Translations under genes and position numbers: made by a program
Shown: positions 1-64,000 of the stretch, piece after piece
Layout: the number at the start of each line of letters is the position of its first letter
How positions within the stretch are numbered: the stretch's first letter is position 1
Notes under the pieces: model-generated
The model's database searches: none
Told to the model about the DNA's origin: nothing
Seen by the model: the letters and a program-made list of their open reading frames with translations, nothing else
NCBI GenBank assembly: GCA_022510405.1
Contig: JAFLTP010000016.1
Location: 1 to 64,000 of the forward strand
DNA length: 64,000 nucleotides
Direction: 5' to 3'
DNA from: Muribaculaceae bacterium
Lineage (GTDB): Bacteria > Bacteroidota > Bacteroidia > Bacteroidales > Muribaculaceae

Positions 1-63
1 TTCCTTCATCTGATCATCAGACAAAACGGGAGTCAAAATGAAAACGGTTTCGTAAGAATTCAT
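1..63 (-). CDS. rpsF: 30S ribosomal protein bS6, N-terminal fragment (runs off window start)
   Basis: Reverse complement of 1-63 translates to MNSYETVFILTPVLSDDQMKE, a typical Bacteroidetes S6 N-terminus; not in the ORF track because it is truncated. Confidence 0.85.
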   Translation of the reverse strand, partial: MNSYETVFILTPVLSDDQMKE

Positions 64-121
64 AATTTTTTAAATGTGTTTGTTATTTTGATTTCGGTCT
101 TCACTTTCCCGAAACCGGGTG

Positions 122-152
122 CAAAATTACTTAAATTCCATTAATTACGCAA
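122..152 (-). promoter_or_regulatory. Bacteroidetes-type promoter for rpsF
   Basis: Minus strand reads TTG-20nt-TAATTTTG upstream of rpsF, matching the -33/-7 consensus. Confidence 0.55.
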
Positions 153-304
153 GTTTTTAGTTTAGTGTTTTTTAGTGGCGGAGAAGAAAATAGAAATAAT
201 ATAACAAGGATAAGGAAGAAATGCCAATAAAACCTAAAAAGGTTTAAATAATTGTGGGAGTTAAGAATAATCTTTAATTTTATACCCAATTAAATCAAAA
301 CACT

Positions 305-1279
305 ATGAAAAAACTTTTAATTTTCCCGGCCATTTTCTCTTTGGCCACATTAGGGAATGCTGCTGAACTTCCGGAACCTTCTGTGAGGGTATTGCCTCAG
401 GATTATGGATATTTTGATGCATTCGTGATTTCATGGGCAGAACAGGTAAATGAACCTTACAAGCTAAAAATAAAAGATAAATCAGGAATCAAAGTTGTAA
501 AAGATGAAGTAGAGGAGTTATACGTAAGTGTAGGCCTCACAGAATATCAAGAAACAGAGAATTCAAAAAATTATCCGGATTCAAGGTTGTTGGTGACAAT
601 CTCAATGTTTGAGACATCTGTCGGTTCTTCCTACACACTCACTATTCCTGAAGGAGCAGTGGATGTTTATGTCTCCGATAATGAAATTCTGCCCAACGGT
701 GAAGTAGAATACACTTTTACTCTTAAAGCAGACGGCAATATTGTTACCCTCCCTGAACCCAATATCGAACCTCTTCCCGGAGCAGTAGAAAATTTGAATA
801 TAGTTAAAATCAGTTGGACCGGTAAACTCGGCAGTCTCGATTTGCTTAATGAATATAATTTAGTCTCCCCCGACGGAGACATCGCTCCCGTAGTCGCAAC
901 TTATAATGGAGCAGTAATGGAAAATCCAAAGGTGAGTTTTGAGTGGAGCTCTCGTCAGGCTGTGACTGAAGGCAGTGAAGGAGATATTTTCGTTATCACA
1001 TTATCGGAAAACCCGTTACCGGCTGGAGAATACATAATCACAATTCCTGAAAGTTATCTTCAAATCACTGATATAGAGACCGGCACCCTTTATAATGACG
1101 AAATTGTGTTGAGTTATATGGTGGTTGATAGTGAAAGCGGAGCAGTTACAACTCTAAGGGACACCGTAAAAGAGGATCCGGAAATTTATAATCTCAACGG
1201 AGTAAAGATAAACACTAATAATCTTAAAGACATTCCCAAGGGAGTCTATATTATTAATGGTAAAAAAGTAAGAATTTAA
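305..1279 (+). CDS. Secreted protein of unknown function with T9SS-like C-terminal tail
   Basis: Signal peptide-like N-terminus MKKLLIFPAIFSLATLGNAAE; C-term IYNLNGVKI...KGVYIINGKKVRI. Confidence 0.7.
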   Translation: MKKLLIFPAIFSLATLGNAAELPEPSVRVLPQDYGYFDAFVISWAEQVNEPYKLKIKDKSGIKVVKDEVEELYVSVGLTEYQETENSKNYPDSRLLVTISMFETSVGSSYTLTIPEGAVDVYVSDNEILPNGEVEYTFTLKADGNIVTLPEPNIEPLPGAVENLNIVKISWTGKLGSLDLLNEYNLVSPDGDIAPVVATYNGAVMENPKVSFEWSSRQAVTEGSEGDIFVITLSENPLPAGEYIITIPESYLQITDIETGTLYNDEIVLSYMVVDSESGAVTTLRDTVKEDPEIYNLNGVKINTNNLKDIPKGVYIINGKKVRI

Positions 1280-1282
1280 GAA

Positions 1283-3019
1283 ATGAAAAGAATCGCAATA
1301 CTACTCTCTCTTGCCACTTCAATCGGTGTGGGATATTGCCAGGAAACAGAGATGTGGAGCAATGTTCCAATTCTTTTGGATGCCTATGGCCATAAGGTGT
1401 CGCCCGACGGTGCATTTTCCACAGGAGAGGCCGTTAGCGCAGAATCAGCATGGGCCCGAAACAATATTACGGGAGAAATCTATTTTTTTGATGGAGCATC
1501 ATGCGGAGAAGGCAACAATATTACCAAAGATAATCTTATCGTCGGTACTGATAAAGTGTATATGAAAGCCGCTTTTCTTAAGCCGGGAGAATCCATCGAT
1601 CCTGTTTTAATTCCTTCCTTGAGCAAATACAGTGAAAGTTATGCCCATGGAATAAATTGGGATGGAACAAGACTTGTGGGAGTGATGGTTAATCCGAGAT
1701 CAGGCAATGCGGATGAAGTGAACCCCGAATACCAACATATGTCATATCTTCCATTTTATTGCAATATAGATCCTGAGACCAATACTGTGGAAGACCCCAA
1801 ATTTCTTCCCGTTCCGCCTCGTGATTTCTTTGGTCTGGTACCACAATATTGCACTGCAACATGGATCAGTGACGACGCCACTACAATTTTAGGTCAAGTT
1901 ATCGACAATTCAGGTTATTATATTTATCCAATTGTCTATAAACAAGACGCTGCGGGTGAATGGAGTTATATTTTACCCTCCGAACCACTTTTCAATCCCA
2001 ACGGACTTGAAATTCCCCATTGGCCGTTGCCCGAAATGGAGCAACCCCTGCCGGTTAATTATATTGAAAATGCCGAGTTAAAGGCATTATATCAAAATAT
2101 GTTGGATGAATTTATCGCTGGAGTTTCCGACATAAATCCCGATGAACTTTTGGATCCCAATGTTGCAGGCACCGATGCATTGATGAATCAAAAAGAATGG
2201 AACGCTTATCAAAATGCCTTGGAGGAATATAAGGAATACTACGATAACGTGTATGAAGAGGAATTAAACAAATATTATGATCAATATTCAAGGTTTATAG
2301 CCCAATCTTCTAATTTCCTACAATCCAGCATGGCAATGAATCGAGCCGGCACTTTAATTGGTCAAACTAAGATGGTGACACGGTTCAGTGGTATCAACCC
2401 TATTACATATGCCTATCCCGTTATCTTCAATCTTGAAGACGGAAGCTATAAAATCTATGGAGATGAGCTGAGCGAGTTGGAGATTTCACAAATATTGCCC
2501 GATGGTACATTATTGGCTACTTCTCCAAAGCCTGGACCTACTACACCTGACTTGACTCCACAACATTCTTATGTTTGTGCTCCCGGGAGCTCGACTTTTG
2601 TAGCAATAGAAAATTACATAAAATCCACAAATCCCGAATATTACAATTGGTATATGGAATATCTTTACCATAAGGTTCCAATTGGTTATGAGGATGCAAC
2701 CGAGGAAGAAGACGGGAATATAGCTTATAAACAAATGACCGTGACTGGTCTTGTGGCTGTGAGTGATGATTTCACCACTCTTTCAGGAGGAGTCGACGGT
2801 TGGTCATGGGATTATGATGCCGGGAACTATTTCACCTACATTTTCACCAATATGACAACACCCGACACCGGAGTGGAAAACATCAAAATTAACCCTAATA
2901 CCGGATTAAAAGTTTATAATCTACAAGGTGTAAAAGTCTTGGAGACCAAAGATGCGGCTTCACTCAAAGCTTTGGCCCCGGGAATTTATATAATCAATGG
3001 TAAAAAGGTTATTATCTAA
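1283..3019 (+). CDS. Secreted protein of unknown function with T9SS-like C-terminal tail
   Basis: Signal peptide-like N-terminus; C-term VYNLQGVKV...APGIYIINGKKVII; 3 bp after the preceding gene. Confidence 0.7.
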   Translation: MKRIAILLSLATSIGVGYCQETEMWSNVPILLDAYGHKVSPDGAFSTGEAVSAESAWARNNITGEIYFFDGASCGEGNNITKDNLIVGTDKVYMKAAFLKPGESIDPVLIPSLSKYSESYAHGINWDGTRLVGVMVNPRSGNADEVNPEYQHMSYLPFYCNIDPETNTVEDPKFLPVPPRDFFGLVPQYCTATWISDDATTILGQVIDNSGYYIYPIVYKQDAAGEWSYILPSEPLFNPNGLEIPHWPLPEMEQPLPVNYIENAELKALYQNMLDEFIAGVSDINPDELLDPNVAGTDALMNQKEWNAYQNALEEYKEYYDNVYEEELNKYYDQYSRFIAQSSNFLQSSMAMNRAGTLIGQTKMVTRFSGINPITYAYPVIFNLEDGSYKIYGDELSELEISQILPDGTLLATSPKPGPTTPDLTPQHSYVCAPGSSTFVAIENYIKSTNPEYYNWYMEYLYHKVPIGYEDATEEEDGNIAYKQMTVTGLVAVSDDFTTLSGGVDGWSWDYDAGNYFTYIFTNMTTPDTGVENIKINPNTGLKVYNLQGVKVLETKDAASLKALAPGIYIINGKKVII

Positions 3020-4259
3020 CTGATTTTTCAAGTCTGAGCACTTCGCTACGGAGTGCTTTGGTATGTGAACGGAGGTCTTCGATCTCCGTTTCGCTTTGTA
3101 TAATCTTAGATTGAACCGACTTATCAGACTTGTATTGCTGCCTTAATTCAAGAAGAGCAATTTCCCTTTTCTCAAGGTCAGAACTTTTGGCCAAGTATTG
3201 TTTCATCACATCGGCAGCCTTACGATTCTTAAAGTCTGAAAATGAATAATAAGTCTTACCGTTTCCCAAAGGGAATACGAAATCTTTCTTGGCATCCTGA
3301 GAGGCATGTAGAGTCTTGCTTATTGATGGCATCACCGGGACAATAGCTTGGTCTTTATCGTCAAACCATGTATCTTTATATGACGTCAATTTGGCATAGT
3401 CGGCAAGGTTTTCAGTATCAGCCGGATAATTTTTTCTTATATCCTCATAAAGATATACATAAACCGTTATTTTACCTTCAGGACTGTTTCGATCGGTTGC
3501 CCACCATCCCAGACCGTTTTCCTCGTCGATGGCAAACATAAGATCGTTGTAAGGCGAATTAAATGGCATACCAAGGTTAAGAGGTTGCCGGTATTCACCT
3601 GTGAGGGCATCTTTCTGGGCAATGAAAATATCATAGCCTCCCATAGAATCATCTCCATTGTTGGCAAAGTATAAAGTTTGTCCGTCGGCACTCATAAAAG
3701 GGAACGCATAATCACCTGATTTATCGAAATCTCCTTCAAGTGTTTCCTTTTCTTCCCAATTGCCATCCAGGAGTAAAGATTTCTCATAAAGGCGCAGGTC
3801 TCCATCACTGTTCACTTGAGGATAAAGGAGATAATCCTCACCTTCATTTAGATAGGAAAGTTCTTTATTGTTACCTGTAGAACTCAAAACAGAATAAGGA
3901 CCTATTTTACCGGCAGACTCACTTAATTTGTATGCTTCATAAAATTTAGCACTTGGAATAGAAATAGAGTCAACAATAACTATTCTCTGAACCCGATCGA
4001 TTGCGTTTGATGCTATTTCAAGTTCTGACTCCCAAATTTCAAATTCTTCATCCAAGGGTTGTTTAGCTTTAGTCTGCAGGGTTCTGTATTGGTCATAAAG
4101 ATCTGCAGCTTCTTCGAAATCATAATTGAAAAAGGCTTCTCTACCATTTTGTAAAACTTCTTCGGCACTAACCTTCTTGGCTTTTGTCTTTGTGGCAGAA
4201 TTGACAGTCATCCCTGTCAGTAAAAATATAATTAATATAAATACAACTTTCTTTTTCAT
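3012..4259 (-). CDS. TPR/PD40 beta-propeller-like exported protein with C-terminal coiled coil
   Basis: Start reassigned from 4379 to internal Met (MKKKVVFILIIFLLTG signal peptide); PD40-like blocks (FPFMSADGQTLYFANNGDDSMGGYDIF). Confidence 0.65.
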   Translation of the reverse strand: MKKKVVFILIIFLLTGMTVNSATKTKAKKVSAEEVLQNGREAFFNYDFEEAADLYDQYRTLQTKAKQPLDEEFEIWESELEIASNAIDRVQRIVIVDSISIPSAKFYEAYKLSESAGKIGPYSVLSSTGNNKELSYLNEGEDYLLYPQVNSDGDLRLYEKSLLLDGNWEEKETLEGDFDKSGDYAFPFMSADGQTLYFANNGDDSMGGYDIFIAQKDALTGEYRQPLNLGMPFNSPYNDLMFAIDEENGLGWWATDRNSPEGKITVYVYLYEDIRKNYPADTENLADYAKLTSYKDTWFDDKDQAIVPVMPSISKTLHASQDAKKDFVFPLGNGKTYYSFSDFKNRKAADVMKQYLAKSSDLEKREIALLELRQQYKSDKSVQSKIIQSETEIEDLRSHTKALRSEVLRLEKSVR

Positions 4260-4285
4260 ACCAAAATTCTTCTCAATGTATATCG

Positions 4286-4293
4286 CAAAGGTA
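4286..4293 (-). promoter_or_regulatory. -7 box TACCTTTG for the PD40 gene
   Basis: Reverse complement of CAAAGGTA; lies inside the longer ORF and supports the 4259 start. Confidence 0.4.
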
Positions 4294-4503
4294 TAAAAAA
4301 ATTCTAACATAGGGAGAGCAATCCCAAATCCTTTTAATATAAAGAATGTTAAGTACTCCTTTCCAATTATTATTACCACAAAGCATTAGTTAATAAGTTT
4401 GCAATCTGAAAACATAGGGACTTATAAGAAGTTTTTTTATTAAATTTGCAATAGAGGAGATAGCCCGTTTTTCTCCGTTATTAACAAACGCAATATACGA
4501 ATC

Positions 4504-7500
4504 ATGAAATTTATACATTACCTTGCTATAGGATTGGCCTTAACAACCGGTATAATATCCAACGCTGAGACACCAAAATGGTTGGTAAAACCGGCGATTT
4601 CTCCAGATGGAAAGACTATAGCGTTCTCTTATAAGGGAGAACTTTTCACAGTGCCGGCAACCGGAGGAAACGCATTCCAATTAACATCCAACAAAGCTTA
4701 TGATTCAAATCCAGTTTGGTCACCTGATGGTAAAAGAATTGTATTTTTAAGCAACCGTGAAGGTTCCGACGATTTATATATAACATCTGCAACCGGAGGA
4801 GTACCAATCCGGCTCACAACCCATAGTGGGAATGAGACTCCACTTGCGTTTCTAAATGACTCAATTTTATTGTTTAATGCTTCCTTATTGCCGGGACCGA
4901 CGACTTCAAGGGCTCCTTTCTTTTCACAGATTTATTCTTTGAATGTCAACAAACCCGGAACACGTGCTGCTCTTTATCTTTCATTACCGGTGAATTCGAT
5001 AAATGTGAATTCAAAAGGAGAGATAATTTATCAAGACAAAAAAAGTTACGAAGATATTTACCGTAAACATGAACGGTCTTCCGGCACTTCTGATATTTGG
5101 ACTTATTATAAAGGCAATTTCAATCAGTTGACCAATTTCAATGGATCAGACCAATCTCCGGTTTGGGGAAAAGGAAACTCTTTCTACTATCTCTCCGAAA
5201 AAGATGGAACTCTTAATATTTTCGAAGCACAGGTAGGATCTGAATCTGAGCAACAGTTAACTCATTTTGAGAAACATCCCGTAAGGAGCCTGACTTCATC
5301 CAACAACGGGATACTTGCCTTCAGTTGGGATGGAGACATCTATACCCTTAAACCCGGAAATAAACCAAAAAAAGTTGATATTAATATCAATGCCGACCTT
5401 TATGATGGCGATCTTGTAAAAAAATATGTGAACAACGGTGTTTCCAACATCGCAGTTTCACCCGAGGGTAATGAAATAGCGTTGGTGATAAGGGGCGACC
5501 TTTATGTGACCAATTCAAAATATAAAACCACAAAACGAATCACTGATACTCCGGCTCAAGAGCGATCGGTTTCATTCTCACCCGACGGAAGATCGCTTGT
5601 ATTCGACAGCGATGTAGACGGCAACTGGCAACTTTTCATCGCAAAAATCAAGAATGACAATGAAAAGGAGTTTGCTTACGCAACAGATATAGATATCCAG
5701 CCTCTTTATTCCTGTGAAACCTCCGCTATGCAACCCCTATTCTCACCTGACGGTAAGAAAGTGGCGTTTTTAGAAAACCGGGGTCCAATCCGTGTTATAG
5801 ATGTAGCATCCAAGAAAGTGAATACTGCCCTGGGAGGAGAATACAATTATTCATATTCCGACGGTGACATAACTTTCTCATGGAGTCCTGACAGCGAATG
5901 GTTGTTGACTTCCTATATGGGACCTATGGGTTGGAACAATATGGATATCGCAGCCGTTAGGGCAGATGGTAGTGAAGTGGTTGACCTGACAGAAAGTGGC
6001 TATAACGATTATCAACCCAGATGGGTATTGGATGGTAAAGCAGTGGCATATGAAACAGCTAAATATGGTATGAAAGCTCACGGTTCCTGGGGTAACCAGG
6101 ACGACATCATGATAATGGCTCTTGATGGAGACGCATGGGACAAATTCAATTTCACGGAAGAGGAAGCCGATATCTTTGATAAAGAAAATCAAGAAAAGGA
6201 AGATAACAAGGAAGCTAAAGAAGTAAAAAGCAAAAAAGCCACAAAAACAAAAAAAGGCAGGAAAGGAACCAGGGCTGCTAAAGAAGAAAAGAAAACCAAT
6301 ACGCTTGATTTTGCCAACAGAAGATACAGAACGAAAAGACTTACGGGCACTTCTGCAAGTATAATGGATTTTTATTTGTCACCTAAAGGAGACAAACTCT
6401 ATTACATAGCCCAGAGTCCTGACGGAGATTACAATCTGATGGTGACCGATCTCAAGAAAGGAGATACAGAAATATTGGTTCCCGGCACTTTCGGTGGGAT
6501 GGAAGTGGATAAGAAAGGAGAAAACCTCTTCTTGCTTTCAAACGAGGGAGTCAAGAAGGTTTCCCTTCCCGACGGAGAAGTAAAAATGGTGGAATTTGAG
6601 GCTCCCTATGACCGTCATCCCTCTTTGGAGCGTCAATACATGTTCGATCATATGGCCAAACAAGTGGAAGATAAATTCTATGACCCTAATCTACATGGTG
6701 TGGATTGGAAATATTACACAGAACATTACCGTGAATTTTTACCCTATATATCCAACAACCGAGACTTCGCGAACCTTTTGAGCGAGACTCTTGGAGAACT
6801 CAATGCTTCTCACACCGGTGGTAGAGCATATGGACAAGGGGCAGAATTGTCAACTGCATCCTTAGGAGCATTCTTTGATGAGAATTACACGGGAGAAGGT
6901 CTGAAGATAGCAGAAATTTTCCCAAGAGGTCCCCTTGCAAACAAAAGTGCCGATGTAAAAGCAGGTGATATAATCCTCTCAATCGACGGGACAAAAATCG
7001 AGCCGGGACAAGATTATTATACTTTACTCGAAGGGAAAGCAGGAAAGAAAGTAAGACTGGGTGTGAAAACAACCAATGGCACAACCAAATATATAAATAT
7101 ACGACCCTTGTCATTGGGAGAGCAGTCTGCAATGGCATATCAAAGATGGGTGGAAAGAAACGAACAGATTGCCGACAGCATCTCCGGCGGAAAAGTGGGA
7201 TATGTCCACGTGCAAGGGATGGATACAAGGAGTTTTCAGAATGTTTATGAAAGACTCTTAGGTAAATACCGCAATTATGACGCCGTGGTTGTCGACACCA
7301 GATTCAATGGAGGCGGATGGTTGCATAATGATTTGGCAATTCTTTTGAGCGGCAAGAAATATGTGACATTCTCTCCACGAGGAGAAGAGATTGGGATCGA
7401 ACCATTCTCGCAGTGGACAAAACCGAGCGTAATGCTTGTGAATGAAGCAAATTACAGTGATGCACATGGTTCCCCGTATACATATCAGACACTTGGTCTT

Positions 7501-7749
7501 GGCGAAGTCGTGGGAGCACCTGTGCCCGGCACAATGACCGCAGTGTGGTGGGAAAATCAAATAGACCCTAATATAGTATTCGGAATACCACAGGTGACCA
7601 ATCGGGCCAATAATGGTACAGTATTGGAAAATACGCAACTAAATCCTGACGTTATTATATATAACGAGCCCGGAGAGGTAGAAGCCGGGAAAGATGCACA
7701 ACTCGAGGGTGCCGTTAAACGTTTACTTGAAAATATTAATAAGCAATAA
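4504..7749 (+). CDS. Tricorn protease-like S41 family peptidase (PD40 propeller, PDZ, C-terminal protease domain)
   Basis: Repeated SPDGK motifs, PDZ-like region (GDIILSIDGTKIEPG), S41-type domain (VVVDTRFNGGGWLHNDLAILLSG). Confidence 0.85.
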   Translation: MKFIHYLAIGLALTTGIISNAETPKWLVKPAISPDGKTIAFSYKGELFTVPATGGNAFQLTSNKAYDSNPVWSPDGKRIVFLSNREGSDDLYITSATGGVPIRLTTHSGNETPLAFLNDSILLFNASLLPGPTTSRAPFFSQIYSLNVNKPGTRAALYLSLPVNSINVNSKGEIIYQDKKSYEDIYRKHERSSGTSDIWTYYKGNFNQLTNFNGSDQSPVWGKGNSFYYLSEKDGTLNIFEAQVGSESEQQLTHFEKHPVRSLTSSNNGILAFSWDGDIYTLKPGNKPKKVDININADLYDGDLVKKYVNNGVSNIAVSPEGNEIALVIRGDLYVTNSKYKTTKRITDTPAQERSVSFSPDGRSLVFDSDVDGNWQLFIAKIKNDNEKEFAYATDIDIQPLYSCETSAMQPLFSPDGKKVAFLENRGPIRVIDVASKKVNTALGGEYNYSYSDGDITFSWSPDSEWLLTSYMGPMGWNNMDIAAVRADGSEVVDLTESGYNDYQPRWVLDGKAVAYETAKYGMKAHGSWGNQDDIMIMALDGDAWDKFNFTEEEADIFDKENQEKEDNKEAKEVKSKKATKTKKGRKGTRAAKEEKKTNTLDFANRRYRTKRLTGTSASIMDFYLSPKGDKLYYIAQSPDGDYNLMVTDLKKGDTEILVPGTFGGMEVDKKGENLFLLSNEGVKKVSLPDGEVKMVEFEAPYDRHPSLERQYMFDHMAKQVEDKFYDPNLHGVDWKYYTEHYREFLPYISNNRDFANLLSETLGELNASHTGGRAYGQGAELSTASLGAFFDENYTGEGLKIAEIFPRGPLANKSADVKAGDIILSIDGTKIEPGQDYYTLLEGKAGKKVRLGVKTTNGTTKYINIRPLSLGEQSAMAYQRWVERNEQIADSISGGKVGYVHVQGMDTRSFQNVYERLLGKYRNYDAVVVDTRFNGGGWLHNDLAILLSGKKYVTFSPRGEEIGIEPFSQWTKPSVMLVNEANYSDAHGSPYTYQTLGLGEVVGAPVPGTMTAVWWENQIDPNIVFGIPQVTNRANNGTVLENTQLNPDVIIYNEPGEVEAGKDAQLEGAVKRLLENINKQ

Positions 7750-7779
7750 TTCAAATATCCTAATCCATATAAACCTCAT

Positions 7780-10700
7780 ATGAATTTCACTCATCTGCAC
7801 GTACATTCTCAATACAGTCTGCTTGACGGGAAAGCCTCTATCTCGGAGTTAGTAGACAAGGCTATTGCCGATGGAATGAGAGGTTTGGCCCTTACTGATC
7901 ATGGTAATATGTTCGGTATCAAGGAATTTTTCAACTATGTAAAAAAGAAGAACTCCGGGAAACCAGACGAAGAGAAATTTAAGCCTATACTCGGATGCGA
8001 GATGTATGTGGCAAAAGAGAAAATGACTGAAAGGAAGGATAAAAACGACAATGGTTATCATCTTATAGTGCTTGCAAAAAATGAGAAGGGCTATCATAAC
8101 CTCATAAAACTTGTGAGCAAAGCTTGGACCGATGGATTTTATTACCATCCGAGAACCGACCGTTTTGAACTTGAGAAACACAAGGAAGGTCTTATCGTAT
8201 GTTCAGCATGCCTTGGTGGTGAAATCCCACAGTTAATAATGCAAAGTGATTTACAAGGAGCCGAAGAAAGGGTAAGATGGTTTAAGGATATTTTTGGTGG
8301 TGATTATTATCTTGAATTGCAGCGTCATGAAACGTTCAAAGAAAACTCCAATCGTGACGTGTTTCCTGAGCAACAAAAAGTGAATGCAGTGCTTTTGGAT
8401 CTTGCAAAGAAATATGATATAAAAGTCATAGCCACCAATGATGTCCATTTCACATATGAGGATGACGCTGAAGCTCATGACAGGTTAATTTGTGTGTCAA
8501 CACAAAAGAAGTTCAATGAGGCACGCATGCACTACACAAAACAGGAATGGCTGAAGTCTCCCAAAGAGATGGAGGAAATATTCTCCGACCTTCCCGAGGC
8601 ATTGAGCAACACTGATGAAATACTTAACAAAGTAGAGTTTTATTCCATAGATCACGGACCCATTATGCCCGAATTCGATATTCCTGTTGAATTCGGCACT
8701 GAGGAGGAATATCGAAAGAAGTATACCGAAGAAGATCTTTTCAACGAATTCACAAGAGATGAAAACGGAAATACAGTTCTATCTCAGGAGGAAGCGGAAA
8801 AGAAAATCAAGACTCTTGGAGGATATGATAAACTCTACCGTATAAAATTAGAAGCAGACTATCTTGCAAAACTAACATGGGAAGGAGCTAAACGTCTTTA
8901 CGGGGACCCTTTACCCGAAGAAGTTGAGGATAGAATAAGGTTTGAACTTCATATAATGAAGACCATGGGATTCCCGGGTTACTTCCTTATAGTGCAAGAC
9001 TTCATTAATGTGGCCAGAAAAGAACTTGGTGTTAGCGTGGGGCCGGGACGAGGTTCAGCAGCCGGGAGTGCCGCTGCCTATTGTCTTGGCATAACCCAAA
9101 TCGACCCAATCAAATATGACCTTCTCTTTGAAAGGTTCCTTAATCCCGACCGAATATCATTACCTGATATTGATGTCGACTTCGATGACGACGGAAGATA
9201 TGCGGTATTGGATTACGTCACAAAAAAATATGGAGCAGAAAAGGTGGCACATATAATCACCTACCAGACTATGGCCACCAAGATGGCAATAAAAGATGTT
9301 GCTAAAGTTCTTGACTTGCCATTGAGCGAATCCAACAGATTAGCCAGATTGGTGCCTGACAGGCTTCCGGATGTGAACGGCAAATCCACCAAAGTAAATT
9401 TCAAGAATTGTCTCACTTACTGCAAGGATTTTGAAAAGGAAACCAGGAACGAGAATCCAACTGTGAGGGAAGTGATGAAATATGCCCAGCAATTGGAGGG
9501 CAATGTAAGGGGAACCGGAATTCATGCTTGCGGTGTGATAATTGGCAGGGATGATATCACAGATTGGGTGCCTATTTCCATGGCTACCGATGCCGATGGT
9601 TCTAAAGTGATTTCTACCCAATATGAAGGGAGTATTATTGAAGAGACGGGTCTTATAAAAATGGACTTCCTGGGTCTTAAAACCCTCTCCATAATTAAAG
9701 AGGCGTTGGCAAATATAAAACGGACCCATGGCATTGATCTTGATATAGAAAATATTCCGCTTGATGATCCGGAGACTTTCAAATTGTATTGTGAAGGGAA
9801 GACCACTTCTACTTTCCAATTTGAATCAGTGGGTATGCAGTCTTCTCTAAGAGATCTGAAGCCCTCGAAATTCGAAGACCTGATTGCGATGAATGCCTTG
9901 TATCGTCCGGGCCCTATGGATTATATACCATCGTTTGTGAGACGAAAGCATGGAGAGGAACCAATCACCTACGATATTCCGATTATGGAAAAATATCTCC
10001 ATGAAACTTATGGAATCACGGTGTATCAGGAACAAGTGATGCTTCTGTCCCGACTTCTGGCCAACTTCACAAGAGGAGAAAGCGATATGCTTCGAAAAGC
10101 AATGGGTAAGAAACAGATTGACAAGATGCTTCTTCTCAAAGAAAAATTCATGAGCGAGGGTCAAAAGAACGGCCATCAGGCAGAAGTGCTTGAAAAGATA
10201 TGGGCCGACTGGGAGAAATTTGCATCCTATGCATTCAACAAGAGTCATGCCACCTGTTACACATGGGTGGCCTACCAAACAGCTTACTTGAAAGCCCATT
10301 ATCCGGCAGAATATATGGCCGGAGTCTTGAGCCGAAACCTTGGATCAGGCGACAAACTCAAGAAGATAATGGATGAATGCATCAGAATGGGAATAAGCGT
10401 GAAAGGGCCGGACATTAACGAATCTGACGTTAAATTCAGTGTTAACAAGAAAGGAGAGATCAGGTTTGGACTCGGCGCCATAAAGGGCGTGGGAGTGAAT
10501 GCGGTTTCCGCAATTATAAAAGAAAGAGAGAACGGCCTTTTCAGTGATATTTATGATTTTGTGGAAAGAGTGAATCTCAGCAGTTGTAACAGAGGTGCAA
10601 TTGAAAACCTTGCGATAGCCGGTGCCTTCGACTCTATGGGTTATGCCCGTGAAGCCTTCGTGGAGCCGATTTATGATTCCACTTTCACTGATGTGCTGGT

Positions 10701-11457
10701 AAAGTATGGACAAACCATACAGAATGATAAAAATTCGTTGAATACTTCCCTTTTCGGAGATCTGGAACCAATCGACACTCCAAAACCTGAATTTCCTCAG
10801 GTTGTGCCCTGGAATCGATTGAAACTTTTGGAGGAAGAAAAGAAACTTGTGACTATCTATCTATCAGCTCACCCATTGGACCCGTTCTATATGGAGGTGA
10901 CTTACGGTTGTTCTTGTAAATGTGGAGAATTCGACGAACTAAAAGAGGCTGGAAATGTTTATACATTGGGTGGCGTTGTCACCTCGGTAGATATGGGCAC
11001 AAATCAAAAAGGAAATCCCTGGATGAGTTTTACTCTTGAAGACTTTTCGGGTAATTTTACTTTTAAAGTATTTGGCAGAGACGTAGCTAATATGAAGAAC
11101 AAGGTTCAGCCCAATGATTTCATAAGAGTTAGGACAAGGGTGAACGAAAGCACTTATCGTCAAGGTTTTTTAGATATAAGAATTGAAGATATTCAATATC
11201 TTCAAGATTTGTCTGGATCAACAGCCAACGGTGTTAGAATCTATCTTGACAGGACTTTCGCTCAATCTGAATTCTATACCAAATTAATGGAATTCAATAG
11301 TAAAGAACGACCCGGAGACCTCTATCTCAAAATATACGACAGAGAAAGAAACCAGCTTATAAATATCCATTCACGCCAAAAATTCCCTATTACAAAAGAA
11401 TTTGTGGAATTCCTTGATGATTGGGGAGTGAAATACGATGTGTTGAGTGAAAGGTAA
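7780..11457 (+). CDS. dnaE: DNA polymerase III subunit alpha
   Basis: PHP start FTHLHVHSQYSLLDGKASI; GPGRGSAAGSAAAYCLGIT and PDIDVDFDDDGR motifs; OB fold at C-term. Confidence 0.97.
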   Translation: MNFTHLHVHSQYSLLDGKASISELVDKAIADGMRGLALTDHGNMFGIKEFFNYVKKKNSGKPDEEKFKPILGCEMYVAKEKMTERKDKNDNGYHLIVLAKNEKGYHNLIKLVSKAWTDGFYYHPRTDRFELEKHKEGLIVCSACLGGEIPQLIMQSDLQGAEERVRWFKDIFGGDYYLELQRHETFKENSNRDVFPEQQKVNAVLLDLAKKYDIKVIATNDVHFTYEDDAEAHDRLICVSTQKKFNEARMHYTKQEWLKSPKEMEEIFSDLPEALSNTDEILNKVEFYSIDHGPIMPEFDIPVEFGTEEEYRKKYTEEDLFNEFTRDENGNTVLSQEEAEKKIKTLGGYDKLYRIKLEADYLAKLTWEGAKRLYGDPLPEEVEDRIRFELHIMKTMGFPGYFLIVQDFINVARKELGVSVGPGRGSAAGSAAAYCLGITQIDPIKYDLLFERFLNPDRISLPDIDVDFDDDGRYAVLDYVTKKYGAEKVAHIITYQTMATKMAIKDVAKVLDLPLSESNRLARLVPDRLPDVNGKSTKVNFKNCLTYCKDFEKETRNENPTVREVMKYAQQLEGNVRGTGIHACGVIIGRDDITDWVPISMATDADGSKVISTQYEGSIIEETGLIKMDFLGLKTLSIIKEALANIKRTHGIDLDIENIPLDDPETFKLYCEGKTTSTFQFESVGMQSSLRDLKPSKFEDLIAMNALYRPGPMDYIPSFVRRKHGEEPITYDIPIMEKYLHETYGITVYQEQVMLLSRLLANFTRGESDMLRKAMGKKQIDKMLLLKEKFMSEGQKNGHQAEVLEKIWADWEKFASYAFNKSHATCYTWVAYQTAYLKAHYPAEYMAGVLSRNLGSGDKLKKIMDECIRMGISVKGPDINESDVKFSVNKKGEIRFGLGAIKGVGVNAVSAIIKERENGLFSDIYDFVERVNLSSCNRGAIENLAIAGAFDSMGYAREAFVEPIYDSTFTDVLVKYGQTIQNDKNSLNTSLFGDLEPIDTPKPEFPQVVPWNRLKLLEEEKKLVTIYLSAHPLDPFYMEVTYGCSCKCGEFDELKEAGNVYTLGGVVTSVDMGTNQKGNPWMSFTLEDFSGNFTFKVFGRDVANMKNKVQPNDFIRVRTRVNESTYRQGFLDIRIEDIQYLQDLSGSTANGVRIYLDRTFAQSEFYTKLMEFNSKERPGDLYLKIYDRERNQLINIHSRQKFPITKEFVEFLDDWGVKYDVLSER

Positions 11458-11520
11458 GAAAAGGGATTAGGGATTAGAAAGATTAAAGGAACTGTAATAT
11501 TAACCATAAATTAAAAAGCC

Positions 11521-11838
11521 ATGGCACAACAATTCACAGATCAAACTGCCCGTGAAGCCATAGAATCGGGCAAAATCGTAGTAATCGACTTTTGGGCTAC
11601 CTGGTGCGGTCCATGTATTCAACTCGGACCGGTAGTGGAAGAACTTGCTGAAAAGTATCCCGATGTTACAATAGGGAAACTAAACATCGACGATAATGAT
11701 GAAATCGCAAGCGAACAGAGAGTTCGTAATATTCCTACGGTTCTTTTCTTCAAGAACGGTGAAATGAAAGAACGTAGCGTAGGATTGGTAAGTCTTAAAG
11801 TGCTTGAGGAAAAACTCAATAAAGTTATAGCTGAATAA
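11521..11838 (+). CDS. trxA: Thioredoxin
   Basis: WATWCGPC active site, 105 aa. Confidence 0.95.
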   Translation: MAQQFTDQTAREAIESGKIVVIDFWATWCGPCIQLGPVVEELAEKYPDVTIGKLNIDDNDEIASEQRVRNIPTVLFFKNGEMKERSVGLVSLKVLEEKLNKVIAE

Positions 11839-12396
11839 TTATTTCATACCCGGCACTCTACCGTATTTAATAAAAGTTCTTTGATAATAAGGGGTGGTCA
11901 TTTCAGAAAGGATCACCCCTTTACTTGCGGATGCATGTACAAACTTACATCCGTCGATCATCACGCCTACATGTGACACCTTCTTTTTGTCTTTCCCGGT
12001 AGCAAAAAAAACAAGATCGCCCGGCTGAATATCCTTTTCTTTCAATTTATCACAAAAATCTGCCTGCTCAGCGGAATTTCTCGGAAGTTTTATATCCGCT
12101 ATATCTCTGTATAGGATAATTACCATACCTGAACAGTCAGTTGCCACACCCTTTTCGCTGTGGCCATATTTATAAGGCGTTCCAATCCATTTAAGAGATT
12201 CGTCGGCAATTTTTTTCCCAATCTTATTCTCATCATGTTTTTTTCTGACGCTCATGTCAATTTGTTCTCCAATATAGGCAGAGTTCGCCTCTATCTTGTT
12301 TTTTTTATGGCTTTTACAAGAAGAGATTCCTCCCGTCATACAGATAGCGAGAGATAACAAGATAAGTCTATATAAAATTTTGGCAATCGGTCTCAA
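11839..12396 (-). CDS. NlpC/P60 (C40) family peptidase, probable lipoprotein
   Basis: GTPYKYGHSEKGVATDCSGMV and KKVSHVGVMIDGCKFVHAS motifs. Confidence 0.88.
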   Translation of the reverse strand: MRPIAKILYRLILLSLAICMTGGISSCKSHKKNKIEANSAYIGEQIDMSVRKKHDENKIGKKIADESLKWIGTPYKYGHSEKGVATDCSGMVIILYRDIADIKLPRNSAEQADFCDKLKEKDIQPGDLVFFATGKDKKKVSHVGVMIDGCKFVHASASKGVILSEMTTPYYQRTFIKYGRVPGMK

Positions 12397-12582
12397 TTCT
12401 ATTTTTTATTAGGACACACAAAATTAATACTTTTTATTTTATGGTTCAAAAATTGTAGATAGATGATTCGAAAGCAGGTTGGGGATTTATCGGAATATGA
12501 TTAATTTTGTAATCCCTCCTCGCTTTCAGCACACAACTCAGATCTTACATAATAGAAACCATAACCTAACACTCAATCCCAA

Positions 12583-13188
12583 ATGTTTTCAGGAATTGTA
12601 GAAGAAGCAATACAGGTGGTTGGATTAAAACACGAAGATACCAACCTTCATATCACGATGAAATGTCCTTTTTGCGACGAACTTAAAATAGATCAAAGTA
12701 TCAGTCACAATGGTGTATGCCTTACGGTTGTATCATTGCCGGGCAATGGTACATACACCGTCACAGCGATAAAAGAGACTCTGGATCGCTCAAACTTAGG
12801 CGATCTTAAGATAGGAGATCTCGTAAATATAGAGCGCAGTATGAAAATGGACGGCCGTCTTGACGGGCATATAGTTCAAGGTCATGTAGACACAACGGCA
12901 ATATGCATCAAAGTGGAAAACCTTGACGGCAGTTGGAAATACACTTTTAAATATGACATACCCATTGAAATGGCCCGCAAAGGTTATATGACCGTTGAGA
13001 AAGGTTCTGTGGCTGTCAATGGGGTCAGTTTAACTGTTTGTGATTCCGAAAAAGAATCATTTGCCGTAAATATTATTCCTTATACCCACGACCATACCAA
13101 TTTCTGTGATATTAAGGAAGGCACAAAAGTTAATCTGGAATTCGATATCATCGGAAAGTATCTGGCACGTCTTAACGATTTTAAATGA
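12583..13188 (+). CDS. ribE: Riboflavin synthase alpha chain
   Basis: MFSGIVEE start, duplicated lumazine-binding repeats (HNGVCLTV, VNGVSLTV). Confidence 0.93.
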   Translation: MFSGIVEEAIQVVGLKHEDTNLHITMKCPFCDELKIDQSISHNGVCLTVVSLPGNGTYTVTAIKETLDRSNLGDLKIGDLVNIERSMKMDGRLDGHIVQGHVDTTAICIKVENLDGSWKYTFKYDIPIEMARKGYMTVEKGSVAVNGVSLTVCDSEKESFAVNIIPYTHDHTNFCDIKEGTKVNLEFDIIGKYLARLNDFK

Positions 13189-13189
13189 T

Positions 13190-13933
13190 ATGACAGACCA
13201 ATTGGAAATTACAGATGCCCCCAAAATAGTGATAGCTGTTGATGGTTATTCTTCCTCCGGCAAGAGCACTATGGCGCGTGAACTTGCTAAACGTGTAGGT
13301 TACATATACGTTGACTCCGGGGCCATGTATCGTGCCGTGACTCTCTATGCGTTGAGAAACGATATGATCAATGAAGATGGTTCTGTAAAAACAGAAGCAC
13401 TTATTCCTCATCTAAGAAGATTGGAAGTATCATTTGAACAGTTGCCCGGTGAGGATGGAGTGCAACACACTTTACTCAATGGGGAGGATGTGGAGAACGA
13501 AATACGTGAAATGAAAGTCAGCAAACATGTTAGTCCTATTGCGGTTATTCCGGAAGTAAGGGAAAGAATGGTTCAGCTGCAACAACAAATGGGTCTTCAG
13601 AAAGGAATTGTGATGGATGGCCGGGATATCGGGACTACTGTTTTCCCGCACGCTGAATTAAAAGTTTTCGTATATGCCGGACTTCATGAAAGAGCACGCA
13701 GACGTTGGAGAGAACTGTCAAACAAAGGAATGGATATCAGATTCGAAGAGGTTTATGCAAATCTTGAAGAAAGAGACAGAATTGACACTACACGTGAAGT
13801 TTCTCCCCTCGTAAAGGCGGAAGACGCAATTGAATTTGACAATGGAGCCGTGACACACGAAGAACAGATGGAATGGCTGATTAAACTTTTCCAGGAAACT
13901 ATTGAAAGAATAGAAAATGAAAGTAGAGGTTGA
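13190..13933 (+). CDS. cmk: Cytidylate kinase
   Basis: IAVDGYSSSGKSTMARELAKRVGYIYVDSGAMYRAVTL; start moved to MTDQLEITD. Confidence 0.93.
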   Translation: MTDQLEITDAPKIVIAVDGYSSSGKSTMARELAKRVGYIYVDSGAMYRAVTLYALRNDMINEDGSVKTEALIPHLRRLEVSFEQLPGEDGVQHTLLNGEDVENEIREMKVSKHVSPIAVIPEVRERMVQLQQQMGLQKGIVMDGRDIGTTVFPHAELKVFVYAGLHERARRRWRELSNKGMDIRFEEVYANLEERDRIDTTREVSPLVKAEDAIEFDNGAVTHEEQMEWLIKLFQETIERIENESRG

Positions 13934-14801
13934 TTCAAATTCAGGATTCTGTTTCGGAGTTGTCACAGCTATCAACAAGGCAGAAGATGAATTGGCTTCA
14001 AAGGGCCAGCTCTATTGCTTAGGTGATATTGTGCATAATGCTCGGGAAGTGGAACGTCTGCAAGACAAAGGTTTGAAAACCATTACCCATTCCGACCTTG
14101 ACAATCTTCAAAATGTAAAAGTTTTGCTAAGGGCACATGGTGAACCTCCCAAGACTTACGAGACAGCGAAGAAAAATAACATAGAAGTAATTGACGCCAC
14201 CTGTCCTGTTGTGCTTCAACTCCAACGGAGGATTAAGCAAACCTACGACGAAGGAGTGGAAGCACAAAAACGAGGAGGCCAAAAACCACTCACAGTGATC
14301 TATGGCAAAAACGGCCATGCAGAGGTGAACGGATTGGTGGGTCAAACCAATGGTGAGGCTGTAGTGATTCAGGATAAAGATGGCATTGATTCCCTGGATC
14401 TCACAAGAGATATCATTCTTTATTCACAAACCACCAAATCAATCGAGGGATTCAAAGAGATTGTGGAGGAGATTGGCAAAAGAAAGAAAGAAGGTAAATT
14501 CGAATATTATGACACGATATGCAGGCAAGTCGCCAACCGCATGCAAAAGATGAAAGAATTTGCCCAAAGCCATGACGTGATTTTCTTTGTGAGCGGCGCA
14601 AAAAGTTCAAATGGCAAGGTGCTGTATGAAATGTGTAGGGGTGTGAATCCTCAAACCTATCTTATTTCCGATGAATCGCAATTGGATTTATCACTTGTGA
14701 AAGGTGCAGAAAGTGTAGGGGTATGTGGAGCCACTTCTACCCCAACCTGGCTTATGGAGAAAATAGCCACAATGATAAGAACCGGCAACAAAGAAAATTA
14801 A
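13917..14801 (+). CDS. ispH: 4-hydroxy-3-methylbut-2-enyl diphosphate reductase
   Basis: SGFCFGVVTAI, DATCPVV, GATSTPTWLME motifs. Confidence 0.95.
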   Translation: MKVEVDSNSGFCFGVVTAINKAEDELASKGQLYCLGDIVHNAREVERLQDKGLKTITHSDLDNLQNVKVLLRAHGEPPKTYETAKKNNIEVIDATCPVVLQLQRRIKQTYDEGVEAQKRGGQKPLTVIYGKNGHAEVNGLVGQTNGEAVVIQDKDGIDSLDLTRDIILYSQTTKSIEGFKEIVEEIGKRKKEGKFEYYDTICRQVANRMQKMKEFAQSHDVIFFVSGAKSSNGKVLYEMCRGVNPQTYLISDESQLDLSLVKGAESVGVCGATSTPTWLMEKIATMIRTGNKEN

Positions 14802-14847
14802 GATATCTATAACTCTATACCCCAAACCCTAAACCTTATCGTCAATT

Positions 14848-15297
14848 ATGCTTGATCCCAGGGATGAATATTATATGAGCCTTGCTATGCGTCAGGCTGA
14901 AGAAGCATTCGACGCAGACGAAGTGCCGGTTGGTGCTGTGGTTGTATGCAATGGCAAGGTGATAGGAACGGGGTATAATCAAACAGAAGCACTCAATGAT
15001 GTAACCGCACATGCAGAAATGATAGCCCTAACTGCAGCTGCAAATAATTTAGGTGGGAAATATCTGCCGCAATGTACATTATACGTTACCGTGGAACCCT
15101 GTATAATGTGTGCGGGAGCTTTGGGATGGAGCCAGATTGGAAGGATTGTATATGGAGCCTCGGATCCTAAAAGAGGTTTCACAAAATTTTGTCAGGAAAA
15201 CCTCTCCCCTCTCCATCCAAAAACTATTGTTACAAAAGGAGTCATGGAGGAAGAAGCATCAGAATTAATGAAAGAATTTTTCAAAAGGAAAAGATGA
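14848..15297 (+). CDS. tadA: tRNA adenosine(34) deaminase
   Basis: HAEM and PCIMCAGAL zinc-deaminase motifs. Confidence 0.92.
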   Translation: MLDPRDEYYMSLAMRQAEEAFDADEVPVGAVVVCNGKVIGTGYNQTEALNDVTAHAEMIALTAAANNLGGKYLPQCTLYVTVEPCIMCAGALGWSQIGRIVYGASDPKRGFTKFCQENLSPLHPKTIVTKGVMEEEASELMKEFFKRKR

Positions 15298-16199
15298 AGG
15301 AATGGATTGAAGCGATGAGATTGCGCACACTTCCGGTGAGTGTAGCCGGAGTGGTGGCAGGTACTGCATGTGCCATATATCATCATGGTTTTTCAGTGCT
15401 ACCATTTCTGATATGCCTCTTTTTTGCTATTCTTGCTCAAATAGCATCTAATTTTGCGAACGAATATTACGATTTCAAAAATGGACTTGACAAAAAAGGA
15501 CGTGAAGGGTTCCGCAGGGGAGTGACAGAAGGAGACATATCCCCTGAATCAATGAAAAGGGCTACCTACATTACCTTAGGCTTGGCCGCTTGTATTGGCG
15601 CTACTTTGATAATTTGGGGTGGATGGTGGCTTATCTTCGTGGGTATTTTTATAGGTCTATTTGCCTTGGCATATAGCACCGGACCGTTTCCATTGTCACA
15701 TAATGGACTTGGAGAAATTGCCGTTATAATATTTTTCGGTTTTGTACCGGTGATTTTCACGGAATATGTTCAAACTCGTATCTTTTACATGGATAGCACC
15801 ACTATGTTTACTGCGGCTGCTGTAGGTTTAATGGCGGCAAATGTACTAATAGTGAACAACTATCGGGATATGGAAGATGACAAGGCTGTTGGCAAACGCA
15901 CATCAGTTGTGATTTTAGGCAGAAAAACAATGGGAGCTATATATTTTTATGATGGTATATTGGCAGCAGTGTTTTTGGCTATGGCTTCTTCCGCTCTTCC
16001 TTTTTGGGTATCAGCCGGATGGCTGTCGTATTTTGCTTTCCATGCTATGCTATGGACCCGTTTGACTACCAAAAAAGGCAAAGATTTGAATGATGTGTTG
16101 AAATGGACCTCTATCATTCTGCTTATAGTAAGCTGTTATGTACTCACTGTCTTTGCATGTCTAAAACCCCAATCCGATTCATTTTTCCTTTTCCCGTAA
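15294..16199 (+). CDS. menA: 1,4-dihydroxy-2-naphthoate polyprenyltransferase
   Basis: MRLRTLPVSVAGV start; NEYYDFKNGLD and NNYRDMEDDKAVGKRT motifs; start moved from 15189. Confidence 0.9.
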   Translation: MKEWIEAMRLRTLPVSVAGVVAGTACAIYHHGFSVLPFLICLFFAILAQIASNFANEYYDFKNGLDKKGREGFRRGVTEGDISPESMKRATYITLGLAACIGATLIIWGGWWLIFVGIFIGLFALAYSTGPFPLSHNGLGEIAVIIFFGFVPVIFTEYVQTRIFYMDSTTMFTAAAVGLMAANVLIVNNYRDMEDDKAVGKRTSVVILGRKTMGAIYFYDGILAAVFLAMASSALPFWVSAGWLSYFAFHAMLWTRLTTKKGKDLNDVLKWTSIILLIVSCYVLTVFACLKPQSDSFFLFP

Positions 16200-16229
16200 T
16201 ATATAATCTCTTTCCTTATAATATTTAAA

Positions 16230-17723
16230 ATGGCGAAAAAACCTGAAATAAAACAAATTCTTACTGATCCTACCGGAAAGTTACCACCAAGAGATACAGA
16301 GCTTGAAGAAGTGGTGCTCGGAGCCTGTATGTTGGAGAAAGATGCATACATGAATGTATGTGATATTCTTGTTCCCGACAGTTTCTATGATCCTGTAAAC
16401 AAAAAGATATTCGAAGCCATCACCACATTGGGACTTAATCAAAGACCCATCGATATGATGACTGTAACCGAGCAGTTGCGACGAGACGGCACTCTTGAAG
16501 AAGTTGGCGGAGCTGTTCATATAGCAGAACTTACAGCAAGGGTTTATTCATCGGCCAACCTTGAATTCCATGCCAGTATCGTGGCACAAAAATATCTTGC
16601 CCGTCGCCTCATCACCTTTGCAGTAGATGTAGAAACAAAGGCATACGATGAGAGCAATGACATTGAGGATCTTCTTCAAGACACAGAGAGCCAACTTTTT
16701 GATATTTCCCAGAATCAACTTAAAAGAGAAGTTACCCAGATTGACCCTGTCATCACATTGGCACTTGATCAGATTCAGAACGCCGCCAATAACGAAAGTG
16801 GCCTTTCGGGACTGCAGACAGGTTATCGGGAGTTGGACAAAATGACCTCCGGATGGCAAAATTCCGACCTTATAATAATTGCAGCTCGACCTGCCATGGG
16901 AAAGACAGCTTTCGTGCTGTCAATGGCTAAGAATATGGCTGTGGATTATAATGTACCGATTGCTATTTTCACACTCGAAATGTCAAACGTTCAGTTGATA
17001 AAGAGGTTGATTAGCAATGTGGCCAGTTTGGAAGGTGAAAAAATCAAGAGCGGCCAACTTTCTCATGAAGAATATGAACGCTTGAACTCAAGGATTAGAA
17101 CCGTGTATGGAGCCCCACTTTATTTAGATGAGACACCCGGTCTATCCATTAGCGAATTAAGGACTAAGGCCCGAAGGTTGGTGAGAGAGAAGGGAGTGAA
17201 AATGATAATGATCGACTACCTTCAACTTATGAACGCCACCGGTCAGAAACATGGGAGTCGAGAGCAGGAAGTCAGCACCATATCCCGATCACTAAAAGCC
17301 TTGGCTAAGGAATTGGATATTCCAATCATTGCTTTGTCGCAGTTGAACCGAAGCACCGAAAGCCGTGAAGACAAGAGACCTGTTCTATCTGATCTTCGTG
17401 AATCGGGTGCGATTGAGCAAGATGCCGATATAGTTTGTTTCATACATCGACCTGAATATTATACCCGTGCCACCCAAGATGGGGAGGGCAACAATATTAA
17501 GGGATTGGCCTATCTAATTGTGGCTAAACACCGTTCCGGAGGAGTTGGTGACGTCAAACTTCATTTTGTGTCGAAATATGCCAAATTTGAAAATTGGGAA
17601 GAAGGTTATGAAATGATGCAAGAAACGCTTTCTGAAAATAAACTTAAGATAGAATCAAGGATGAACCGAAGCGAAGAACCAGACACTCAGATGGTTTCGG
17701 GTAATGATGAAGTACCTTTTTAA
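16230..17723 (+). CDS. dnaB: Replicative DNA helicase
   Basis: ARPAMGKTAFVLSMAKN Walker A; VKMIMIDYLQLM; ALSQLNRSTESR. Confidence 0.97.
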   Translation: MAKKPEIKQILTDPTGKLPPRDTELEEVVLGACMLEKDAYMNVCDILVPDSFYDPVNKKIFEAITTLGLNQRPIDMMTVTEQLRRDGTLEEVGGAVHIAELTARVYSSANLEFHASIVAQKYLARRLITFAVDVETKAYDESNDIEDLLQDTESQLFDISQNQLKREVTQIDPVITLALDQIQNAANNESGLSGLQTGYRELDKMTSGWQNSDLIIIAARPAMGKTAFVLSMAKNMAVDYNVPIAIFTLEMSNVQLIKRLISNVASLEGEKIKSGQLSHEEYERLNSRIRTVYGAPLYLDETPGLSISELRTKARRLVREKGVKMIMIDYLQLMNATGQKHGSREQEVSTISRSLKALAKELDIPIIALSQLNRSTESREDKRPVLSDLRESGAIEQDADIVCFIHRPEYYTRATQDGEGNNIKGLAYLIVAKHRSGGVGDVKLHFVSKYAKFENWEEGYEMMQETLSENKLKIESRMNRSEEPDTQMVSGNDEVPF

Positions 17724-17826
17724 GTAGTTTGCAAAAAAAATTTCTTTTTTTTCAAAAAATTGAGTTAACTTTGTGAACAAGGAACGCGAAAATAATGTTT
17801 TAATATCAAATAATAAATCAAAGGTC

Positions 17827-18051
17827 ATGGAAAGAGACGAAAGACATAAGCATGAACATCACGACAACTCGGATATGATTGCAAGGTCTATGGAAGCTGA
17901 ACAAAAGGATAAACAAAGGGAATCCACTCGCAGGATGAACAAACTTTGGATATGGTTGGGAGTCCTCTTCTTGGTAGCGATATTACTCTGGTGGATATTC
18001 TCAATTGGGTTCTTCGAAGACACTACAGGTGTAACCAACTTCGGGAACTGA
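17827..18051 (+). CDS. Small single-pass membrane protein of unknown function
   Basis: MERDERHKHEHH..., one TM helix WIWLGVLFLVAILLWWIF; start moved from GTG at 17773, which overlaps a TAACTTTG box. Confidence 0.5.
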   Translation: MERDERHKHEHHDNSDMIARSMEAEQKDKQRESTRRMNKLWIWLGVLFLVAILLWWIFSIGFFEDTTGVTNFGN

Positions 18052-18088
18052 TAAAAAAGATATAAAGACCCGGCCATTCATAGTTCTA

Positions 18089-18200
18089 TAAAAGGGCTTT
18101 TACACATACGTGGTAACAGGACCGGGACAATAGCCTCCTTTGTGGAAACACTGAGGGGGCTATACTTTTAAACCCGCTTGAAGCGGGTTTAAAAGTATAG
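18089..18200. other. Structured intergenic region with nested inverted repeats, including a perfect 20-bp palindrome
   Basis: TAAAAG-GG-CTTTTA (18089-18102); TAGCCTCC/GGGGGCTA pair; CTATACTTTTAAACCCGCTT-G-AAGCGGGTTTAAAAGTATAG at 18160-18200. Confidence 0.6.
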
Positions 18201-18232
18201 GGGTATCGTTGTAAAAAAAGGTTGTCGAGATT

Positions 18233-19588
18233 TTATTTGGCGGCTCGTGCTGCGGAGAGGAGCACTTCGCTAACGGTGGGATGACCGAAGATGATTTCCT
18301 TGAATTCATCAAGAGTCGTTTCTCTATTCATCAAATCTGCACATTGCTGAGCCAGATCAGCAGCCTCCACTCCCATTATATGGGCTCCAATGAGTTTACC
18401 ATTTTCCTTTTGGAAAATCAGTTTACATATTCCATCTGTCTCGGCCAAAGCCATTGCCTTACCGTTGGCACGGAAGAAAGAAGTTCCTATCATTATATCG
18501 AGTTTCTCTTCCTTGCATTGCTCTTCAGTTTTACCTACCATACCGCATTCAGGCATTGTAAACACAGCGCTCGGGATAAGGTCGAAACGAAGGTGATCGG
18601 AAATTCCGTTTATCACATTCAAAGCTCTCTCACCTTGGGCAGAAGCCACATGTGCCAACATCATCCTGGCATTGACATCGCCTATGGCAAAAATACCGGG
18701 AACATTGGTCTGCATGAAATCGTCTACCGGAATTCCTTTTGGAGAATAATTTACTCCTGCTGCTTCCAGCTTCAATCCATCTACACGAGGGGCTCGTCCA
18801 ACTGCCATTAAAAGATCGCTGGAAACCACCTTTTCCTCTTTACCTTTAACTTCATATATCACCTCTACCTCGTAGAACTCATTCTGACGGATCTCTTTAG
18901 CCGAAGCACCGGTGATGATATTTATTCCTTTTTTGCTTAAGGTCTGTTTCAATCTTTTGGCGATATCTGAGTCAAACGGAGGTAGAATCTGCTTCATGAA
19001 TTCAATCACCGTCACCTTTGATCCCAATTGTTGGAAAATGGATGCGAATTCCATACCGATTACACCCCCACCTATAATAGTGAGTGTGGCAGGAATATAT
19101 TCCAACTCGAGGATGGCTGTTGAGTCCATCACACATTTGAGATCATGACCCGGAATTTGAAGTGACTTGGATACCGAACCCGTGGCTATGATAATCCTGT
19201 CACCTTCATATTCTTCTCCATCTGCAATCACAGTCTTGGCATTCTTGAAAGAAGCCATGGAATTCACTACTGTCACTTTTGCTTGGGCCAAAAGAGTTTC
19301 TACACCTTTACGAAGGTTATCCACCACTTCCCTCTTCCTCTTGATAACTTTATTATAGTCCAGTGTGAAAGTGAAATCATCTATCCCGAATTTGTCACCT
19401 TCTTTAAATAAGGAAACCACTTCCGCATTTCTGCAAAGGCATTTTGTGGGAATGCAACCCTCATTAAGGCAGGTGCCTCCTAATTTGTCGCCGTTAAAGA
19501 GAACTACGCTTTTACCTTGACGGGCGGCGGAGAGGGCGGTTTCATAACCGCCCGGACCGGCTCCTATAATCAAAAGATCCGCTTTCAT
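18233..19588 (-). CDS. lpdA: Dihydrolipoyl dehydrogenase
   Basis: [36 protein letters not shown] redox motif; 4-nt overlap with gcvPB. Confidence 0.95.
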
Positions 19589-21069
19589 GCTTCGTTTTCC
19601 TTTAATGCCTTGAATGTGAGGATTGGATTCTTAGCCGCTGTGGTTTCATCCAGTTTACGCACGATAGTATTGTTGGGTGCGTTCTTTACCAATTCAGGAT
19701 TTTCCTTGGCTTCCTTGGCTATTGTATGCATCACTTCAATAAATTGGTCCAAAGTGTCCTTGCTTTCTGTTTCTGTCGGCTCAATCATCATTGACTCATG
19801 GAATAGCAAGGGGAAATAGATTGTGGGAGCATGGAAACCATAGTCGAGCAATCTCTTTGCCACATTAAGGGTAGTCACTTCTGTTGATTTGTCTTTGAGG
19901 CCATCGAAAACAAACTCGTGTTTACATACTCCTTCAATGGGAAGAAGATAGTCGTCTTTCAAATTCTCTTTGATATAATTCGCATTCAAAGTGGCCAATG
20001 GTCCAACATTCTTGATGTTTTCTTTTCCAAGAGTCAGGATATAAGCATAGGCCCTCATCATGACTCCGAAATTACCCAAGAAAGCAGAAATGTTTCCCAA
20101 GGCGTTTTCGTTGTCGGATGTGATATGAAATTTGCCTTTCTCATCCTTTACTACACGGGGGTTCGGAAGATGCTTAACAAGATGTTCCGCTACTCCTACA
20201 GGTCCTGAACCGGGGCCTCCCCCGCCATGAGGAGTCGAGAATGTTTTATGTAGATTAATGTGCATGATGTCGAACCCCATGTCTCCGGGTCTCACTTTTC
20301 CCAAAAGAGGATTAAGGTTCGCTCCATCATAGTAAAGAAGTCCTCCTGCCTCGTGAACCAATTTGGCTATTTCGGTAATCTCGGTTTCAAACATACCGAG
20401 AGTATTGGGATTTGTCATCATGATTCCGGCCACAGTGTCATCAAGCAGAGGTTTCAAATCCTCTACATCGATGGAACCGTTAGGTTTGGATTTCACCTCC
20501 ACAACCTCTAATCCGGCTACCATAGCGGAAGCGGGGTTTGTTCCATGGGCCGAATCAGGCACTATAACTTTTGTGCGTTTATGGTCTCCTCTCGCCTCAT
20601 GGTATTTTTTCATAACCATAAGTCCGGTGAGTTCACCATGTGCTCCGGCATAAGGATTTAAAGTGAATTCTTTCAAGCCGGCCAACTCGGATAGCATTTG
20701 CTGGAGATTGTAGTATAATTCCAAAGCACCCTGTACACTTTCTTCGTCCTGCAAAGGATGAAGTGACGTAAATTCAGGAAGGGCACAAAGTTCCTCGTTG
20801 ATCTTTGGGTTGTACTTCATTGTGCAACTTCCAAGCGGATAGAATCCGGTGTCGACACCGAAATTCTTATTTGAAAGATTGGTGTAATGACGCACGACAT
20901 CCAGTTCACTTACTTCCGGTAGTTCAGCATCTTTTTCTCTTAGAAGGTCTGAGGGTATATCTTTCAAACCGTCGGTATCATAATTATCCTTAGGTAAAGA
21001 ATAGCCTTTGCGGCCCGGCTGAGAAAGTTCAAAAATTATTTTATCGTAGTTTTTCATATCAAACTTCAA
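19585..21069 (-). CDS. gcvPB: Glycine dehydrogenase (decarboxylating) subunit 2
   Basis: [25 protein letters not shown] motif, [12 protein letters not shown]. Confidence 0.96.
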
Positions 21070-22381
21070 GCATTAGGTTAACCAACTTATCAATTTCCTC
21101 TTTGGTTCTCTTTTCAGTGACCGCGAATTCCACTTTTCCATCGCCAAGAATTACTCCACCCATTATTCCATTGTCAAGCAAATAAGCGTTAACTTTCTTC
21201 ATATCCAAATCAGTTTTGACAACAAATTCTTTTAGGAACGGCTTATCAAAAACCGGATGGAACTTACCTGTTGCGAGCAGTTTGTCGTAGAGATAATGAG
21301 CACCGTCACAACTGAGTTTATTGACCTCCTTCAAACCTTTGTCTCCCAACAAAGATAAATATATGGTGGCGTACAGAGCCATTAAACTTTGGTTTGAACA
21401 TATATTGCTTGTAGCTTTTTCACGACGGATATGTTGCTCGCGTGCCTGAAGTGTTAATACGAAACCTCTCTTACCATCGATATCCTTAGTGGCACCTACA
21501 ACACGGCCCGGCATTTTCCTTAACATTCCTTTGTTACAAGAAATAAATCCCAAATAAGGGCCACCGAAAGAGAGCGGCATTCCTAAAGTCTGGCCGTCAC
21601 CACAAGCAACATCTGCACCCCATTCGGCTGGTGTTTTTAAAACAGCCAGAGAGGAAGGATCAGCATAGATTGCGAAGAATCCCTTGGCAGCATGAATCTT
21701 ATCGGCAACACCGGTGAAATCTTCTATGATTCCATACTTGTTGGGAGTGGGGAGCATGGCACCTGCCACATCACCTTTTTCCAGTTCATTAAAGAGAGCA
21801 TCCAAATCAGTTACACCATCCTTTTCTGGTATAACCGTCAAATCAACTCCATGGAATTTTGTGTATGTTTCAACTACTTTCCTGACATGGTCGCTTACAG
21901 TACCAGATATCAATACCCGGTTCTTTTTTCTTGAGGACGCAACCATCATGAACATGGTTTCAGCGGCCGCTGTGGCTCCGTCATACATCGAAGCATTTGT
22001 TGCTTCCATTCCGGTCAATTCAGTAATCATACTTTGATACTCAAAGATATACTGAAGAGTGCCTTGTGAAATTTCCGGTTGATAAGGTGTATATGCTGTA
22101 TAAAATTCACTTCTTGATAAAAGATGAGGTATTACGGAGGGAGAATAATGGTCATAAGCGCCTTGACCACCGAACACCACTAACTGTGTGTTTTTATCTG
22201 CAAGCTCTTTAAAATGTTTCCGGAGTTCAATTTCCGACATGCATGATGGAATATCGTATTCCTTTTTTAGGATCACATCCGAAGGCACATCACTGTAAAG
22301 ATCGTCGATACTGGTCACACCGACTTTCTCAAGCATGATCTTGATATCCTCTTCGGAATGTGGCATATATTTATGCGACAT
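21059..22381 (-). CDS. gcvPA: Glycine dehydrogenase (decarboxylating) subunit 1
   Basis: [52 protein letters not shown]. Confidence 0.96.
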
Positions 22382-22499
22382 GGAATTTATAAGTTTTAAG
22401 TTGTGAGTTATGAGTAGATTACAATAAAGGGAAAAGGGACGCGTGAAGCCGTATACTCAGCACCACTTACGTCCCATTATCATCAAATTTTTTTCTATT

Positions 22500-22880
22500 T
22501 TATGCTTCGCAAAGTTTCTTGTAAGCCTCGGCATCCATCAATTTGTCAAGTTCAGCCGGGTCTGACACCTTCACCTTGATGATCCAGTTGTTGAAGGCGT
22601 CTTCATTTATGAGTTCGGGCTTGTCTACAAGTTCCTCATTTACTTCCACCACTTCACCACTTATAGGGGAAATTAGGTCGCTTGCTGCCTTTACAGATTC
22701 CACAGCACCGAAATCATCTCCTTGGTTAACTTCGTCACCGACCTCAGGCATATCAACATATACAATATTTCCGAGAGCATGCTGAGCGTAATCAGAAATA
22801 CCGATAGTAGCGATATCACCTTCAAGTTTAACCCATTCATGAGAATCGGCATATTTGCGATCGTTTAATACTTTGCTCAT
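22500..22880 (-). CDS. gcvH: Glycine cleavage system H protein
   Basis: FGAVESVKAASDLISPISGEV lipoylation motif. Confidence 0.96.
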   Translation of the reverse strand: MSKVLNDRKYADSHEWVKLEGDIATIGISDYAQHALGNIVYVDMPEVGDEVNQGDDFGAVESVKAASDLISPISGEVVEVNEELVDKPELINEDAFNNWIIKVKVSDPAELDKLMDAEAYKKLCEA

Positions 22881-22914
22881 TTGTTATTTTTATTTAATTG
22901 TGAGTTGTAAGTTT

Positions 22915-24009
22915 TTACTTTTTGTAGTTTTTGTCATAGAAACGTTTCTTCACCACTGTGGCGGGGAAAGTTTTCTTACGGATTCTAACCTCTACTTTAG
23001 TTCCAAGCTTATCATATGGTTTTTCAATCATAGCCATTGCTACGCTTTTGCCTGTGGATATGGAACGATATCCGGTGGTGACTTCACCCACCTGTTTACC
23101 ATCCACTTCAACAGGATAACCATGTCGAGGAATTGCGTTGTCTTCGAGTTCCAGACCTACAATTCTTCTTGAGACACCTTCAGATTTTTGTTTTGCAAGT
23201 GCCTCTTTCCCGATAAATTCAGGTTTGTCAAGTTTCACAAACATACTGAGGCTTGCCTCGATAGGAGAAATTTCCGGAGAAAGTTCATCGCCATATAAAG
23301 GCAGACCGACTTCGAATCTAAGAGTGTCACGACAACCAAGACCGCAAGGTTGAACACCCGCTTCCATAAGCTTGTCCCAGACCCCTTGAATATACTCGTG
23401 GCTGCCATATATTTCGAATCCATCTTCACCTGTGTATCCGGTACGGCTTATGATAACATCTTCACCATTGATAGTGAAAACCTTGAAATTGTAGAAAGGA
23501 ATATCCTTTAGTTCCAAGCCTAAAACTTTTTCGAGAGTTTCTTCTGCCTTTGGCCCTTGAACAGCCACTTCCCCGTAGTACTCGCTTTGGTTTTCAACTT
23601 TTACATCATAACCTTCGGCATTCTTTTTGATCCAATCAACGTCTTTCGCAATATTAGAGGCGTTAATTACGAGGAAATATTCTTGATCGTTAACTTTGTA
23701 GACTAAGAGGTCATCAACTGTGCCACCATTTTCATAGCACATCATACCGTAGAATATCTGTCCATCGGGAGCACCGGTAACATCGTTAACGAAGATATGG
23801 CTAACATATTTATAAGCGTCGGGACCTGAAATTCTGACTTCGCCCATATGGCTGACATCGAAAACACCAACGTTTTGACGCACTGCATTATGTTCTTCCG
23901 TGATACCTTTATACTGAATTGGCATATCAAATCCTCCGAAAGGGGACATCAATGCTCCTTGTTTAACATGGCGGTCGTGAAGACACGTTTTTATTAGATT
24001 TTCTTCCAT
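22915..24009 (-). CDS. gcvT: Glycine cleavage system T protein (aminomethyltransferase)
   Basis: FDVSHMGEVRISGPDAYKY; RTGYTGEDGFEIY; GLGCRDTLRFEVGLPLYG. Confidence 0.96.
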   Translation of the reverse strand: MEENLIKTCLHDRHVKQGALMSPFGGFDMPIQYKGITEEHNAVRQNVGVFDVSHMGEVRISGPDAYKYVSHIFVNDVTGAPDGQIFYGMMCYENGGTVDDLLVYKVNDQEYFLVINASNIAKDVDWIKKNAEGYDVKVENQSEYYGEVAVQGPKAEETLEKVLGLELKDIPFYNFKVFTINGEDVIISRTGYTGEDGFEIYGSHEYIQGVWDKLMEAGVQPCGLGCRDTLRFEVGLPLYGDELSPEISPIEASLSMFVKLDKPEFIGKEALAKQKSEGVSRRIVGLELEDNAIPRHGYPVEVDGKQVGEVTTGYRSISTGKSVAMAMIEKPYDKLGTKVEVRIRKKTFPATVVKKRFYDKNYKK

Positions 24010-24202
24010 TATATATTAAAAGGTTTTAATTTTTCAAAATTAGAAAAAGGTTTTAATCTTACCAAATTTAACCTTATAATTTTCCGATAAAACTCCAAAG
24101 TAAAAACTTGATTGAGTCTATAAAGACAGGTATGATTTTATTATAAGGGAAAAAGGATGTAAATTTGAAGAATAATTTTTGAAAAAGAAAAATATAGAAT
24201 AA

Positions 24203-24763
24203 ATGATATATCCGATTTATTTATATGGTCATCCTGTATTAAGGAAAAAATGTGAGGAAGTGAAGGCAGATCATCCTGACCTCAAGCAATTGGTGGCCAA
24301 TATGTTTGAAACAATGTATAATTCCGAGGGAGTTGGACTTGCCGCTCCACAAATTGGAAAATCGATTCGTTTAATAGTGATTGACGGGGATGTTTTGTCT
24401 GAGAAATTTCCGGAGTGTAAGGACCTTAAATTGACTCTCGTGAATCCGGAACTGGAAGTTATCGATGATGAGGATCCCGTGACACGCGAGGAAGGTTGTC
24501 TGTCACTACCCGGTTTGTCGGAAAATGTGAAGCGACATGAACATGTGATATTAAAATGGATGGATGAGGATTTTCAACCCCACGAACAGGAATTCAAAGG
24601 ATTCGCGTCACGTATAATACAACATGAATTCGACCATCTTGAAGGGGAGGTTTATACAGACCATGTATCCCCTATCCGGAAGCAACTTATAAAAAGCAAA
24701 CTTTCCAATATTCAAAAAGGGAAAGTGAGTTGCGACTACAAAGTAAAATCAGGGACTAAATAA
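24203..24763 (+). CDS. def: Peptide deformylase
   Basis: GVGLAAPQIG, EEGCLSLPG, QHEFDHLEG motifs. Confidence 0.96.
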   Translation: MIYPIYLYGHPVLRKKCEEVKADHPDLKQLVANMFETMYNSEGVGLAAPQIGKSIRLIVIDGDVLSEKFPECKDLKLTLVNPELEVIDDEDPVTREEGCLSLPGLSENVKRHEHVILKWMDEDFQPHEQEFKGFASRIIQHEFDHLEGEVYTDHVSPIRKQLIKSKLSNIQKGKVSCDYKVKSGTK

Positions 24764-24767
24764 AAAT

Positions 24768-24809
24768 ATAAGAATTAAAAACTAAGTTATAAGAATTAAA
24801 AACTAAGTT
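24768..24809. repeat. Two perfect tandem copies of ATAAGAATTAAAAACTAAGTT (21 bp)
   Basis: Direct reading of 24768-24788 and 24789-24809. Confidence 0.9.
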
Positions 24810-24843
24810 ATAACAGGTAAGTAAGCATAACAACACCCAGCTG

Positions 24844-24938
24844 CTTACAACTCAAAACTTAAACTCAAAACTCAAAACTCACAACTTACAACTTACAACT
24901 CACAACTTACAACTTACAACTCACAACTCACAACTCTA
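24844..24938. repeat. Heptanucleotide tandem repeat (ACAACTT/ACAACTC)n ending at the ettA start
   Basis: Period-7 repetition, longest homogeneous part ACAACTCACAACTTACAACTTACAACTC... Confidence 0.9.
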
Positions 24939-24942
24939 CACA

Positions 24943-26625
24943 ATGGCCGACGATAAAAAAATAATTTTCTCGATGGTAGGAGTAAGCAAAATTATTCCAC
25001 CACAACGACAAATACTCAAAGACATTTACCTTTCCTTTTTTTATGGTGCTAAAATAGGCATCATAGGTCTAAACGGTTCAGGTAAGTCAACCTTGTTAAA
25101 GATAATAGCCGGCCTGGATAAAAATTATCAAGGCAATGTGGTTTTCTCACCCGGTTACTCGGTAGGATATTTGGAACAGGAGCCAAAACTTGATCCTGAC
25201 AAGACGGTGAAAGAAGTAGTTCAGGAAGGAGTGAAACCCGTGATGGATCTTCTCAAGGAATATGAAGAGGTAAACAAAGGGTTTGAGGATCCAGACGTGC
25301 TTGAAGATCCCGAAAAGATGGACAAACTGATCAACAGGCAGGCAGAACTCCAAGATAAATTGGATGCCTGCGATGCTTGGAATATCGACAACAAACTCGA
25401 AAGAGCGATGGACGCTTTGCGTTGTCCACCCGACGACAAAAAAATCAGTGTGCTTTCAGGAGGGGAAAAACGTAGAGTTGCATTATGCAGACTGTTGCTT
25501 CAACAACCGGATATTCTTTTGCTTGACGAACCTACCAACCATTTGGACGCAGAAAGTATCGACTGGCTTGAACAACACCTTCAGCAATATCCGGGTACAG
25601 TAATCGCGGTTACCCACGACAGATACTTCCTCGACCATGTGGCAGGATGGATTCTCGAACTCGACAGAGGTGAGGGCATTCCCTGGAAAGGCAATTACAG
25701 CAGTTGGCTTGAACAAAAGACCCAAAGAATGGCCCAGGAAGAAAAACAAGCCAGCAAACGTAGGAAAACTCTTGAAAGAGAATTGGAATGGGTAAGAATG
25801 GCTCCTAAAGCACGCCAGGCAAAAGGTAAAGCACGTTTGTCAAGCTATGACAAACTTTTAAATCAGGATCAGAAACAACGTGAAGAAAAGTTGGAAATCT
25901 TCATTCCGAATGGTCCAAGACTTGGCAACAAGGTTATAGAAGCCAAAAATCTTGCAAAGGCATATGGTGAACAAAACCTTTTCAATGACCTCAACTTTAT
26001 GCTTCCCCCTAATGGAATAGTGGGAGTTATAGGTCCTAATGGGGCCGGGAAAACCACACTGTTCAAGTTGATAATGGGCCTTGAAAAACAAGATAACGGA
26101 AACTTCGAAGTCGGAGAGACTGTAAAAATAGCTTATGTAGATCAGAACCATAAAGACCTTGATCCCGAGAAGACTGTTTATGAAGTGATATCCGGTGGTG
26201 TGGAATCGTTCAGGATGGGAGGTCGCGACATGAACGCAAGGGCCTATCTTTCAAAATTCAATTTCACCGGTGCAGACCAGGAAAAGAAAATCGGTGTGCT
26301 CTCAGGGGGGGAAAGGAACCGACTACATCTTGCCATGGCCTTGAAAGAAGAAGGTAACGTGATATTGCTTGACGAGCCTACAAATGATATCGACGTTAAT
26401 ACCTTAAGGGCTTTGGAAGAAGGTTTGGAAAATTTTGCCGGTTGTGCTGTAGTTGTAAGTCACGACCGATGGTTCCTCGACCGAATCGCAACCCATATAC
26501 TTGCATTTGAAGGCGACAGCCAGGTCACTTTCTTTGAGGGAAGTTATTCTGATTATGAGGAATTCAAGAAAAAACGTGACGGTGATGTTACTCCTCATAG
26601 AATTCGTTATCGTAAATTAGTTTGA
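24943..26625 (+). CDS. ettA: Energy-dependent translational throttle protein EttA (ABC-F)
   Basis: Two ABC cassettes ([40 protein letters not shown]); 560 aa. Confidence 0.95.
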   Translation: MADDKKIIFSMVGVSKIIPPQRQILKDIYLSFFYGAKIGIIGLNGSGKSTLLKIIAGLDKNYQGNVVFSPGYSVGYLEQEPKLDPDKTVKEVVQEGVKPVMDLLKEYEEVNKGFEDPDVLEDPEKMDKLINRQAELQDKLDACDAWNIDNKLERAMDALRCPPDDKKISVLSGGEKRRVALCRLLLQQPDILLLDEPTNHLDAESIDWLEQHLQQYPGTVIAVTHDRYFLDHVAGWILELDRGEGIPWKGNYSSWLEQKTQRMAQEEKQASKRRKTLERELEWVRMAPKARQAKGKARLSSYDKLLNQDQKQREEKLEIFIPNGPRLGNKVIEAKNLAKAYGEQNLFNDLNFMLPPNGIVGVIGPNGAGKTTLFKLIMGLEKQDNGNFEVGETVKIAYVDQNHKDLDPEKTVYEVISGGVESFRMGGRDMNARAYLSKFNFTGADQEKKIGVLSGGERNRLHLAMALKEEGNVILLDEPTNDIDVNTLRALEEGLENFAGCAVVVSHDRWFLDRIATHILAFEGDSQVTFFEGSYSDYEEFKKKRDGDVTPHRIRYRKLV

Positions 26626-26626
26626 A

Positions 26627-27073
26627 ATGGCTTACGAGATAGAACATAAATATCTTGTTGTGAATGATGCCTTCCGTGAAATGGCAACAGGTAAGGTAGA
26701 AATCAAACAAGGTTACCTCAATAGGAATCCTGACCGAACGGTCAGGATTCGTACCATGGGGGAAAAAGGGTTTCTAACTGTCAAGAGCCGAAATCATGGT
26801 GCCAAACGTTTGGAATTTGAATATGAAATTCCGGGACAGGATGCAAAGGATATTTTAAAACTTGCGGAACCGGGTCTTGTAGAAAAAACGCGATGGATAG
26901 TGCCGTTTGGAGGTTTAATTTGGGAAGTTGACGAATTTCATGGTTCCCAAAAGGGAGTGATTGTCGCAGAAGTTGAAATACCCGATGACGGCATCTGTTA
27001 TGAAAAGCCACCCTTTATAGGACAAGACATCACAGGCGACCCGGCTTATTATAATTCGAATCTGAAGGTTTAA
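26627..27073 (+). CDS. CYTH domain-containing protein
   Basis: MAYEIEHKYLV (ExExK motif), TVRIRTMGEKGFLTVKSR. Confidence 0.88.
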   Translation: MAYEIEHKYLVVNDAFREMATGKVEIKQGYLNRNPDRTVRIRTMGEKGFLTVKSRNHGAKRLEFEYEIPGQDAKDILKLAEPGLVEKTRWIVPFGGLIWEVDEFHGSQKGVIVAEVEIPDDGICYEKPPFIGQDITGDPAYYNSNLKV

Positions 27074-27429
27074 TTTTTAAAGCTTATTTTTTGTTCCCTA
27101 AGGTTCAAGGATTGGAGTAATATTTCCAAATCTCCTTTCATTTCATTTAATTTTTCAAGAACCTCCAATTTCCGGGAAATATTTTTCTTGTTATGTTTCA
27201 CCTGCTCTTTGGCAGCATCAACTTTCATTCCCTTTATGTGAAGAAGGAAATGTATGATTTGAAGAATTTCCAGGTCCTGTGGTGAATAATATCTTTGGTT
27301 CGCGGTGCTCCTACGTGGATTGATCTCCGGAAATTCCTTTTCCCAATACCTTAAAGTGGACTGAGGGACTCCTATTATCTCGGCAGCCTCCCTCATCTTA
27401 TAATAACTTTTTGTAAACCTTGTATTCAT
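27070..27429 (-). CDS. MerR family transcriptional regulator
   Basis: KMREAAEIIGVPQSTLRYWEKEFPEINPRRSTANQRYYSPQDLEIL. Confidence 0.92.
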   Translation of the reverse strand: MNTRFTKSYYKMREAAEIIGVPQSTLRYWEKEFPEINPRRSTANQRYYSPQDLEILQIIHFLLHIKGMKVDAAKEQVKHNKKNISRKLEVLEKLNEMKGDLEILLQSLNLREQKISFKN

Positions 27430-27430
27430 C

Positions 27431-28399
27431 TCAGTCCATTACATGGCCGGCATTCTCGGCTATCTGTATCATTTCATAATATTCTTCCGGGGTCAAATCC
27501 ATAAAATAATAATTCACGGGATTCTGCGGAATATTTTTATATCTCACCTCATAATGCAAGTGGGGTCCGGTAGACTTTCCTGTCGAACCGACTTTGCCAA
27601 TCAACTGACCTCGTTTCACTTCTTCCCCGGGTTTCACCAATATCTGGCTTAAGTGAGCATACCTCGTTAAATAATTATACCCGTGTTCTATGTCTATACA
27701 ATTTCCATAACCGGCCTGTCGTCCGGCCACCACAACCTTTCCATCACCTGTGGCAAATACATCAGTTCCTTGAGAAGCTGCAAAATCTAATCCTTCATGA
27801 AATTTTGAAGAACCATATATGGGGTCAACCCTGTATCCATAACCTGATGACATTGTGTAATCCGCTATATTTATAGGAATAACTGAAGGAACATGGGCCA
27901 ACCTGTCTTGTTGGTTAGTCAAGGCTTCCTCCAATTGATCGAAGCTAAGCAACTGAGAATAAATCCTTTTCTCAAGAAGATTCATTCTGTTCGACAATTC
28001 TTCCACTAAGCGTGAATCAGAAAGCTTAGACAACTGACTGTAACGATTTTCGTAATCATATCCGGAAAATCTTTGGGCATCGCTCATAGGGTCGAGTTGC
28101 ATCATAACTCTATAGAAATTATCATCTCTTTCCTCCATTTTGTCGATGACCTCCACCATATTCTCCAGTCTTGAAGACATGACGCTGTATTGTGACTTCA
28201 ATCTTTTATTTTCAGCCCTAAGGTTTTTTTCATTGGGAGTGGCCACAATATAATTGAAAATGATAACAAATAGAGCCGCTATAATCAATGCACCCAAACA
28301 GATTTTTGAGACGGAGACGAGTCGTTCCTTCATCGTAGGGTAAAACCTTTCGAAGTTATCTGTTTCCGGATTATATTTATAGAATATGCGTTTGGACAC
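27431..28399 (-). CDS. M23 family metallopeptidase (LytM) with N-terminal TM and coiled coil
   Basis: SGYGYRVDPIYGSSKFHEGLDFAA, GPHLHYEVR; GTG start at 28399 preferred, since the family begins near KRIFYKYNPETDNFERFYP. Confidence 0.88.
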   Translation of the reverse strand: MSKRIFYKYNPETDNFERFYPTMKERLVSVSKICLGALIIAALFVIIFNYIVATPNEKNLRAENKRLKSQYSVMSSRLENMVEVIDKMEERDDNFYRVMMQLDPMSDAQRFSGYDYENRYSQLSKLSDSRLVEELSNRMNLLEKRIYSQLLSFDQLEEALTNQQDRLAHVPSVIPINIADYTMSSGYGYRVDPIYGSSKFHEGLDFAASQGTDVFATGDGKVVVAGRQAGYGNCIDIEHGYNYLTRYAHLSQILVKPGEEVKRGQLIGKVGSTGKSTGPHLHYEVRYKNIPQNPVNYYFMDLTPEEYYEMIQIAENAGHVMD

Positions 28400-28413
28400 T
28401 ATATTATAGTTTA

Positions 28414-28447
28414 TTGCAAAATTAGGCGATTTTCTATAAATTTGCAA
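28414..28447. promoter_or_regulatory. Overlapping divergent promoters for the M23 gene (-) and alaS (+)
   Basis: TTGCAAAATTA...TAAATTTGCAA: forward TTG-20-TAAATTTG and reverse TTG-20-TAATTTTG in one imperfect palindrome. Confidence 0.5.
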
Positions 28448-28599
28448 TGATTTTTAGAGGGTTATCAACCTCATTTTGAGTTATCAAAACCCCTTTGCAG
28501 TTAAACTAAAACTCCGATTTTCAAGGAGAAATACAAAGTTGACAATGGGCATGATAATGAATTTCAATAAAATAGAAAAAATAAATATTAGATATTACA

Positions 28600-31245
28600 A
28601 TGTCTACACTCAAGGCTCAATCAGTAAAATCAGCTAAAGAAATTCGAGATTCTTTCAAGGAATTTTTTGAGAAAAAAGGTCACAAAATAGTACCCAGTGC
28701 ACCAATGGTTATAAAAGATGATCCGACATTGATGTTCACCAATGCCGGAATGAACCAATTTAAAGATATAATATTGGGCAACCGCCATGCAGAATCAAAA
28801 AGGGTTGCAGATTCACAAAAATGTCTCAGAGTTTCCGGGAAACACAATGACCTTGAAGAAGTGGGACATGACACCTACCACCACACAATGTTCGAAATGT
28901 TGGGTAACTGGTCGTTTGGCGATTATTTCAAAAAGGAAGCCATCGATTGGGCATGGGAATATTTGGTGGATGTGTTGGGACTTGACCCAGACAGGCTATA
29001 TGCCACGGTTTTCGAAGGTTCTCCTTCCGAAGGGTTGTCAAAAGATACCGAAGCCGAAGAAATATGGAAATCTCATTTACCGGCATCCCATATTATTGAT
29101 GGCAATAAACACGATAACTTCTGGGAAATGGGAGACACGGGCCCTTGCGGACCATGTAGTGAAATACACATAGATCTCCGCAGCGAAGAGGAAAGGAAAA
29201 AAGTGGACGGAGCAACATTGGTAAACAAAGACAATCCCCAGGTTATCGAAATTTGGAACCTTGTATTCATGCAATACAACCGTAAAGCCGACGGTAGTCT
29301 GGAACCTCTGCCTGCAAAAGTGATCGATACAGGCATGGGATTCGAACGTTTATGCATGGCTTTACAAGGCAAGAAATCAAACTACGATACTGACGTTTTC
29401 ACTCCGCTCATCAATGAGATCTGTGTAATTACAGATAAAAAATATGGAGAGGATGCCAAGGTTGATGTCGCCATGAGAGTGGTAGCAGACCATATCCGCA
29501 CCATCGCCTTTTCTATAGCAGATTCACAATTGCCGGGCAATGCTAAGGCAGGATATGTGATCCGTAGGATTCTTCGAAGAGCCGTGAGATATGCCTATAC
29601 TTTCCTCGGCCGTAAAGAAGCCACCCTTTATCTGTTGGTTGATAAATTGGTGGATGAAATGGGAGAAGCCTACCCTGAACTTAAGGCACAGAAAGATCTT
29701 ATCAAAAAAGTCATAAAGGAAGAGGAAGAAACATTCCTTCGCACACTTGACAACGGTATCAAATTATTGGAGTCGTTGATTTCCGACGCAAAAGCCAAAG
29801 GAAAAGATCAAATTTCAGGTAAAGATGCCTTCGTGCTATATGATACATATGGATTTCCACTTGACCTCACTCAACTTATTCTGCGTGAGAATGGCATGAC
29901 ATTAGATCAAAAGGAATTCGACTCCGAAATGCAGAAACAAAAAGAACGTGCACGTAATGCTGCATCAATGGATACAGGCGACTGGGTTTATGTGAACGAC
30001 GGTGATCAAAAATTCGTTGGGTATGATTTGACTTCTGTACCAACAAAAATACTTCGTTATCGTAAAGTAAAGCAAAAAGGAAAAGAATTCTATCAGGTAA
30101 TATTGACCAAAACCCCTTTTTATGCAGAAATGGGTGGTCAAGTTGGTGACAGCGGCGTATTGGTTTCCGATTCAGGTGAAGTTGTCAAAGTTGTTGACAC
30201 CAAGAGAGAAAATAATATCGGAGTGCATATCATAGAAAAGCTTCCTTCCGACCCCGGTGCTGACTTCACTGCCACCATTGACGAGAAAGCCAGGGCTGCA
30301 ACATCAGCCAATCACTCGGCAACTCATTTGCTTCATGAAGTGCTCCGGGAAGTTTTGGGCAACCATGTGGAGCAGAAAGGTTCTTTCGTATCTCCTGAAG
30401 TATTGAGATTTGACTTTTCTCACTTCCAGAAGCTTACACCTGAAGAAATAAGAGAAGTGGAACACAAAGTGAATGAACGCATCCGCAAAGCTATGCCCCT
30501 TGAAGAAGAGAGGGAAATGCCTATCGAGGAAGCTAAGAAGATGGGTGCACTGGCTTTGTTCGGTGAAAAATACGGTGACAAGGTAAGGGTGGTGAAGTAT
30601 GGATCTTCAATAGAATTCTGCGGTGGAACACATGTAGATAATTCCGGCAACATCGGTATGGTCAGAATCATTTCGGAAAGCTCCATAGCAGCCGGAATAA
30701 GGAGAATAGAGGCTGTCTCAGCCGCCGGTGTTGAGAATGTATTGGATAACCTTCAGGATACTATGCGCCAGCTTTCAGCATTCTTCGGAAATGCCTCAAA
30801 TCTTAAGGGTGCTGTAGAGAAAGCCATAAAAGAGAATTCCGACCTCAAGAAACAGGTGGAAGACTTCATGGAAGAACGAGTAAAGAATCTTTCAAAAGAA
30901 GTTATTGCATCCGGAAAAGACATAAACGGGGTGAAAGTTTGTATTCTTCGTGGAGAAAGACTTCCGGAAGTGGTGAAAGACTTGGCCTTCAATGTAAGAA
31001 AACAATCACCGGAACACACTGCTTTTATAGGTGCCACAACCCAAGGAGATAAACCGCTCCTTACGGTTTCTCTAACCGACGATTTGGTGAAAAATGGATT
31101 AAATGCTTCACAAATTGTGAGAGAGGCGGCAAAATCTATCAAAGGTGGTGGAGGCGGTCAACCTTTCTTTGCTCAGGCAGGTGGGAAAGATGCCGACGGG
31201 CTATCCGTTGCACTTGAACAAATTGTTTCTGCGGTTACAAAATAA
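28600..31245 (+). CDS. alaS: Alanine--tRNA ligase
   Basis: [53 protein letters not shown]. Confidence 0.97.
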
Positions 31246-31275
31246 ACCTTCCTTACGAATCAGAGTCAAATAGAT

Positions 31276-31791
31276 ATGAAAACTATATATAAAAATATTT
31301 TAACTGCATTAACTCTGATAGTTTTTGGAGTAGGTGGAGCATTTGCCCAGAATTATGTTGCTATTGCAAAAAACGGGAATGTATATGACGATGCGAATGC
31401 AAAGTATATTACCGTGAATCAAAACAACGATGATGTAAGTGTGGTTCCGGGGATGGTTTTCGCAACGTCCCAGCATACCCCGGGATGGTTTAAGGTGGAG
31501 TATTCACCGGGTCTCCATGCCTTTATTCCGGAACAGATTGTAGCCACAAATTTCAATCAGTTGCAGCCCGGGACTTATGATGTAAAAAATAATACGGGCC
31601 AAAAACTCAACGCTCAAGGTTCCGGTGATAATTGGACTGCAACAGTTGACGGACAAACCTACAAGGGTGTAAAATCAGAAGATATATTGGTGTTTGTTGA
31701 TGGCAACAACAATGTGGCTTTTTCCCTGGTGGATCTTGGCAACGGACCCATAGCCATTTCTTATGATAATTCCGTAACCAAATTCTTTTAA
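31276..31791 (+). CDS. Secreted hypothetical protein with SH3-like N-terminal part
   Basis: Signal peptide LIVFGVGGAFAQ; no recognisable catalytic motif. Confidence 0.6.
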   Translation: MKTIYKNILTALTLIVFGVGGAFAQNYVAIAKNGNVYDDANAKYITVNQNNDDVSVVPGMVFATSQHTPGWFKVEYSPGLHAFIPEQIVATNFNQLQPGTYDVKNNTGQKLNAQGSGDNWTATVDGQTYKGVKSEDILVFVDGNNNVAFSLVDLGNGPIAISYDNSVTKFF

Positions 31792-31803
31792 AGAGATTCG
31801 ATT

Positions 31804-32598
31804 TTACTTGTGAAAATTGCGTTCCGCTATCTTTTTTAACGGGAATATGTATTGACCTTTCTTTTTGGTTTCATTTCCATATTCCACAGCGTGAACAGGA
31901 CAAATATGGTAACATCCCAAACAGGAGCAGCAATTTATGCCCCATTTGGGATGTCCTTCTTTCATTGAGACATTCAACATAGGACAAATAGCGGCACATT
32001 TACCGCAACTGATACAAGCTTCAGAATAATGCCATTGTTTGGGAAAAATTCCCCATTTTTTGAATAAAGGGAAAACTAATTTTGTTTTCAACCAGGGAAT
32101 GCTTCCTCTCACCACATCTACCCTTCTCTCTCCTCGGGTTAGGGCCTGCGCTATTTCAAGAATTCTTCCTTCGCAACTTTCAAGTTTTTTCTTCTCCAAT
32201 TCTTTTGGATCTACATTGAATCCGGGCAGTAATACATAGTTGTTTGGCATAATAACACTCCAAATGGAGTTTAGCGATATACCGAATTTCTTTAATTCTT
32301 TCCCTATCATCTCAGGTGCCAATGCTACTTCATCACCACAAGTCATGACACAATCCACAAGTATCCCGGAATCTTTTACCCGGTTCCAAAAATCCTCACC
32401 CAAATCCTGTATGAATTTGGAAATCAAAGGAGGTACACCCCATGAATAAATCGGGAAAACAAAAACTATCCTATCTTCAGGCGTTTCCAATTTATCTGTT
32501 TCGACTTCGGGAATAAATTTTAGATTCTGTCCAAGAAAATTTGAGAGGGTGGTTGCCACAAAAGTGGAATTACCGGTTCCTGAGAAATAGAAAACCAT
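31804..32598 (-). CDS. EFR1 family ferrodoxin (flavodoxin fold plus 4Fe-4S ferredoxin)
   Basis: FYFSGTGNST; CISCGKCAAICPM and CCSCLGCYHICPV clusters. Confidence 0.88.
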   Translation of the reverse strand: MVFYFSGTGNSTFVATTLSNFLGQNLKFIPEVETDKLETPEDRIVFVFPIYSWGVPPLISKFIQDLGEDFWNRVKDSGILVDCVMTCGDEVALAPEMIGKELKKFGISLNSIWSVIMPNNYVLLPGFNVDPKELEKKKLESCEGRILEIAQALTRGERRVDVVRGSIPWLKTKLVFPLFKKWGIFPKQWHYSEACISCGKCAAICPMLNVSMKEGHPKWGINCCSCLGCYHICPVHAVEYGNETKKKGQYIFPLKKIAERNFHK

Positions 32599-32610
32599 AA
32601 GAGGGAATAG

Positions 32611-32684
32611 AAATTAAAGATTAAAGTTTAAAGTTTAAAGTGTAATGTTTACAGTGTAATGTTTATAGTGTAATGTTTAGAGTT
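32611..32684. repeat. Short tandem repeats: (AAAGTTT)n then three 14-mers AGTGTAATGTTTAN
   Basis: Period 14 at 32639, 32653, 32667. Confidence 0.85.
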
Positions 32685-32705
32685 GGGAAGGAGGGAATCT
32701 GAAAT

Positions 32706-33746
32706 TTAACGCAAGGTGAATATTTTGAAAACGAGTTCTTTAAGGAGGTCATATTCATTTTGAGTGCTCCCTACTCCCTTGCTCATCACATCCTGAGCAC
32801 GGATGGAATGGATTATACCGTCGATTGTTCCGGCCTTATAGTTTCTCAATCCATTTTTATAGTCGTTTAACGCATAGGAAGTTTTGAGATCCAATTCTTT
32901 CATCAATCCGGGGTCGCTTTTATCTTTTGCTATTGCAGCAATAAATAGTTTTGAAAAATAATTGAATAGAGTTGCCACAACCATCACTCCCGGATTTTGC
33001 TTGGGATTCCTTGCAAAATAATCCACTATTCTCATGGCTCCGGTATAATCTCTTATTGATATTTTTTTTACCAATTCGAATGAATTATACTCCTTTGAGA
33101 TTCCAATCACCGCTTCTATCAAATCCGGCGTTATCACACCATTATTGCCCGCTGCCACTATTAGTTTGTCAACTTCACCAAATAATTTTGACAACGGGGA
33201 ACCGATATACTCGCATAAAAGGGCTATGGATTTGTCATCAATCCTTACCTTCTTATCACTGCAATAATCCGCAAGAGGTCCATTTAATTGATAATCCTTA
33301 AGTCTTTCGCTTTTAAAAACGACTCCACCTTCCGATTGAACAGCCTTAACCAACTGAGAAGTGGAAGCGAGAGAATCGCCTTTAAAAGTAATAACCAAAA
33401 CTGTGGTGTCATTCGCATGTTTCACATATGGCACCAATTTCTCCAGATTGGTTTTAGCCTTATCCATTGCCTGAGCCTCCTTTAGCATCACCAGTTGGCG
33501 TTCACTCATCAAAGGAAACTGCTGGGCCCGGGATATAACTTGGCGCACATCAACATCAGCGCCATAATATGTTGCCGAATTAAAATCTTTTTCATCTTCA
33601 GGCACAACCGTAGATTCCAAGGCATCCACCAAACGGTCGATATAATAATCCTCATCTCCCATGAGTAGATACACAGGCACATAATTACCTCTGTTTATGT
33701 CACCGATCAATTCTCGGAAACCGACGGTAGTTGCTTTTTTTGCCAT
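32706..33746 (-). CDS. holA: DNA polymerase III subunit delta
   Basis: [34 protein letters not shown]; typical HolA length and organisation. Confidence 0.92.
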   Translation of the reverse strand: MAKKATTVGFRELIGDINRGNYVPVYLLMGDEDYYIDRLVDALESTVVPEDEKDFNSATYYGADVDVRQVISRAQQFPLMSERQLVMLKEAQAMDKAKTNLEKLVPYVKHANDTTVLVITFKGDSLASTSQLVKAVQSEGGVVFKSERLKDYQLNGPLADYCSDKKVRIDDKSIALLCEYIGSPLSKLFGEVDKLIVAAGNNGVITPDLIEAVIGISKEYNSFELVKKISIRDYTGAMRIVDYFARNPKQNPGVMVVATLFNYFSKLFIAAIAKDKSDPGLMKELDLKTSYALNDYKNGLRNYKAGTIDGIIHSIRAQDVMSKGVGSTQNEYDLLKELVFKIFTLR

Positions 33747-34642
33747 GGGAAAAGGCTCTTAGATTTGAATATATAATTTCGGCAAATCACCAAAAAGGCT
33801 GTGGTAAGAACTATACTTATTATAACCCCCAATGAGTTGTCAAAAAATATGGAAGGGTTTGTCGAATCGATTAAATTTGAGGAGGGATCACCTGAAACCG
33901 CTGAACTAATCACAACAACGCTATTATTTAAAATATGGGCGAACATCGGCACCCATATCGATCTCGTCCAAATTAACAGGTACCCGAAAAAGGCACCCAT
34001 CAATAACCGGGGTAAAAATCCAAAAAACTGGAAATGCATCGTGCTGAAAATGAAAGCTGCCAACCAAACGGATACCCCTATTCCAATATTGGAACGCGAG
34101 AAGATTCCCTGTAAGCCTCCTCGGAAGAATAATTCTTCCGAAAAACCTGTCAATACACCTATCACAAGAACTCCAACCAGAACTGGGAAAAATCCATGTG
34201 TATCGAGGAGCAATCTTGAAGTAGCTTCATTTGTTTCTTCCCAATTTCTGAGAGTCTGTTCCAAACCGGCCATCGATTCCGGAAGACGGATGTTGCTATT
34301 CCATTCTATTAGCCATTCCATGGCCGGCATAGAAATACAATACACAATAAGCACTCCAATCAAAGCCCTGATTTTTGGAGGTCGTGTAAGTTCAAGCCAC
34401 CTTTTCCAATCATTAGAACTGAATTTTGCAAGAATAAAGGCCGGCAAACAGAACGCCAATATACATTGCACCGTAGACGCCAACAATCCGTGGGTCCTGG
34501 CATCGCCGGGAAGTTGATTTATTATGAAAGCAAAAGAGGAAGAGAACAAAAGCAAGAAAAAGAAACTGCCGAATAAAACGGCAAGCCTCATTCCTGCAGA
34601 TTCTCTTATTGAATTCAAAAAAGGATTAGTGTTCGACATCAA
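33707..34642 (-). CDS. CPBP family intramembrane metalloprotease
   Basis: [42 protein letters not shown] motifs. Confidence 0.9.
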
Positions 34643-35600
34643 ACTTCTTTCTTCGAAAAACGAAATTTCGTCCCAAATATTTTTCTTTTACAACGGGATT
34701 TTCAGCCAATTCCTCACTTGTGCCTTGGAAAAGTATCTTACCCTCGAAAAGAAGATATGCCCTGTCGGTGATACTCAAAGTTTCTGGAGCATTATGGTCG
34801 GTTATCAAAATTCCTATATTTTTCTCCTTTAAACGGTACACTACTTCCTGGATATCTTCCACTGCAATAGGGTCAACTCCTGCAAATGGTTCGTCAAGCA
34901 TGATAAACTTAGGATTGATGGCGAGACAACGGGCTATCTCTGTTCTTCTTCGTTCGCCACCCGAAAGGCGATCACCATAATTTCTTCTCACCTCCTGAAG
35001 GCGGAATTCAGCTATCAAGCTCTCCAACTTTTCTTTCTGATATTCTTTTGTGGTTGGAGTCATTTCAAGTACAGCACGGATATTGTCTTCCACAGTAAGT
35101 TTTCTAAAAACCGAAGCCTCCTGTGCAAGGTAACCGATTCCGAGTTGTGCGCGTTTATATACAGGAAACCCTGTGATATCCTGATTATTGAGGAAAATTT
35201 TACCTTCGTTTGGAGTTATAAGTCCGGTGGTCATATAGAAAGTTGTGGTCTTTCCGGCACCATTAGGACCCAATAATCCTACAATCTCGCCTTGTTTAAC
35301 ATTGATAGAAACGTGGTTGGCAACGGTTCTTTTCCCATATCTTTTCACCAAACCTTCAGTTCTTAGTATTCCTACTTCAGGTATGATAGCCTCCACTTTC
35401 TCTTCAACATTCACTTCTTCCTTCCCGGATTGTGGTGAACTTTCATTTGATTCCGGAGTTTCCTCTTTTATTTCATCATAGAAGACAAGATCCTGCATAT
35501 CAGGTTCGGGAGAGTTCTCCATTTCCTGGGCTTTCTCGGCCTCTTCAGGGGTCAAGATTCTATCTTTTATATCTTTCTTAAAGAACTTACTGAGTTTCAT
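34626..35600 (-). CDS. lptB: LPS export ABC transporter ATP-binding protein, with about 75-aa acidic N-terminal extension
   Basis: [61 protein letters not shown]. Confidence 0.92.
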
Positions 35601-36253
35601 TTACAAATTTTTGTGTGATTTACACCGGAACTAAGCAGACTTCTGATATAATCGGTGAGAAGCATTATTGCCACATTATTATTTCCTCCCTGAGGCACAA
35701 TTAGATCGGCATATCTTTTTGAAGGTTCTATATATAGTTCGTGCATAGGTTTTAGGGTCTCCCTATACCTGTCTATCACCATTTGAGGTGTTCTCCCCCT
35801 TTCGATGCAATCACGTTCTATAACCCTAATGAGTCGTTCATCGGCATCGGCGTCCACAAATACCTTCACATCCATCATATCCCTCAATTGCTTGTCGGTC
35901 AACACCAGGATTCCTTCCACCACCACTACATCTCGCGGTGGGAGATTGACAGTCTCCTTAAGACGCGAACATGTGATGAAATCATAACTTGGACGTGCTA
36001 TATTTTTCCCATTCTTGAGTTCAGTAAGTTGTTGGCATAGAAGAGTCCATTCAATCGACGCGGGCTCATCATAATTCATTTTGAGCCTCTCTTCCAACGG
36101 GATATGAGCATTATCGTTGTAATAACAATCCTGGGGCAAGACAGTTACCTCATCCTTTGGCAATGCTTCTATAATTTTTTTTACTACTGTGGTCTTTCCT
36201 GAACCGGTGCCACCGGCTATTCCAATTATCAGCATCTTTTTAGTTTTGAGCAA
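35597..36253 (-). CDS. udk: Uridine kinase
   Basis: [63 protein letters not shown]. Confidence 0.94.
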
Positions 36254-36278
36254 ATTTACTAAATTTTCATTAACTTTG
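36245..36278 (+). promoter_or_regulatory. Promoter for mlaE-like gene
   Basis: TTTG-22-TAACTTTG. Confidence 0.5.
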
Positions 36279-36307
36279 CTCCTTAGAAAGAATGGTTTTT
36301 ATACTTT

Positions 36308-37054
36308 ATGCTTTTTAATTCTGCTGCTACATTCGGGAAATACTGCCTTTTTATTGTGCAAGTGTTTCATTCGCCGGATAAATGGAAAGAGTTTTTCAAG
36401 AAACTGGTTTTTGAAATCAGTAAACTTGGTGTAGACTCTATTCCTTTGGTTCTTATCATTTCCTTGTTTATTGGCGCCGTTATCACCATACAGATGGTTT
36501 TGAACACCACCTCCCCCCTCATACCGGCATATTCTACCGGCCTTGCCACCCGAGAAATTCTTTTACTGGAATTTTCATCAACCATGATGTGTCTCATCTT
36601 GGCAGGAAAGGTGGGCAGTAACATAGCATCCGAAATTGGCACAATGAGAGTGACTGAACAGATTGATGCTCTTGATATCATGGGAATCAATTCTGCCAAT
36701 TTTATCGTTTTGCCAAAAATCGTTGGTTTTGTATTTTTTGTACCGGTACTATGTGTGTTTTCAATGTTTGTTGGCTTGATCGGAGGTTGGATAATCGCGG
36801 AGTTCACAGCCATGATTTCCGTTGAAAATTATGTTTTCGGTATTCAAAGTTTCTTCACAGAATGGTATGTATGGTATGGCATTATCAAAACTGTGATCTT
36901 TGCGTTTATCATCGCCAGCGTGTCTGCTTACTATGGCTATTTTGTAAAAGGAGGATCGCGTGAAGTGGGACGAGCAAGTACTAAAGCGGTGGTATCGAGC
37001 TCAATTTTAATCCTCTTTTTTGATGTTATCCTGACAAAACTACTTCTTCAATGA
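36308..37054 (+). CDS. mlaE: MlaE family ABC transporter permease
   Basis: LIISLFIGAVITIQMVLNT; AGKVGSNIASEIGTMRVTEQIDALDIMGIN. Confidence 0.92.
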   Translation: MLFNSAATFGKYCLFIVQVFHSPDKWKEFFKKLVFEISKLGVDSIPLVLIISLFIGAVITIQMVLNTTSPLIPAYSTGLATREILLLEFSSTMMCLILAGKVGSNIASEIGTMRVTEQIDALDIMGINSANFIVLPKIVGFVFFVPVLCVFSMFVGLIGGWIIAEFTAMISVENYVFGIQSFFTEWYVWYGIIKTVIFAFIIASVSAYYGYFVKGGSREVGRASTKAVVSSSILILFFDVILTKLLLQ

Positions 37055-37833
37055 TAGAAGCGAAAAACATATCCAAATGGTTTGACGGTCAGAGAATTCT
37101 TTATGATATCTCGGCTACATTCGATACCGGGAAGACCAACCTTATCATTGGTCAATCCGGCTCCGGTAAGACTGTGTTTATGAAATGTCTTATAGGTCTT
37201 CTGACACCCGAAGAAGGAAGCATTTATTATGATGGACGCCGGTTCAGGTCAATGAACGATCAGGAGAAGAGGAAACTTCGTATGGAAATCGGAGTTCTTT
37301 TCCAAGGTTCGGCACTATTCGATAATGAAACAGTATTGGGAAATGTAATGTTCCCTTTGAAGATGTTCTCACCATTGAGCCATGAAGAGCAATTGGAAAG
37401 GGCGCATTTCTGTATCCAAAGGGTTGGTCTTACAAATGCTGACAACAAATATCCTTCAGAAATTTCCGGAGGTATGCAGAAACGTGTGGCGATCGCCCGA
37501 GCAATTGCATTGAATCCTAAATATCTTTTCTGCGATGAGCCCAACTCCGGATTGGACCCCAGAACCTCTATTTTGATTGATGAACTTTTGAGTGATATCA
37601 CTCATGAATACGGCATCACTACCATTATAAATACCCACGATATGAATTCAGTTTTGGGTATTGGTGAAAAAATTGTATTCATAAACAAGGGTCACTGCGA
37701 CTGGATCGGGAATGACAAAAATATTTTCCGCAGTACAAGTCAATCTCTCAATGATTTCGTATTTGCATCCCAATTATTCCATGAAGTTAAAAACTTCTTG
37801 GAACGCGAATACCAAGCGGAAGAGAAGGAGTAA
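37051..37833 (+). CDS. mlaF: MlaF-type ABC transporter ATP-binding protein
   Basis: GQSGSGKTVFMKCLIGLL; EISGGMQKRVAIARAIALNPKYLFCDEPNSGLDP. Confidence 0.9.
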   Translation: MIEAKNISKWFDGQRILYDISATFDTGKTNLIIGQSGSGKTVFMKCLIGLLTPEEGSIYYDGRRFRSMNDQEKRKLRMEIGVLFQGSALFDNETVLGNVMFPLKMFSPLSHEEQLERAHFCIQRVGLTNADNKYPSEISGGMQKRVAIARAIALNPKYLFCDEPNSGLDPRTSILIDELLSDITHEYGITTIINTHDMNSVLGIGEKIVFINKGHCDWIGNDKNIFRSTSQSLNDFVFASQLFHEVKNFLEREYQAEEKE

Positions 37834-37859
37834 AGTTGTATTAGTTTAAAATTTAAAGT

Positions 37860-38531
37860 TTAAAGAATAGATTCAAGAAAGATTTCAGTGAATTCTTTCT
37901 TGATTTTATCCATTTTTAATTTATTCCCTTCATTTGGAGATGAGGGGATTTCTTTTTCCATAGAGGTCACACCCTTGTTTTGAAATCCACAGGGATTTAT
38001 CATTGAAAAACCTGACAAATCGGAAGTGACATTAAGGCCAATTCCATGCATTGCACAAAAATGGCTACATTTGATTCCGATTGCACAAATTTTTCGTTCT
38101 CGTTTTGATCCTCTTCCAAGCCAAACGCCGGTGGCTCCTTCTACTCGTTCTCCCTTGATGCCATATTTTGAAATCAATGTGATTACCGTCTCTTCCAATA
38201 AGTCTACATAACCCTTAACTCCAAGTTTATGTTTATCAAGATCAAGGATAGGGTATACAATCAATTGGCCCGGACAATGGTAAGTGACATCTCCTCCCCT
38301 TCCTATATGATAAATACTGACTCCTTTTTCTTTTAAATAACTTTCGGGCATCAGCACATTCTCTTCCTTCGCTCTCCTTCCTAAAGTGATGACAGGATAA
38401 TGTTCCCCTATCAAAATATATTCATTCCGCTCTTTTCCTTCCTTCTTAGCTTTAACAAGATTATCAAACAGAGATCTCTGAACTTCTAAAATCTCGCCAT
38501 AGTCTCTGATTCCGAAATCAATAACCTCCAT
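37860..38531 (-). CDS. lipB: Octanoyltransferase
   Basis: GRGGDVTYHCPGQLIVYPILDL; KICAIGIKCSHFCAMHGIGLNV. Confidence 0.95.
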   Translation of the reverse strand: MEVIDFGIRDYGEILEVQRSLFDNLVKAKKEGKERNEYILIGEHYPVITLGRRAKEENVLMPESYLKEKGVSIYHIGRGGDVTYHCPGQLIVYPILDLDKHKLGVKGYVDLLEETVITLISKYGIKGERVEGATGVWLGRGSKRERKICAIGIKCSHFCAMHGIGLNVTSDLSGFSMINPCGFQNKGVTSMEKEIPSSPNEGNKLKMDKIKKEFTEIFLESIL

Positions 38532-38555
38532 TACTCTCCTCCGAACTCACATCTA

Positions 38556-38608
38556 CTACTTACAGCTTACAGCTTACAACTTACAACTTAAAACTTACAA
38601 CTTAAAAC
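38556..38608. repeat. Heptanucleotide-type repeat ACTTACA/GCTTACA/ACTTAAA between lipA and lipB
   Basis: CTACTTACAGCTTACAGCTTACAACTTACAACTTAAAACTTACAACTTAAAA. Confidence 0.88.
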
Positions 38609-39475
38609 TCATAAAACATGTCTTTCGGCATGATAACTTGACCTCACCAAGGGATGGCTCTCGATATGTCGGAATCCTTTCTGCTTCCCGATAACCCTAT
38701 ACTCTTCAAATACATCAGGGTGGATATATTCCTTAACTTGATAATGTTGCCTTGATGGTTGAAGGTATTGCCCGATTGTCATTACTTCGCAACCCACATC
38801 CAAAAGATCATCCATCGTCTGAAGTATTTCCTCTCGAGTTTCACCCAGACCCAACATTATTCCCGATTTGGATCTGACTCCGCTTTCCGATATATGTTGG
38901 ATTATTTTTAATGAAGTATCATAGGTGGCCACACTTCTGACTTCAGGTGTCAGTCTTCTCACAGTTTCAAGATTATGGGAAATAACTTCAGGTTTCTCAG
39001 CAATTATAGAATCCAATAAATCGGTTCTGCCTCTAAAATCCGGAACAAGTAATTCCATAGTCACACCGGGACATTCCCTTTTTAACCTCCGTGCCATCAT
39101 GGACCAATGACCGCTACCGTAATCTTCCAAATCATCCCTGTCAACCGAGGTGATCACTACATGTCTCAGATTTAATTCCTTTACCGATTTAACAATGTCA
39201 TCAATTTCTGACGGATTTATTGCGGAAGGTTTGCCGGATGTGACATTACAAAATTTACAGTTGCGTGTGCATATGGATCCACCGATCATAAAAGTGGCTG
39301 TTCCGTTGCTCCAACATTCCCCTTTGTTGGGACACATGCCACTGCTGCAGATAGTGTTCAGATGCCTTCCGTTGAGACAACCCAAAACTTGAGAAGCCTT
39401 GAAACCTCTTGGAAGTTTAATTTTTAGCCATTCGGGTTTTCTCAGAATAGTATCCTCTTTACTTGTTGACATCAA
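38609..39475 (-). CDS. lipA: Lipoyl synthase
   Basis: CSSGMCPNKGECWSNGTATFMIGGSICTRNCKFCNV radical SAM motif. Confidence 0.97.
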   Translation of the reverse strand: MMSTSKEDTILRKPEWLKIKLPRGFKASQVLGCLNGRHLNTICSSGMCPNKGECWSNGTATFMIGGSICTRNCKFCNVTSGKPSAINPSEIDDIVKSVKELNLRHVVITSVDRDDLEDYGSGHWSMMARRLKRECPGVTMELLVPDFRGRTDLLDSIIAEKPEVISHNLETVRRLTPEVRSVATYDTSLKIIQHISESGVRSKSGIMLGLGETREEILQTMDDLLDVGCEVMTIGQYLQPSRQHYQVKEYIHPDVFEEYRVIGKQKGFRHIESHPLVRSSYHAERHVL

Positions 39476-39488
39476 TCGTATTTTTTTA

Positions 39489-39521
39489 TTGGTTCAAAAT
39501 TACCCATTTTTCTTAACTTTG
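39489..39521 (+). promoter_or_regulatory. Promoter for serB
   Basis: TTG-22-TAACTTTG. Confidence 0.45.
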
Positions 39522-39552
39522 CATCACATACAATAATTTAAACGTAACCAAA

Positions 39553-40770
39553 ATGCAGACAGAATTAATTCTTGTCAACATCACCGGAGCCGACAGAGTG
39601 GGCATGACAGCCGAATTGATGGAAATCCTTGCACGGTACGATGCTGCCGTGCTCGACATCGGACAGGCAGACATTCATCACAATCTTGCTTTAGGTATTC
39701 TTTTTAAAACCGACAACCGTAAAAGCGGTGATATAATAAAAGAACTTCTTTTTAAAACCAATGCATTAAAAGTTCAGGTTAGTTTCAGTGTGATTTCTGA
39801 AGAGGAATACACAGACTGGGTGGGCAGACAGGGAAAAGGAAGATATATCATCACAATCCTTGGTCCGCAGATCACAGCAAAACAGATAGCCGAGGCAGCA
39901 AAAGTGATCGCTAACCAAGGTATGAATATCGACACTATCACCCGACTTACAGGCCGTATGCCGCTTGACGAATCCGAAAAACCGAAAACAAAGGCATGCA
40001 TTGAGTTCACTGTGAGAGGCACACCAAAGAACCTCGAAAAGATGCAGGAAGAGTTTATGAGTCTTTCACGCAAACTGAATTATGATATCTCCCTTCAGGA
40101 GGATACCATTTACCGCAGGAGCCGAAGATTAATATGTTTTGATATGGATTCCACACTTATCGAAACCGAAGTGATAGATGAATTGGCGGAAAAAGCCGGC
40201 GTTGGAGCCGAAGTTCGTGCCATCACAGAATCCGCAATGAGAGGCGAGATTGATTTCACGGAAAGTTTCACAAAACGTGTGGCACTTTTAAAAGGCCTGG
40301 ATGTTTCTGTAATGAAAGAGATCGCAGAGAATCTTCCTGTCACTGATGGATTGGAACGTTTGATGGAGGTGTTGAAAAGATCGGGTTATAAAACTGCAAT
40401 TTTGTCGGGAGGTTTCACTTATTTCGGCAACTATCTCAAACAGAAATATAATTTCGATTATGTTTATGCCAATGAACTTGAAGTTGATGCAGACGGAAAA
40501 CTAACGGGAAAATATTTGGGCGATATAGTTGACGGCAAAAGAAAGAAAGAACTTCTACGACTTTTGGCCCAGGTGGAAAATATCAATATTGCCCAGACAA
40601 TAGCGGTGGGAGATGGCGCCAATGATCTGCCCATGCTCTCGGAAGCAGGTCTCGGAATAGCCTTTCACGCAAAACCAAAAGTAAAGGCTGAGGCAAGTCA
40701 AAGCATCTCCACAACCGGTATCGACGGTATCCTTTATTTCCTCGGATTCAAAGACTCTTATATTTCTTAA
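39553..40770 (+). CDS. serB: Phosphoserine phosphatase with N-terminal ACT domains
   Basis: LICFDMDSTLIETEVIDELAEKAGVG; ILSGGFTYF; GDGANDLPML. Confidence 0.95.
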   Translation: MQTELILVNITGADRVGMTAELMEILARYDAAVLDIGQADIHHNLALGILFKTDNRKSGDIIKELLFKTNALKVQVSFSVISEEEYTDWVGRQGKGRYIITILGPQITAKQIAEAAKVIANQGMNIDTITRLTGRMPLDESEKPKTKACIEFTVRGTPKNLEKMQEEFMSLSRKLNYDISLQEDTIYRRSRRLICFDMDSTLIETEVIDELAEKAGVGAEVRAITESAMRGEIDFTESFTKRVALLKGLDVSVMKEIAENLPVTDGLERLMEVLKRSGYKTAILSGGFTYFGNYLKQKYNFDYVYANELEVDADGKLTGKYLGDIVDGKRKKELLRLLAQVENINIAQTIAVGDGANDLPMLSEAGLGIAFHAKPKVKAEASQSISTTGIDGILYFLGFKDSYIS

Positions 40771-40801
40771 CTAAAATATTAAGTTATCCTTTTGACATCA
40801 T

Positions 40802-40833
40802 TTTGTTTATTTTTTGAGAAATATGTAACTTTG
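40802..40833 (+). promoter_or_regulatory. Promoter for dsbD
   Basis: TTTG-20-TAACTTTG. Confidence 0.55.
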
Positions 40834-40966
40834 CTCCAACGTTTTGGCATTTAAACGATAATTATTAACCACAATATAAGGTATAAAGATAATTTTCTTA
40901 AATTAACCCAAGTTGGGCGGTAAATGGATTTTCATTAATTTTACTTGCCTTAAATAAACTACCGTC

Positions 40967-43021
40967 ATGAAAAAATTGGTATGGATTATCGGTCTTTTAA
41001 TCTTACCGATCGCCATATTTGCACAAGAGTCAGTAACTTGGAGTTACCGGTTAGTCGGTGACAATACTGAACATCCCTCGCTTGAAATGACTGCTCATAT
41101 CAGTCAAGGTTTCCATCTATATTCAATGGATAATCCCGAAGGAGGATCGAATCCATTGGTTTTTTATTTTGAGACCAACGGTTGTAAACTCGATGGAAAT
41201 CCCGTCCCCAACAAGGCTTATCATAAGGAATATGATGAGATTTTCGAACTCGATCAACACACTTATGACGGGGAGGTTACATTCACACAAAAAATAACGC
41301 CTACTGAAAAGAACTTCAGTGTTGAAGTGGAAATTAAAGGACAGGCATGCAATGATGTTGGCTGTACCCAAGTGTTCGGTTCGCACAAATTTGAGGGCAC
41401 GGCACCTGTCAAAGCAAAAAAAGAAGAAGACGTAAAGGAAGATAAGGTTGAAACTATAAAAGAAACAGAAGCGGAGAAAATACATGAAGAGGCTGTAGAA
41501 TTGACACAGATGACCGATTCAGTACAATCAACTGAATCATGGATGACTCCGGAAGCCAATCTCAGCGGTATAACCGCACACCACAACTGGTGGGCGAATG
41601 TGGAGGCCGAAATGATGGTATTCTCCGACGATCCGCAACAGCAATCACGATCCCTTTGGTACATTTTCATTGCCGGATTTGTAGGTGGTCTCATCGCATT
41701 GGTTACTCCTTGCGTATGGCCTATGATACCCATGACTGTAAGTTTCTTCCTGAAACAAAACAAAACCAGGAAAAAATCCTTGGCATCTGCCGGTATATAT
41801 GGACTTTCTATCATAGTAATATATGTGGCTTTAGGCATAATCGTGACGGTGCTGTTCGGAGCTTCGGCTCTTAATGAACTTGCCACGAGTGCAGGATTCA
41901 ATATAGCCTTCTTCATATTGTTGGTGATCTTCGCCATCTCCTTTATGGGAGGATTTGAGCTCACGTTGCCATCTTCTTGGACCAACAAGATGGATTCAAA
42001 AGTGGATTCCACATCGGGATACGTGAGCATTTTCTTCATGGCGTTTACATTGGCGCTTGTCTCATTCTCCTGTACTGGTCCTATTATCGGCACACTTCTT
42101 GTAGAAGCTGCAGCCACCTCCAATTTCGTTTCTCCGGCTGTGGGAATGGGTGGTTTTGCTTTGGCCCTTGCTCTCCCCTTCTCCATTTTCGCAATGTTCC
42201 CGACAATGCTCAAGGCTGTTCCGAAAAGCGGTGGATGGATGAATACCGTAAAGGTGGTGCTCGGTTTCTTGGAATTGGCCCTCGCGCTCAAGTTCCTGTC
42301 GGTTGCCGACCTTGCCTACGGATGGAGAATACTCGACAGGGAGGTATTCATAGCTCTCTGGATTGTTATTTTCGCGCTTCTTGGATTTTATCTCTTGGGT
42401 AAACTCACCTTCCCGCATGACGACAAAGTGGAAAAAGTGGGACTTTTCAGATTCTGTCTGGCAGTAATTTCCCTTGCGTTTGCAGTGTATATGCTTCCGG
42501 GACTCTGGGGAGCTCCTCTCAAGAGTATTAGCGCGTTTACTCCTCCGTTATCAACACAGGATTTCAACTTGTTTGACGGTGAAGTCAAGGCTCAGGTGGA
42601 AGATTATGACGAGGGTTTGCTGATAGGTAAAGAATTGAACAAACCCATATTGCTTGATTTCTCCGGATTCGGATGCGTCAACTGCCGAAAGATGGAAGCC
42701 GCCGTATGGACAAATCCGGAAGTGAAACAGATGCTCGACAATGATTTCGTGCTCGTCACTTTGATGGTGGATGATAAGACTCCGCTACCCGAACCGGTGA
42801 AGGTGACTGAAAAAGATGGTCAGACCAGAACGCTTAGAACTTATGGCGACAAGTGGAGTTATTTGCAGAGATCTAAGTTTGGTGCGAATGCCCAGCCTTT
42901 CTATGTGATTGTTAACGATGAAGGCAAGCCAATGACCTCTTCCTACAGTTACAAGGAAGATGTACCGGCCTACCTCCATTTCTTGAATAGTGGATTGAAT
43001 CACTATAAAAAACAGAAATAA
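40967..43021 (+). CDS. dsbD: Thiol:disulfide interchange protein DsbD family
   Basis: N-terminal DsbD-alpha-like domain, multi-TM core with VTPCVWPMIPMT, C-terminal thioredoxin FGCVNCRKMEA. Confidence 0.93.
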   Translation: MKKLVWIIGLLILPIAIFAQESVTWSYRLVGDNTEHPSLEMTAHISQGFHLYSMDNPEGGSNPLVFYFETNGCKLDGNPVPNKAYHKEYDEIFELDQHTYDGEVTFTQKITPTEKNFSVEVEIKGQACNDVGCTQVFGSHKFEGTAPVKAKKEEDVKEDKVETIKETEAEKIHEEAVELTQMTDSVQSTESWMTPEANLSGITAHHNWWANVEAEMMVFSDDPQQQSRSLWYIFIAGFVGGLIALVTPCVWPMIPMTVSFFLKQNKTRKKSLASAGIYGLSIIVIYVALGIIVTVLFGASALNELATSAGFNIAFFILLVIFAISFMGGFELTLPSSWTNKMDSKVDSTSGYVSIFFMAFTLALVSFSCTGPIIGTLLVEAAATSNFVSPAVGMGGFALALALPFSIFAMFPTMLKAVPKSGGWMNTVKVVLGFLELALALKFLSVADLAYGWRILDREVFIALWIVIFALLGFYLLGKLTFPHDDKVEKVGLFRFCLAVISLAFAVYMLPGLWGAPLKSISAFTPPLSTQDFNLFDGEVKAQVEDYDEGLLIGKELNKPILLDFSGFGCVNCRKMEAAVWTNPEVKQMLDNDFVLVTLMVDDKTPLPEPVKVTEKDGQTRTLRTYGDKWSYLQRSKFGANAQPFYVIVNDEGKPMTSSYSYKEDVPAYLHFLNSGLNHYKKQK

Positions 43022-43026
43022 CACCT

Positions 43027-43893
43027 ATGATGTGGAACCGCATCATATGGCTTTTCATACTTTTTCTTTTGGGCAGACATATATGTTTTCCAAAAGAGAG
43101 TGACAACGGAAACAGAGATGTTTCCGTTGTTGCATCCTCCAGATACCTTGAATTGGCCGATTCTGCAGATTATTTCATATCACATGAAAACTGGAACCGT
43201 GCAGAAGAAAAGATTATACAGGCACTTAGATTGGAACCAGCCAATTTCACCAATTCTCTGTTGCTGGCAAATCTCGGTCTGGTTCAAGCGCAGAAGGGCG
43301 AATATTTAAAATCGCTGGAATCACTTAGCATGGGATTAAATATTGCACCCTCCTCCACTGTCTTACTCAACAATAGGGCGCACACATATCTTCTGCTCGA
43401 CAGTTTATCAGCTGCAAAAAAAGACTTGGATAAAAGCCTTGAAATTGACTCCATTCAGGAATGGACATTGCAGACTCGTGCTTATATCTATCTTCAGGAG
43501 AATGATCTTGAACAGGCATCAGGGCTTTTCCATAAATTAAAAAACAATTTTCCTGATAACAGTTCCGTATATTCCGGAATGGCTGCTCTTGCAGAATATG
43601 AAGGCGACACAGACAAAGCCTTGGAAAACTATAAAGAGGCCTTGGCCTTAAAACCAGAAGACGACGAAGCCCGGGAAGCATATATCTTCTTGTTGATCAA
43701 TTCCGATAAATACTCAGAGGCCAGAACTGCAATAAAGACTGCCCTGGATCTAAATCCGGAAAACCCAATGTTCTATCTTCTACGAGGCTACCTTCACAAA
43801 TTAAACTACCGCAACGACGAAGCTCAGGCCGACAAGAAAATAGCCATCTCCAAAGGCCTCGATCCCTCCTACGCCTCCCAATTCATCCCCTAA
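43027..43893 (+). CDS. TPR repeat protein
   Basis: Multiple TPR motifs (ALENYKEALALKPEDDEAREAYIFLL). Confidence 0.85.
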   Translation: MMWNRIIWLFILFLLGRHICFPKESDNGNRDVSVVASSRYLELADSADYFISHENWNRAEEKIIQALRLEPANFTNSLLLANLGLVQAQKGEYLKSLESLSMGLNIAPSSTVLLNNRAHTYLLLDSLSAAKKDLDKSLEIDSIQEWTLQTRAYIYLQENDLEQASGLFHKLKNNFPDNSSVYSGMAALAEYEGDTDKALENYKEALALKPEDDEAREAYIFLLINSDKYSEARTAIKTALDLNPENPMFYLLRGYLHKLNYRNDEAQADKKIAISKGLDPSYASQFIP

Positions 43894-44084
43894 CCCGCTT
43901 TGTGTTACGAACCTCTCAGATGCTACCCTCTCAAAGGGTTTGGTTTTTATATCCTTTAGCCCATAGAAATTCCTCAAAGTCCAGTTAGAACATCTCATAG
44001 TCTTCTTTGTATCCCACAGAATTGGAGTCTATTTAGCGTCTTAAAGTTATCATATCTCAACAAAGAAAATGCTATGATAATTGA

Positions 44085-44236
44085 ATTTCCACATTTTTCC
44101 AAGCAAAACAGACCATCATTCACACATTTTTTCCAGGTAAAATCACCCACGTTTCACACATTTTTCCAAGTAGATTCAACCACTTTTCACACATTTTTCC
44201 AAGTAGATTCAACCACTTTTCACACATTTTTCCAAA
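44085..44236. repeat. Five tandem copies of a ~33-bp unit with core CACATTTTTCCA
   Basis: Core copies at 44091, 44124, 44158, 44191, 44224; two units TTTTTCCAAGTAGATTCAACCACTTTTCACACA near identical. Confidence 0.9.
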
Positions 44237-44264
44237 AAATGCATTTAGAATGGCTCTTTTGTGT

Positions 44265-44340
44265 TGTCAAAAGGAAACCGTAGGGTGTTAAAAGGAACCT
44301 GTTTGAATGTCAAAAGGAAACAGTTGGATTGTCAGTAAAG
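44265..44340. repeat. Four copies of a ~22-bp unit beginning TGTCAAAAGGAAAC
   Basis: TGTC/TAAAAGGAA copies at 44265, 44286, 44308; partial at 44330. Confidence 0.85.
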
Positions 44341-44375
44341 AAAACCGAAAAACCAAAGGAGGCTTCTTTCAATTG

Positions 44376-44430
44376 TTTTTTACAGTTGCAAATATAAAAA
44401 TTCCCATTTTTTACATTTGAAAATATAAAA
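44376..44430. repeat. Direct repeat TTTTTTACAGTTGCAAATATAAAA / TTTTTTACATTTGAAAATATAAAA
   Basis: Copies at 44376-44399 and 44407-44430. Confidence 0.85.
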
Positions 44431-44626
44431 TTATCTTATTCCACCAACATTGGCTCCGATATACGAAATAAGGGTTAGAGGGAGTGCCTGTCTATAAGTT
44501 GTAGATAACCTTGATTTTCTTCGAGGCGAGGAATCGTTAACTTTGCATTCGCAAAACTAACATTAACATTGCAACGAATATACCGGCTCCAATTTAAAGC
44601 CTAATAACATCCTTAATAAACTAACC

Positions 44627-45028
44627 TTGAAACAAATATCCAGACATATTTCTTATCTATTGCTGACATGCCGAAAAGTGGAGGTGCCGGGTCTGGGTAC
44701 TTTTTTCGCCTCCTATGATAACGCAACCTTTGATACCGAATTCGGCATATTTTATCCTTCAAGAATAAGGATCAATTATACAGCTAAGGATTGTGGAGAT
44801 TCTTTCACTCTCAAAGAATCTTTGAGAAGAAGATTAAAACTCAAGGATGCAGAAGCCGAAGAAATTATCAGGGATTTTGTTATGAATGTAGGAAATCAAC
44901 TAAAAAAGAATCACTACTGTCGACTTGACGGTATTGGTTATCTAATTTTCAATAAAGGTTCTTTATCACTAAAAGACACATTCTGGCGTCGCCATAAGTA
45001 CCCCAATCTTTCTCCTATGCAACTTTGA
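44627..45028 (+). CDS. HU-like DNA-binding domain protein (CCDC81-type prokaryotic HU domains suspected)
   Basis: VEVPGLGTFFASYDNATFD..., second repeat YCRLDGIGYL; TTG start; TAACTTTG box at 44538-44545. Confidence 0.5.
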   Translation: MKQISRHISYLLLTCRKVEVPGLGTFFASYDNATFDTEFGIFYPSRIRINYTAKDCGDSFTLKESLRRRLKLKDAEAEEIIRDFVMNVGNQLKKNHYCRLDGIGYLIFNKGSLSLKDTFWRRHKYPNLSPMQL

Positions 45029-45044
45029 TGGAGGAGGGAGTCTT

Positions 45045-45782
45045 TTAAATCTCTATTTGATTGGATAATGTCAGTTTTCTTGTTTTGGATACGTTGCTTA
45101 TAGTATTAAGGATAGGCAATACATTGGTATAAGCGTGTACGAGTATCACAAAATTTAATTCCGTCACCTTATTGTCATAATCATATTCCACATAGAAAGT
45201 TGAAAGATGGATGTCATTGTCTCTCAACACTGCTCTATAGGGTTCTATGTTTTCAATTATACCATCCACTGTGATATTGATCACTTTTGAATCCTGACCA
45301 ATCTTCTTTCTTTTGCTGTACTGTTCAAAGGTGATCAATGCGAGCAATACCAAAGCTGTGGCCGTAAAGGAAACTATATACATACCTATTCCAACAGCCA
45401 TGCCGATAATTGCCGTAATCCAAATACCGGCGGCTGTTGTCAATCCCTTGACAGTACCTCGCATTTGAATCATGGCACCACCACCCAGGAAACCGATACC
45501 TGTGATAACCTGGGCCGCTATTCTTCCCGGATCACCATTCTTCAAACCCAGGTATTCCTGTGGAACATAGATCGAGAGCAACATTGCCAGACAAGCACCC
45601 ATAGAGATAAGAGAAAAGGTCCTGATACCTGCTGTCTGGCCTTTTCTTTTGCGTTCGGCACCTATCACCATACCCAACAGCATACTGATAATCAATCTGA
45701 ATATACTGTTTGGAAGGTTCACCTCCAACGAATTGAGACTCTCTATTATGTTGCCGTGCCAATCAAGAAATAATTCCCACAT
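45045..45782 (-). CDS. MgtC/SapB family membrane protein
   Basis: RLIISMLLGMVIGAERKRKGQTAGIRTFSLISMGACLAMLLS; GRIAAQVITGIGFLGGGAMI. Confidence 0.93.
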   Translation of the reverse strand: MWELFLDWHGNIIESLNSLEVNLPNSIFRLIISMLLGMVIGAERKRKGQTAGIRTFSLISMGACLAMLLSIYVPQEYLGLKNGDPGRIAAQVITGIGFLGGGAMIQMRGTVKGLTTAAGIWITAIIGMAVGIGMYIVSFTATALVLLALITFEQYSKRKKIGQDSKVINITVDGIIENIEPYRAVLRDNDIHLSTFYVEYDYDNKVTELNFVILVHAYTNVLPILNTISNVSKTRKLTLSNQIEI

Positions 45783-45871
45783 TTTCGAGATGACTGAATT
45801 TTAATGCAAAAATAACCATTTTTAAGAGGGATTATATAATTTTGCACTCTAAAACTACAATTTATTTTTTT

Positions 45872-46765
45872 ATGGATAATAAAATCAGAGCCACAATCGT
45901 AGGATTCGGCAACATCGGAAAATTCACTTTGGAAGCCCTTCAGGCTGCCGAAGATTTTGAAATTGTCGGAATTGTGAGAAGAAACGCATCAAATAATCCC
46001 GCAGTCCAAGGAATTCCGGTGGTTGCAGATATCAAAGAATTGAAAGATGTGGATGTTGCGATTCTTTGTGCTCCATCCCGGGAAGTTGAAAAATATGCCA
46101 CTGAAATCCTGTCATTAGGAATAAACACTGTTGACAGTTTTGATATTCACACCGAAATTCCGGCTCTGAGAAAAAGACTGGATGCAATAGCCAAGAAAGC
46201 AGGGAAAGTATCAGTGATATCCGCTGGTTGGGATCCGGGAACAGATTCTATTGTAAGGGTGCTTATGCAAGGAATGGCGCCTAAGGGTATTACAGAAACC
46301 AACTTCGGTCCCGGAATGAGTATGGGACACTCAGTTGCCGTAAAGGCAATTGAAGGGGTTAAGGATGCATTGTCAGTCACCATACCTAAAGGACAAAGCC
46401 TGCATAGAAGAATGGTTTATGTAGAAGTGCTACCAGGATATAACTTTGCCGAAATTGAAAAGAAAGTAAAGCAAGATCCCTACTTTGCTCATGATGAAAC
46501 TTATGTATATCAAGTGGAAAGTGTGGATGAACTAAAAGACATGGGTCATGGTGTGAATATGAAACGAAAAGGTGTTAGCGGCAAGACTCAAAACCAACTT
46601 TTGGAATTCAATATGCACATCAACAATCCGGCTTTGACAGCACAGATTCTTGTAGGAGCTGCAAGGGCAAGCATGAGGTTGGCTCCCGGTTGCTACACAA
46701 TGATAGAAATTCCTGTGGTTGATTTACTCCCCGGCGATCGTGACAAATGGATCTCCCTCGTTTAA
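45872..46765 (+). CDS. ddh: Diaminopimelate dehydrogenase
   Basis: IRATIVGFGNIGKFTLEALQ; SAGWDPGTDSIVRVL; GPGMSMGHSVAVKAI; start moved from TTG at 45842. Confidence 0.95.
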   Translation: MDNKIRATIVGFGNIGKFTLEALQAAEDFEIVGIVRRNASNNPAVQGIPVVADIKELKDVDVAILCAPSREVEKYATEILSLGINTVDSFDIHTEIPALRKRLDAIAKKAGKVSVISAGWDPGTDSIVRVLMQGMAPKGITETNFGPGMSMGHSVAVKAIEGVKDALSVTIPKGQSLHRRMVYVEVLPGYNFAEIEKKVKQDPYFAHDETYVYQVESVDELKDMGHGVNMKRKGVSGKTQNQLLEFNMHINNPALTAQILVGAARASMRLAPGCYTMIEIPVVDLLPGDRDKWISLV

Positions 46766-46767
46766 TC

Positions 46768-46862
46768 CACAAAACTACAAAACTACCATACTACTAGACT
46801 ACCAGACTACTAGACTACCAGACTACCAGACTACTAGACTACTAAACTAAAAGACTACTCAA
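46768..46862. repeat. Octanucleotide-type tandem repeat GACTACTA/GACTACCA
   Basis: ACTAGACTACCAGACTACTAGACTACCAGACTACCAGACTACTAGACTACTAAACT between ddh and the transporter. Confidence 0.9.
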
Positions 46863-46877
46863 CCAAAAGCCTTAAAA

Positions 46878-48572
46878 ATGCATTGGTTTATAGATCTCTT
46901 ATCCCCGGGTAACCTTTCTTTAGCAAGCACAGTCCTGCTTTATTCCTTCGTGATTTTCGCAGGTATCTTGTTGGGAAAGATAAAAGTTGGAGGCGTATCC
47001 CTCGGCGTGACCTTCGTTCTATTTGTCGGAATACTTTTAGGTCACTTTGGTTATGCCGTTGAACCCAACACCCTTCATTTTTTGAGGGAATTTGGCCTTA
47101 TTCTGTTTATATTCTCGATCGGTATGCAGGTCGGACCGAGTTTCTTTTCTTCTTTCAAGCAAGGAGGTGTGCAGATGAACGGGTTGGCAATGTTGGGAAT
47201 TGCACTTAATGTTGGCATCATGCTCACCATCTACTACCTTCAAGGAGGAGAAAACGGGCTGAGTTCCATAAGCGATATGGTGGGAGTGATGTGTGGAGCA
47301 ATCACCAATACTCCTTCTTTAGGTGCCGCTCAACAAACAGTATTGCAGGTTAATTCAAACGCATATGATGTCAGCGAGGCCATGTCAATGGGTTATGCTG
47401 CAGCCTATCCTCTCGGGGTGGTGGGTATAATTCTTACCATGATTGTCATCAAGGTGGCTTTCAAGGTAAATATTGACAAGGAGATTAAGGAAATCGAAGA
47501 TGAAAGGTCAGCCTCAGTGATGGCACCCGCCCGACTTACATTTAAGATAACAAATGAACTTGTCTCAGGTCTTTCAATGGTGAGACTGCATTCATTGATT
47601 CCCGGAGATTGGACATGTTCGAGAATCTTAAAACCAGATGGAAAGATAGTTATCCCTACCTCATCAGATGAAATAGAAATCGGAGATAAGATATTGATAA
47701 TCTGTGCCAAATCCGATGCTGAAAAATTCGCTCGTTTTTTAGGTCAGGAAGTGGATATGGATTGGCCTGCCGATGAAGGTCCTGTTGTTTCAAGAAGAAT
47801 TCTTGTGACACAAACCAAATATAACGGTGTCAAACTCGGTGAACTTCATCTTCATGCAGCCTATCAACTGAACATAACCCGTATCAATCGTTCCGGAGTA
47901 GACCTTCTGCCGAGTCCGAATCTTCGCCTGCAAATCGGTGACAGACTCACAGTGGTAGGGAATCTGGATCATATAGAAAGATTTGCAGCAAGGCTGGGCA
48001 ATTCCATGAAACGCCTTAATGAACCGAATCTTATCACTATGTTCATAGGCATCTTTCTGGGTATTCTTCTGGGAAGCCTTCCGGTGCAATTCCCGGGTAT
48101 GTCGGTGCCGATGAAATTGGGCCTCGCCGGTGGACCCTTGGTAGTGGCCATTCTGATCGGTGCATACGGACATAAATTCCATTTGGTGACATACACAAAT
48201 TCCGCAGCCAACCTTCTGCTTAGAGAAATCGGCATTTGTCTATTCCTCGCCTCCGTAGGAATTGCGGCCGGAAAAGATTTCTTTGCCACCGTATTCAACT
48301 TGAAAGGAGCCCTGTGGGTAGGTTACGGATTCTGCATCACTGTAATTCCTCTGGTTGTTATTGGCATCATAGCACGTGCCAAATTGAAGATGAATTATCT
48401 GTCGATAATGGGTATGATGAGCGGAAGTTACACTGATCCTCCGGCACTTGCATATGGCAACAAAGTTGCCAACAATGACGCGCCGGCAGTGGCATATTCA
48501 ACGGTTTATCCCCTCACAATGTTTGCTAGGGTTATAGTGGCGCAAATCATAGTGCTTTGTTTTCTTGAATAA
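46878..48572 (+). CDS. AspT/YidE/YbjL family putative transporter with two RCK_C (TrkA-C) domains
   Basis: Duplicated membrane domains, GXXTNTPSLGAAQQ, two RCK_C-like regions, GMMSGSYTDPPALAYGN. Confidence 0.9.
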   Translation: MHWFIDLLSPGNLSLASTVLLYSFVIFAGILLGKIKVGGVSLGVTFVLFVGILLGHFGYAVEPNTLHFLREFGLILFIFSIGMQVGPSFFSSFKQGGVQMNGLAMLGIALNVGIMLTIYYLQGGENGLSSISDMVGVMCGAITNTPSLGAAQQTVLQVNSNAYDVSEAMSMGYAAAYPLGVVGIILTMIVIKVAFKVNIDKEIKEIEDERSASVMAPARLTFKITNELVSGLSMVRLHSLIPGDWTCSRILKPDGKIVIPTSSDEIEIGDKILIICAKSDAEKFARFLGQEVDMDWPADEGPVVSRRILVTQTKYNGVKLGELHLHAAYQLNITRINRSGVDLLPSPNLRLQIGDRLTVVGNLDHIERFAARLGNSMKRLNEPNLITMFIGIFLGILLGSLPVQFPGMSVPMKLGLAGGPLVVAILIGAYGHKFHLVTYTNSAANLLLREIGICLFLASVGIAAGKDFFATVFNLKGALWVGYGFCITVIPLVVIGIIARAKLKMNYLSIMGMMSGSYTDPPALAYGNKVANNDAPAVAYSTVYPLTMFARVIVAQIIVLCFLE

Positions 48573-48586
48573 TTTTTGTAACTTTG
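48556..48586 (+). promoter_or_regulatory. Promoter for rpmE2
   Basis: TTTG-19-TAACTTTG. Confidence 0.6.
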
Positions 48587-48655
48587 CATGCCAAACAGAC
48601 GGGATCGCGACCTATCTAATCTAAAAAACTAAAACAAACAAAACTGCAGTTAATA

Positions 48656-48910
48656 ATGAAAGCTGATATCCATCCTAAAAATTACCGTGAGGTGGTTTTC
48701 AAAGACATGTCAAACGATGAAATTTTCATCACTCGTTCCACAGTCAACACACGTGAAACAATTGAAGTAGACGGCAAGGAATATCCCCTCGTAAAACTTG
48801 AAATCACATCATCTTCCCACCCGTTCTTCACAGGTAAGCAGAAACTTGTCGACACTGCCGGTCGTGTGGATAAATTCCGCAGTCGTTACGGTAACCGTAC
48901 AAAGAAATAA
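48656..48910 (+). CDS. rpmE2: Type B 50S ribosomal protein L31
   Basis: [49 protein letters not shown]. Confidence 0.96.
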
Positions 48911-48930
48911 AGAACCCCAATTCCATACAA

Positions 48931-48957
48931 AAGACGGTCAAATCGGCCGTCTTTTTT
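48931..48957 (+). terminator. Rho-independent terminator after rpmE2
   Basis: AAGACGGTC-AAATC-GGCCGTCTT followed by a T-run. Confidence 0.8.
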
Positions 48958-48981
48958 ATTTTATTTACGGCAAAATGTTTT

Positions 48982-48989
48982 TATCTTTG
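48982..48989 (+). promoter_or_regulatory. -7 box TATCTTTG upstream of the NRPS-cluster operon
   Basis: Perfect TAnnTTTG, 8 bp before the MATE start codon; no clear -33 TTTG. Confidence 0.4.
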
Positions 48990-48997
48990 TAAACTAT

Positions 48998-50764
48998 ATG
49001 GCAAGCCGTAATCCTTATTTGGTGACACAAGCGTTGAAAACCTTCATGTGGGGTTCGATTCTTGCAGCCGTATCCTCTCAATTGGCCACAACCACAGACG
49101 CAATCGTGGTAAGTAACCTGATTGGTCCGGCAGCAATCTCAGCCATTAACCTTATGACTCCGGTACTCACTGTTTTTAGTTGCCTGATGATCCTTTTTGG
49201 CATTGGAGCAAGCATAATTGCTGCCAAAGCCATTGGAAGAAGGGATGAGAATTCGGCAAACGGAGTATTCACGGCCGCAATAATTAGTTCCGCAGGAAGC
49301 GGTGTATTACTGGCAATCCTCACTTTCTTGTTCAGTCCATTTATTGTTAGACTCCTTTCTGGAGGTAATGAGGAAATCTATCCTTTGGCTCTCAGTTACT
49401 TGCAGGTTATGTGTGTGGCCGTGCCATTCATGATGATGGCCGGTGTGATTGAAAATTTTGTAAAGATTGACGGAAGACCTCGGATAGTGATGACCGCAGT
49501 AATTATTGGCAGTTGTCTAAACCTTATTCTTGATATAGTATTTGTGAAATGGCTTCATATGGGCATAGCCGGTTCAGCATGGGCCACAGGGATAAATTAT
49601 CTTGTGGCTATCTTAGTCTGTTTCTGGCATTTCAGAAGTCCTTACAATTCTTTGAAATGGCATCCGGATTGGAAGATGATGAAGTCATATGTGAATCAAA
49701 GCGTATCCCAGGGTATGCCTATGAGCCTTAACACATTATTATTGGGTGGATGTATTTTGTTGATAAACTATATCGTGCTTTATGCTCAGGGAGCTGACGG
49801 CATATATTGTTGGTCGGTATGTCTGCAATTGTTTATGATTATGCAGATGGTGTTGACAGGAATCGGCTCGAGCATTTATTCCATAGGTGGTATACTTGTG
49901 GGAGAGCAAGATATGGAAGGACTTTCAATCCTTAACAGAAAGAGTGTTCTATACACTGTAGCTGCGCTAACAGTGGTGACAGTTGTCATTTTGATTTTTC
50001 CCGAATTTTTCGGAGAATTATTTGGAAGCAGGTCTGACAATCCGATTGAAATTCTGCCATATGCGTTAAGGGCATTCTCCATAATGTTAGTGCCTTATGT
50101 TGTAGTGGCTCTCCTACGTTCCACATATCAGATTTTAGGGAGGATAGGACTCAGTTTATTCTTGAGTATTTTTCAACTTGCCCTGATGGTGGGATTCGTG
50201 TTTGCATTTTCCTTTATAAGTCCATTTGTGATGTGGTGGGGATTTCCATCTTCATCAGTTGCTTTATTGATAGGTCTGTGTTTATATACGGTTTATTTGC
50301 ATTATAAATATAAAGACTTGCGCTATTTTACTCTTATTCCGAAAATGGAAGACTCGGAATCCATTTCGATATCTGTGAAAATGAATCCAGACAGCGTGAA
50401 CGAGGCAGATAAAAAAGTTTCTGAGTTTTTGAAACATCAATCGATTGACGATTTGACTAATTATAAAGTAAGATTAAATTGTGAAGAATTGATGCACAAT
50501 ATTTTGAATCACGCTGTGACTCGCAAAAAGGAAAAGCATTATTTCGACCTGAGTATCAGGATTCTTAAAGACTCTGTCAATGTTTTATTGAAAGATGACG
50601 GGCGCCCTTTCAACCCGATTTTGTCTTGCGACAAGATAGATTTGGAATCAGAATCCGTCGACCAATTAGGATTGAAACTTGTGAACTGCACAGCCGATTC
50701 CATCAATTATAAATACATGTACGACCAGAATGTCGTGACACTTAATTTTATCCGTCAACAATAA
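48998..50764 (+). CDS. MATE family efflux transporter fused to C-terminal HATPase (anti-sigma-factor-like) domain
   Basis: 12-TM MATE body (residues ~1-450), then ~125-aa cytosolic tail with N-box (RLNCEELMHNILNHAV), G1 (LLKDDGRPFNP) and degenerate G2 (VDQLGLKLV). Confidence 0.85.
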   Translation: MASRNPYLVTQALKTFMWGSILAAVSSQLATTTDAIVVSNLIGPAAISAINLMTPVLTVFSCLMILFGIGASIIAAKAIGRRDENSANGVFTAAIISSAGSGVLLAILTFLFSPFIVRLLSGGNEEIYPLALSYLQVMCVAVPFMMMAGVIENFVKIDGRPRIVMTAVIIGSCLNLILDIVFVKWLHMGIAGSAWATGINYLVAILVCFWHFRSPYNSLKWHPDWKMMKSYVNQSVSQGMPMSLNTLLLGGCILLINYIVLYAQGADGIYCWSVCLQLFMIMQMVLTGIGSSIYSIGGILVGEQDMEGLSILNRKSVLYTVAALTVVTVVILIFPEFFGELFGSRSDNPIEILPYALRAFSIMLVPYVVVALLRSTYQILGRIGLSLFLSIFQLALMVGFVFAFSFISPFVMWWGFPSSSVALLIGLCLYTVYLHYKYKDLRYFTLIPKMEDSESISISVKMNPDSVNEADKKVSEFLKHQSIDDLTNYKVRLNCEELMHNILNHAVTRKKEKHYFDLSIRILKDSVNVLLKDDGRPFNPILSCDKIDLESESVDQLGLKLVNCTADSINYKYMYDQNVVTLNFIRQQ

Positions 50765-50780
50765 TAACCATTCTCATTAT

Positions 50781-53700
50781 ATGACCAACGCATTCCTCCA
50801 ACCCTTTTGGAACACTTTTGAAAAATACGGCGACAATATTGCCATAGTGGATAAACACGGAAGAAAGACTTCTTATAAGGAATTATATGACCTCATAAGA
50901 AGAGTGGCCTATTCATTGGATAAAATGAACCTACCTAAAAATTCATTTATCCCTATATATTTGCCAACTTCGATGGAATATATAGCAGCCATGATGGCAA
51001 TCTGGATGACCGGTCATACACCGGTTCCTATGGGTCATTCATATCCTGCTGAAAGAATTGAATTCATAAAACGACATAGTGAAGGTCCTATAGTGATCGA
51101 TGAAGAATTATTTGATAAGTTATCGTCCACCTCTGAAAAATATTCCAATCATCAGGAACATAGAATGGATGAAAATGCTTTGATGATCTACACAAGTGGG
51201 TCAACCGGAGAACCCAAGGGTATTGTACATACCTTTGAAAGCCTTCTTTTCGGAAATCTATATGGAATTAAATCACCGGTGGATCCATCCCAAAAATGGG
51301 GAGCCACTGCTCCTTTATATTTCATAGCGGGAGTCACTATAAATTTCAAAGTTTTAAGAGGCGGAGGTGAACTCCATCTATATGATGATGAGATAAGATT
51401 CGACCCTATAAAAATGGCTGAATATATTTCCGACAACGGTATCACCCATACCTTTATCAGTCCTTCGATGCTTGGGAATTTCAAGAATCATTCTAAGTCA
51501 TTAAAAACAGTCTATGCAGGAAGCGAGAAAGTTTCCAACCAAAGCAGTCGCGACGGTTACACTCTTTATAATATCTTTGGAATGAGTGAAATGGTTGGTG
51601 GAATTCAACCCTTCAGGGTAGACAAACCATATGATGCAACTCCTATCGGTTATCCGGATAAAGAATCCGGCTTTGATTTCAGGATTATTGACAACGAGGG
51701 CAATGATGTGCCCCAGGGCCAAGACGGTGAATTGATTGTTAAGGGACATTTTGCAAAAGAATATTATAAGGATCCCGAGAAGACGGCAAAATTGTATGAC
51801 AAGGATGGTTGGCTTCACACCGGAGATGTCATGCGACTCCTTCCCGATGGCGCATTGCAGTACGTAAATCGCAAAGACTGGATGGTGAAAATCAATGGCC
51901 AACGTGTGGAACCGGGTGAAGTTGAAGCCGTGATGAGGAAAGTTGACGGTGTAAAGGAAGCTATCGTTAAAGGTTTTAATTCCGATAATGGTAGTCAATT
52001 CATTTGTGGATATTTTATTGCAGATCAGGATTCAGAAATAACTCCCGAACAAATTAAGGAAGAGTTATTGAAAAAACTTCCTTCATATATGGTGCCTCGC
52101 CATATTGTTAAGATGGATAGATTTCCTTTACTTCCCAATGGTAAAGTGAACCGTAAAATATTGGAAGCACCGTCAGCCGATGATTTAAAGGTGGAATTTG
52201 TAGCGCCACGAAACAACACGGAAAAAGAACTTTGTGATGCTTTCGCAGAGGTGTTTAATCTTACACAGGTGGGTATCGAAGATGATTTCTTCTTGCTTGG
52301 TGGAGACAGCATCAAGGTGATGAAACTCCAGCAATTGTGTAAGAATCTTGACCTGACATCAAAACTGATTTACAAGGAACGAACACCTAAAAATATCGCA
52401 AAAGCACTAAGCCATAAAATATCTGAATCAGTGAAATATGACTTAGAAACTCCGGTTACCCTTACCCAGACTCAAGCCGGGATTTTTGCTGAATCAATGG
52501 CCCGTCTTGGGGAAGCTTCATACAATATTCCACAGTTATTTGAATTAGGAAAATCCGTTGACCTAAATAAACTTGTAAAGGCTATAGAAAAAGTTATTGA
52601 GGCACATCCTTTCTTGAAGGTAAAGATCCGAGAAGATAAGGAAGGAAATCCTATGTTGATACCTCAAGATTATAGATATGAACAAAGAATTAAAAAGATA
52701 TCCCAAAATGATTTTGACAATATGGTTAACAACCTTATCCAGCCATTCAATATCATTAAGGATCCTCTTTTCCGTATAGAACTTTTAGAGACAGATAAGA
52801 ATAAATACCTCTTTATGGATTTCCATCATATCATCTATGATGGCACATCCATGAAAATATTTCTTCAGGACTTGAACAAAGCATACTCGGGTGGTGAAAT
52901 TGAACCTGAATCTTTCAATGGGTTTGATATAGCTTTGGAAGAGGAAGGCTTAAGGAAAACTGAAGCCTATCAGGAAGCTAAAAATTGGTATGAAAAATCT
53001 TTCGGCAGCCTCGAAATCGACAGTATGCCTGTGCCTGACACACATGTAGATACTGTAGCTTTTCAATCTTATGACTATCCTTTGGAATTGAGCGTGGAGG
53101 CTATGAATAAGTATTGTGAGAAAACAGGGATATCTCCGAATATCTTAAATATTTCAGCATTCGGTAAACTCTTAGGTACTTTTGTCAATTCAAAGGAAGC
53201 TCTTTTTGCAACTATCTACAACGGACGAAACAGCGGCAAAGTGGAGAGAACCATCGACATGATGGTGAAAACCTTGCCGGTTTATTGCAAATGGGATTCT
53301 GATACAAAAATTGTAGAATATCTGAAATCTATGCAGCAACAGATTTTGGGCGCAATGAACAATGACATCTATTCTTTTGCGGAATTGGCTGCTGAAACAG
53401 GTATCAACAGCGATATTCTTTTTGCTTACCAGGGCGATTACCTATCAATAGACAATTTGCTTGATTTCCAGGTTAAGGAAATTCAACTCCAAAGAAACGC
53501 CACCGGCTCACCTCTCGACTTTCAAGTCTTCATCAAGGATGGGAAACTTATCCTTCATGCAGAATACATGAGCAACCGGTTTTCCCAGAAGTTTATCGAG
53601 GAAATGTGCCTAAGTTATTCCTCCATTATCAAATCAATGACTGAATATGATTTGATGAATGAAGTGGAATTGACTACAAAGGATCAGATTTTAGAACTTG

Positions 53701-56700
53701 ATAGTTTCAATAATACTGACGTTGCTTATGATAATTCGCAGACTGTAATAAGTCTTTTTGAAAAAGCGGCACTTTCCTATCCCGAAAATACAGCTGTGAT
53801 ATTTGAGAATAGGAAATATTCTTATAAACAAACCGATCAAATCACAGATAAGGTAGCAGCCGAAATTGAATGTCGAGGTCTTGGAGAAGGTGATGTAGTA
53901 AGCATTCTTATTCCTCGTAGCGAATGGATTGTTATGGCTTCTTTAGGAGCCTCAAAAACCGGTTGCACATACCAACCTCTTGATCATACATATCCGAAAG
54001 ACAGGTTAAACTTCATGGTGAAAGATTCAGGAGCCAAACTTTTAATTACCACCGAGTCTCTTAGAGAATCTTTGGATGAGTATGAAGGTGATGTTCTTTA
54101 CATTTCCGATATTGAAAAGAGCACAAAACAAAGAAGCCATACAGATAAAACGAAACCGGAGACTTTATTCACGCTTCTTTACACAAGCGGTTCCACCGGT
54201 GTACCCAAAGGAGTGAAACTTGACCATGCGAATCTTGTCTGCTTTATCGATTGGTACATAAAATATTATAACCTCAAAGCGGGCGATTGTGTTGGTGCAT
54301 ATGCATCCTATGGCTTTGATGCGAATATGATGGACATGTATCCGGCTCTTTGCAATGGTTCGGCTGTATGTATAGTGCCGGAAGATATACGTCTGGATAT
54401 GGAGAGACTTAATTCATATCTCATGGAAAATGGTGTCACCCATATGTTTATGACAACCCAGGTTGGTAGGCAATTCGCAAGTGATATTGAAAAGACATCT
54501 TTGCAGTATTTAAGCATGGGTGGAGAGAAATTGATTTCCTTCCCGGTTCCTGACAATTATAAAACTTATAATGTTTACGGACCGACAGAATGTACGATTT
54601 TCTCATCTATTTATCCTTTGAAGAAAGGTGAAACGGATATTCCAATCGGAAAGATACTCGACAATATGAAGGGTTATATTGTCAATGAAGAAGGGAAACG
54701 TGTTCCGGTTGGAGCCGTGGGAGAACTATGGATCGCAGGGCCACACGTTGCTGAGGGTTATTTGAATCGACCGGAAAAAACCGCTGAAGTATTCATTATG
54801 AATCCTTTTGACGAAGGAGATTATGTGAAAGTGTATCGCACAGGCGATATGGTGAGATATCGTGCCGATGGAAATATTGACTTCGTTGGAAGAAGTGACG
54901 GACAGGTCAAGATTCGTGGATTCCGAATCGAGCTTAGCGAGGTAGAGGCCGTAATAAGAGAGTTTGAGGGAATAAAAAATGCTACCGTAATGGCATACGA
55001 CCATCCTTCCGGAGGTAAATATATAGCGGCATATGTGGTTAGTGACAAACCTGTTGATGTTAATGCTTTGAATGATTTCATACGCGAAAGCAAACCTCCT
55101 TATATGGTGCCGGCTATAACCATGCAGATAGAAAGTATCCCTCTTAATCAGAATCATAAGGTGAATAAGAGAGCTCTTCCGGTACCTGAATTCAAGGTGG
55201 AGAAAGATTCAGCTGACAACAACCGTCCTTTAAATGTTCTTGAAAAAGAAATTCTTTCAATCGCAGAAAAAGTATTGGGAAATGAAGGATTAGGTGTTAC
55301 TACTCCATTTACCGATTATGGTCTCACTTCAATATTGAGCATCAAGCTTGCGTCACAACTTTATAAGAGATTTGAGATTGAAATTCCTTCCAAGTCACTT
55401 TTGAATGGAGGAAGCGTCGAATCGGTTGAAAATATCATACTCAATCAGTTGATTAACTGTGAAAAATCTGATGCGCCATCAATAAAAACCGAAGAGACTA
55501 AGATCACATCCTCTCCCCTCTCCTTCCCACAGACCGGGGTATATTTCGAATGTATGAAACGTCCTGCGGATGTGACGTACAATATTCCGGCAATGTTTAA
55601 ATTCGACAAGGGAGTGACGGTTGAAAAACTGGCCGAAGCTGTCATTTCTATTATAGGAGCACATCCTTTCTTGGCTTCCAAGTTCGAAAATACGGAAAAC
55701 GGAGTCATGCAAGTTCTTATTGAGGATCATAAACCGGAGGTCAAGATTTCACAAATGAACGAGGAGGAGCTTGATTCCTATAAAAATTCATTTGTAAAAC
55801 CTTTTCATCTTTCTAATGGTCCACTTTATAGAATTGAAATAGTAGATACCGGTGATAACAAATATCTTCTCACCGATTTCCATCATTTAGTGTTCGATGG
55901 GACCTCCCTGGATATCTTCCTGCATCAATTACAAGACTCATTGAATGGGAAGGTTCCTGAACCTGAAAATTACGACTATGCCAAATACGTGGCGGATGAG
56001 AAGGAATTTGAAAAATCTCAAAGCTTCGAAGAAAACAAACAATATTTTGCTGAACTTTTAAGCGAATTGGAGAATGTAAGCGAAATTCCTAATGACCTTA
56101 AAGGTAAGGAAGCAGAAGGAAAACTAAAGAATGTTGCTGAGCCTTTCGACCTGGATAAGGTTGAAAAATATGCAAAACAGCTCGGTGTGACACCGGCGTC
56201 CGTTATGTTGGCTTCAACTTTCTATACCGTTTCAAGATATGTCAACGATTCAAATGTTTATCTCTCCACAATAAGTAGCGGAAGAAGCGATGTAAGGACA
56301 GGCGAAACGTTCGGCATGTTTGTCAACACGCTGCCTCTTGCCTTTAAGATTGGGGATGAATCAACCGAGGAATTCATCAAAAGAAGTGCCGGTGTGTTCC
56401 AAGGAGTTCTTGAACATGAGAAATATCCATTTGCGAAGATTGCTGCAGATTATGGCTATAAACCTGAAATTGTATACGAATATCAGTTGGGAGTGATCGG
56501 TGAAAATGATTTTCCTGAACTCAAAGGAATGGAAAGTTTGGAACTTGATGTGGCCAAATTTAAAGTTTCGGTACATATTGAACTTGCTGATGGAAAACCT
56601 TCCGTTGTAGTATATTACAATGATGCTCTTTACAGTCAGAGACTTATGGAGGGAATGGCGAGAAGTATCGTGATTGTTACTGATAAACTTCTTCAAGAAC

Positions 56701-59700
56701 CCGCTAAGAAGATAAAGGAGGTCAACCTCATCGATGACAAACGTGAAGGAGAACTTGAAAAATTCCGCACTGTAGCGATTGCAGATCCAAAATTCCATTA
56801 CTTCCAGGAGGCCGTGGAATATTATGCCAAGGAAAGACCTGATAGAACTGCACTAATCGCTTGTGATGCAAAATATACTTACAAGGAATTTGATGAAACC
56901 GCAAACATTATTGCAAACAATCTGATTAAACTGGGAGTTAGACCCAGAAGTAAGGTTGCCATCCTTTTGCCACGAACTTCAAAGGTGATTCTATCAATGT
57001 ACGGCGTAATGAAAGCAGGAAGTGCATATATTCCTTGTGATCCTGAATATCCCGTGGATAGGATACAGCATATCTTGAATGACAGTGAGGCCGCTTACGT
57101 CATAACCACTGCCAACCGTCTGAAAGATTTCAGTAATGCCATCGATGTGGAAATGCTGTTGAAAGGTGATTCATCCCGACCAAAACTTGAAATAACCCCC
57201 AAAGATCTTGCTTATCTTATTTATACTTCGGGATCCACCGGCAAACCGAAAGGTGTAATGCTTCGACATGAAAGTATAGCCAACTATCTTCTCGATAATC
57301 CTGCCAATACTCACATTCATGCTTTGGCTACAAGAGCCAATACCCTTCTTTCCATCACCACTATATCTTTCGATATGAGTCTTAAGGAAATCGGAGCAGC
57401 TCTGAATAATGGTTTGACCCTTGTATTCGCGGATGAAGAACAAACCACCAATCCTATTACCCTTTCAAAGCTTTTCAAGGAAACGAATGCGGATGCTTTC
57501 AACACAACACCTTCGAGAATGCTCCAGTTCATGGAACTGCCTGCCTTTGCGGATGCTATAGGTCAATGTAAGGTGATTATGTGCGGTGGTGAAAAATATG
57601 CCGACGGTCTGCTTGACAAACTGCGTGCGGCCGCTACGGAAGCTCAGATTTTCAATACTTATGGACCAACGGAAATTACTGTCTCTTCGAATTGTAAGGA
57701 TCTCACGCACACTGACCGTGTCAGTGTGGGCAAACCCCTTTTGAACGTCACTGAATTTGTGGTTGACAAAGATGGCAATGAACTTCCGGCAGGTATTGTA
57801 GGGGAACTTTACATCAGTGGTCTTGGCGTTGCTACGGGTTATAACAATCTTTCCGAAATGACAGCTGAAAGATTTATAGATTACAAAGGATTGAGAATTT
57901 ATAAGTCGGGTGACTATGCAAGGTGGACAGAGGAAGGCGATGTTGAAATTCTTGGTAGAACCGACAACCAGATAAAGCTCCGCGGATTGAGAATAGAACT
58001 CGGAGAGGTGGAAGCTGCAATTGCAGCCGTTCCTGGTGTAAAAAATGTCGTGGTCAAGATTGTAAAGATTAAAGGTGAGGAACACCTTGCTGCTTATTTT
58101 GTGGCCGACCATAAAATTGATATTTCCGAACTTAAAAACGAACTTGGAAAGAATCTCACCAAATATATGGTACCCACAGCCTATCTGCAAATGGATAAGT
58201 TCCCCCTTACTCCAAATGGCAAGACTGATGTCAAGTCTCTTCCTGCCCCTGAAATAGCACTTACCGGTGAATATGAAGCTCCGGCTAATGAAACCGAACA
58301 GAATATCGCAGATATTTTCGCTAAAATTTTGAAACTCGACAAAATTGGAGCTAATGACAGCTTCTATGAGTTAGGTGGAACTTCTCTTGTAACTACCCGT
58401 GTAATCATTGAAACAGATAAGTTAGGTTATAATGTTGCATATGGTGATGTTTTTGCCAATCCCACGCCCAGAAAACTGGCTAATTTCATTCTTGGAATTT
58501 CTGATGAAGACAAGGAAAAGGATGATGTGAAGGATTACGATTACTCGGCTATCAACGCTCTACTCAGACAAAATAATCTTGATGCTTTCCGTTTGGGAGA
58601 GAATATCCCGCTTGGCAAAGTTTTGCTAACCGGAGCCACTGGTTATCTTGGCATTCATATTCTTAAGGAACTTATAGATTCAGATGCTGAGGAAATCTAT
58701 TGCCTTGTAAGGTCAAAGGATACAAAAGAGGCTGAAGAACGATTGAAAACACTTTTGTTCTATTATTTTGAGAATACATTCGATAATCTCATCGGCAGAC
58801 GTCTGCACTTGATTCCCGGAGATGTCACATCCCCAATTGATACTTCAATCAAGACAGATACCCTTATCAACTGTGCGGCGATTGTAAAACATTTTGCAGA
58901 GGGAACAGAAATCGAGGATGTAAATGTCGGTGGAGCTCAACATTGTATCGATTATTGCCTCGCCACAGGAGCCAAAATTATTCAGATTTCAACAGCAAGC
59001 ACACGCGGCTTGAGTGTAAATGGCATTCCGGCTCCCGGCAAAATTTTCAATGAGGAGAGACTTTACATGGGTCAATATCTTGGAAATAAATACATTCTTT
59101 CTAAATTCATTGCAGAAAGAATGGTGCTGGAGGCTGTGGCAGCCAAGGGTCTTGTAGGAAAAATTATGCGTGTGGGTAATCTTGCCCCAAGAAGCACTGA
59201 TGGTGAATTCCAGGTAAATTTCCAAACAAATTCCTTTATGGGAAGATTGAAGGTTTACAATATGCTTGGATGTTGCCCATTTGATTCAAGAGACCTCACC
59301 GTTGAATTCTCTCCGATAAATGAAGTTGCAAAAGCGATTGTGAAACTCTCCGGCACTCCCAAGGAATGTGTTGTATTCCATCCCTACAACAATCATAATG
59401 TATTGTTCGGCGATGTGCTAAGTGAACTGCGTCACATAGGGGATGGTGTAAAATTTGTAGAAATCGACAAATTCTCAAAAGCTTTGGAAGAAGCTAAGGA
59501 AGACCCCATAAAAGCTAAACAATTGTCAAGTCTTTTGGCTTATCAAAATATGGCTAAAGGACAAAAGTCATCAGATGTGCTTCGGCAGAATGCCTATACG
59601 ATGCAGGTGCTTTATCGTCTCGGATTCTCATGGTCGGTAACTTCCTGGGATTATGTCGATAGATTTATAACCGCGATCGAAGGCCTCGGCTTCTTCGACT

Positions 59701-59705
59701 CATAA
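50781..59705 (+). CDS. Non-ribosomal peptide synthetase, A-T-C-A-T-C-A-T-R
   Basis: A cores YTSGSTGEPKG (~51.2 kb), YTSGSTGVPKG (~54.2 kb), YTSGSTGKPKG (~57.2 kb); T sites LGGDS (~52.3 kb), YGLTS (~55.3 kb), LGGTS (~58.4 kb); C sites HHIIYDG (~52.8 kb), HHLVFDG (~55.9 kb); terminal reductase LLTGATGYLG (~58.6 kb) with YILSK. Confidence 0.93.
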   Translation: MTNAFLQPFWNTFEKYGDNIAIVDKHGRKTSYKELYDLIRRVAYSLDKMNLPKNSFIPIYLPTSMEYIAAMMAIWMTGHTPVPMGHSYPAERIEFIKRHSEGPIVIDEELFDKLSSTSEKYSNHQEHRMDENALMIYTSGSTGEPKGIVHTFESLLFGNLYGIKSPVDPSQKWGATAPLYFIAGVTINFKVLRGGGELHLYDDEIRFDPIKMAEYISDNGITHTFISPSMLGNFKNHSKSLKTVYAGSEKVSNQSSRDGYTLYNIFGMSEMVGGIQPFRVDKPYDATPIGYPDKESGFDFRIIDNEGNDVPQGQDGELIVKGHFAKEYYKDPEKTAKLYDKDGWLHTGDVMRLLPDGALQYVNRKDWMVKINGQRVEPGEVEAVMRKVDGVKEAIVKGFNSDNGSQFICGYFIADQDSEITPEQIKEELLKKLPSYMVPRHIVKMDRFPLLPNGKVNRKILEAPSADDLKVEFVAPRNNTEKELCDAFAEVFNLTQVGIEDDFFLLGGDSIKVMKLQQLCKNLDLTSKLIYKERTPKNIAKALSHKISESVKYDLETPVTLTQTQAGIFAESMARLGEASYNIPQLFELGKSVDLNKLVKAIEKVIEAHPFLKVKIREDKEGNPMLIPQDYRYEQRIKKISQNDFDNMVNNLIQPFNIIKDPLFRIELLETDKNKYLFMDFHHIIYDGTSMKIFLQDLNKAYSGGEIEPESFNGFDIALEEEGLRKTEAYQEAKNWYEKSFGSLEIDSMPVPDTHVDTVAFQSYDYPLELSVEAMNKYCEKTGISPNILNISAFGKLLGTFVNSKEALFATIYNGRNSGKVERTIDMMVKTLPVYCKWDSDTKIVEYLKSMQQQILGAMNNDIYSFAELAAETGINSDILFAYQGDYLSIDNLLDFQVKEIQLQRNATGSPLDFQVFIKDGKLILHAEYMSNRFSQKFIEEMCLSYSSIIKSMTEYDLMNEVELTTKDQILELDSFNNTDVAYDNSQTVISLFEKAALSYPENTAVIFENRKYSYKQTDQITDKVAAEIECRGLGEGDVVSILIPRSEWIVMASLGASKTGCTYQPLDHTYPKDRLNFMVKDSGAKLLITTESLRESLDEYEGDVLYISDIEKSTKQRSHTDKTKPETLFTLLYTSGSTGVPKGVKLDHANLVCFIDWYIKYYNLKAGDCVGAYASYGFDANMMDMYPALCNGSAVCIVPEDIRLDMERLNSYLMENGVTHMFMTTQVGRQFASDIEKTSLQYLSMGGEKLISFPVPDNYKTYNVYGPTECTIFSSIYPLKKGETDIPIGKILDNMKGYIVNEEGKRVPVGAVGELWIAGPHVAEGYLNRPEKTAEVFIMNPFDEGDYVKVYRTGDMVRYRADGNIDFVGRSDGQVKIRGFRIELSEVEAVIREFEGIKNATVMAYDHPSGGKYIAAYVVSDKPVDVNALNDFIRESKPPYMVPAITMQIESIPLNQNHKVNKRALPVPEFKVEKDSADNNRPLNVLEKEILSIAEKVLGNEGLGVTTPFTDYGLTSILSIKLASQLYKRFEIEIPSKSLLNGGSVESVENIILNQLINCEKSDAPSIKTEETKITSSPLSFPQTGVYFECMKRPADVTYNIPAMFKFDKGVTVEKLAEAVISIIGAHPFLASKFENTENGVMQVLIEDHKPEVKISQMNEEELDSYKNSFVKPFHLSNGPLYRIEIVDTGDNKYLLTDFHHLVFDGTSLDIFLHQLQDSLNGKVPEPENYDYAKYVADEKEFEKSQSFEENKQYFAELLSELENVSEIPNDLKGKEAEGKLKNVAEPFDLDKVEKYAKQLGVTPASVMLASTFYTVSRYVNDSNVYLSTISSGRSDVRTGETFGMFVNTLPLAFKIGDESTEEFIKRSAGVFQGVLEHEKYPFAKIAADYGYKPEIVYEYQLGVIGENDFPELKGMESLELDVAKFKVSVHIELADGKPSVVVYYNDALYSQRLMEGMARSIVIVTDKLLQEPAKKIKEVNLIDDKREGELEKFRTVAIADPKFHYFQEAVEYYAKERPDRTALIACDAKYTYKEFDETANIIANNLIKLGVRPRSKVAILLPRTSKVILSMYGVMKAGSAYIPCDPEYPVDRIQHILNDSEAAYVITTANRLKDFSNAIDVEMLLKGDSSRPKLEITPKDLAYLIYTSGSTGKPKGVMLRHESIANYLLDNPANTHIHALATRANTLLSITTISFDMSLKEIGAALNNGLTLVFADEEQTTNPITLSKLFKETNADAFNTTPSRMLQFMELPAFADAIGQCKVIMCGGEKYADGLLDKLRAAATEAQIFNTYGPTEITVSSNCKDLTHTDRVSVGKPLLNVTEFVVDKDGNELPAGIVGELYISGLGVATGYNNLSEMTAERFIDYKGLRIYKSGDYARWTEEGDVEILGRTDNQIKLRGLRIELGEVEAAIAAVPGVKNVVVKIVKIKGEEHLAAYFVADHKIDISELKNELGKNLTKYMVPTAYLQMDKFPLTPNGKTDVKSLPAPEIALTGEYEAPANETEQNIADIFAKILKLDKIGANDSFYELGGTSLVTTRVIIETDKLGYNVAYGDVFANPTPRKLANFILGISDEDKEKDDVKDYDYSAINALLRQNNLDAFRLGENIPLGKVLLTGATGYLGIHILKELIDSDAEEIYCLVRSKDTKEAEERLKTLLFYYFENTFDNLIGRRLHLIPGDVTSPIDTSIKTDTLINCAAIVKHFAEGTEIEDVNVGGAQHCIDYCLATGAKIIQISTASTRGLSVNGIPAPGKIFNEERLYMGQYLGNKYILSKFIAERMVLEAVAAKGLVGKIMRVGNLAPRSTDGEFQVNFQTNSFMGRLKVYNMLGCCPFDSRDLTVEFSPINEVAKAIVKLSGTPKECVVFHPYNNHNVLFGDVLSELRHIGDGVKFVEIDKFSKALEEAKEDPIKAKQLSSLLAYQNMAKGQKSSDVLRQNAYTMQVLYRLGFSWSVTSWDYVDRFITAIEGLGFFDS

Positions 59706-59715
59706 TTGAAGGGAT

Positions 59716-61071
59716 ATGAAAACCATAGATTATAAAACAGCAGTAAAGTTAATTGAAGAAGGAGGCTCTCTCTCAAAAAAAGAAAGAATGAGACTTCAAA
59801 ATCAACGCTTGCATGAACTGGTGGAATATGTTAGGTTAAATTCTCCTTATTTCAAGGAACTCTATAGGGATTTACCGGAAAATTTTACTTTGGAAGATCT
59901 TCCTATCACTACCAAGAAAGCCATGCAGGATAATTATAGCGAGTGGCTAACAAACCCTGATTTAAATAAGGATGTCGTCAGGAAATATCTTGATCGGGAT
60001 ATTTCTGACAATTCTTTGTTATTGGATAAATGCACTGCCTTGCAGACAAGTGGTTCCACTGGTGAACCCCTAATGATGGTTCGGGATGATTACCATAACA
60101 AAATACATGGAGCATTAGTGAATCATCGGTTGATGAGAGGATTGGATCCAAATATATTAAATCCTTCGAAATATAAAATTGCAACCGTGATACACACCTC
60201 TCCGGGAGCCTCAAGCTACAATGGTTATCTTCGGGCACTGGCAGCCTTCCCGGATTATGTGCAGAATATGTTGGCTATTTCTGTTTTGGAAGATATTGAT
60301 ACTATCGTAAAGAAACTGAATGATTTTCAACCCGATGTTGTAACTGGTTATGCCTCCTCGTTAATACTTCTTGCAAAAGAAAAGAAGGAAGGGAGATTGA
60401 ATATTAATCCGAAATTGATAGCCAATTCAGCAGAACTGCTTTCGGATAAAGGTTATTTTGAACTTGAAGATGCATTCCGTTGCAAAGTAATCAATAATTA
60501 TTGCATGACTGAGGGAGGTGAAGTGGCAATGGCAAATGGAGGTCCTGAAATGAAACTCAATGAAGATTGGGTTATCGTGGAACCGGTGGATAAAAATCTT
60601 CTACCGGTGAAGGATCGCACCAAATTTTCAGACGGAATTCTTATAACAGATCTAAGTAACTTCGTGCAACCAATAATCCGTTATTACGTGGGTGACAGAG
60701 TGAAAATTGTAGAACCGCAAGACCACACATCACTTCCTGAATTGAAGATTGACGGCCGGACACATCCATTTTTTACTTTGGCTGGGAAGAAATACACAAT
60801 GGTATTTATTCTTACTAAAGCAGAAGTGTGGCCCGGATTAATGAAAATTCAGGTTGTACAGATTTCCCCCGACACTCTTGAAATAAGAGGGGTATGTTTC
60901 CCGGGTGAAAATCCAAATGAAGTTTTGGATGGATTGAGTAAACAATTGGAAAAATATTTTCACGATAACGGATGCAAAGGAGCACATGTCACTTACTCTT
61001 TGCAACCTCTTCTCCATAATAAAAAAGGCGGTAAAATTCCTGAATACGTTAATTTGATGAATCAGGATTAA
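59716..61071 (+). CDS. PaaK/F390-synthetase-like adenylate-forming enzyme
   Basis: LQTSGSTGEPLMMVRDD, NNYCMTEGGEVA, VQPIIRYYVGDRV; no attached carrier domain. Confidence 0.8.
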   Translation: MKTIDYKTAVKLIEEGGSLSKKERMRLQNQRLHELVEYVRLNSPYFKELYRDLPENFTLEDLPITTKKAMQDNYSEWLTNPDLNKDVVRKYLDRDISDNSLLLDKCTALQTSGSTGEPLMMVRDDYHNKIHGALVNHRLMRGLDPNILNPSKYKIATVIHTSPGASSYNGYLRALAAFPDYVQNMLAISVLEDIDTIVKKLNDFQPDVVTGYASSLILLAKEKKEGRLNINPKLIANSAELLSDKGYFELEDAFRCKVINNYCMTEGGEVAMANGGPEMKLNEDWVIVEPVDKNLLPVKDRTKFSDGILITDLSNFVQPIIRYYVGDRVKIVEPQDHTSLPELKIDGRTHPFFTLAGKKYTMVFILTKAEVWPGLMKIQVVQISPDTLEIRGVCFPGENPNEVLDGLSKQLEKYFHDNGCKGAHVTYSLQPLLHNKKGGKIPEYVNLMNQD

Positions 61072-61084
61072 GAGAGCATTGTAA

Positions 61085-63325
61085 ATGGTTAAGAGTTCCA
61101 TTAAGAGAATCAATAAAGCCATCGGAGCCAACGGTATTTTTCTTATCGTTGTTGCGGCTGCATTGCTGATTGCCATTTACATTATAATGTACCAATTCAC
61201 ACGTAATGAGATTAATGAAGATGTGAAACTAAGGGCCCAAAGTGAACTCTCGGCTAAAAGTCTCACAATTCAGAAAATCATGAATGAGGTGGAAACTGCC
61301 GTTAGAAATCATGCTGATGATGTCACAAGATTTATAAATCATCCGGATTCAATGTTTTCTGTTGCTAAAAATCTGGTGGAATTGAATCCGAATATAACAG
61401 GCAGTTCAGTTTCTTTCATAGAAAATTTCTATCCATCTCGGGGTAAATGGTTTGAGGCTTATGCTGTAAGGGATTCAGTGGGAAATATTTCAACCATGCA
61501 ACTTGGTTCGGAAACTCATGACTATTTCAAAAGTGAATTTTTCATTAAGCCGGTAAATTTAGGCAAAGCCGTATGGACAAATCCTTATCTTGACAGTGAA
61601 GGAGCCAAGATGATGCTTACCACCTATTCGGTGCCGATATATGACAATCAAGGGAAAGTAATCGCTGTCCTGGATGCCGATATTTCTTTAGATTGGCTTG
61701 ATGAAGTGTTGACAGTGGAATACGCATATCCCTCGAGCTATCATGTTCTGCTTTCCAAAACTGGACAGTTGATGTCGGTGGCAGACAGAAATTTCTTGAT
61801 GAAAACTATTCCGGAAATGAGTGAGTCATATGGTAATGACACTTTTCTTCCCTTAAATGACGGAATGTTATCAGGAAAAACCGGTGAAACCATTATAGTA
61901 GATAAAAAAGGGAATAAATACCAATCTTTTTATATGCCGGTTGATGATGATACGGGTTGGTCAATCGCGATAATTAATTCTGAAAAGGAAATCTTCGCGG
62001 ATTTCCATAAGATGCGTGTCACTCTTCTGTGGCTAAGTATTGCAGGATTTTTAATTTTGGTTCTTATCATACTGAGAACGATCCTTAATATTAAAAAACT
62101 TGAGAAAGTTTCTACGGAACGTGAAAGAATCAGAAGTGAACTGCAGATCGCTTCATCTATACAGTCGGGTATGTTGCCTAAAGAAAATGTTTTGGAGGGG
62201 GCAAATGAAAAGATCGATATAGAACCTTATCTGGAACCGGCAAAAGAAGTCGGAGGTGACCTTTATGATTACTTCATAAAAGATAACTTCCTATACTTCT
62301 GTATCGGGGACGTAAGTGGCAAAGGAGTGCCGGCATCTCTTTTCATGGCTGTGGCACGTTCTCTTTTCAGGGCTTTGGCTTCAAATTCTGTGGAACCCTC
62401 CAAAGTGATTTACGGAATGAACAATACCTTGGCGGAATTTAATGAAAAGGAAATGTTTGTGACTTTATTTTTAGGAATCCTTGATTTAAAGACCGGTAGA
62501 TTAAATTATTGCAATGCAGGACATGATGCTCCTGTTATTTTAGACTCAAATGGAGTCGACTCCATAAATGTGTTTCCTAATCTTCCTTTGGGAATTTTCC
62601 CGGATTTCGATTTTAAGCAACAGATGGTGCAGCTCCGAAAAAATTCAATCCTTTTTCTTTTCACTGATGGTGTCACTGAAGCAATGAACATTGAAAAGGA
62701 AGAATTCGGCGAAGAAAGATTGATGCGGGATCTTAAGAAGATTTACTCTAACAAGTTAAATATAAGTCCCAAAGAATTGATTTCTGAACTCTTGTTTATG
62801 ATCAAAGATTTCGTAGGAAAAGCCGAACAAAGCGATGATCTCACCATGCTTGCTTTCAAATTCAATAGGTCTGACTCATTTGTGGAACAACATATTTCTT
62901 TAAAGAATAATATAAATGAAATCGGCAAATTAAATAACTTTGTAGAAAATATTTGCACACAACAAAATCTTCCGCCGGAACTTATCATGGATTTGAAATT
63001 GGCTATTGAAGAGGTTGTAGCGAATACCATAAATTATGGTTTTGACAAAATTGAGGATGCTAAAATATCGGTTAGTCTGAAATTTAAACCTAATGAAGTT
63101 CTAATTGAAATAAAGGATAATGGAAAGGCTTTTGATCCTACAATATCATCGGAAGTAAATATTGATGCTGCTTTGGAAGAACGAACCATCGGAGGTTTAG
63201 GACTTTTCTTAGTCAAGCAACTCACCGATTCCATCTCATACCGACGAGTTGATAACCTAAATATCCTCTCCCTCTCCAAAAATTACAATAACAACAATAA
63301 CAACAATAACAACAATAACAACTAA
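61085..63325 (+). CDS. Membrane sensor (Cache-like) - PP2C/SpoIIE phosphatase - HATPase protein
   Basis: Two TM helices flanking an extracytoplasmic domain; SSIQSGMLPKE...EVGGDLYDYF...GDVSGKGVPASLFMA; C-term LKLAIEEVVANTINYGF...IKDNGKAFDP...GGLGLFLVKQ. Confidence 0.88.
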   Translation: MVKSSIKRINKAIGANGIFLIVVAAALLIAIYIIMYQFTRNEINEDVKLRAQSELSAKSLTIQKIMNEVETAVRNHADDVTRFINHPDSMFSVAKNLVELNPNITGSSVSFIENFYPSRGKWFEAYAVRDSVGNISTMQLGSETHDYFKSEFFIKPVNLGKAVWTNPYLDSEGAKMMLTTYSVPIYDNQGKVIAVLDADISLDWLDEVLTVEYAYPSSYHVLLSKTGQLMSVADRNFLMKTIPEMSESYGNDTFLPLNDGMLSGKTGETIIVDKKGNKYQSFYMPVDDDTGWSIAIINSEKEIFADFHKMRVTLLWLSIAGFLILVLIILRTILNIKKLEKVSTERERIRSELQIASSIQSGMLPKENVLEGANEKIDIEPYLEPAKEVGGDLYDYFIKDNFLYFCIGDVSGKGVPASLFMAVARSLFRALASNSVEPSKVIYGMNNTLAEFNEKEMFVTLFLGILDLKTGRLNYCNAGHDAPVILDSNGVDSINVFPNLPLGIFPDFDFKQQMVQLRKNSILFLFTDGVTEAMNIEKEEFGEERLMRDLKKIYSNKLNISPKELISELLFMIKDFVGKAEQSDDLTMLAFKFNRSDSFVEQHISLKNNINEIGKLNNFVENICTQQNLPPELIMDLKLAIEEVVANTINYGFDKIEDAKISVSLKFKPNEVLIEIKDNGKAFDPTISSEVNIDAALEERTIGGLGLFLVKQLTDSISYRRVDNLNILSLSKNYNNNNNNNNNNNN
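63287..63322 (+). repeat. (AATAACAAC)4 nonamer repeat encoding a C-terminal poly-Asn tail
   Basis: Four exact 9-bp units directly before the TAA stop. Confidence 0.95.
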
Positions 63326-63330
63326 ACTCA

Positions 63331-63633
63331 ATGAAAACAACAATCAAAGAAGAAGGAGATAAAATTTTAGTGACACTTGAAGGCGATCTTGACACTGCTG
63401 CTGCTCAGGAAACAGAAAAAGATTTCCAAACCCTTATGAATGCCAAAGACAAGAATATCATTATAGATTGCAAGAATTTAAACTATATATCTTCAAGTGG
63501 TCTTAGACTGTTCCTGAGTCTTCTTAAGAGTTGCAAACCAAACGGAAACTCTCTCACTCTTGAGAATCTTAACGACAACATCAAAAAGGTCTTCACAATG
63601 ACCGGATTCTCCTCGCTTTTCAATATCAAATGA
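63331..63633 (+). CDS. STAS domain anti-sigma factor antagonist-like protein
   Basis: 100 aa; KNIIIDCKNLNYISSSGLRLFLSLLK with candidate phospho-Ser. Confidence 0.88.
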   Translation: MKTTIKEEGDKILVTLEGDLDTAAAQETEKDFQTLMNAKDKNIIIDCKNLNYISSSGLRLFLSLLKSCKPNGNSLTLENLNDNIKKVFTMTGFSSLFNIK

Positions 63634-64000
63634 TTTATATTGAGGATTTAACTAAAAAGACTTCTCAAAAAGAGCAATCGGAAATAGGGCGTAAACTGCT
63701 GTTACGGGGTTTACAAACTGAATACGGTATAACTCAAATACCCGAAATTTTTTTTGCAGAATTTGGTAAGCCTTTTTTCAAATCTCATCCTCAAATTCAT
63801 TTCAATATCAGTCATTGCCAGAAAGCAGTGGCTTGCATACTTTCTCATAATGAAGTAGGAATTGATGTAGAAAGCATCAATCCTTTCGATAAAGATTTAG
63901 CCGAATATATCTCTAATGATGAAGAATTAAAATGGATTCTTAACCATCATGATCCGGCTCTCGCTTTCACAATTCTTTGGACCAAGAAAGAAAGTTATTG
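63630..64000 (+). CDS. 4'-phosphopantetheinyl transferase superfamily protein (truncated by window end)
   Basis: Translated by hand from ATG at 63630: MIYIEDLTKKTSQKEQSEIGRKLLLRG...FNISHCQKAVACILSHNEVGIDVESI...LWTKKESY, with Sfp-type GIDVE and WTKKES motifs. Confidence 0.85.
   Translation, partial: MIYIEDLTKKTSQKEQSEIGRKLLLRGLQTEYGITQIPEIFFAEFGKPFFKSHPQIHFNISHCQKAVACILSHNEVGIDVESINPFDKDLAEYISNDEELKWILNHHDPALAFTILWTKKESY

Follow-up and report, generated by a model that had tools for sequence, protein, structure and literature searches.

Background

Partner switches of the RsbW type are known mainly as controllers of sigma factors, with a few other outputs such as diguanylate cyclases. In the systems of RsbW and SpoIIAB, of HsbR/HsbA (PMC6482189) and of SiaC/SiaD (PMC8457831), a GHKL domain of this class binds a STAS protein, PP2C and GHKL activities together set the phosphorylation of the latter, and something other than a sigma factor can be the output. 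The window analysed here, a stretch of 64,000 nucleotides from a Muribaculaceae genome, encodes such components in one operon with a MATE exporter. It shares with the Bacillus systems RsbW/RsbV/RsbU and SpoIIAB/SpoIIAA/SpoIIE a GHKL domain, a STAS protein with a putatively phosphorylatable serine and a PP2C phosphatase, but differs from them in that a 12-TM exporter carries the GHKL domain, a second GHKL domain is fused to the phosphatase, and no sigma factor of the SigB/SigF type was found.

The non-sigma switches come closer in architecture. HsbR/HsbA (and HsbD) of Pseudomonas aeruginosa and CrsR/CrsA of Shewanella likewise unite PP2C and GHKL kinase on one protein (REC-PP2C-GHKL in HsbR), which sets the phosphorylation of a STAS protein that then binds other targets (PMC6482189). 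The corresponding protein in the window has a Cache sensor instead, and the presumed target is the GHKL tail of a transporter rather than FlgM, a diguanylate cyclase or RpoS. In SiaABCD of P. aeruginosa the phosphorylation switch acts by direct activation of a protein, SiaC binding to SiaD, and not by transcription, as is proposed here; SiaD, however, is a diguanylate cyclase that has no GHKL receiver, and no transporter is involved (PMC8457831, PMC7647112). SypE/SypA of Vibrio fischeri also pairs a kinase/phosphatase protein with a STAS protein for a non-sigma output, but neither a transporter nor a second GHKL domain is known from it (PMC10120452).

Among transporters, the SulP/SLC26 family likewise carries a switch-type domain at its cytoplasmic end, although that domain is the opposite partner, STAS, and the transporter fold is different (PMC8256260). 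ClbM (4z3n), MbnM, SolL and WgkD are NRPS-associated MATE exporters encoded, like the exporter of the window, in natural-product clusters. The window MATE has weak matches to NCBIfam families of NRPS-associated MATEs, far under their cut-offs, and ClbM is also matched by Foldseek; the solved MATE structures matched show no GHKL tail, in contrast to the window protein. No paper on a MATE-GHKL fusion was found in the open-access literature (subscription journals and preprints lay outside the search).

The MATE-GHKL protein

The first gene of the operon is an uninterrupted reading frame that starts with ATG and encodes a single continuous protein with the following features.

48998-50764, + strand: MATE-GHKL fusion, 588 aa, operon gene 1 (full-length model pTM 0.79)
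48998-50335, + strand: MATE body, aa 1-446, 12 TM, DinF type (MatE E 2.1e-28)
49097-49099, + strand: codon of Asp34 in TM1, aligned with the coupling Asp D40 of BhMATE and invariant in 33 fusions
50360-50752, + strand: GHKL tail of RsbW/SpoIIAB type, aa 455-585 (HATPase_c_2 match, fold model, Foldseek)
50474-50509, + strand: N-box CEELMHNILNHAV with E497 and N501, E497 at the position of the conserved Glu in SpoIIAB
50594-50617, + strand: G1 box DDGRPFNP with D533 and G535 (Asp in 41/42, Gly in 42/42 non-degenerate tails)
50618-50659, + strand: ATP-lid region, weakly modelled (residues 543-554 with pLDDT <50)
50660-50683, + strand: reduced G2 box DQLGLKLV, with Gln in place of the first Gly (a Gly present in only 13/42 tails)

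The analysis confirms that this product is a DinF-type MATE exporter with a C-terminal GHKL domain of RsbW/SpoIIAB type. MatE (PF01554) covers the body in two stretches, its best PDB relative by sequence is BhMATE/DinF-BH (E 9e-56), and its model superposes on PfMATE and DinF-BH with TMt 0.79-0.86 in Foldseek. In the PDB sequence alignment, the column equivalent to D40 has D for 5c6o, and the mutant chain 5c6n has N there. The full-length model consists of 12 TM helices followed by the GHKL domain, and pLDDT falls below 50 only in the ATP-lid region. Cation-coupled export of a substrate is the predicted function.

The original prediction had read the tail as an anti-sigma/HATPase-like domain from an N-box CEELMHNILNHAV, a G1 box KDDGRPFNP and a reduced G2 box DQLGLKLV. 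All three motifs are present, and the GHKL assignment is borne out by domain search, PDB-profile search and fold comparison alike. HATPase_c_2 (PF13581) matches aa 463-582 with E 2.4e-9 (37.7 bits, the cut-off being 27.4), and a HMMER alignment to 1tid gives the equivalence of the N-box to that of SpoIIAB. A profile of 39 tails searched against the PDB returns SpoIIAB (5e-5) and RsbW (4e-4) as first matches. The AlphaFold2 model of the tail, built on the alignment from which this profile was made (pLDDT 82.4, pTM 0.79), has the GHKL fold, with the order beta-alpha-alpha-beta-beta-alpha-beta-beta. The first outcome that would have refuted the original prediction, a tail of some other fold, does therefore not apply. 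Its top 23 Foldseek matches are SpoIIAB, RsbW, UsfX, LvrC and Rv1364c, several of them complexes with STAS partners; histidine-kinase catalytic domains follow, and SiaB is among the weaker matches. The tail thus has the N-box Glu and Asn and the G1 Asp and Gly of its class (E497, N501, D533, G535) but not a complete GxG in the G2 box, and because of this incomplete G2 no kinase activity is claimed for the protein of the window.

The operon

Downstream of the fusion gene lie five further genes on the same strand, with gaps of 16 bp (between the MATE gene and the NRPS gene), 10, 13 and 5 bp, and finally a 4-bp overlap.

48929-48955, + strand: terminator-like stem-loop (11-pair stem, then a T-rich tail) between the operon and an upstream 84-aa gene
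50781-59705, + strand: NRPS, 2974 aa, A-T-C-A-T-C-A-T-R with terminal reductase (domain search and local HMMs)
59716-61071, + strand: adenylate-forming (CapK/PaaK-like) protein, 451 aa (TSGSTGEPL seen by eye; position kept in relatives)
61085-63325, + strand: PP2C (SpoIIE) phosphatase, 746 aa, with a Cache-type sensor at the N-terminus and a GHKL tail of its own (Pfam)
62918-63280, + strand: GHKL domain of the PP2C protein with complete motifs EVVAN, DNGKAFDP and GGLGLFLV (motif scan)
63331-63633, + strand: STAS protein, 100 aa, with YISSSGLR (STAS 1e-17)
63493-63495, + strand: codon of Ser55 of the STAS protein
63630-63998, + strand: phosphopantetheinyl transferase, continuing beyond the window end (ACPS 4.6e-9)

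The operon therefore encodes PP2C, GHKL and STAS together, the set that makes up a partner-switching module. The PP2C protein matches MCP-like_PDC_1 (9.8e-21), SpoIIE (7.8e-49) and HATPase_c_2 (1.5e-20) in Pfam; the CapK-like protein has no Pfam match. Ser55, whose column is invariant in the aligned STAS proteins, is the candidate phosphorylatable serine, which we take to be the equivalent of the phosphorylated Ser58 of SpoIIAA. Judging by the gene neighbourhood, the export substrate is presumably made by the NRPS and is probably a C-terminally reduced tripeptide.

Two minor features were seen in the operon. The PP2C-GHKL protein ends, just before the STAS gene, in an asparagine run encoded by AAC/AAT repeats (63287-63322), which is missing from the relatives examined and is possibly unstable in length. 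The sequence TATCTTTG at 48982-48989, 8 nt upstream of the MATE ATG, has the form TAnnTTTG and matches the Bacteroidetes -7 motif; as TAnnTTTG is not common to most relatives, no promoter is claimed here. No sign of a mobile element was seen.

Distribution of the fusion

Relatives were collected from a scan of genome contigs and from searches of the genus and the order (contigs L125, L126, L127 and L130 were not used in comparisons). Muribaculaceae MAGs are the nearest named relatives, and the window is placed taxonomically by them. The collection comprises 48 different sequences of a MATE with a tail, the tail being degenerate in six, in addition to a degenerate paralogue in the window genome; once near-copies are merged, about 38 distinct non-degenerate fusions combining MatE with HATPase_c_2 remain. 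The hosts are Muribaculaceae, rumen Prevotella, other Bacteroidales, Acetobacterium, Lachnospiraceae and Selenomonas, with only a few of the fusions contributed by Firmicutes. Across an alignment of 33 fusions, drawn from Bacteroidota and Firmicutes, no sequence deviates at E497, D533, G535, P537-P540 or N578. The comparison of sequences confirms that the tail motifs are not there by chance, because the same fusion, at 81% to about 23% identity, occurs in dozens of genomes, and this recurrence likewise rules out a read-through or chimera artefact. The fusion is neither chimeric nor unique, and the sub-family is recurrent and old. The earlier statement that MATE exporters normally occur on their own is true of the other MATEs sampled (23 plain MATEs), but the fusion is no one-off.

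Two main cluster types recur among the fusion loci. The type of the window comprises MATE-GHKL, NRPS, CapK, PP2C-GHKL, STAS and PPTase; the second, of variable order, comprises PP2C-GHKL, STAS, a C-A-T-C-A-T-R NRPS, MATE-GHKL and PPTase. By hand count, a PP2C and/or STAS gene accompanies the fusion in the fetched neighbourhood of at least 22 distinct loci, usually next to an NRPS with terminal reductase, and neither was seen at about six loci; some ten more, at which the contig or the fetched flank ends, were left out of the count. An intact N-box without a visible PP2C or STAS gene occurs at L069, L074/L075, L083/L085 and L086.

Several variants of the theme were encountered. In Acetobacterium and a related Bacillota MAG, a sodium:dicarboxylate symporter (SDF) gene with an N-terminal degenerate GHKL-like region (L083:903-2540, L085:6832-8469) adjoins CapK, MATE-GHKL and NRPS genes. 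An unfused GHKL protein of 131 aa (L099:779-1174), which groups with the MATE tails in the tree, is encoded between the reductase end of an NRPS and a PP2C gene. A short reading frame between STAS and NRPS genes (L098:9902-10162) fuses, without a change of frame, the first ~25 residues of the MATE and the latter half of the GHKL tail, by internal deletion or assembly error. A GHKL domain fused to an MFS protein in L088 was considered and dropped, no GHKL domain being recognisable there.

The genome of the window has two HATPase_c_2 domains above the cut-off, one SpoIIE domain and one stand-alone STAS protein, all encoded in the operon. Of 111 genomes of the genus, the 11 with strong SpoIIE matches are also the 11 with stand-alone STAS proteins, and the fusion is found in nine of these 11 and in none of the other 100 (hypergeometric P 1.1e-11, a value that overstates independence because the genomes are related). 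In the remaining two genomes (G115, G116) PP2C-GHKL and STAS genes stand beside an ABC transporter and there is no MATE-GHKL; an NMT1-like binding protein was recognised by eye at these loci (L113:15501-18176, L115:7558-10232). This STAS type can consequently have another target, and the switch may serve other transporters. A MATE of the same clade but from another family (L120:10256-11578) has no tail remnant in any frame, while its cluster retains PP2C-GHKL, STAS, NRPS and PPTase; the tail can thus be lost while the switch remains. The link that had been drawn between the tail and the STAS protein of the window is supported by the operon, by the genome-wide counts and by the comparison of loci. 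A strict one-to-one dependence of tail and switch is not supported, given the tail-less MATE, the two genomes with a switch and no fusion, and the few fusions without a visible switch.

Two kinds of GHKL domain

The MATE tails and the PP2C tails differ in their nucleotide motifs. In the 42 non-degenerate MATE tails the N-box Glu is kept in all and the Asn in 38, and the second Gly of G2 is found in 41, in contrast to the first. Every PP2C tail located by motif scan has GGLG. A full G2 with short lid (GTGLGLMLV) is present in the sister type-2 clusters, and on the sequences compared the reduction of G2 characterises the subfamily to which the window protein belongs. In a GHKL tree from an alignment of only 128 columns, the PP2C tails group with the stand-alone RsbW-like domains in a clade (support 99) that has no MATE tail inside, which indicates that the two GHKL types are old and distinct; within the limits of this short alignment, the idea that the PP2C tail was recently copied onto the MATE is rejected.

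Decayed tails without an N-box occur in MATE copies outside the module (L033, L044, L052, L073). One of these is a second MATE with C-terminal tail in the window genome itself (L033:4885-6819, contig G000:C64), 37% identical to the fusion, with neither a PP2C nor a STAS gene adjoining it on its 7.4-kb contig. In the MATE tree, which was made by a quick method and has several long branches, one branch (96) has all 23 plain MATEs on the same side, and L033 and L044 nest within the intact fusions. We interpret the retention of an intact tail with the switch, and its decay without, as the best sequence evidence that the job of the tail is to meet the switch.

Discussion

We consider it somewhat probable that the operon is a self-contained partner switch with the exporter as its output, in which docking of the STAS protein on the MATE tail gates or tunes export. 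A signal would be sensed by the Cache domain of the membrane PP2C-GHKL protein (61085-63325), whose GHKL domain would phosphorylate Ser55 of the STAS protein and whose PP2C domain would dephosphorylate it on signal. One form of the STAS protein, most likely the unphosphorylated one, would then dock on the GHKL tail of the exporter, a receiver with weak or absent kinase activity, and so gate or tune export of the NRPS product. From the genes and their neighbourhood we infer that the STAS protein binds the tail, how the two GHKL domains share their tasks, how transport is affected and what is exported. Export is probably controlled directly by protein phosphorylation, because the switch-type domain of the exporter and the rest of the switch share one operon.

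The original prediction had left two alternatives, phosphorylation or sequestration of the STAS protein by the tail. The sequences favour the docking role of the MATE tail over a kinase role because the PP2C protein, which that prediction did not mention, has its own complete RsbW-type kinase domain, and the latter is favoured as the kinase/phosphatase of the STAS protein because its nucleotide motif is complete, compared with MATE tails that mostly lack the first Gly of G2. However, a catalytic-type Glu in 42/42 tails is more than a pure docking site needs. Together with the Asn in 38/42, the near-invariant G1 box and the complete short-lid G2 of the type-2 clusters, it speaks for a rather unlikely alternative, in which the tail would be an active kinase of the STAS protein and the exporter would be a sensor, so that kinase activity would be set by transport state or substrate load and STAS phosphorylation would report export, with an output elsewhere in the operon or cell. 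The kinase-type GHKL already present in the operon, the loss of the first G2 Gly in the window's subfamily and the lack of a visible downstream STAS target argue against it.

A further, distinctly improbable role for the tail is that of a membrane anchor, which would tether the STAS protein and, through it, the PP2C protein or the biosynthetic enzymes, and thereby co-localise synthesis and export without gating. This is consistent with the conserved NRPS neighbourhood and with the 131-aa tail-like protein near NRPS and PP2C genes in L099, which makes transporter-free docking possible, but nucleotide-site residues kept in nearly all non-degenerate tails would be superfluous for a mere anchor. 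The reduced G2 of the window and the decayed paralogues, one of them in the same genome, could also mark the tail as a fading remnant with no current function; we regard this as very doubtful, since its core residues are conserved across phyla like the coupling Asp of the transporter, and decay affects copies away from the module and not those in operons. An anti-sigma role, in which the tail would keep a sigma factor at the membrane in the way that RsbW retains SigB, is suggested by the SpoIIAB/RsbW fold and sequence class but is set aside as hardly credible, because the only Sigma70_r3 proteins of the window genome are two RpoD-like factors encoded elsewhere, with no cognate alternative sigma factor among them, and neither the operon nor the neighbours examined gave a recognisable sigma factor.

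Tentatively, the reading of the MATE-GHKL protein as a receiver may be extended to the whole class in Bacteroidota and Firmicutes: a phospho-controlled STAS protein would plug a GHKL receiver and gate the export of natural products, with transport rather than transcription as the output. If this is true, a switch wired to an exporter would amount to post-translational control of secondary-metabolite export. The hosts are gut and rumen bacteria with largely uncharacterised NRPS products, for which the signal of the Cache domain would offer a handle on when the clusters are active, and such a switch would make export control open to direct tests.

Two observations concern other switch and sigma genes in these bacteria. 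The two RpoD-like factors of the window genome (L122:220-1959, contig G000:C9), of 287 and 286 aa, are encoded in direct tandem, 15 bp apart. Genomes of rumen Prevotella (G506, G508, G511 and others) hold as many as 26 genes for SpoIIE-type phosphatases each, far above the numbers in the Muribaculaceae searched.
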